This document shows, in pieces, positions 1 through 34,871 of a DNA stretch of 34,871 nucleotides. Location of the stretch: NCBI GenBank assembly GCA_947461635.1, contig CANHMH010000009.1, forward strand, positions 1 to 34,871. Direction: 5' to 3'. The DNA is from Flavobacteriales bacterium (GTDB lineage Bacteria > Bacteroidota > Bacteroidia > Flavobacteriales_D > Crocinitomicaceae). A program made the translations under genes and the position numbers. The stretch's first letter is position 1. The number at the start of each line of letters is the position of its first letter. The notes under the pieces are model-generated. The model worked only from the letters and a program-made list of their open reading frames with translations. It was not told where the DNA came from and did not search any database.

Positions 1-25
1 GTTCCGTCAGCGTTCCAATCTATTA

Positions 26-430
26 ATGGAAAATAGTCGAATGGAAATCAGGGGCTTAAGTAAGCGTGTTTTTTTGACGGATTTAGGAGATCTTGAAATC
101 AGTTTGAATCCAAAGGAAAAAGCACTATTCCTACTCTACCTCAATCATCCAGAGGGAATTATGCGCAGCCATTTAATTGATCACCGAGTGGAATTAAGAA
201 CCTATTACGCAATGATTAGCCAGCAAGCTTCGAATGAATTAATTGACGATTCCATTTCGCGTTTAACGGATGTGACAGATAACAACATGAATGAAGTCAT
301 GGCGCGTATTCGAGCGAAATTTCGTCAAGCAGTTGGAGGCCAACAATTCGAAGATTACAGCATTATGGCCACTCCAGAGGGGACACATAAAATTCGCTTA
401 AATCGAGAGTTAGTGAAATTTATCTCTTAA
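26..430 (+). CDS. Conserved hypothetical protein, possibly a winged-helix-like effector domain; frame is open upstream to the window edge so it may be a C-terminal fragment
   Basis: ORF MENSRMEIRGLSKRVFLTDLG...KFIS; the same frame is open from nt 2 (FRQRSNLLMENS...). Resembles a recalled Bacteroidota hypothetical family (KALFLLYLNHPEGI...IARIRAKF pattern). Confidence 0.6.
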   Translation: MENSRMEIRGLSKRVFLTDLGDLEISLNPKEKALFLLYLNHPEGIMRSHLIDHRVELRTYYAMISQQASNELIDDSISRLTDVTDNNMNEVMARIRAKFRQAVGGQQFEDYSIMATPEGTHKIRLNRELVKFIS

Positions 431-448
431 TCTAAAAGAATACAACAC

Positions 449-1132
449 ATGAAAAAAACAGCATTCATCCTTGGGCTTACCTTGATCTTGGCGCTTTTCT
501 CTTGGAGGGAAATCACCAGTCAAAAGACCGTTCGATCAAGTCTTGTAAAAACAGTAACGAAATCCGAAGTAAAATCGCAAGGATTTGAGGAGGACAGTAT
601 CATTGATAATCCTAATCTCCTAAAGTATGTCGAGCATGTACGCTGGCAAAGCACACAGGACGTCACCTATGATCCAAGTTATTTTACATTGAGCTATCCA
701 AATGGTGATGTTCCTGCAAATAAAGGCGTTTGCGTAGATGTTCCCATCCGAGGATTGCGCGCAGTTGGCATCGATTTACAGAAATTAGTACATGAAGATG
801 TGCTGTCAAATTCAAGTGCATATCACATTACGCGTGCAGATAAAAATATTGACCATCGTCGCTGTGTGAATTTAATCACCTATTTCAAGCGCAAAAAACA
901 GCAAATACCAGTAACGGACAACGCAGCTGATTATCGTCCAGGCGACATCGTTTTCTGGGACATCGCCCGCGGTCACGTCGGCGTTGTTACGAATGTGAAA
1001 GTCCCTGGAACCAACCGGTATTTTTTGGTGCATAATATTTGTTGCGGTCCACAAATGGAAGATTTTTTGTTTGCTGCGCCAATCGTTTGTCATGTTTCAA
1101 TTGAAAAAGTACTCCATGAAAATCTACCTTGA
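449..1132 (+). CDS. DUF1287 domain-containing secreted protein
   Basis: N-terminal signal-like segment; YDPSYFTLSYPNGDVPANKGVCVDVPIRGLRAVGIDLQKLVHEDV and RPGDIVFWDIARGHVGVVTN match the DUF1287 pattern. Confidence 0.88.
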   Translation: MKKTAFILGLTLILALFSWREITSQKTVRSSLVKTVTKSEVKSQGFEEDSIIDNPNLLKYVEHVRWQSTQDVTYDPSYFTLSYPNGDVPANKGVCVDVPIRGLRAVGIDLQKLVHEDVLSNSSAYHITRADKNIDHRRCVNLITYFKRKKQQIPVTDNAADYRPGDIVFWDIARGHVGVVTNVKVPGTNRYFLVHNICCGPQMEDFLFAAPIVCHVSIEKVLHENLP

Positions 1133-1535
1133 CTTCGACGGCACCGTTGTCGAACATTATTTCCCGGAAATTGGCGCAGAGAATCCGAATGCGCTTAACG
1201 TGATTTCACGATTGCAGTTAGCAGGACACGAGATTATTCTCAATACCTATCGTGCAGACATCGACCAGAAACATGTAGAAGAAGCCTTGGATTTCATTCA
1301 CTCTTTTGAGCTCCTCAAAAATCCCATTGAAAAATTTCTCCCGCAGAAATTGGAACCTCGGTCCTTTGACTTAGAAAGGGCAAAAGACAGCAATCAATTG
1401 TACATTGACGACATTGCCGAAGGAATCCCCATGAGACGCAACATCGCTTTGGAATACGGTATGATGGTCGATTGGATCGAACTAGAGAAAAAGTTGGAAG
1501 AAGCGGGATTTTTCGAATCGATTATTAACAACTAA
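1116..1535 (+). CDS. HAD-like hydrolase/phosphatase family protein
   Basis: MKIYLDFDGTVVEHYFPEIG (HAD motif I, DxDGT) and later YIDD. ATG at 1116 is a better start than the track start at 1071; overlaps the DUF1287 gene by 17 nt. Confidence 0.75.
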   Translation: MKIYLDFDGTVVEHYFPEIGAENPNALNVISRLQLAGHEIILNTYRADIDQKHVEEALDFIHSFELLKNPIEKFLPQKLEPRSFDLERAKDSNQLYIDDIAEGIPMRRNIALEYGMMVDWIELEKKLEEAGFFESIINN

Positions 1536-1553
1536 AATCCAGCACTCAACAAC

Positions 1554-2210
1554 ATGGAAAACGGAGCTTATGCACTCTTGCCCTTACTTGGCGTTTTAGC
1601 CTTGATCAGTCGTGTGAGAGAAAACCGAAGAAAGAATAAATCGGAATCAAAACTCGAGGAAATAAGGACACCATCCTTTCAAATACCAGAAAAAATTGGC
1701 GGTGTAATTCTAGACGAAGCAGAACAATTGGAATGTGTATGGAATGAATTAATCAAAGTGCATAAAGAGAGTAATTGGCGCTTTGGTATTTATGAAAGTG
1801 AAAATTATGTGGAAACAACATTTGCCATTTCAGAAGAGATGCAAACAACATACCGCTACCTCATTTATGAGCAAAACCTACATTTCGATGTAAGGGTGAT
1901 CGATTCCTTTCCAACAGAAATTACTACAGATCTATTTGTTTTAGCTTCACATTTCAATAATTTATTGATGTTCGGAAAAGTGGTTGTAAATGTAAATCGT
2001 AGCAACGTACTTTTTAGTTATCAGAATGAAGTTTCACTTTATTCCGTGTTCCCTGAAAAAATTGACCACCATATAAGTCGACACTTTCACATTTCGAGGG
2101 ATGTATACTGGGCCTTTCAAAAATATTTGACTGAGCGCGAAGAACCAGTGATTATCATTGGTGAATTATTAAATATGCAAAGAATGCGCCAAGAAAATCC
2201 CAACGATTAG
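1554..2210 (+). CDS. Hypothetical protein with N-terminal hydrophobic segment
   Basis: 218-aa ORF in a same-strand gene run; no recognised family. Confidence 0.6.
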   Translation: MENGAYALLPLLGVLALISRVRENRRKNKSESKLEEIRTPSFQIPEKIGGVILDEAEQLECVWNELIKVHKESNWRFGIYESENYVETTFAISEEMQTTYRYLIYEQNLHFDVRVIDSFPTEITTDLFVLASHFNNLLMFGKVVVNVNRSNVLFSYQNEVSLYSVFPEKIDHHISRHFHISRDVYWAFQKYLTEREEPVIIIGELLNMQRMRQENPND

Positions 2211-2231
2211 AAAGATCGAATACCTTTGAGT

Positions 2232-2636
2232 ATGTCAACAAATGATCAAACCTTTTATTACCTCGAACATCTTTGTGAGTACCTCATATTCTGGAAACGC
2301 GACGTTGAATTCCGAGATGCAATAAAGCATTACCGATTGGATAAGTCAAGCAAAGAATTTTCCTTTTTCGCGAAATGTCCCGAAGAAATTTTGGACATCC
2401 ATGTTTATCAAATTTATGGTGGTGAATTGCATCAAGTGGATTCCATTTATCATACACCACGTCGATTTTTCTTCACGAAAACGAAATTAACAAGGGATGA
2501 ATTGGATGCTTCCTTAATGGCGCATAATTTCATAAAAACAGGAGATTTGTATGTTCATAAATATATGATTGCGTTCAAGCACCTAGAAGGGGTCATCTTC
2601 GCTTCAAAAAATTGCAAGAAGTATCTTGGGGATTGA
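2232..2636 (+). CDS. Hypothetical protein
   Basis: ORF with ATG at 2232 (track start at 2226 is TTG); same strand and close spacing to the upstream gene. Confidence 0.55.
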   Translation: MSTNDQTFYYLEHLCEYLIFWKRDVEFRDAIKHYRLDKSSKEFSFFAKCPEEILDIHVYQIYGGELHQVDSIYHTPRRFFFTKTKLTRDELDASLMAHNFIKTGDLYVHKYMIAFKHLEGVIFASKNCKKYLGD

Positions 2637-2792
2637 ATGGATTGATTAAATTAACCTTTTGAATTAAAAAGCACCCATTTTAACTTAAATCACCATTCGA
2701 AAAATAGTTCACTTCGAAATGTATCCATATCTTCGCGCCTTAATTGAAAATAGTACTGATTCAAGCATGCATCAGTTCGATAAATTTGACCT

Positions 2793-3245
2793 ATGAAACG
2801 CATCAACGAATACAAGAAATTATTTCAGATTGAAAACCAAATCGATTTGGCGGAATTAAAATCGACTTACCGTAAATTGGTGAAGCAATGGCATCCGGAT
2901 AAATTTCAAGATGGTGATCCTTTGAAGGAAGAAGCAGCGATTATGGGTCGACAAGTAACGGATGGATACCATTTTTTGGTAAGCATCGCACCGGAAACCA
3001 AAGAAGCAAATTTGGCGGAATATACGGTAACCATTAACGAATGTATGATTGCGGATTTCAAACATAAAGGACTCCTATTGGAAATCACATTTACAGATGG
3101 TTCTACCTACGAGTATTTTGGTGTCAATGCTAATGTCTACAAAAAACTCATTAACTCAGATAAACAAGTTCGTTTTGCAAAGCGCTTTATCTACGAAAGC
3201 TACTTGTACCGTAAATCGAAGAAAGGAAATCAAGCTGAGGAATAA
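2793..3245 (+). CDS. J-domain (DnaJ-like) protein with C-terminal KTSC-like domain
   Basis: YRKLVKQWHPDKFQDGD contains the HPD motif; C-terminus LLLEITFTDGSTYEYFGVNANVYKKLINSDKQVRFAKRFIYESYLYRK resembles the KTSC domain. Confidence 0.8.
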   Translation: MKRINEYKKLFQIENQIDLAELKSTYRKLVKQWHPDKFQDGDPLKEEAAIMGRQVTDGYHFLVSIAPETKEANLAEYTVTINECMIADFKHKGLLLEITFTDGSTYEYFGVNANVYKKLINSDKQVRFAKRFIYESYLYRKSKKGNQAEE

Positions 3246-3346
3246 GAAACTGCTTTTTTGTTCTGTGCAAATATTTGAAAAAATCAGCTTTGAATGGAGT
3301 GAAATTTAGTGCAACTACCTTCCGAAATTATATCAAATTAAACCCC

Positions 3347-4618
3347 TTATTGTCTTACTAGAACTGGCATTCCAACTACGACATTGTCATAAACAAGCGG
3401 TGCCATTTTGGGTGGGATATTGACACAACCGTGAGAACCTCCGCTTTGGTAAATACTAGCTCCAAATCGTCTTCTCCAAGTTGCATCATGCAAACCGTAA
3501 CCTTTGTAAAAAGGCATCCAATAAGAAACAAACGAAGCGTAACCGGGACCTCTCAATGTTTTGTTTCTTACTTTGACAAGGATTTTATAATCACCAATTG
3601 GTGTGTTTCGCTCCAAGCGCTCATTTCCCGTTACAACATCTGTTTCTAGAATTAAGCTACCTCCTTTAAATAACCACAACTTTTGCTGTGAAATACTTAC
3701 CTCTACAAAATCAGTTAATCCTTCTTTGATGCCTTTTGGTAAACCTCTCTGCACCAATACGATTTCTCTTTTTGCCGTTTTACCCGTTGGGATTAATTTG
3801 ATTAATTCATCAATTTCATTTGGTATATTCATTCGGAAAAATTGTTCTTGCTTCGTTGTGTCCAACGGGTCGAGTTTCGCCATTTCCTCCAATACCTCAC
3901 CAAGTGGTTTTTCGATTTCCTTTGCAATTTTTTGTAAGTAGGTTTGGGTAGAGATGTAATCAACCTTTACCTTTAATTCATTATCCAATGAAAGCCAAGG
4001 ACCAAAAGTACGTTTGTCTAAGGTGAAACTTTTCGACTCGAAATTAATTTTAACATTAGACTTTAAGCATTCTTCTAATGCTTTTTTAGCTACCTTCAAC
4101 TCCTTTGAATCCTTTTTGTATTTGGGTTTCAAGTATAAATCTGCTTTTGTTAAATCGATTGAATTACCCTTTTGTTGAATTAATTTCATCATTCGTATTC
4201 GAAGATTGGCAGTATCAACCTCAGTGCCCTGAAATTCTTCTTCTAAAGTGAAGTCATTCTCTTTATATATGTACGTTGCATTGCGCGAAGCCTCGAAAGG
4301 TAAATCATGAATGACTCCTAAAAAATTAGTCAATCCGGAATCTAATGCGACGCTTTTCCACGTTGAATCCTTCCAATTCTTTTTATCACCAACTTGATTG
4401 GTTTGAATTAAAAACTCATATTTCTTCGATTTTTTACTTGGCAAAGCAACTGAAAAAGCTACATCCAATTGATTGTCTCCGGTAATTTGAATGATTAAGC
4501 TATTTGAAGGAAGTTTCTTTTTTTCTTTTACTGGTTTTTCTTGATTTCCATTTTCACAAGATAAAAGACCTGAAAAAGCAACTAATAATACAGCTAAACA
4601 CTTGAAATATTGAAACAT
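3347..4618 (-). CDS. L,D-transpeptidase (YkuD) family lipoprotein
   Basis: Lipobox-like LLSC near the N-terminus; catalytic motif GLHDATWRRRFG...SGGSHGCVNIPP. Confidence 0.9.
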   Translation of the reverse strand: MFQYFKCLAVLLVAFSGLLSCENGNQEKPVKEKKKLPSNSLIIQITGDNQLDVAFSVALPSKKSKKYEFLIQTNQVGDKKNWKDSTWKSVALDSGLTNFLGVIHDLPFEASRNATYIYKENDFTLEEEFQGTEVDTANLRIRMMKLIQQKGNSIDLTKADLYLKPKYKKDSKELKVAKKALEECLKSNVKINFESKSFTLDKRTFGPWLSLDNELKVKVDYISTQTYLQKIAKEIEKPLGEVLEEMAKLDPLDTTKQEQFFRMNIPNEIDELIKLIPTGKTAKREIVLVQRGLPKGIKEGLTDFVEVSISQQKLWLFKGGSLILETDVVTGNERLERNTPIGDYKILVKVRNKTLRGPGYASFVSYWMPFYKGYGLHDATWRRRFGASIYQSGGSHGCVNIPPKMAPLVYDNVVVGMPVLVRQ

Positions 4619-4954
4619 GCAGTCGAAATTTTGTTCGGTTATTAACTCTCTTAAAATATATTACCATGAATTGAAAGATAAAATTAAGACTAAAAACTGT
4701 GATAAAAAAAATAGTGGCTTCACAATGAATCTTTTAGTGAAGTTTCAACTCATTTATTTATAAAACTGAAAGTTTCGCATACTTCCCAAGCTTATAAACC
4801 TCGACATGCGAAGTGTAGATTTCTTACGAGTGGAAAAAGGAAGATTTAAATTCAATCGTAATAAAGGGTGTTCGCTTCAATTAAGGTTTAATTAATTATT
4901 TACAGAAAAAATTAAAAGTTTATTTTATTTAGTAAATTGCAAAAAATTTAATCA

Positions 4955-5395
4955 ATGAAAACAAGTCTATTTTTTATTCTATTTTTCCTTTCTCAAGGAT
5001 CGTTCATGGCTCAATCAATTCGTGATTTCAAGGTTAAAAATGAAGCGAATGCCACAGAAAGAACGAAAATGTTAGATCTTCTTAGAAATCAAATTAAAAA
5101 CGATATCGAACAAGATGTCATTTTTGTTGTCAATCACTTTTTGGTTTCTGGAAACTATGCATGGATGGAAGGAACCGTACAAAGAAAGGATGGAAAAACA
5201 TTAAAATTCCCGGGTGATTATTACGATTGTTGTCATGTTGAGGCAATCTTTAAAAGAGTAAATGGTACATGGATTTTAAAAGAAGAAGGTGCTTTCTCTA
5301 CGGATGTTTGGTATTCTTGTATTCACGATCGTTTTCCTGATGCTGATACTCGAATATTCTCTGCAAACGTTAGAAATATGATGAACTGCGACTAA
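4955..5395 (+). CDS. Secreted hypothetical protein (Sec signal)
   Basis: MKTSLFFILFFLSQGSFMAQ signal peptide; Cys-containing mature domain; 1 nt gap to the downstream M15 peptidase gene. Confidence 0.65.
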   Translation: MKTSLFFILFFLSQGSFMAQSIRDFKVKNEANATERTKMLDLLRNQIKNDIEQDVIFVVNHFLVSGNYAWMEGTVQRKDGKTLKFPGDYYDCCHVEAIFKRVNGTWILKEEGAFSTDVWYSCIHDRFPDADTRIFSANVRNMMNCD

Positions 5396-5396
5396 T

Positions 5397-6119
5397 ATGT
5401 ACTACTTCTTATTTATTGTATTTTCTTTTTTCAGTTCAAGTGATGAATCTGTGTTTCTTCGTGCATATCCAGGAATCATTAAAAGCATCGATCAAAATAA
5501 GGTGAATTTTAAATCTGGAAAGAATCTAGCCTACAATGATTTTGCAAAAAAATCCACCAAAGAATTATTGGAGAATCCAGATATCGAAGATCAATTGTAT
5601 TACACCTATAATACCGAAGGACCAGAAAAGAACAATGACGCAGGTCGAATCCGTAACGATGCGTTTTTTAAAGAAATTTATGGACACTCGAAAGAGGAAG
5701 TTGCTAAAAACCTCACCACAGTTACTTGGTGTCCAAAATTGGTGAATGTTAAACTCAATTTTTCCAAGGTGAATAATGCGCACGTGGCCTTGACAAACGT
5801 TTCCAAAGAGTTAGATGAACATCCGGAATGGAAGAAGTATTTAACTAACATTGGCGGAACATTTAATTGGCGGAACATAAGTGGTACAAATCGTCTGAGT
5901 GCACATTCCTTTGGGATTACGATTGATATCAATACCTCCTATTCAAATTATTGGCAGTGGGATTGTGGCTGCAAAGATGAAAGTAAAAGTTTATCTTACA
6001 AGAACCGAATTCCTATGGGAATCGTTGAGATATTCGAAAAACATGGCTTCATTTGGGGTGGAAGATGGAAACATTATGACACCATGCACTTTGAATACCG
6101 TCCAGAGTTCTTTAAGTAA
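5397..6119 (+). CDS. M15 family metallopeptidase (D-Ala-D-Ala carboxypeptidase/VanY-like)
   Basis: SAHSFGITIDIN (SxHxxGxAxD-like zinc site) and GGRWKHYDTMHFEYRP (WxxxDxxHFE-like). Confidence 0.85.
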   Translation: MYYFLFIVFSFFSSSDESVFLRAYPGIIKSIDQNKVNFKSGKNLAYNDFAKKSTKELLENPDIEDQLYYTYNTEGPEKNNDAGRIRNDAFFKEIYGHSKEEVAKNLTTVTWCPKLVNVKLNFSKVNNAHVALTNVSKELDEHPEWKKYLTNIGGTFNWRNISGTNRLSAHSFGITIDINTSYSNYWQWDCGCKDESKSLSYKNRIPMGIVEIFEKHGFIWGGRWKHYDTMHFEYRPEFFK

Positions 6120-6200
6120 TTTTATACAATTTAGCCCGCTGAAAAGATATTCATTGCGTCAAAAATCATAAAATTTAAAAATCAGCGACTCTAATTTTCT

Positions 6201-6767
6201 TTACACTAATTCGATCTCGCTCAAAATCAGGGTTCCATTTAAAAGGCATTCCAATTCAATCTCTTTGCAAGCTGAGGACTCAATGTCCAACACATCACCT
6301 GCATTCAGTATTTGATCAAAGCAACGAAATCGTCCCGTATGAATAAAAAGAATGATTCGTTTGTGAGCTAAGGAAACTAACTCTTGTTGCGATTCCTCCA
6401 ATGTAAACGCACGTGTAGAACCAACTGCTTGAGCATTACACATGAGGTTGAAATCACGAACCTTCCCAATACTTTTTGTCGCCCAAGATCCATCGAAAGT
6501 GTCTTGATCGTACGGCTTCAAGTGTTTTTGATAACGTCCTTCGTGAATTAAAGTCATCGATCCTTCCAAAACCATGAGAATGCGTGTCAAGCCACTGAAA
6601 TCGGAAAAGGTACTTTGTTCCGCTTCCACCGTTGCTGTACTAATGCGAAAAATGAAGTCGCGCTTGAGAAAATCACTTTCAATAGGATACTTTACGAGTT
6701 CAGTTGTCGTGCCGTTCGCCCAAGCATTCGCGGAAAATTGATGTGCAGGTTGGTAGTTGATTTTCAT
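6201..6767 (-). CDS. HutD/Ves family protein
   Basis: WANGTTTELVKYP, FIFRISTATVEAEQSTFSDFSGLTRILMVLEGSMTL is the HutD-type N-terminal pattern. Confidence 0.85.
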   Translation of the reverse strand: MKINYQPAHQFSANAWANGTTTELVKYPIESDFLKRDFIFRISTATVEAEQSTFSDFSGLTRILMVLEGSMTLIHEGRYQKHLKPYDQDTFDGSWATKSIGKVRDFNLMCNAQAVGSTRAFTLEESQQELVSLAHKRIILFIHTGRFRCFDQILNAGDVLDIESSACKEIELECLLNGTLILSEIELV

Positions 6768-6807
6768 GTGGTGAAATTATATTCAAAAATAGTTTTTTTC
6801 ATTTGTT

Positions 6808-6911
6808 AATGTGCTAATGTTTCAATGTGCTAATGTGCTAATGTGCTAATGTTTCAATGTGCTAATGTTTCAATGTGCTAATGTTTCAATGTGCTAATGT
6901 GCTAATGTGCT
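6808..6911. repeat. Octanucleotide tandem array 1: 13 exact-register 8-bp units of two types, AATGTGCT (A) and AATGTTTC (B), order ABAAABABABAAA
   Basis: Read directly: 13 x 8 = 104 bp with no indels; lies in the divergent intergenic region between hutD-like (-) and the T9SS protein gene (+). Confidence 0.97.
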
Positions 6912-6987
6912 ACCGTTTATCGGTCTGATATGAAATCTTTGTATCAACGACTAAAAATAATTTACTAAATTCGTTCAAACTAAAAAA

Positions 6988-9126
6988 ATGAAACATTTAC
7001 TACTTTTAAATGGCTTATTTCTTTCTCTTAGCATTTTTGCTCAGGTACCGAGTTATGTTCCACAATATGGACTTTTAGGTTACTATCCATTCAACGGAAA
7101 TCCTAATGATGTCAGTGCGAATGCCGCAAACTTAACAAACAATGCTGCTGTGCTAACAACGGATCGTTTTGGGACTGCCAATGCGGCATATTCCTTTAAT
7201 GGTGTCAATCAGAATTTAATCAATAACACACCAAACTTTACATTTAATCCCGCTTCAAGTTTCACGTATTCTTTTTGGTATAATCGCAATGTAACATCCG
7301 TAAACGGTGTGTTAATTATGAACGCGACAAATGCTGCTGGAAACTTTATTTGGATTTTTCAAGCCGGAGCGACAAATTCACAGTTCGGAACGAATAAACA
7401 ACAATCAGCATGGATTTGGGCACCAACACCTTCCACAACAAGCGTTTGGACACACATCGTTTGTGTTTATAATGCAGGGACAATGACCTTATACAAAAAC
7501 AATGTTCAAGTAGCAACGGCAACCTTTACTCACACAAATGTAACGAGTGCAAATATGCCATTGTACATCGGACGTGGTGTTGGAGGAGATTTCTACAACG
7601 GCAAAATGGATGATGTCGGGATTTGGAATCGTGCTTTAACAGCTTGTGAAATCAATGATTTATACAACAGTTCAAATTCCCTAACAGGAGTAAGCGCTGG
7701 ACAAGATGTGAGTAGTTGTAATAACCAAGCCATAACATTGAATGGATCTGGAGCACTTAATTATTTCTGGAACCAAAGTGTATCGAATGGTGTTCCCTTC
7801 ACTCCTACTTCCAATGGAACGTATCTGGTCACTGGATTCAATGCGAATGGTTGTTCTGCTTGGGATGAAACCAATGTTACGTTGGGACAATTGAGCATCA
7901 ATGCCGGACAAGATTTAGCTGTTTGTCCAGGAGATACCGTCACCCTTTCAGCAACGGGAGCGCAAACATACACATGGACAAACTCGGTCACGAATAACCA
8001 ACCGTTTATTGCCACTCAAAGCGGAACCTACATCGCAACTGGAGTTGATGGATCTTGTACGGATACGGATACTTTACAGATTAATGTTCTTCCCTTGCCA
8101 CAAATTAACGCAGGAAACGACACCGTACTTTGTGCTGGTGGAATTGTTACCTTGAATGCTGCCGGCGGACAAAACTACCAATGGAATAATAACGTACAAA
8201 ATGCTGTGCCATTCACCGCTTTCAATAGTGCTTCTTACATCGTTACTGGATTCAGTCCGGCTGGATGTGCAAATCAAGATACGGTCGAAGTTGTGGCGAA
8301 TCCAGTGCCAAATATCAATGCTGGTAATGATGTTTCCACATGTTCAGGTCAAGCAGTCGTGCTAACGGCAATTGGTGGATTCAATTTACAATGGAACAAT
8401 GGCGTACAAGATGGTGTTCCTTTTAATCCAACAGGAAATGGAACATACGTCGTAACTGGAATGAGCAACGATGGTTGTTACGGATCAGACACTTTGATTC
8501 TTACCGTAGGAACTTTGCCAGATATTTCAGCCGGAAATGATCAAGTAATTTGTCAAGGTGATTCAGTGGTTTTAGCTGCCAATGGAGGTGCGACCTACCA
8601 ATGGGGTAATGGCGCCACGAATGGAACTGCCATTTTCCCAACGCAGTCAATAACGCTAGGCGTAACCGGTTTTAGCGGAGCAGGATGCAGTAACACGGAT
8701 TCTATGACGATTACCGTAAATAATCCAAGTCAAAGTACAATCTCTGCGAATGGAATCGACACATACACACTAAATGGAACTACTTATACAAACTCAGGTA
8801 CGTACACACAAGTCTTGACAAATGCACAAGGTTGTGATAGTACAATTACCTTGATTCTATCCATGGATTACACAGGTATTTCTGAAACGCAATTCACTTC
8901 AATGAACGTTTACCCAAATCCAACAAACGGAGAAATCAACTTGATTGTTCCAGAAGGAATGATAGGTAAAAATGCTATTTTAACTGATATTTCAGGGAAG
9001 AAAATCGCAGCAATTTCATTAAACGATGCGCTAAGTAAATTTAATTTATCCGGATTTTCGAACGGTGTTTACTTCATTGCAATGGATGAAAAAGGCGCTG
9101 CGGCTATTCGAGTGGTGAAGGAATGA
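6988..9126 (+). CDS. LamG/concanavalin-like domain surface protein with five ~70-aa repeats and a C-terminal T9SS type A sorting domain
   Basis: Signal peptide MKHLLLLNGLFLSLSIFAQ; YYPFNGNPNDVSANAANLTNN...FTYSFWYNR...PLYIGRGVGGDFYNGKMDDVGIWNRALT (LamG/laminin-G-3 pattern); repeats of (N/S)AGxD...C...W...TYxVTG...GC; C-terminal VYPNPTNGEINL...ISGKKIAAISL...SGFSNGVYFIAM. Confidence 0.93.
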   Translation: MKHLLLLNGLFLSLSIFAQVPSYVPQYGLLGYYPFNGNPNDVSANAANLTNNAAVLTTDRFGTANAAYSFNGVNQNLINNTPNFTFNPASSFTYSFWYNRNVTSVNGVLIMNATNAAGNFIWIFQAGATNSQFGTNKQQSAWIWAPTPSTTSVWTHIVCVYNAGTMTLYKNNVQVATATFTHTNVTSANMPLYIGRGVGGDFYNGKMDDVGIWNRALTACEINDLYNSSNSLTGVSAGQDVSSCNNQAITLNGSGALNYFWNQSVSNGVPFTPTSNGTYLVTGFNANGCSAWDETNVTLGQLSINAGQDLAVCPGDTVTLSATGAQTYTWTNSVTNNQPFIATQSGTYIATGVDGSCTDTDTLQINVLPLPQINAGNDTVLCAGGIVTLNAAGGQNYQWNNNVQNAVPFTAFNSASYIVTGFSPAGCANQDTVEVVANPVPNINAGNDVSTCSGQAVVLTAIGGFNLQWNNGVQDGVPFNPTGNGTYVVTGMSNDGCYGSDTLILTVGTLPDISAGNDQVICQGDSVVLAANGGATYQWGNGATNGTAIFPTQSITLGVTGFSGAGCSNTDSMTITVNNPSQSTISANGIDTYTLNGTTYTNSGTYTQVLTNAQGCDSTITLILSMDYTGISETQFTSMNVYPNPTNGEINLIVPEGMIGKNAILTDISGKKIAAISLNDALSKFNLSGFSNGVYFIAMDEKGAAAIRVVKE

Positions 9127-9133
9127 TTTTTTT

Positions 9134-9288
9134 AATGTGCTAATTGGTTAATGTGCTAATGTGCTAATGTTGTAATGTGCTAATTTGTTAATGTGCTAAT
9201 GTGCTAATTTGCTAATGTGCTAATTTACTCATGTTTTTCCGCCTCGGCGGAGTGCTAATGTTGTTATGTGCTAATTGGCTAATTGGCT
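9134..9288. repeat. Octanucleotide array 2: 12 in-register 8-bp units (9134-9229), then a hairpin-containing interruption, then further units (9252-9288)
   Basis: Units AATGTGCT, AATTGGTT, AATGTGCT, AATGTGCT, AATGTTGT, AATGTGCT, AATTTGTT, AATGTGCT, AATGTGCT, AATTTGCT, AATGTGCT, AATTTACT read directly; starts 7 bp after the stop codon at 9126. Confidence 0.95.
9238..9251. other. GC-rich perfect inverted repeat TCCGCC-TC-GGCGGA interrupting octamer array 2
   Basis: 6-bp perfect arms with a 2-nt spacer in an otherwise AT-rich repeat tract. Confidence 0.8.
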
Positions 9289-9394
9289 TTCGCCTTATAG
9301 AACGGATTGCGAAGTAACACATTTTACTTTCATTGTTAGGATTGTGGATTAAATGACTAATATTGATGCTTTAAAAACGTAAAGTCAATTTTTT

Positions 9395-10258
9395 GTGCAA
9401 GAAATCGCCGCATACATACACCATCATCCTATTAGAGTAATTGCTTTTTTAGTCTTCATTTTTGGCGTATTAGTGACCTTTTTTTTCGTGTTTAAACCGA
9501 GTCTGAAAAAATGGCTGACCCTTGGTTTATTAATCCTTTTTATTCCTTTCGCTTTTCGCATTGTTAAGATGACTCCGATGAAAAGTTTAAGTTTTTTTCA
9601 AGAAAAGGCCATCACTGAAGAAAATACAGAACTATCCTCTTTTGAAAAGAACGGCGTTAAAACCTTCGGAATTGATATCTCTCATCATCAAGGAAAACTA
9701 GATTGGGATTCACTTATCACATCGAAACATCCAATCCAATTTGTGATCATTCGAGCGACCTATGGCTCCACAAGATTAGACCGTGAATTTCATCGGAATT
9801 GGAACGAGAGTAACGGTAAACCATACATCAGGGGTGTCTATCACTATTATCTCCCGAATCAATCCTCAACAAGTCAGTTCGAATTCTTTAAAAGTCATGT
9901 TTACCTGAGTAAAGGAGATTTACCTCCGGTACTGGATATTGAGGAACATAGTTTGTTTGGACGAGAAAACTTACTCAAAGGCATTAAAAATTGGTTGACA
10001 TTAGCAGAGAAACATTACCGTGTTAAGCCGATAATTTACGCCAACTTGGACTTCTATTTACGCTATTTCAATACCAGAGACTTTAAAAAATACCATTTTT
10101 GGATTGCGGCTTATGCCGGACATCGTCGAGTGTCTCATATTCCTTGGACCTTTCTTCAATTTTCAAAAAAAATGAAGGTAAAAGGTACCAATGAATATGT
10201 CGATGGCAATGATTTCAATGGAGACAGAAAGGATTTAGAGAAACTGACAATTCGTTAA
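9395..10258 (+). CDS. Glycoside hydrolase family 25 (lysozyme-like) protein with N-terminal membrane segments
   Basis: FGIDISHHQGKLDWDSL, FVIIRATYGSTRLD, GVYHYYLP, PPVLDIEEHS, PIIYANLDFY, FWIAAYAG are GH25 motifs. GTG start at 9395. Confidence 0.9.
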   Translation: MQEIAAYIHHHPIRVIAFLVFIFGVLVTFFFVFKPSLKKWLTLGLLILFIPFAFRIVKMTPMKSLSFFQEKAITEENTELSSFEKNGVKTFGIDISHHQGKLDWDSLITSKHPIQFVIIRATYGSTRLDREFHRNWNESNGKPYIRGVYHYYLPNQSSTSQFEFFKSHVYLSKGDLPPVLDIEEHSLFGRENLLKGIKNWLTLAEKHYRVKPIIYANLDFYLRYFNTRDFKKYHFWIAAYAGHRRVSHIPWTFLQFSKKMKVKGTNEYVDGNDFNGDRKDLEKLTIR

Positions 10259-10275
10259 ATCGGTGTAAATTAACT

Positions 10276-10283
10276 TATCTTTG
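10276..10283 (+). promoter_or_regulatory. Candidate Bacteroidota -7 box TATCTTTG just upstream of the GH3 gene
   Basis: Matches TAnnTTTG; 7 nt before the ATG at 10291, predicting a very short or leaderless 5' UTR. No convincing -33 element identified. Confidence 0.4.
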
Positions 10284-10290
10284 AAACGAG

Positions 10291-12915
10291 ATGAGAACTT
10301 TCTACCTAGTCATATTCATTGGATTCAGCTCCATTCTTTCCGCTCAAATCTATAAGGATCCAAGTAAGGAAACAGCCGTTCGTGTTCAGGATTTATTGTC
10401 CCGCATGACATGGGAAGAAAAATGCTACCAACTCTTCATGGTTCCCGGAGACACAAATCTGCTTCATGGACAACTTTCTAAAGGGATTTTCGGACTACAA
10501 GTCAGTGCACAAGCTGCGGGTGATGCTGCAGGACAAGGACTAAATTACCAAACGAGTCATCCTGCAACCGTTCAAATGGATCGTCTGAATTTAATCCAAA
10601 AATATTGCGTCGAAAAAACACGACTTGGAATTCCAATGTTGCCTTTCGATGAAGCCTTACACGGACTCGTTCGAAACGGTGCCACTGCATTCCCACAGTC
10701 CATTGCTTTAGCAGCAACTTGGGACACCGAACTTGTTCAGCAAGCAGCCTTACACATTGCATTTGAAACCAAACAACGTGGCATTCGCCAAATATTGTCT
10801 CCAGTTGTGAATTTAGCGACAGACGTCCGCTGGGGACGAACCGAAGAAACCTATGGCGAAGATCCCTTTCTTAGCGCACAAATGGGAGTCGCCTTCATGC
10901 GTGCGTTCGAAGAAAACGGCATCATTACCACACCAAAACATTTTATTGCCAATGTTGGTGATGGCGGAAGAGACAGTTATCCAATTCATCTCAGTCATTG
11001 GTATTTAGAACGCACACACCTCATTCCCTTTGAACGTGCCGTCAAAGACGCAGGATCTCAATCGATTATGACATCCTATAATTCACTCAATGGACAAGCG
11101 TGTTCTGCCAATCAATGGTTATTGACCGAAAAATTAAAAAAGGAATGGGGATTTAAGGGATTTGTCATTTCGGATGCAAATGCTGTTGGAGGTGAATTGG
11201 TTTTACATCGCACTGCGGATAGCTATGTCGAGAGTGGCATACATGCCATCAATGCTGGACTTGACGTCATTTTCCAAACAGACATTGCCCATTTTCCTTT
11301 GTTTTTTCCAGTATTTCCTCCGAAGGGAATGGACACGCTACGAATCAATGATGCCGTTTCACGTGTTTTGACAGCAAAATTTGACTTGGGATTATTTGAA
11401 CAGCCCTATTCAAAGCAAACCATGAATTTGGATTCACTTCTAACTGCCGGACATCAACTTGCACAAAAAGTCGCAGAAGAATCGATTGTTTTATTGAAAA
11501 ATGAGAAGTTCACTCTTCCTATGAATCCATCAATTGAGTCCATAGCAGTTTTCGGTGAAGATGCTGTTCTTGCTCGTTTGGGCGGCTATAGTGGACCAGG
11601 ATTTCAAGTCGTTTCCATCTTGGATGGCATCAAAGCAGCTTTTCCAAATGCAGAAATTTCCTATGAACAAGGAGCCTTGCTGAAGGATACTAGTATTCAA
11701 GTCATACCCAGTCGCTATTTTTCCATGAATGGAAATCAGGGATTTCTCGGTGAATACTTTAGCAACACAAAACTCGAAGGTGTCCCAATCTTCATGCGAA
11801 GAGATGAACAAATTGACTTTCACTGGACACTTTATGGTCCACATGCATCAATAAATCCACATTTCTATAGTGTACGTTGGACAGGAGCAATTAATGCAGC
11901 AAAGAGCGAGGATTTAACTTTAGGACTGGAAGGAAACGATGGATATCGACTTTACATCAATGACGAATTATTGATTGACCGCTGGGAAAAGCAATCCTAT
12001 CACCAAGATTTGATTGAGTATTCATTCAAGAAAAATGTGACATACAATGTTCGCATTGAATTCAAAGAAAGCCAAGGAAATGGACTTATAAAATTCATTT
12101 CGAAACGAGTGGATGAAAAAGAGAGAAAAGCACAATTCAAGCGCATCGTTAAAAGGTCAAAATCTGCAACAGCTAACATCGTTGTTGTCGGTATCGAAGA
12201 AGGAGAATTCAACGACCGAGCGTCCTTGCGTTTAACTGAATCCCAAGAACAGTTGATTCACACTGTTGCGAAAAATGGGAAGAACACAATTGTCGTTTTG
12301 GTTGGCGGAAGCGCAGTTAACATGGAATCGTGGATCGAAGAAGTAAATGGAATCCTTACAGTTTGGTATCCAGGTGAAGCTGGCGGAACAGCAGTTGCAA
12401 ATATTCTAAATGGCAAAGTGAATCCATCTGGAAAACTTCCCATAACGTATCCAATGAATGAAGCACAACTTCCGCTTGTTTACAATCATTTACCAACAGG
12501 ACGAGGCGATGATTATCGAAACCTAAGTGGTGAACCACTATTTCCATTTGGATTTGGATTAAGTTATACCACATTCGATTATCAGCTCATTCAAAAAAAT
12601 GAAAAAAACACGTTTCACATCGGTGACACACTAAAATTTGACGTGGGAATAAGGAATACTGGATCAAGACAGGGAACAGAAGTCCTTCAATGTTATTTAA
12701 AATCCTTGGTAACGAAAGAAACGAGACCTGTCCAAGAGTTGATTCAGTTTCAACGGATTTCATTAAATGCAGATGAAACTTCGATTCAAGAATTACACTT
12801 TATAGTGAACCATGACTTATCAACATTTGGACTCTCGCCTGGTGACTATGAAATTCAAATTGGCAGTTCATCGAAAGATATTAGAGAGGTAATTACTTTT
12901 AAGCTTGTAAAATAG
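10291..12915 (+). CDS. Glycoside hydrolase family 3 (beta-glucosidase/xylosidase-like) with PA14 insertion and fibronectin III-like C-terminus
   Basis: LGIPMLPFDEALHGLVRNGATAFPQSIALAATWD, GFVISDANAV (GH3 nucleophile region), GSRYF...FLGEYFSNTKLEG...GYRLYINDELLIDRW (PA14), KLPITYPMN...PFGFGLSYTTF. Confidence 0.95.
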   Translation: MRTFYLVIFIGFSSILSAQIYKDPSKETAVRVQDLLSRMTWEEKCYQLFMVPGDTNLLHGQLSKGIFGLQVSAQAAGDAAGQGLNYQTSHPATVQMDRLNLIQKYCVEKTRLGIPMLPFDEALHGLVRNGATAFPQSIALAATWDTELVQQAALHIAFETKQRGIRQILSPVVNLATDVRWGRTEETYGEDPFLSAQMGVAFMRAFEENGIITTPKHFIANVGDGGRDSYPIHLSHWYLERTHLIPFERAVKDAGSQSIMTSYNSLNGQACSANQWLLTEKLKKEWGFKGFVISDANAVGGELVLHRTADSYVESGIHAINAGLDVIFQTDIAHFPLFFPVFPPKGMDTLRINDAVSRVLTAKFDLGLFEQPYSKQTMNLDSLLTAGHQLAQKVAEESIVLLKNEKFTLPMNPSIESIAVFGEDAVLARLGGYSGPGFQVVSILDGIKAAFPNAEISYEQGALLKDTSIQVIPSRYFSMNGNQGFLGEYFSNTKLEGVPIFMRRDEQIDFHWTLYGPHASINPHFYSVRWTGAINAAKSEDLTLGLEGNDGYRLYINDELLIDRWEKQSYHQDLIEYSFKKNVTYNVRIEFKESQGNGLIKFISKRVDEKERKAQFKRIVKRSKSATANIVVVGIEEGEFNDRASLRLTESQEQLIHTVAKNGKNTIVVLVGGSAVNMESWIEEVNGILTVWYPGEAGGTAVANILNGKVNPSGKLPITYPMNEAQLPLVYNHLPTGRGDDYRNLSGEPLFPFGFGLSYTTFDYQLIQKNEKNTFHIGDTLKFDVGIRNTGSRQGTEVLQCYLKSLVTKETRPVQELIQFQRISLNADETSIQELHFIVNHDLSTFGLSPGDYEIQIGSSSKDIREVITFKLVK

Positions 12916-12922
12916 CAATAAA

Positions 12923-13129
12923 TTATTCTTCCCCAACCTTATTCATCGTCGCTAAAAACGTTTCGACTTCCTGCGCGCCACTGACCGCATATTTTCGATC
13001 AAACACAAAAAAAGGAACTCCTCTAACGCCAAATTGTTGGGCTAGGTGTATTTCGGAATCTATCTCTTGTGAAAACTTACTCAAAGGTTTTAAACTAATT
13101 GAAATTGGCAGAGTCGATGTTATTTTGGA
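12923..13129 (-). pseudogene. Displaced 3'-terminal fragment of a DsbA/FrnE-like gene
   Basis: Minus-strand translation ...SKFSQEIDSEIHLAQQFGVRGVPFFVFDRKYAVSGAQEVETFLATMNKVGEE* matches the C-terminus of the intact gene at 16102-16737; the frame upstream ends at a TGA; no N-terminal CxxC region. Confidence 0.85.
12953..13044. repeat. Direct repeat copy 1 (92 bp), partner of 16135-16226
   Basis: 88/92 matching positions by eye, including a 53-bp perfect match 12966-13018 = 16148-16200, same orientation. Confidence 0.93.
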
Positions 13130-13322
13130 TCAGATAAAAGCAAAAAGATAACACTTATGGCAAGAGGTAAAGAATGCCAAGGTGTATTTTTAAGTAAATG
13201 TTTTAAAAATCAAATAAAATTAATAGTTTTGACTTAACACGTAAACCCAACTAATGAAAAGTTCACTTTAGTTTGACAACCTATAAGAGATAGAACTTTG
13301 GCAATTGCACTAAAATATATCA

Positions 13323-14747
13323 ATGACTAAATTAATTATGAGAAATCTAATCATCTTTACTTTTCTATTTTCAAGTTTCGTTCAAGCGCAAACTTTCACA
13401 ATTTTTGAAAACAACAAAAAAAACAAAGCTCTATTTGACTACAATGACCCAAATTCTTTGGTGAGTATGTTGGTTCAAAATCAAGGGTTAATTACTTCAG
13501 ATGGTTTGCAATGTGAATTATCAAGTGAAGGGTTTTATTCAATTGATGGGTTGAAGAATTATGCATTGTCCGGTGAGCATTGGGAAATAGAAGGAGATGA
13601 TGCCAATGCCACAAAGACAGTTTTATTACGTAATTCAGACTCCGAAAGCTTTGACGATTGGTTTACGAGACTTACGACTCAGGGGGATGTTCCAGATTAT
13701 GATCCTGAAGTATTTGGTGCATTGACAAGAACTGATAAATTAATTTTGGAGAAGCAATATAATTCGGCTTTGGTTGGTCTTAGTATAAAATTACCTCCGG
13801 TAAATTGTTATTATGATGTCCATGACATTGAATTAATCTTTGTCAATGCTAACAACATTTATTTCGCGCAGAAATCAGCATATGAAAATAAATTTTTTAT
13901 TTGTTTGCAATTAACCCTCGAAGAACTCGCTCAACTGGGTAGATTCGATTATTTGAATGAGGAATTATCAAAGAAAATTACCGGTAAATTACGTGAATTT
14001 CAATTGCAGAAAAGAGAAATTGATTCACCGGAATACCCTGTATACGCAATTGAAGAATATTCGAATCAGCATCGAAATGCAACTCTTTTCGATGATTTTA
14101 ATAAAGATGAATTTAAATACTACAACCAATCAAGTTCAATTAAACGAATTTTCCCAGGTACGCAATGGGAAATACAAGGAGATGATGTCAATGCAACCAT
14201 GACAATATTAACTCGTGATTCAGATTCAGAAAAATTTGAAGATTGGTATATGAGATTAACGACTCAAGGCAGTGCTCCATATTTTGACCCTGAAGTATTT
14301 GGCTACTTGACTAGGACTGATAAATTAATTTTGAAAAAGCAATATGAGGCTTGTGGCGAAAATCAAGCATTGCTACAACCTGACTCAGAATTAACCTATT
14401 GGGTTGATTATCCGAATCCTGCCATTTATCTTCAGCGTAATTTTGAAACCGATTCAACGGGTAAATTCGCAACAGAATTTAGTCAACTTTTAATTACGGA
14501 ACGCTTAGAAAACAAAAAAGGATATTCTCAAAAACCCCAAGTTTTAATGGCTTTTGGTGACACGTTTGCATCGATAAATCAGGAAATTTTAGATCTACTC
14601 AAGGAGGAACTTATGCAATTTGAAATGAAGCAAGACTTTGCTTGGAAAAAAATAATTAACTCGAAAAAAGGGAGAATTGTAAAGAATGATGAACTAAAGA
14701 AAATGATTCATTGCTTTGAAATTAACGATAATGGAATTGAATATTAA
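13323..14747 (+). CDS. Secreted protein of unknown function with an internal ~65-aa duplication; possibly distantly GldN-like
   Basis: Signal peptide ...NLIIFTFLFSSFVQAQ; GEHWEIEGDDANATKTVLLRNSDSESFDDWFTRLTTQGDVPDYDPEVFGALTRTDKLILEKQY is repeated as GTQWEIQGDDVNATMTILTRDSDSEKFEDWYMRLTTQGSAPYFDPEVFGYLTRTDKLILKKQY. Confidence 0.75.
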   Translation: MTKLIMRNLIIFTFLFSSFVQAQTFTIFENNKKNKALFDYNDPNSLVSMLVQNQGLITSDGLQCELSSEGFYSIDGLKNYALSGEHWEIEGDDANATKTVLLRNSDSESFDDWFTRLTTQGDVPDYDPEVFGALTRTDKLILEKQYNSALVGLSIKLPPVNCYYDVHDIELIFVNANNIYFAQKSAYENKFFICLQLTLEELAQLGRFDYLNEELSKKITGKLREFQLQKREIDSPEYPVYAIEEYSNQHRNATLFDDFNKDEFKYYNQSSSIKRIFPGTQWEIQGDDVNATMTILTRDSDSEKFEDWYMRLTTQGSAPYFDPEVFGYLTRTDKLILKKQYEACGENQALLQPDSELTYWVDYPNPAIYLQRNFETDSTGKFATEFSQLLITERLENKKGYSQKPQVLMAFGDTFASINQEILDLLKEELMQFEMKQDFAWKKIINSKKGRIVKNDELKKMIHCFEINDNGIEY

Positions 14748-14749
14748 CC

Positions 14750-15334
14750 ATGAAAAAACTATTTTTTTTAACGACATTGCTATCATTTATCGAATTAAAT
14801 GCGCAGGTCCATGTTGTAGTAGAACAACCCGAATATCCAATTCTTTATCAAGGGTATGATAATTTTATCATTCCTGAGGCAACGGGCGCTGAAAACAATA
14901 GAATTTCAGCAGAAGGAACGACTGTAACTCCTACTACTTTTCAAGGTGAAAAAGGATATTTTGTTAATCCTGGCTCAGGTGTAAGATCGGTCTCAATTAT
15001 TCATGAAGCAAAAATTAATGGGGAATGGGTTCTTTTCGACACTTCTTTTTATGCCGTCAGGCCCTTCCCGAAACCAGAAATTCACCAACAAACCATTTCA
15101 AAATTAAGCGGTGCTAAATTTAGTTGTGGTTTGCCTATGAATGCACCTATTCGACATTCATTTGAGGTGCTCGGTGTAAACATACAGGACCAAAATTATA
15201 CTGGAGGTACGATACCAGGGACAGCAGTTAAATCAATTAAAGTGGGAAGCCATGTTGGTGCAACCTTTAAAGTTAAAGATGTTCTATCTGGTGAGGAATT
15301 CACGATTATGTCATTATTTAAAGTCACCAATTAA
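14750..15334 (+). CDS. Secreted protein resembling stand-alone GldM C-terminal periplasmic domains
   Basis: Signal MKKLFFLTTLLSFIELNAQ; PILYQGYDNFIIP...ISAEGTTVTP...YFVNPGSGVRSVSIIHEAKINGEW...PFPKPEI...SLFKVTN, a GldM-C-like layout from memory of the family. Confidence 0.6.
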   Translation: MKKLFFLTTLLSFIELNAQVHVVVEQPEYPILYQGYDNFIIPEATGAENNRISAEGTTVTPTTFQGEKGYFVNPGSGVRSVSIIHEAKINGEWVLFDTSFYAVRPFPKPEIHQQTISKLSGAKFSCGLPMNAPIRHSFEVLGVNIQDQNYTGGTIPGTAVKSIKVGSHVGATFKVKDVLSGEEFTIMSLFKVTN

Positions 15335-15948
15335 TGAAAGCAACTATGAAAATCAAAATTGCGTTTTTATTGATATTTATCAATTCTTGGATAAACATTC
15401 AATCACAAGTGCAAAAAGCTCTTGCCATGCCCGAATATAATATACTTTACCAAAATTATAAGAATGTAATTTTTCCTGCTTCAAAAGACGGCTTTGTAAA
15501 TACCCCAATTGCTGAAAATGCATTAGTTGAAGAATTTGAGATTGAAGGAAGAACTAAGGGATTCATTATCGTACCGAAAAAGCTAGGTGAATTAGTTGTT
15601 ATCTTTCCAGTAGCGAATCAAACTGGAAAAATAATTGGAACTGATAGCATTGAATATTTCGTGCGGCGAGTTCCAACACCCATTGTTTCTACCTCAAAGA
15701 TATCGAAATCGACAGGATCAATAATACATGTTGGTCAAAGCGAAGATAGCCCTCTTAATATAAGTTATAACGTGATTTCCATCGAAGTTTTGGGCGTTGA
15801 TAATGGAGTATGTTTTGGTCCGAATATTCCAGGAACGGTTGTGTCAAAATTAAAAGTAGGCAAGAGAATTGGAATCAACGTTACTTTAAAAAACGGTTTT
15901 ACGGGAGGTATTGAGATCATTCCTGGAACTTTAGAAGTTACTAACTAA
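15334..15948 (+). CDS. Second secreted GldM-C-terminal-domain-like protein, paralogous to the upstream one
   Basis: EYNILYQNYKNVIFP...EYFVRRVPTPIVSTSKISKSTGSI...SIEVLGVDNG...IPGTVVSKLKVGKRIG...LEVTN; start overlaps the upstream stop (TAATG). Shares EYxILYQxYxNxIxP, IPGTxVxxxKVGxxxG and VTN with the preceding protein. Confidence 0.6.
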   Translation: MKATMKIKIAFLLIFINSWINIQSQVQKALAMPEYNILYQNYKNVIFPASKDGFVNTPIAENALVEEFEIEGRTKGFIIVPKKLGELVVIFPVANQTGKIIGTDSIEYFVRRVPTPIVSTSKISKSTGSIIHVGQSEDSPLNISYNVISIEVLGVDNGVCFGPNIPGTVVSKLKVGKRIGINVTLKNGFTGGIEIIPGTLEVTN

Positions 15949-16101
15949 AAGATTTAAGGTCATTTAGTTCCCTGGGTTTATTAAAACTGCAAAACAATTC
16001 ATTATTTCAAAAATGAAGCTTATCCTTATCTGATGGATGCCTTCATTATGCTCAATGCGAAGTTGGATTTAATGGAAAAGAAAATTTAGGGGAAGTAAGG
16101 A

Positions 16102-16737
16102 TTACTTTTCACTTTGTACCTGCTCCATTGTTTTTAAAAACGTATCAACTTCCTGCGCGCCACTGACCGCATATTTTCGATCAAACACAAAAAAAGGAAC
16201 ACCTCTAACGCCAAATTGCTGGGCTAACTTTATATCTGCTTCAATTTCTTCCGTGTATTGACTACTGAGGATTTTCACATCCAGCGCCGTTGTATTCAAA
16301 CCAACTTCGGATGCCAAATCTACCAGTAAATTGACGTCATCAATGTTTTTTCCTTCGACAAAATGTGCTTCAAATAAACGCTCTTCCATTTCATGTTGGA
16401 ATCCTTGAATGCGCGCTTCGTGAAGCAATTGATGGGCTTTCATGGTATTCGCCAAGACTACTTTTTCAAATTGATAATCAAGTCCAATTACATTTCCTGA
16501 TTCCGTAATTTTAGCCATCATTTGGCGCGCTTGCTCCTCCGGGAATCCCTTTATTTCAGCTAGGTATTGAAAGATGGAAACGGATGGATTGCTCACTAAA
16601 TACGGATTCAATAGAAAGGACTTCCATTCAATTTCAACATCAGAATTTCCCTCAAATTGTGCTAAAGCCTTATCGAATTTTCGTTTGCCCATGTAACAAA
16701 ATGGACAAGCAATGTCGCTCCATATTTCTATTTTCAT
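16102..16737 (-). CDS. DsbA family oxidoreductase (FrnE-like)
   Basis: MKIEIWSDIACPFCYMGKRKFDKAL (CPFC), GVRGVPFFVFDRKYAVSGAQ. Start at 16737 fits the family better than the track start at 16839. Confidence 0.9.
   Translation of the reverse strand: MKIEIWSDIACPFCYMGKRKFDKALAQFEGNSDVEIEWKSFLLNPYLVSNPSVSIFQYLAEIKGFPEEQARQMMAKITESGNVIGLDYQFEKVVLANTMKAHQLLHEARIQGFQHEMEERLFEAHFVEGKNIDDVNLLVDLASEVGLNTTALDVKILSSQYTEEIEADIKLAQQFGVRGVPFFVFDRKYAVSGAQEVDTFLKTMEQVQSEK
16135..16226. repeat. Direct repeat copy 2 (92 bp), inside the intact dsbA/frnE-like gene
   Basis: Four mismatches relative to 12953-13044. Confidence 0.93.
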
Positions 16738-16853
16738 ACCTTTAATTTTAATAAGGAAAAATATCCGATTGAATCGTTCGCGAATGTACTGATAAAGTGC
16801 TTCGAAGTAAACAACAATTTGGATAATTTCTTGTTTCATTTAAAACAGAAAAC

Positions 16854-17483
16854 ATGGCATTAGTGCGCATTGATAGACCACAGATTGAACAGATGGATAA
16901 AATCCAACGCTTGAACCTCATCAATAGCTGCACAGGATATAAATCGGCTAATTTAATTGGAACGATTTCAAATTCAGGAAAGAGCAATGTTGCGGTTTTC
17001 TCCACTGTGACCCACATTGGAAGTGACCCAGCATTGATTGGATTCATCATTCGTCCAAGTTTTACCCCTCGGAATACTTACGCAAATATCAAAGAGTACG
17101 GATACTTCTCTATCAATCACATTTACAGCGACATCATTGAAGAAGCGCATCAATCTTCGGCGAACTATACCGCGGACGAAAGTGAATTTGATCACACAAA
17201 ATTGGAAGCGGTTTACCACGGTGGCTGTCCGGTTCCATTCGTCAAAGGAAGTCCGGTGAAAATCCTCTGTAAATTCTTGAACGAATACCTGATTAAAGAA
17301 AATGGCTGTATGCACATTATTGCCTCTATTGAAGCGATTTTCTATGAAGAAGAACTGCTGGACAAGGACCATCATTTGCAACTTGAAAAAGGAAATGTGG
17401 TCACCATTTCTGGACTAAAAGCCTATTCCCTACCCAAACTATTGAAGGAATTTCCAAAAGCCCTTGTTCCAAAAACTAACTGA
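16854..17483 (+). CDS. Flavin reductase-like (FMN-binding split barrel) family protein
   Basis: SANLIGTISNSGKSNVAVFSTVTHIGSDPALIGFIIRPSFTPRNTYANIKEYGYFSINHI. Confidence 0.85.
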   Translation: MALVRIDRPQIEQMDKIQRLNLINSCTGYKSANLIGTISNSGKSNVAVFSTVTHIGSDPALIGFIIRPSFTPRNTYANIKEYGYFSINHIYSDIIEEAHQSSANYTADESEFDHTKLEAVYHGGCPVPFVKGSPVKILCKFLNEYLIKENGCMHIIASIEAIFYEEELLDKDHHLQLEKGNVVTISGLKAYSLPKLLKEFPKALVPKTN

Positions 17484-17484
17484 A

Positions 17485-18465
17485 TCACCTCACTTCGACA
17501 CCAAATTCCCTGAATCGAGCGAGCAACATGTCCAATTCGTATGTGCGGTAAATGTATAATTCAACAACCATGTAATTAGGATGGTCGACGACAATTCGTT
17601 GACTTCTATGCAACAAACGCTCTCGAACATAGGACATTGCCCAATCCGTAAATTTAATTCGAATGTATTCAGGTTCACTATCCTTGAAACGCGCAACGCC
17701 CAGACAATGCTTGAAATAATCTTTTAATCCAACCTTGTGAGCGAGATCTGCATGGTGAAAATGGATGGTGCGTATGCTTGAATTCCCTTCCTCACTCTCC
17801 AATTGAGCAGGCGCAATGACATAATCCTCAATCATGTCAAAGGCAAAGATTTTAATGGTCCGCTTGAATTGATCCACCGAATTATCCTTATAATCCACTG
17901 CGACTAAGTAAAACCTTCCGTCATAAAATTTTACTTGAAGCGGAGCAACAATCTGTAGTTTAGAACGATACGTGGTATGTATGGGCTTATACCAAAACTG
18001 GATTGCTTCTTGCTCAAAAATACGTTGAACGATGTCCTTCGCGAGTTTCATTGCTTTTCCGCCATCATCTAAGGCCGTAAAGGAAAAAGACAACACTGAT
18101 TCTAACTGTGAACCAGCCGCAGAATTTTCTGGGTAATGTTCGAGTCCAAGGTTTTTCGCTAGCTGATGTAACATGAGCGACTCTACATCCTGTTTTAACT
18201 CTGCATGCACTCCATCGACCTCCATTAATTGATAGGAATGTTTTCTGGAAATATTCACATGCTTTAAATTCAATTCCAAGTCCTCACGAATAAACTGCAA
18301 ATCCGATTCCAAGGTGCGGCGACTGATTTTCTTTTGATCTAACAAAGGCAATTGTTCATTCAAATGAGTCAGTAGCTCCAAAAACGTTGCACGCTTATTT
18401 GCTTGACCCCGCAAGAATTGCAGAAGTACTTGAACACGTCGACTTTGTGCGGTGAGTTGAAACAT
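17485..18465 (-). CDS. WYL domain-containing transcriptional regulator
   Basis: N-terminal HTH-like region; AIQFWYKPIHTTYRSKLQIVAPLQVKFYDGRFYLVAVDYKDNSVDQFKRTIKIFAFDMI is a WYL-type domain. Confidence 0.82.
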   Translation of the reverse strand: MFQLTAQSRRVQVLLQFLRGQANKRATFLELLTHLNEQLPLLDQKKISRRTLESDLQFIREDLELNLKHVNISRKHSYQLMEVDGVHAELKQDVESLMLHQLAKNLGLEHYPENSAAGSQLESVLSFSFTALDDGGKAMKLAKDIVQRIFEQEAIQFWYKPIHTTYRSKLQIVAPLQVKFYDGRFYLVAVDYKDNSVDQFKRTIKIFAFDMIEDYVIAPAQLESEEGNSSIRTIHFHHADLAHKVGLKDYFKHCLGVARFKDSEPEYIRIKFTDWAMSYVRERLLHRSQRIVVDHPNYMVVELYIYRTYELDMLLARFREFGVEVR

Positions 18466-18575
18466 AGGTCGAAAGTACGTTTTTATTCCGTAATTATATT
18501 GCGGTGTACTTTTTTTTTACGCTTTTGATGCGCGAAAGAAAAAAAACAATATTTTTAAAAACCTAAAACTTAAAC

Positions 18576-18746
18576 ATGGAACAAAACCTAGAACTACAAG
18601 CTGAAATCGACCAATTAAAAACACAATTAACGGGAGATTTATTCTCAGATATGGATTTGAAGGATCAAATTCACAACCTTGAAATGAAGTTGAATGGTGT
18701 TCGCCCGATGGACAGTCACATTGACTGTGTTGGCTGTGGTTCCTAA
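18576..18746 (+). CDS. Small protein (56 aa), predicted coiled-coil with C-terminal CVGCGS
   Basis: Translated by hand: MEQNLELQAEIDQLKTQLTGDLFSDMDLKDQIHNLEMKLNGVRPMDSHIDCVGCGS*. Below the track length cutoff. Confidence 0.7.
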   Translation: MEQNLELQAEIDQLKTQLTGDLFSDMDLKDQIHNLEMKLNGVRPMDSHIDCVGCGS

Positions 18747-18753
18747 TTCAGTA

Positions 18754-19695
18754 TTAGTTAAACAATTCCGTTAGCACGCGCCCACTTGATTTGAGTGTAT
18801 GCAATTGCAACAACTCTCCGATGCTTGCATTGACATCAATTAATTCCGCCTGTTGATTTAAAATAACACCTTGTTTAAAATCTGGACCAAAACTCCATAG
18901 GTGTATTCTTTTACATCCCTCACATGAGCAACCATGCGAGATATATCCATTCGAAACACCATCCGAATGTCTACCATGATCATTCGTCACAAACATTGTT
19001 GTTTTTCCCTTGTAAGCAGGGTCGTTTTCTATGTATTTCCATATTTCGTGAACCATGGAATCTGTTTGTTGTATCCCACGGATGTACGCATTCCAATCTC
19101 CTTTGTGTCCAGAAAAATCTGGTTCTCGAAAATTGATGAATAAAACCTTGGGTTTCCGCACCTCTAAAGCATACATGACACGTTGAAAAGTGATGGAATC
19201 ATGGCGATACCCTGTCCCTAGTCCGTTGATGCCACAATCTGTTGACGCAATGTATTTACCCTTCCATTTCGAATCTTTGCAATCTGATAAAACTTGAAGC
19301 TTGTCTTTGCTCGTAATGAGCCACACAAGATCTTTCTCCTCCGGATGCTTTTTTATGTAATGCTGAAAAATCCCCGGATTTTTTGGATACTCCCCACCTG
19401 TGTTATTGATCGCTTGATATTCTCCCGTTGTGAGAGCCGTATGACCATTTGTTGTCCAAGTTTCACCCTGATTATAAAAATAGGAATGCGTACAACCACT
19501 CGGCGCCAACACAGAATCCATGTAGCGTACATTTGGTCTTCCGGATTGCCCCCAAGATTCTGTATACCTCGGTCCATCGATAACGATGACCACCACATTT
19601 TTTGTTTGATATACACGTTCGGCGACTTTCTCACTTGAACACGAATAGATCCAAGTAAATCCAACCAACATAAAAATGACACTAATGATTCGCAT
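18754..19695 (-). CDS. Alkaline phosphatase-like/sulfatase superfamily lipoprotein
   Basis: Lipobox-like IYSC; VVVIVIDGPRYTESWG, TNGHTALTTG, TMFVTNDHGRHSDG metal-binding motifs. Confidence 0.85.
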   Translation of the reverse strand: MRIISVIFMLVGFTWIYSCSSEKVAERVYQTKNVVVIVIDGPRYTESWGQSGRPNVRYMDSVLAPSGCTHSYFYNQGETWTTNGHTALTTGEYQAINNTGGEYPKNPGIFQHYIKKHPEEKDLVWLITSKDKLQVLSDCKDSKWKGKYIASTDCGINGLGTGYRHDSITFQRVMYALEVRKPKVLFINFREPDFSGHKGDWNAYIRGIQQTDSMVHEIWKYIENDPAYKGKTTMFVTNDHGRHSDGVSNGYISHGCSCEGCKRIHLWSFGPDFKQGVILNQQAELIDVNASIGELLQLHTLKSSGRVLTELFN

Positions 19696-19728
19696 CCCCT
19701 AATGTACACTTTTTAGCGCAGACTATTT

Positions 19729-20790
19729 TTAATCTTTGATTCTGGAAAAACGTAAGAACTTCAACATAAAGTCCGGTAAGGGTTTCATTGGGTCTCTTTT
19801 CTCCACATTCAAAAACAAGCCCCATTTCTCAACAATCGGAACTTTAAATACTTCAATCATTTCAATCAATGTTCCATCTGGATCATCAATATAGACACAG
19901 TGAACTTTTGTATTCCCCATGCTCAATGCGGATTGACTATCACACGTAAACGGAAATCCTTTTGCGGACATATCTTTTTCCAATTCACGCATTCCTTTCA
20001 CATCCAAACCTAAATGGACAAATCCATAATCTCCCCAAATGCGTCCTTTGAAGACTTTTTGTGGAACGCGGTCCAGTGCCTGAACCAATTCGATGTAATT
20101 TTTGCCCGTTACTTTTCCGAATCCCCCACCGGTTGGCTTGGACTTCGTCAATAAAACTCTTCTGAAACGTTCGTTGCCTTTTGGCAATTCACTCCAATCA
20201 GAAAAAACGGCAGTTTGATCAAAAACGACCTCGTCGAAACCCAAAATGTCACGGTACAATTTCATCGATTCATCTATATTCGTCACACCAATGCTGATTC
20301 CTAATACGCCGGCAGAATGATGGCCTGTATGCGAATAAAATTCGTTGTTCTCCACAAATTGAAACAAATTTCCATCTGGATCATTGATGAAAAATCCTTT
20401 GCGTTGATCTGGTCCAGCTTGGATGGCTTTTGTCGGAACTTCGTCCTTCACAGAATCAAAACTTTTCTGAAGATTTCGCGATTTCATTTGAATAGCATTG
20501 ATACCCAAATCTCCCCAAGCAAAAGTGTTCAAGTTTCCTTTACCTTTAAACGATGTCGCTTCAATGACTTCCATGGCACAACCTCCTTGAAGGTTCATAA
20601 TCATGCTCGCACGTTTTGTCATTGTTACGCCGTGCGTATAAACGTCCATCAACGGAGCCGCTTGAACTGAATCGAAAAAAGGAATATCCATTCCAAACAA
20701 TTTTCGGTAAAGTGGTAGGATTTTATTCATGTCGCTGACCGCTACTCCAATGTGCTGCATGCCATTCACATTCACATACGTTGAATTCAT
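19729..20790 (-). CDS. VOC superfamily protein with two VOC domains (HPPD-like fold)
   Basis: MQHIGVAVSDMNKILPLYRKLFGMD, INDPDGNLFQFVEN, GVTNIDESMKLYRDILGFD, YIDDPDGTLIEMIE. Confidence 0.85.
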   Translation of the reverse strand: MNSTYVNVNGMQHIGVAVSDMNKILPLYRKLFGMDIPFFDSVQAAPLMDVYTHGVTMTKRASMIMNLQGGCAMEVIEATSFKGKGNLNTFAWGDLGINAIQMKSRNLQKSFDSVKDEVPTKAIQAGPDQRKGFFINDPDGNLFQFVENNEFYSHTGHHSAGVLGISIGVTNIDESMKLYRDILGFDEVVFDQTAVFSDWSELPKGNERFRRVLLTKSKPTGGGFGKVTGKNYIELVQALDRVPQKVFKGRIWGDYGFVHLGLDVKGMRELEKDMSAKGFPFTCDSQSALSMGNTKVHCVYIDDPDGTLIEMIEVFKVPIVEKWGLFLNVEKRDPMKPLPDFMLKFLRFSRIKD

Positions 20791-20801
20791 TCTTTTTAGT
20801 A

Positions 20802-21701
20802 TTATCTTTTTATAAAATCATGTGTTTTCTTCAGAAATGCAAGTGTTTCTGCTTCTTCGGAACCTGCTTCAAATTCTAGGTTATACTCCCAATTCGCACG
20901 TGGTGGCATACTCATTAATATGGACTCTGTTCGTCCACCGGAATAAATTCCAAATTTAGTTCCTCGGTCATGCAAAAGATTAAACTCTACATACCTTCCT
21001 CTGCGCAAGGCCTGCCAATTTAACTCTGCTTCAGTTACGTCATTTAATTCAATCGAATCTAATTGATGTTTGTACGCAACTGGAAATAATCGTCCAAGTG
21101 ACAGCGAATATTGAAAAAGTTCTGCTTTGCTCAATCCACAGCTTTCATCTAAATGATCGTAGAAAATCCCACCAATCCCACGAGATTCTTCTCGGTGTGG
21201 TAAGTAGAAATAGCGATCTGCCCATTCTTTGAATTTCGGGTAAAAATCCCTTGAGTATTTATCAGATGTATCTTTTAATTGCTGATGAAAATCGACTGCT
21301 AAAGTAAGATCCACAAAATGCGGTGTTAAATCAATTCCACCTCCAAACCAATATGTTGAGCCGTTATCCAATTCAAAATAACGGACATTCATGTGGATAA
21401 TTGGATGCCTTGGATGTTTTGGATGCAAGACAATCGAAACGCCCGTTGCAAAAAAGTGTTCTCCTTCTAGGTTCAATTGCTTTTTCATAGCAGCTGAAAC
21501 CGGACCATGAACCGCTGAAAACGCCACACCACCTTTTTCAAAAACACGTCCATTACTAATTGTTCGGGTAAATCCACCCCCACCTTCTTCTCGGATCCAT
21601 GGGTCTTCTACAAATGTTGCTTGACCATCAATGGCTTCCAAGGCTTGACAAATGTGCAATTGCAAGTCCCTGTAAGATTCCTCTATTTCTTTACGCGTCA
21701 T
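20802..21701 (-). CDS. hemF: Oxygen-dependent coproporphyrinogen III oxidase
   Basis: GGGGFTRTISNGRVFEKGGVAFSAVHG, HPRHPIIHMNVRYFEL, YWFGGGIDLTPHF, HREESRGIGGIFYDHL, RRGRYVEFNLLHDRGTKFGI. Confidence 0.97.
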   Translation of the reverse strand: MTRKEIEESYRDLQLHICQALEAIDGQATFVEDPWIREEGGGGFTRTISNGRVFEKGGVAFSAVHGPVSAAMKKQLNLEGEHFFATGVSIVLHPKHPRHPIIHMNVRYFELDNGSTYWFGGGIDLTPHFVDLTLAVDFHQQLKDTSDKYSRDFYPKFKEWADRYFYLPHREESRGIGGIFYDHLDESCGLSKAELFQYSLSLGRLFPVAYKHQLDSIELNDVTEAELNWQALRRGRYVEFNLLHDRGTKFGIYSGGRTESILMSMPPRANWEYNLEFEAGSEEAETLAFLKKTHDFIKR

Positions 21702-21703
21702 AT

Positions 21704-23443
21704 TTATTCAGGCTTCGATTCAAATCCTTTATAATCTAAAATAAATCCAGCAGTATTCTGAAAACCATTACCAATACCTTGTTGCGTAAGTTGATAATTA
21801 CTGATGATTCCAGTTTGCTTATTCGATTGACTTATTAATTGACGACACACCATTAACGTCGCATCATATCCCAAGCATGACATCCTAGTTACATCTGAAG
21901 AATAGGTCCTTCTATACTTTTTATGAAATGTCATTACTGGTGGAGCATGGTATGAAAAATAACTTGGACTTGCATAGGTAAATGCATACGTATTTTCAAG
22001 CGTCCCACTGACTTCTTTCCATTCCAACCATTCTTTTAATCCGTAAATATGAACATGTTGATTGGACTTATACTTCTCTAATAAAGTTAAAACCTTCGCT
22101 TTATCTGAACTCAACACCACATAAATGATGTCATCATTCATGTATTCATATTGTTTGAACGTTTTCCATGTTGCTTCAATGATTTTTGCTTTTGACACGG
22201 ATGATGGTACATTTCTAAACGCGGTTAAAAACAACTGATCCATTTTCATGTCACCTTCAGATTCTCCTTTAATGAGAACAACAGTTTGATCAACATAATG
22301 ATGGTGTACACTCAAAGCCAATTGTTCCATGAGGTTCGATGATGAAGGAGAAAGGCAAATAGCATTTGGATTACCAATGAGCGCACTGTCCTTCATCGCT
22401 ACTGGAAATGCGATGGTTAACTCATTTTTACGTGCAAAAGCACTTACTAATTCTGCTTCTCGTTGTTGTAGTGGAGAGAAAATAACATCCATGTTTAACA
22501 ATTCTGGCTTAGCCAAAATCGCTGATAAATTTTCATTGGCCGACTCGTAATCATATACATGAAACGTGGCATTTAACCCGAGATGATCCAATGAATCCAT
22601 AGCTAATTTTGCTCCCATATAGTATTCCAATGCTGCATTGGATACAAATCGGTTAAACGTTGCTGTTGAGTCTAAATTCAAGGGTAAAAAAAGTGCTATT
22701 TCAAATGATTTTCTTGCTTGAAACTGCAATTCATCCTTAACTTCCACTTCTTTTTTCGGTGGAACGGGACGAATTTGAACAAGCTCTACTTTTTCCTTTT
22801 TGATGGGGATTTTCACCGTTTGACCGGGATTTACGCGACTTGATTTCAAGTTATTTAAAGCCTGAAGCTCCGGAACAGGCACCATAAATCGCTTGGACAA
22901 TGTGTAAAGTGATTCCTGTGGCAAAACGACATGTGACACAACGGCATCAGAGAAGGAAATTTTAAATTTCGCTTGTGCAGCAGCACTTGGTTTTGGTATT
23001 TCTTGTTGTCTTACATCTGGTAAGGTTACCATTCGGTCTGTTTGAATCTGTGCAACCGCATTTGGAATTGTTAAGCGTTGGTCCAACTTCAAACCATTTT
23101 TTGCTGTCGGATTATATTTCACGATACTATCCATGGAAACGTCGTACATTTTCGAAACAGCATACAATGTTTCCTTTTCGACAACACTGTGTTTTACCGT
23201 TCTTCGTTGAATTGGGATAAAGACCACCTCACCAGTCGTAAATCCACGTTCAATTCCAGGATTCATGTTTAAGATATCTTCTGCAGGACAGGCATACATT
23301 TGCTGAAGTCCATACAGATTATTCCCATCAGCTACCGTGTGAACGTAACATTTTTTACCCTCTCGTTCTGTTATCTGCGCATATTGTTGACTATAAACCA
23401 ATGATGCACAAAACAGCAATAAAAACAACAAGGATTTTTTCAT
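21704..23443 (-). CDS. LysM-repeat protein fused to a periplasmic-binding-protein (type 1)-like domain
   Basis: LysM-like repeats (CYVHTVADGNNLYGLQQMY..., KHSVVEKETLYAVSKMYDVSMDSIVKYNP, SHVVLPQESLYTLSKRFMVPVPELQALN) then a PBP1-like region (IALFLPLNLDS...). Confidence 0.85.
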   Translation of the reverse strand: MKKSLLFLLLFCASLVYSQQYAQITEREGKKCYVHTVADGNNLYGLQQMYACPAEDILNMNPGIERGFTTGEVVFIPIQRRTVKHSVVEKETLYAVSKMYDVSMDSIVKYNPTAKNGLKLDQRLTIPNAVAQIQTDRMVTLPDVRQQEIPKPSAAAQAKFKISFSDAVVSHVVLPQESLYTLSKRFMVPVPELQALNNLKSSRVNPGQTVKIPIKKEKVELVQIRPVPPKKEVEVKDELQFQARKSFEIALFLPLNLDSTATFNRFVSNAALEYYMGAKLAMDSLDHLGLNATFHVYDYESANENLSAILAKPELLNMDVIFSPLQQREAELVSAFARKNELTIAFPVAMKDSALIGNPNAICLSPSSSNLMEQLALSVHHHYVDQTVVLIKGESEGDMKMDQLFLTAFRNVPSSVSKAKIIEATWKTFKQYEYMNDDIIYVVLSSDKAKVLTLLEKYKSNQHVHIYGLKEWLEWKEVSGTLENTYAFTYASPSYFSYHAPPVMTFHKKYRRTYSSDVTRMSCLGYDATLMVCRQLISQSNKQTGIISNYQLTQQGIGNGFQNTAGFILDYKGFESKPE

Positions 23444-23453
23444 GTGAAGTTGA

Positions 23454-24986
23454 TTATTCCCACTCTATTGTCGCAGGTGGTTTGGAACTAATATCATACG
23501 TAACACGGTTAATTCCTTTTACTTGATTGATGATTCTATTCGATATTTTCGCTAAGAATTCATACGGTAAGTGACACCAGTCGGCAGTCATTCCGTCGGT
23601 AGAAGTAACGGCTCTCAACGCAACTGCATTTTCGTATGTTCGCTCATCTCCCATCACACCAACGGATTGAATCGGCAAGAATATTGCACCCGCTTGCCAA
23701 ACGTCATCGTATAATCCATCTTCTTTTAATCCATCGATAAAAATGGCGTCAACATCTTGTAAGATACGCACTTTTTCTGCGCTTACTTCTCCTAAAATAC
23801 GGATACCAAGTCCAGGACCTGGGAATGGATGACGACCAAGAATGCGTTCATCGATTTCGAGTGAACGTCCGATGCGTCTTACCTCATCTTTAAACAACAA
23901 ACGCAATGGTTCAACCACTTGCAATTTCATGTAATCAGGTAATCCACCAACATTGTGGTGAGATTTAATTGTTTGCGATGGTCCGCCCGTCGCAGAAACC
24001 GACTCAATAACATCTGGATAAATTGTTCCTTGTCCGAGCCATTTTGCTCCTTCTACTTTTTTCGATTCTTCGTCGAACACATCGATGAATACTTTACCAA
24101 TGGCTTTACGCTTTAATTCTGGATCAGTCAATCCTTTCAATGCAGCATAGAACAATTCAGATGCATCAACACCTTTCACATTCAAGCCCATTCCTTTGTA
24201 TGATTCAAGTACAGACTGGTATTCGTTTTTGCGAAGGAGTCCATTATCAACGAAAATACAATGTAAATTTTCGCCAATTGCTTTGTGTAAAAGAACTGCT
24301 GCCACGGATGAGTCAACACCTCCTGAAAGTCCAAGAATAACTTTGTCGTCTCCCAATTGCTCACGCAAACGAGAAGTCGTCTCCTCCACAAATGAATCAG
24401 GTGTCCAATCACATGCACAATGACAAATGTCCACAATGTAATTTTGCAAAAGAATTTTTCCTTCCGTTGAGTGATATACTTCTGGATGAAATTGAATTCC
24501 GTAGGTTTCTTCTCCTTCAATATGGTAACCAGCAATTTCTACATCAGATGTACTGGCAATGATTTTATAGTTGCTCGGGATTTTTTTAATGGTATCTCCA
24601 TGTGACATCCACACTTGTGAACCGTTGGTCATTCCTTTCGTTAAGATATGAGTTTCGTCCACATAGGATAAATGAGCACGTCCGTATTCGCGAATACTCG
24701 ACGGTAACACTTCGCCACCAAAATGATGTGACAAATACTGCGCACCAAAACACACACCTAAAAGTGGCATTTTACCTTTAATTGCATCTAGATTGGGACG
24801 CGGTGAAGCTTCATCTCTTACGGAAAAAGGACTTCCAGAAAGAATGACTCCTTTCACATTTGAGCCAATTTCCGGGATTTTATTCCACGGATGGATTTCA
24901 CAATAAACATTTAACTCGCGGATTCTACGCGCAATTAGCTGCGTATATTGAGACCCAAAATCTAAAATTAATATCATTTCATGCAT
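23454..24986 (-). CDS. guaA: GMP synthase (glutamine-hydrolysing)
   Basis: [75 protein letters not shown]-terminus. Start placed at [11 protein letters not shown]. Confidence 0.98.
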
Positions 24987-25168
24987 GGCGCAAAGATAAG
25001 CATTATTGCGTATTAGACATATGGAAAGCATTGTTGATTTTTATTGCTTAAACCCTCGGAAACATCCTTGTATTATTTTATAGTGAATAGTTGCAATTCA
25101 ACCGAGTGAATGTCCTTCAAATTAAGCAGAATTGATTAACTTTGGTGCTTGCATTAAAGAGAAAAACA

Positions 25169-28100
25169 ATGATTGGAGATATCTTAAAATCCATTTTTGG
25201 AGATAAGAACGCGAAAGACAAGAAATTATACTGGCCTTACGTAGAGTTAGCAAATGCTGCTCATGAAAACATAAAAACTTTATCAGACGAGCAATTGCGT
25301 CTAAAATCGCGTGAATTTCAACACCAAATTCGCGAAGAAAAGGAAAGCCTTGAACAGCAATTGGCCGATTTGCGCATCAAAGCAGAAAGTCTTGAAACAA
25401 GCATTAACGAAAAAGAAGATTTATTCGATCGCATCGATAAATTAGAAAAAGATGTAGATGCTCAAATTGAAGAAACACTGATTAAAATCCTACCTGAAGC
25501 TTTCGCTGTGGTAAAGGAAACAGCTTATCGCTGGTCAACCAACGGACAATTAGTCGTAACAGCTGAAGCCTTCGATATTGATTTATCAAAGAAAAAAGAC
25601 GGAATCACGATAGAAGGTGATAAAGCGATTTGGCACAACGAATGGACCGCTGCTGGTGGACACATTAAGTGGAACATGGTTCACTACGATGTTCAGTTGA
25701 TGGGTGGAGCTGTATTGCACAAAGGAAATATTTCTGAAATGCAAACGGGAGAAGGAAAAACATTGGTGGCAACCTTGCCTGTTTACCTGAATGCGCTTGC
25801 TGGAAAAGGTGTTCACATTGTAACTGTAAATGATTACTTAGCAAAACGCGACTCCGAATGGATGGGGCCATTGTATCAATTCCATGGTTTAAGCGTGGAT
25901 TGCATCGACAAACACCGTCCAAACTCAAAAGAAAGAAGACAAGCGTACCTAGCGGACATTACATTTGGAACAAATAATGAATTTGGCTTCGATTACCTGC
26001 GCGATAACATGGCCGGACACATCGACGATCTTGTACAACGTAAACACCATTTTGCGATTGTTGATGAGGTCGATTCCGTATTGATTGACGACGCTCGTAC
26101 GCCATTGATCATTTCTGGACCAACTCCGAAAGGTGACGAACACGAATTCCATGAATTGAAGCCACGCATCGAACGCGTTGTGGATGCTCAAAAACAATAT
26201 GTACAACAATGTCTAGCTGAAGCAAAAAAATTACTAACGGTCATCAACGAAGCACCGGAGGATAAAAGCGAAGCAAAACGCATGTTGGAAGAAGGTGGAA
26301 TCGCTTTGTTAAGAGCACACCGAGGATTACCAAAAAACCGCACATTAATCAAATTCTTGTCTGAACCAGGGATTAAAGTTCACCTACAAAAAACGGAGAA
26401 CTTCTATATGTCGGAGCAAGGTAAAAACATGAAGAAAATCGACGCGGAATTATTTTTTGTGATCGATGAAAAGAATAACACAATTGAACTGACCGATAAA
26501 GGAATCGACTTGGTTTCTGGAAAAGATGACCGTAATTTCTTTATCATGCCTGATATCGGTGATGAAATCGCCAAACTTCAGAAGCTTAACCTAGAGAAAG
26601 AAACATACCTCGAACAAAAAGACGGATTGGTACGTGAATATTCCATTAAATCGGAACGCATTCACTCCATCAACCAATTATTAAAAGCATATACACTCTT
26701 CGAAAAAGAGGTGGAATATGTGATCCTTGATGGAAAGGTGAAAATCGTTGACGAGTCTACCGGTCGTATCCTTGAAGGACGCCGTTACTCAGATGGACTT
26801 CACCAAGCAATTGAAGCGAAAGAAAACGTAGAGGTAGAAGCTGCAACGCAAACCTACGCTACAGTGACCTTGCAGAATTACTTCCGCATGTACCACAAAC
26901 TTGCTGGTATGACCGGAACAGCGGAAACGGAAGCGAAAGAATTCTGGGACATCTATAAACTTGATGTCGTTATCGTTCCAACAAATAGAGCGGTATCACG
27001 TAAAGATCAAGACGATTTCGTTTACAAATCGGCTCGTGAAAAATACAATGCAGTAATTCTTGAAGTGGAGGATTTAGTGGCTGCTGGACGTCCAGTTCTT
27101 GTGGGAACAACGACTGTAGAGATTTCTGAATTAGTTTCTAGAATGCTACAAATGAAAAAGATTCCGCACCAAGTATTGAATGCGAAATACCACCAAAAAG
27201 AGGCGGAAATTATTGCCAATGCTGGTTTGACAGGTGCAGTAACGATTGCAACGAACATGGCTGGACGTGGAACCGACATCAAATTAGGTGAAGGCGTGAA
27301 AGAAGCCGGTGGACTAGCGATTATTGGTACGGAACGTCACGATTCTCGTCGTGTTGACCGTCAGTTAAGAGGTCGTGCTGGACGTCAAGGAGATCCGGGT
27401 TCATCTCGTTTCTTTGTTTCGTTAGAAGATGACTTAATGCGTAAATTCGGTTCGGAACGAATCGCAAAACTCATGGACCGCATGGGACTAAAAGAAGGAG
27501 AAGTAATTTCTGCCGGAATGGTTTCGAAATCAATTGAACGCGCACAGAAAAAAGTAGAGGAAAATAACTTTGGTGTACGTAAAAACCTATTGGAATACGA
27601 TGACGTGATGAACGCACAGCGTAAAGCAATTTACAAGAAACGCAAAAATGCTTTGTTCGGAGATCGCTTAGACATCGATATTGACAACATGTTCTTTGAA
27701 TTGTGCGAGACAACTGTTAAACTACACAGCGGATCAAGTTTCAATGACTTCGAAATGGAATTGTTACGCATCATTGGAATTGAATCTCCAATAACTTCAG
27801 AAGAATATGATAAAATCAGCAAGGAAGATTTGACCGATAAAATCTATGCTTCGATGAAGGAATCTTATGAGCGTAAATGTGATAAAATTGCTCAAAGAGC
27901 CTTGCCTCAAATCAAACATGTACACGAGAACTTATCAGACAAATACAAAGACATGGTCTTCCCATTAACGGATGGACGTCGTGAGTTGCAATTAATCGTG
28001 AATATCGAAGAAGCGTACAAATCTGAAGGGAAACTCATTTCAAAAGCTTTCGAGAAGAATGTGATTTTATCTAAAATCGATGATGAATGGAAAGAACATT

Positions 28101-28513
28101 TGCGTGAGATGGATGAATTGCGTTCTGCCGTGAGAAATGCTTCATACGAGCAAAAAGATCCACTTGTAGTGTACAAACTGGAATCGTATGAATTATTCCG
28201 CTCGATGTTGAATCGCTTAAATGAAGAAGCAGTTGAATTGTTAATGAAATTGGATGTTCCTGTAGAACAATCGGTTCAAGGTACAAATCAGGAAGCACGT
28301 CAAAACAACTACCAACAAGCTCAAACAAATCAATCCGTTTCATCTACACCTACTCCATCTTTCGAAGGCAGACAAGGATACGATCAAGCGATTGCGAATT
28401 CAATGCCTCAACCGGAAAAACGTCAACCTATCATCGCTGAACCGAAAGTGAATAGAAATGATGCCTGTCCTTGCGGAAGCGGTAAGAAATATAAGCAATG
28501 TCACGGTAAGTAA
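25169..28513 (+). CDS. secA: Preprotein translocase ATPase SecA
   Basis: [89 protein letters not shown], C-terminal [15 protein letters not shown] zinc-binding tail. Start at [11 protein letters not shown]. Confidence 0.98.
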   Translation: [1114 protein letters not shown]

Positions 28514-29280
28514 TGGCAACGGGGTTGAAGCTGCGTGTCGCGTTTATTGGCTCTGGAAAAGTTGCCAACGAACTTGCACTTATCTTTCGTTTCAAAGGAA
28601 TTGAAATCACTGGAATTTCGAGTAGAAATCACGAGAGTGGCAATTCCCTCGCTGAACGTTTGAATTGTCCCTTCATGGCTGATCCGAACGAGTTAAAAGC
28701 TGACCTGATTATTATTGCCACGAACGACACTTCCGTAAAAGCGTTGAACACAATCTTGAAAACTGAAGCATCTGTTGTCTATACAGCAGGTGCGGTAAAT
28801 TTAGCCGATGTTCCCAATGGTAATTGGGGTGTTTTTTATCCGCTTCAAACATTCACCGAAAACCGCCACTTAACTGTTGATGAAGTTCCAATCCTACTTG
28901 AATCAAAGAACATAGAATTGCAAAACAAATTGGAAGCGCTCTGCGAAAAAATTGGTTTTCAATACGAGTATTGTAGCTCAGTTGACAGGCAAAAATACCA
29001 CTTGGCAGCAGTCTTCGTGAATAATTTTGTCAACCACCTGTTTCATAAAGCACAAGTTCAATTGCAGGAAAACAGCTTAAATTGGAACATGTTAAAACCA
29101 TTGATAGAAGAAACGGTAGCCAAACTTAATGATTTTTCTGCCTTTGATTCTCAAACAGGTCCAGCTAGAAGAAATGATCAAAGTACCATTCTAACACATG
29201 AATCCCTTTTAAGCAAAGAGGATGTAAATCTATATCATGTCCTCACTAACAGTATTCAAAAGACCTATACCCATGAATAG
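28513..29280 (+). CDS. Rossmann-fold/DUF2520 domain-containing protein
   Basis: VAFIGSGKVANELALIFRFKGIEI; VFYPLQTFTENR; AAVFVNNFVNHLF; FDSQTGPARRNDQSTI. ATG overlaps the secA stop region (TAATG). Confidence 0.88.
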   Translation: MATGLKLRVAFIGSGKVANELALIFRFKGIEITGISSRNHESGNSLAERLNCPFMADPNELKADLIIIATNDTSVKALNTILKTEASVVYTAGAVNLADVPNGNWGVFYPLQTFTENRHLTVDEVPILLESKNIELQNKLEALCEKIGFQYEYCSSVDRQKYHLAAVFVNNFVNHLFHKAQVQLQENSLNWNMLKPLIEETVAKLNDFSAFDSQTGPARRNDQSTILTHESLLSKEDVNLYHVLTNSIQKTYTHE

Positions 29281-29791
29281 TTACAAACATGCGCTGAATC
29301 ACATCAATACCTTTATTTTCGATGTTGACGGGGTTTTTACAGATGGAAAAGTGTATTTATTGAAGGATGAAATCGTTCGAACACTCAATTCGAAAGATGG
29401 CTACGCAGTTCAATATGCAGCGAAAATGGGCTACAAAATCTTTGCCATTACCGGTGGGAATTCCACGGAGGTACGTGACCGCTTGCTCGGACTCGGTATG
29501 ACTCGTGTATACCTAAGTGCGCACAGCAAAATAATTTGTTACGAAGAAATCAAAGCAGAATTTAACTTAACAGACCAAGAAATCGCATACATGGGTGATG
29601 ACATTCCGGATATTCCTGTGCTAAAAGTTGCTGGACTTTCTTCTTGTCCACAAGATGCAGTCAGCGATGTGAAAAGCATTGTTCACTACCAAAGTCCATT
29701 TGATGGTGGAAAAACCTGTGTCCGTGACATCATTGAGCAAACACTTCGTGTGCAAGGAAAGTGGCTGAGTGATTTAGCGTACCAATGGTAA
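29273..29791 (+). CDS. KdsC-like HAD phosphatase (3-deoxy-D-manno-octulosonate 8-phosphate phosphatase)
   Basis: FIFDVDGVFTDGKVYL, ITGGNSTEVRDRLLGLG, YMGDDIPDIPVLKVAGLSSCPQDA. ATG at 29273 preferred over the track start at 29237. Confidence 0.88.
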   Translation: MNSYKHALNHINTFIFDVDGVFTDGKVYLLKDEIVRTLNSKDGYAVQYAAKMGYKIFAITGGNSTEVRDRLLGLGMTRVYLSAHSKIICYEEIKAEFNLTDQEIAYMGDDIPDIPVLKVAGLSSCPQDAVSDVKSIVHYQSPFDGGKTCVRDIIEQTLRVQGKWLSDLAYQW

Positions 29792-29792
29792 G

Positions 29793-30826
29793 TTAGTCTA
29801 GTTGAGCTAACTCATCTAACATTTGTAACTGATTTCGGGCGCGTCGAAGGTTATGGTTTTCATCCTCAACCCAATAATATTGATCCCCAATCAGGTAATC
29901 ACTTAAGAATCGCATAGCTTGAATATAAATGACTGTTTTAGCACCGAGAAGAATGTTTTCTCTTTCCAACTCACTTAAATGATCATTCATCGGTCCCTGA
30001 AAATATCCGTTTAATAACTCCGTTAAAATCTGTGGGTGGAATGCTTTTTCTGGATGTCCATCTTCCGTACCAATTTGACAAAACGAACGAATCATGTCGC
30101 CAATGTCATACAAAATACTTCCAACCATGATCGTATCCCAATCGATAATGGCACAAACAGTTTCTCCACTCTCGTCAAATAAAAAATTACTCAATTTAGG
30201 ATCAGCATGAATGATTCGCTTGGGCAACTTGGGAAGAAGTTGTATGTAGCGATTGAGAATTCCTTCGTGATCTCGCAATTTCTGAATTAAAACTTTTGCC
30301 TGAGTGAAACGATATGGGATAGCTACTTTCAAAGAATGTTGGTAATCTTTCCGACGCTTTTTGAAATCCAGGAATCCAGGGATGCTCTCTTTTAATTGAC
30401 CCATTGGTAAATCCATTAAGAAAAAATGAAATTCACTCAATGCTTTAGCTGCTTCGAAGGCCTGTGCATGTTTGCCTAATACCTCTAAACTTTTGCTGGG
30501 AAAAATGGCTTTGAACATGCGCCATGTTTGTCCCTTTTGATCTTGAAGCAAATAATTTTGATCCGCATTTTTCAATAAGGTTAAACTTGTTTTCGGATAG
30601 CCTTTTTCAGTTAAAAACTGTGCTATCTGCAATTGATTCATCACCACCAAATTTGGATTGCTAAACACATGTGTATTGACTCCTTGCAGAACAAAATAGG
30701 TATCGTTCGTCGCCTCTACCAAAAATGTTTTGTGTATGAGGCCACCTTTTAATAAACTTATCCGCTGGACCTTTGTCTCCAAGGACTTTAAAAAATCGTT
30801 GGCTACCGATCGTTCCAATTGCCTAT

Positions 30827-30830
<4 letters not shown>
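29793..30830 (-). CDS. Phosphotransferase/kinase family, N-acetylhexosamine 1-kinase-like
   Basis: GGLIHKTFLVEATNDTYFVLQGVNTHVFSNPNLVVMNQ; IIHADPKLSNFLFDE (APH catalytic loop); AIIDWDTIMVGSILYDIGDMIRS. Confidence 0.82.
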
Positions 30831-33104
<2,274 letters not shown>

Positions 33105-33106
33105 CT

Positions 33107-33144
33107 AAAAAAGTTCAGCCGATCCGTTGATCGAACCGGCTGAA
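33107..33144 (-). terminator. Rho-independent-type terminator after the DUF2490 gene
   Basis: 8-bp perfect inverted repeat TTCAGCCG...CGGCTGAA (33114-33144) followed on the minus strand by ACTTTTTT. Confidence 0.75.
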
Positions 33145-33166
33145 TTTTGCTTGGAGAGTATTGGAA

Positions 33167-33925
33167 TTATCTTTTGGTAAAATCCAAATTATAAGTAGTG
33201 GAAATCCACAAGGTATGATTGCGCTCCATTTTTAATCCATCCGTTTTTACAACAAATTGATTCAGATAACCCACCTGAACATTGAAATTCTTGTCGAAAC
33301 GCCATCCCAACGCTGCAATGAAACGATTTTGGTCCATGATGTTTTTTCCAATTCCAGCACCGAAGCCCAAGAAAACCTCATCATTCACATTCATAAACAA
33401 GGTGTTGTCCGACAATTCTTTTCTTGACAATGGAATCACCGCCATAGCTCTGTAGCGCAAACGATTACGGAAAACGGGATCAACTTGAACGATGTTATTC
33501 GCTGCATCATTCACATATTGTTCCATGAATCGTTGTTCCAAACGGTAGCGGTGTTGAACTTCCACATTTCCGATTTTACTTTTCAAGTTTACTTGTTCAA
33601 AGATTCGATTTTCATCAAATTCATGAAGAATTGGCTGTTCTCCGTATGGATAGGTTTTTACCCATGCAAATCCCGCCATCACCGAAACATTCGGATTCAC
33701 GTTGTATTCCAACCCGAAGCGTAAAAGTGATTGTTGCCAAGACTTGAATCCATCTGCACGACGCCATTGGTATTCCGTCATCAAACTGAATTTATCCGTC
33801 AATTTATGGGTTCCGACATACATCGCCCATCCATGAGTTTGTGGACTGATGATTTTCTGTGCGGAGAGCAATGCAGGCAAAACCATGCCTGCTATTACCA
33901 CAATTGGAAAAAATATTTTTTTCAT
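33167..33925 (-). CDS. DUF2490 domain-containing outer-membrane-like protein
   Basis: Signal peptide; GWAMYVGTHKLTDKFSLMTEYQWRRADGFKSWQQSLLRFGLEYNVNPNVSVMAGFAW. Confidence 0.87.
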   Translation of the reverse strand: MKKIFFPIVVIAGMVLPALLSAQKIISPQTHGWAMYVGTHKLTDKFSLMTEYQWRRADGFKSWQQSLLRFGLEYNVNPNVSVMAGFAWVKTYPYGEQPILHEFDENRIFEQVNLKSKIGNVEVQHRYRLEQRFMEQYVNDAANNIVQVDPVFRNRLRYRAMAVIPLSRKELSDNTLFMNVNDEVFLGFGAGIGKNIMDQNRFIAALGWRFDKNFNVQVGYLNQFVVKTDGLKMERNHTLWISTTYNLDFTKR

Positions 33926-33926
33926 T

Positions 33927-34871
33927 TTATTTTCTTTTACGTGCTGCTAAATGGTGCTTAGAGCTATGAACGTTTCCAAAATGCTGCAATCCGATGATAT
34001 CCAACATTCCACTTTGTGATTTAAAATCTTCGACCATATGATGCAATGCTTCAATCGATGAGTGATCGATAAAAGTACAATGAGTTACATCCACATGCAC
34101 TTGATCTTTACCTTCAAATTTTTGTATCGCTGCTTGTAATTTCAAAAAGTTAGTGAAAACAATCGAACCACTTACATGAATCACATTATTTTCAACGGTA
34201 AACTCCGATTTAACGATGCTTTTCAAAGATACCCCGCGGAATAAGTGAAGTATGATTTTCAAAATAATTCCTGCTGCAATACCCAATAACAAATCTGTCG
34301 CTAACGTGACAACAATTGTCACCAAGAAAACCACCAATTGATCAGCACCGATTTTAAACATGTGTCCAAATTCTTTCGGATGAGCTAATTTCCATCCCAC
34401 TCCAATTAACATTGCTGCTAAAGCAGTCATTGGAATCAAATTACTGAAGGACACCGCAAAAATCAAGAAGATTAAAATGAAAATACCATGGAAGAAATTT
34501 GCCCAACGTGTGCGTCCACCATTGTTTACGTTTGCGGATGAACGAGCAACCTCGGAAATCATTGGTAATCCACCAAAAATTCCAGCTAGAATATTCCCGA
34601 ATCCAACGGCGATCAAATCTTTATTGTAGTTCGATTTACGTTTGAATGGATCCATCATATCGATCGCTTTCACTGTTAATAGTGCTTCTAGACTTCCTAC
34701 AAGTGCGAACATGATTACAAATTTGATAAAGGTTCCCGTTTGCTGGAATCCAGCGAAACTCACATTTACCCCGAGAATGTCAAAGAATCCTTTATCGAAG
34801 GTCAATAATGGTTTGAAATCATCGGTGTTTTTCAAACCAAAAGCCATGGCCATTACAATAGACACCAATAA
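33927..34871 (-). CDS. SulP family inorganic anion transporter, C-terminal part (5' end beyond window)
   Basis: GGLPMISEVARSSANVNNGGRTRWANFFHGIFIL, multiple TM segments, C-terminal STAS-like domain (VHVDVTHCTFIDHSSIEALHHMVEDF); frame open to the right edge. Confidence 0.9.
   Translation of the reverse strand, partial: LLVSIVMAMAFGLKNTDDFKPLLTFDKGFFDILGVNVSFAGFQQTGTFIKFVIMFALVGSLEALLTVKAIDMMDPFKRKSNYNKDLIAVGFGNILAGIFGGLPMISEVARSSANVNNGGRTRWANFFHGIFILIFLIFAVSFSNLIPMTALAAMLIGVGWKLAHPKEFGHMFKIGADQLVVFLVTIVVTLATDLLLGIAAGIILKIILHLFRGVSLKSIVKSEFTVENNVIHVSGSIVFTNFLKLQAAIQKFEGKDQVHVDVTHCTFIDHSSIEALHHMVEDFKSQSGMLDIIGLQHFGNVHSSKHHLAARKRK

Follow-up and report, generated by a model that had tools for sequence, protein, structure and literature searches.

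A putatively mobile operon pairs stand-alone GldM tip domains with a doubled GldN-core-like protein in a member of the Crocinitomicaceae

The genome of a Flavobacteriales bacterium of the family Crocinitomicaceae encodes two consecutive proteins, P1 and P2, that consist of domains D3 and D4 of the T9SS motor-shaft protein GldM/PorM and nothing more, and that are made as free, Sec-exported proteins. Their genes lie within a 34,871-nucleotide stretch of contig CANHMH010000009.1, referred to here as the window, directly after the gene for PN, a Sec-exported protein whose sequence is read as a tandem pair of units akin to the core of GldN/PorN, the ring/track protein. The operon may represent a mobile accessory module in which soluble proteins recreate the interface between motor tip and ring and work on, or next to, the resident machine, a proposal that we hold with about equal belief and doubt.

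The GldM-derived proteins and their full-length counterpart are as follows.

14750..15334, plus strand: P1, 194 aa, stand-alone GldM D3-D4 protein, signal peptide at about residues 1-19
15334..15948, plus strand: P2, 204 aa, second stand-alone GldM D3-D4 protein, signal peptide at about residues 1-25
Contig 30, locus L011: full-length GldM of the same genome, 591 aa

The two open reading frames, each with a signal peptide, were found as the initial annotation had described them. Direct reading of the leaders identifies Sec-type signals without a lipobox cysteine (...LNAQ/VHVV in P1 and ...IQSQ/VQKA in P2), and the conserved D3 domain begins straight after the cleavable leader, with nothing else before it. 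The N-terminal transmembrane (TM) helix of GldM, which contacts GldL, is absent and the Sec leader stands in its place, in agreement with the earlier proposal that both proteins lack the GldM membrane anchor. A Pfam profile search of P1 and P2 returned no match to PF12081 or PF21601, and domains D1 and D2 are absent.

P1 and P2 are homologous to each other (32% identity, E=1e-23), and the motifs originally quoted as common to both are present and conserved among their relatives. P1 shares 41% identity with residues 416-591 of the GldM of the same genome (E=7e-39) and P2 shares 46% with residues 415-591 (E=8e-41); the closest GldM to P2 is the genome's own. The suggested resemblance to the last periplasmic domains of GldM/PorM is borne out by these D3-D4 matches, by profile and by predicted fold. 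P1 matches the GldM equivalog model TIGR03517 over its D3 part (E=1.5e-5), with a score of 24 bits that lies below the equivalog cut-off of 180, as is expected because P1 is a fragment of the full-length protein. The AlphaFold2 model of P1, built with 27 relatives, comprises two beta domains with a mean pLDDT of 85.8 and low confidence only around the leader. Its six best PDB matches are all PorM/GldM C-terminal structures, headed by the PorM C-terminal part 6ey6 (E=2e-6), GldM 6ey4, PorM 6ey5 and 7cmg, after which generic Ig-like proteins appear. The TM-scores against these structures are moderate (0.45-0.58), so the match is one of fold and domain order, not of exact arrangement. A GldM-profile match alone was dropped as proof of D4, since Pfam GldM_4th does not reach P1 or P2; the presence of D4 is instead settled by comparison with the genome's own GldM and by fold.

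Stand-alone D3-D4 open reading frames of 190-260 aa occur in several genera of the window's family. The idea that they are confined to this family proved wrong: PF21602 also finds a few in other Bacteroidota families, sometimes in tandem, so that stand-alone GldM tips constitute a recurring, broader phenomenon. One such pair is listed below.

L155, 4679-6007 of genome G415 (one contig), plus strand: tandem stand-alone GldM D3-D4 pair, other Bacteroidota family

A custom D3-D4 profile gave no match outside the window's family, save a weak one in G412 that resembles a signal peptide. In the loci read outside the family, L155 included, no GldN-like gene was found beside a stand-alone D3-D4 gene, and the pairing with PN was seen only within the family. 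Our literature search, which covered mostly material outside subscription, found neither stand-alone D3-D4 proteins nor their pairing with PN described; 'extra orthologues of porM' in F. johnsoniae are mentioned without description (PMC5790014).

Other arrangements of GldM and GldN parts were also noted. A 427-aa putative lipoprotein at L016 4747-6027 (minus strand, genome G013) consists of GldM D1-D2 and lacks the GldM TM helix, D3 and D4, representing another detached GldM fragment, and a TonB C-terminal domain is fused to GldM D3 at L156 4998-5666 (minus strand, genome G449; PF03544 and PF21602). Genome G120, from another genus of the window's family, carries a duplicated gldMN region, with two gldN-type genes in tandem at L151 3829-5935 (minus strand) and, elsewhere on that contig, a pair of gldM-type genes separated by about 4 kb.

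The gene upstream of P1 encodes a protein with the following features.

13323..14747, plus strand: PN, 474 aa, Sec-exported, two tandem units related to the GldN core
13572..13760, plus strand: PN repeat copy 1, GldN-like segment, direct DNA repeat of 189 nt with 79% identity, matches the insert of the genome's own GldN
14157..14345, plus strand: PN repeat copy 2, GldN-like segment, direct DNA repeat (79%), matches the insert of the genome's own GldN
Contig 30, locus L011 2916-4217, minus strand: full-length GldN of the same genome, 434 aa

A profile search with PN gave no family match above the cut-off, and none from the GldN profiles PF19841 and TIGR03523. In BLAST comparisons with residues 179-263 of the genome's own GldN, the first PN repeat is 64% identical over 85 residues (E=2e-30) and the second 53% over 77 residues (E=3e-23). 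In profile comparisons, the halves of PN match one another (p=8e-11), and each matches the GldN alignment of the genus (p=6e-13 and 3e-8); this alignment was restricted to the genus so that the insert columns were kept. PN lacks the N-terminal READVxWSKR...REK and C-terminal EHDLW parts of GldN, whose counterparts are present in the genome's own GldN, and the profiles together with these missing termini rule out PN as a full GldN. In the PorKN structure, the PorN termini are placed against PorK and the inner ring face (PMC12635249).

The GldN region matched by the repeats is among the most variable parts of the protein, with a mean pairwise identity of 28% in the genus, against 75-79% for the conserved segments that follow it. 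The canonical GldN of the genus (L011 2916-4217, minus strand) contains a hypervariable insert of roughly 90 residues between conserved flanks; the insert is missing in the family's other genera, whose GldN is shorter by about 90 residues in total. In the more divergent loci of G055, G077, G088 and G090, the alignment of PN with GldN extends well outside the insert region (in G055, PN 251-484 with GldN 129-335, E=1e-17, and PN 529-624 with GldN 186-280), and PN-like proteins of two other genera (G314 and G307) match, in the same place, the GldN of related genera that lack the insert. The repeat matches and these long alignments in relatives suggest that PN is a doubled GldN core. The AlphaFold2 model of the window PN is of low confidence (pLDDT 64) and has no PDB match at E<=0.001, so its GldN-like fold rests on sequence.

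The PN repeats are 53-66% identical to the GldN region of their own genome, compared with the genus mean of 28% for that region. Among identical residues, codon identity between the repeats and gldN is 0.49 and 0.59, where codon usage predicts 0.50. Recent gene conversion between the repeats and gldN is thus unsupported, as agreement in synonymous codons barely exceeds, or does not exceed, the level expected from codon usage. High protein identity with codons near expectation points to long-held constraint at the protein level, not to recent DNA copying.

The genes of the operon are tightly arranged. The PN stop at 14747 and the P1 ATG at 14750 are coupled at 2 nt, and the P1 stop overlaps the P2 ATG at 15334 (TAATG). 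A possible promoter element precedes them.

13224..13231, plus strand: TAGTTTTG, possible Bacteroidota -7 promoter box, 92 nt before PN, a weak candidate as such octamers occur in near chance number in the window

Elsewhere in the window, a LamG-domain protein with a T9SS type A sorting tail (6988-9126, plus strand; PF18962, TIGR04183) is likely a T9SS cargo near the cassette.

Conservation of the pairing was surveyed by searching 90 genomes of the genus, reading the loci and measuring the gaps. In 20 testable loci, PN is a separate gene and there is space for an adjoining one; in 15 of them a stand-alone D3-D4 gene comes directly after PN on the same strand, with a gap of -20 to 64 nt. Five PN genes lack such a partner, and roughly half of the stand-alone D3-D4 genes occur without an adjacent PN. 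Since most of the genomes are incomplete metagenome assemblies, these counts are lower bounds. A second PN and D3-D4 cassette is present in the same genome (L022 5226-7263, minus strand, contig 18) and is related to another species lineage than the window cassette. The two parts also occur within one polypeptide, in L100 as a 656-aa protein with D3-D4 at residues 1-183 and PN-like units after it, and likewise in L053/L120. The 725-aa proteins of L042, L043 and L046 are probably PN/D3-D4 fusions as well, with a weak N-terminal profile match (p=4e-5).

At two loci, a motor-type gene adjoins the module.

L042 7618-9882, minus strand: GldL-GldM fusion, 755 aa, PF22827 and PF12081
L043 1878-3329, plus strand: GldL-GldM fusion, 484 aa, PF22827 and PF12081, ends after D1

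In both, the fusion gene precedes PN and two D3-D4 genes. This gene order would fit a second T9SS-like energy chain, in which PN, P1 and P2 serve as periplasmic coupling parts of a specialised motor; depending on the species, the drive would come from a dedicated GldL-GldM fusion or from the resident GldLM. Because the motor protein of L043 stops after D1, its D3-D4 would need to be supplied in trans. However, most cassettes, including both of this genome, have no motor or GldK-like gene adjoining, and PN lacks the GldN regions thought to hold GldN in the ring. We consider such a chain unlikely. The GldL model has no match in the window's own genome, nor in any control, and the contig carrying its gldM ends there. 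On contigs 49 and 146 of G000 (L163 and L164), GldK-like matches lie in frames of 801 and 884 aa, far longer than the 408-position GldK model.

The origin of the D3-D4 genes was examined in a tree of 23 stand-alone sequences and 29 GldM tips over about 196 columns, with the four most divergent rows left out for their long branches. A single origin of all stand-alone D3-D4 genes is rejected (AU p=1.2e-5), and well-supported branches force at least three changes, which shows that D3-D4 genes arose from GldM more than once; P1 and P2 as one clade gave p=0.44. This repeated origin would also fit repeated partial duplication, in which the genes are ordinary, functionless fragments of gldM and gldN. 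Such a reading is very improbable, as the frames are intact, the signal peptides look functional, the genes are tightly coupled and their neighbourhood is conserved across species. Moreover, dN/dS values of 0.10-0.31 for PN and the D3-D4 genes reflect purifying selection and indicate that both are maintained.

Within a cassette, PN and the D3-D4 gene paired with it usually resemble the GldM/GldN of one and the same lineage. The window cassette matches its own genome, those of G059, G006 and G065 match the G059 type, and the second cassette of G000 matches the G056/G066 type. The second cassette of the window's genome is closer to the GldM/GldN of another lineage, with the resident GldM only at rank 20, so matching the resident machine is no general rule. 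In most species pairs, dS between D3-D4 genes is several-fold below that of gldM and gldN. For G000 and G016 it is 0.38 against 1.67 and 2.33, and for the window P1 and P2 compared with G005 it is 0.80 and 0.75 against 2.83 and 2.74, where values above 1 are saturated. The low D3-D4 values point to transfer between species.

The insertion in the window is bounded by dsbA sequence on both sides.

12926..13068, minus strand: remnant of a dsbA 3' end adjoining GH3, left edge of the insertion, 86% to the dsbA 3' end of G063 and 85% to that of the window's own dsbA
16102..16839, minus strand: intact dsbA-like gene (PF01323), right bound of the insertion

The cassette therefore sits between two dsbA ends, and the remnant at its left edge has the appearance of a recombination scar. 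In G063 (L174), dsbA lies adjacent to GH3 with no cassette between them, representing an empty site. Together with the low dS, the empty site and the scar argue for a mobile operon. The G+C content of the cassette is 0.339 compared with 0.390 for the rest of the window, where another stretch is equally low.

Mobility of this kind could also belong to a conflict element, a rapidly changing set of dominant-negative or decoy proteins that disrupts T9SS or gliding, for instance to keep out phages dependent on the gliding machinery or to blunt an attack on the machine. The low D3-D4 dS, the empty site and duplicated dsbA end, the G+C difference, the fast amino-acid change and the similarity to foreign lineages in several genomes are all compatible with it. 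In contrast, no phage, integrase, toxin or defence gene adjoins the cassettes in the loci read, and P1, P2 and PN carry Sec signals alone and lack a T9SS sorting tail, so that their action should be confined to the producing cell. This explanation appears distinctly improbable to us.

The preferred reading, a soluble accessory module, draws its meaning from the fact that PN is built from units resembling the GldN core, the contact of D4. PorM D4 alone is sufficient for PorN binding in a two-hybrid test, and the PorM periplasmic domain binds PorN with a KD of about 1 uM (PMC5790014). A low-confidence model places the PorM tip, mostly D4, in the cleft that separates adjacent PorN subunits (PMC12635249). 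Since D4 binds PorN, the operon would encode two sides of one contact while omitting the membrane motor and the ring-building parts. The module may thus comprise detached copies of two mutually contacting T9SS/gliding parts, the GldM shaft tip (P1 and P2) and a doubled GldN core (PN), which would be exported by Sec and remain soluble in the periplasm. By analogy with PorM and PorN, PN likely binds P1 and P2 through the GldN-core/D4 contact. These proteins would be unable to build a motor or ring themselves, because they lack the GldM anchor, D1, D2 and the conserved GldN ends, which would leave them to act on, or beside, the resident machine. There they may occupy or bridge the motor-tip/ring contact, changing the number of motors engaged or what the motors drive; we put forward such modulation of T9SS/gliding only tentatively. 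More speculatively, a self-contained, mobile, T9SS-derived sub-complex could serve as a clutch or coupling switch on T9SS/gliding, or form the coupling component of a second proton-driven machine powered by a GldL-GldM fusion motor of its own.

The operon bears on how force passes from the GldLM/PorLM motor to the ring/track, a step for which existing modelling of the PorM-PorN contact carries little confidence (PMC12635249). Both sides of this motor/ring contact occur naturally as small soluble proteins that are co-encoded and sometimes fused. P1, P2 and PN could serve as naturally occurring reagents in structural work on the interface and in dominant-negative assays. A mobile module of secretion-motor parts, if confirmed, would represent a new layer of T9SS control or conflict.

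Compared with known systems, P1 and P2 resemble the stand-alone GldM C-terminal proteins of other Bacteroidota, such as those of L155, in being Sec-exported, D3-D4-only and sometimes in tandem, whereas the loci read there have no GldN-like neighbour. They resemble GldM/PorM (TIGR03517; PF12081, PF21601, PF21602, PF12080) in D3-D4 sequence and predicted fold, but differ in lacking the TM helix, D1, D2 and the GldL contact, and in being free, Sec-exported and present as two in tandem. The PN repeats are similar to residues 179-263 of the genome's own GldN (TIGR03523; PF19841), and relatives of PN to GldN 129-335, although PN carries two core units in tandem, misses the conserved ends and goes unrecognised by GldN profiles. 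GldO, the GldN paralogue of Flavobacterium johnsoniae, is a near full-length GldN and partly redundant with it. PN is likewise an accessory GldN paralogue, distinguished by a doubled core that is paired with detached GldM tips.
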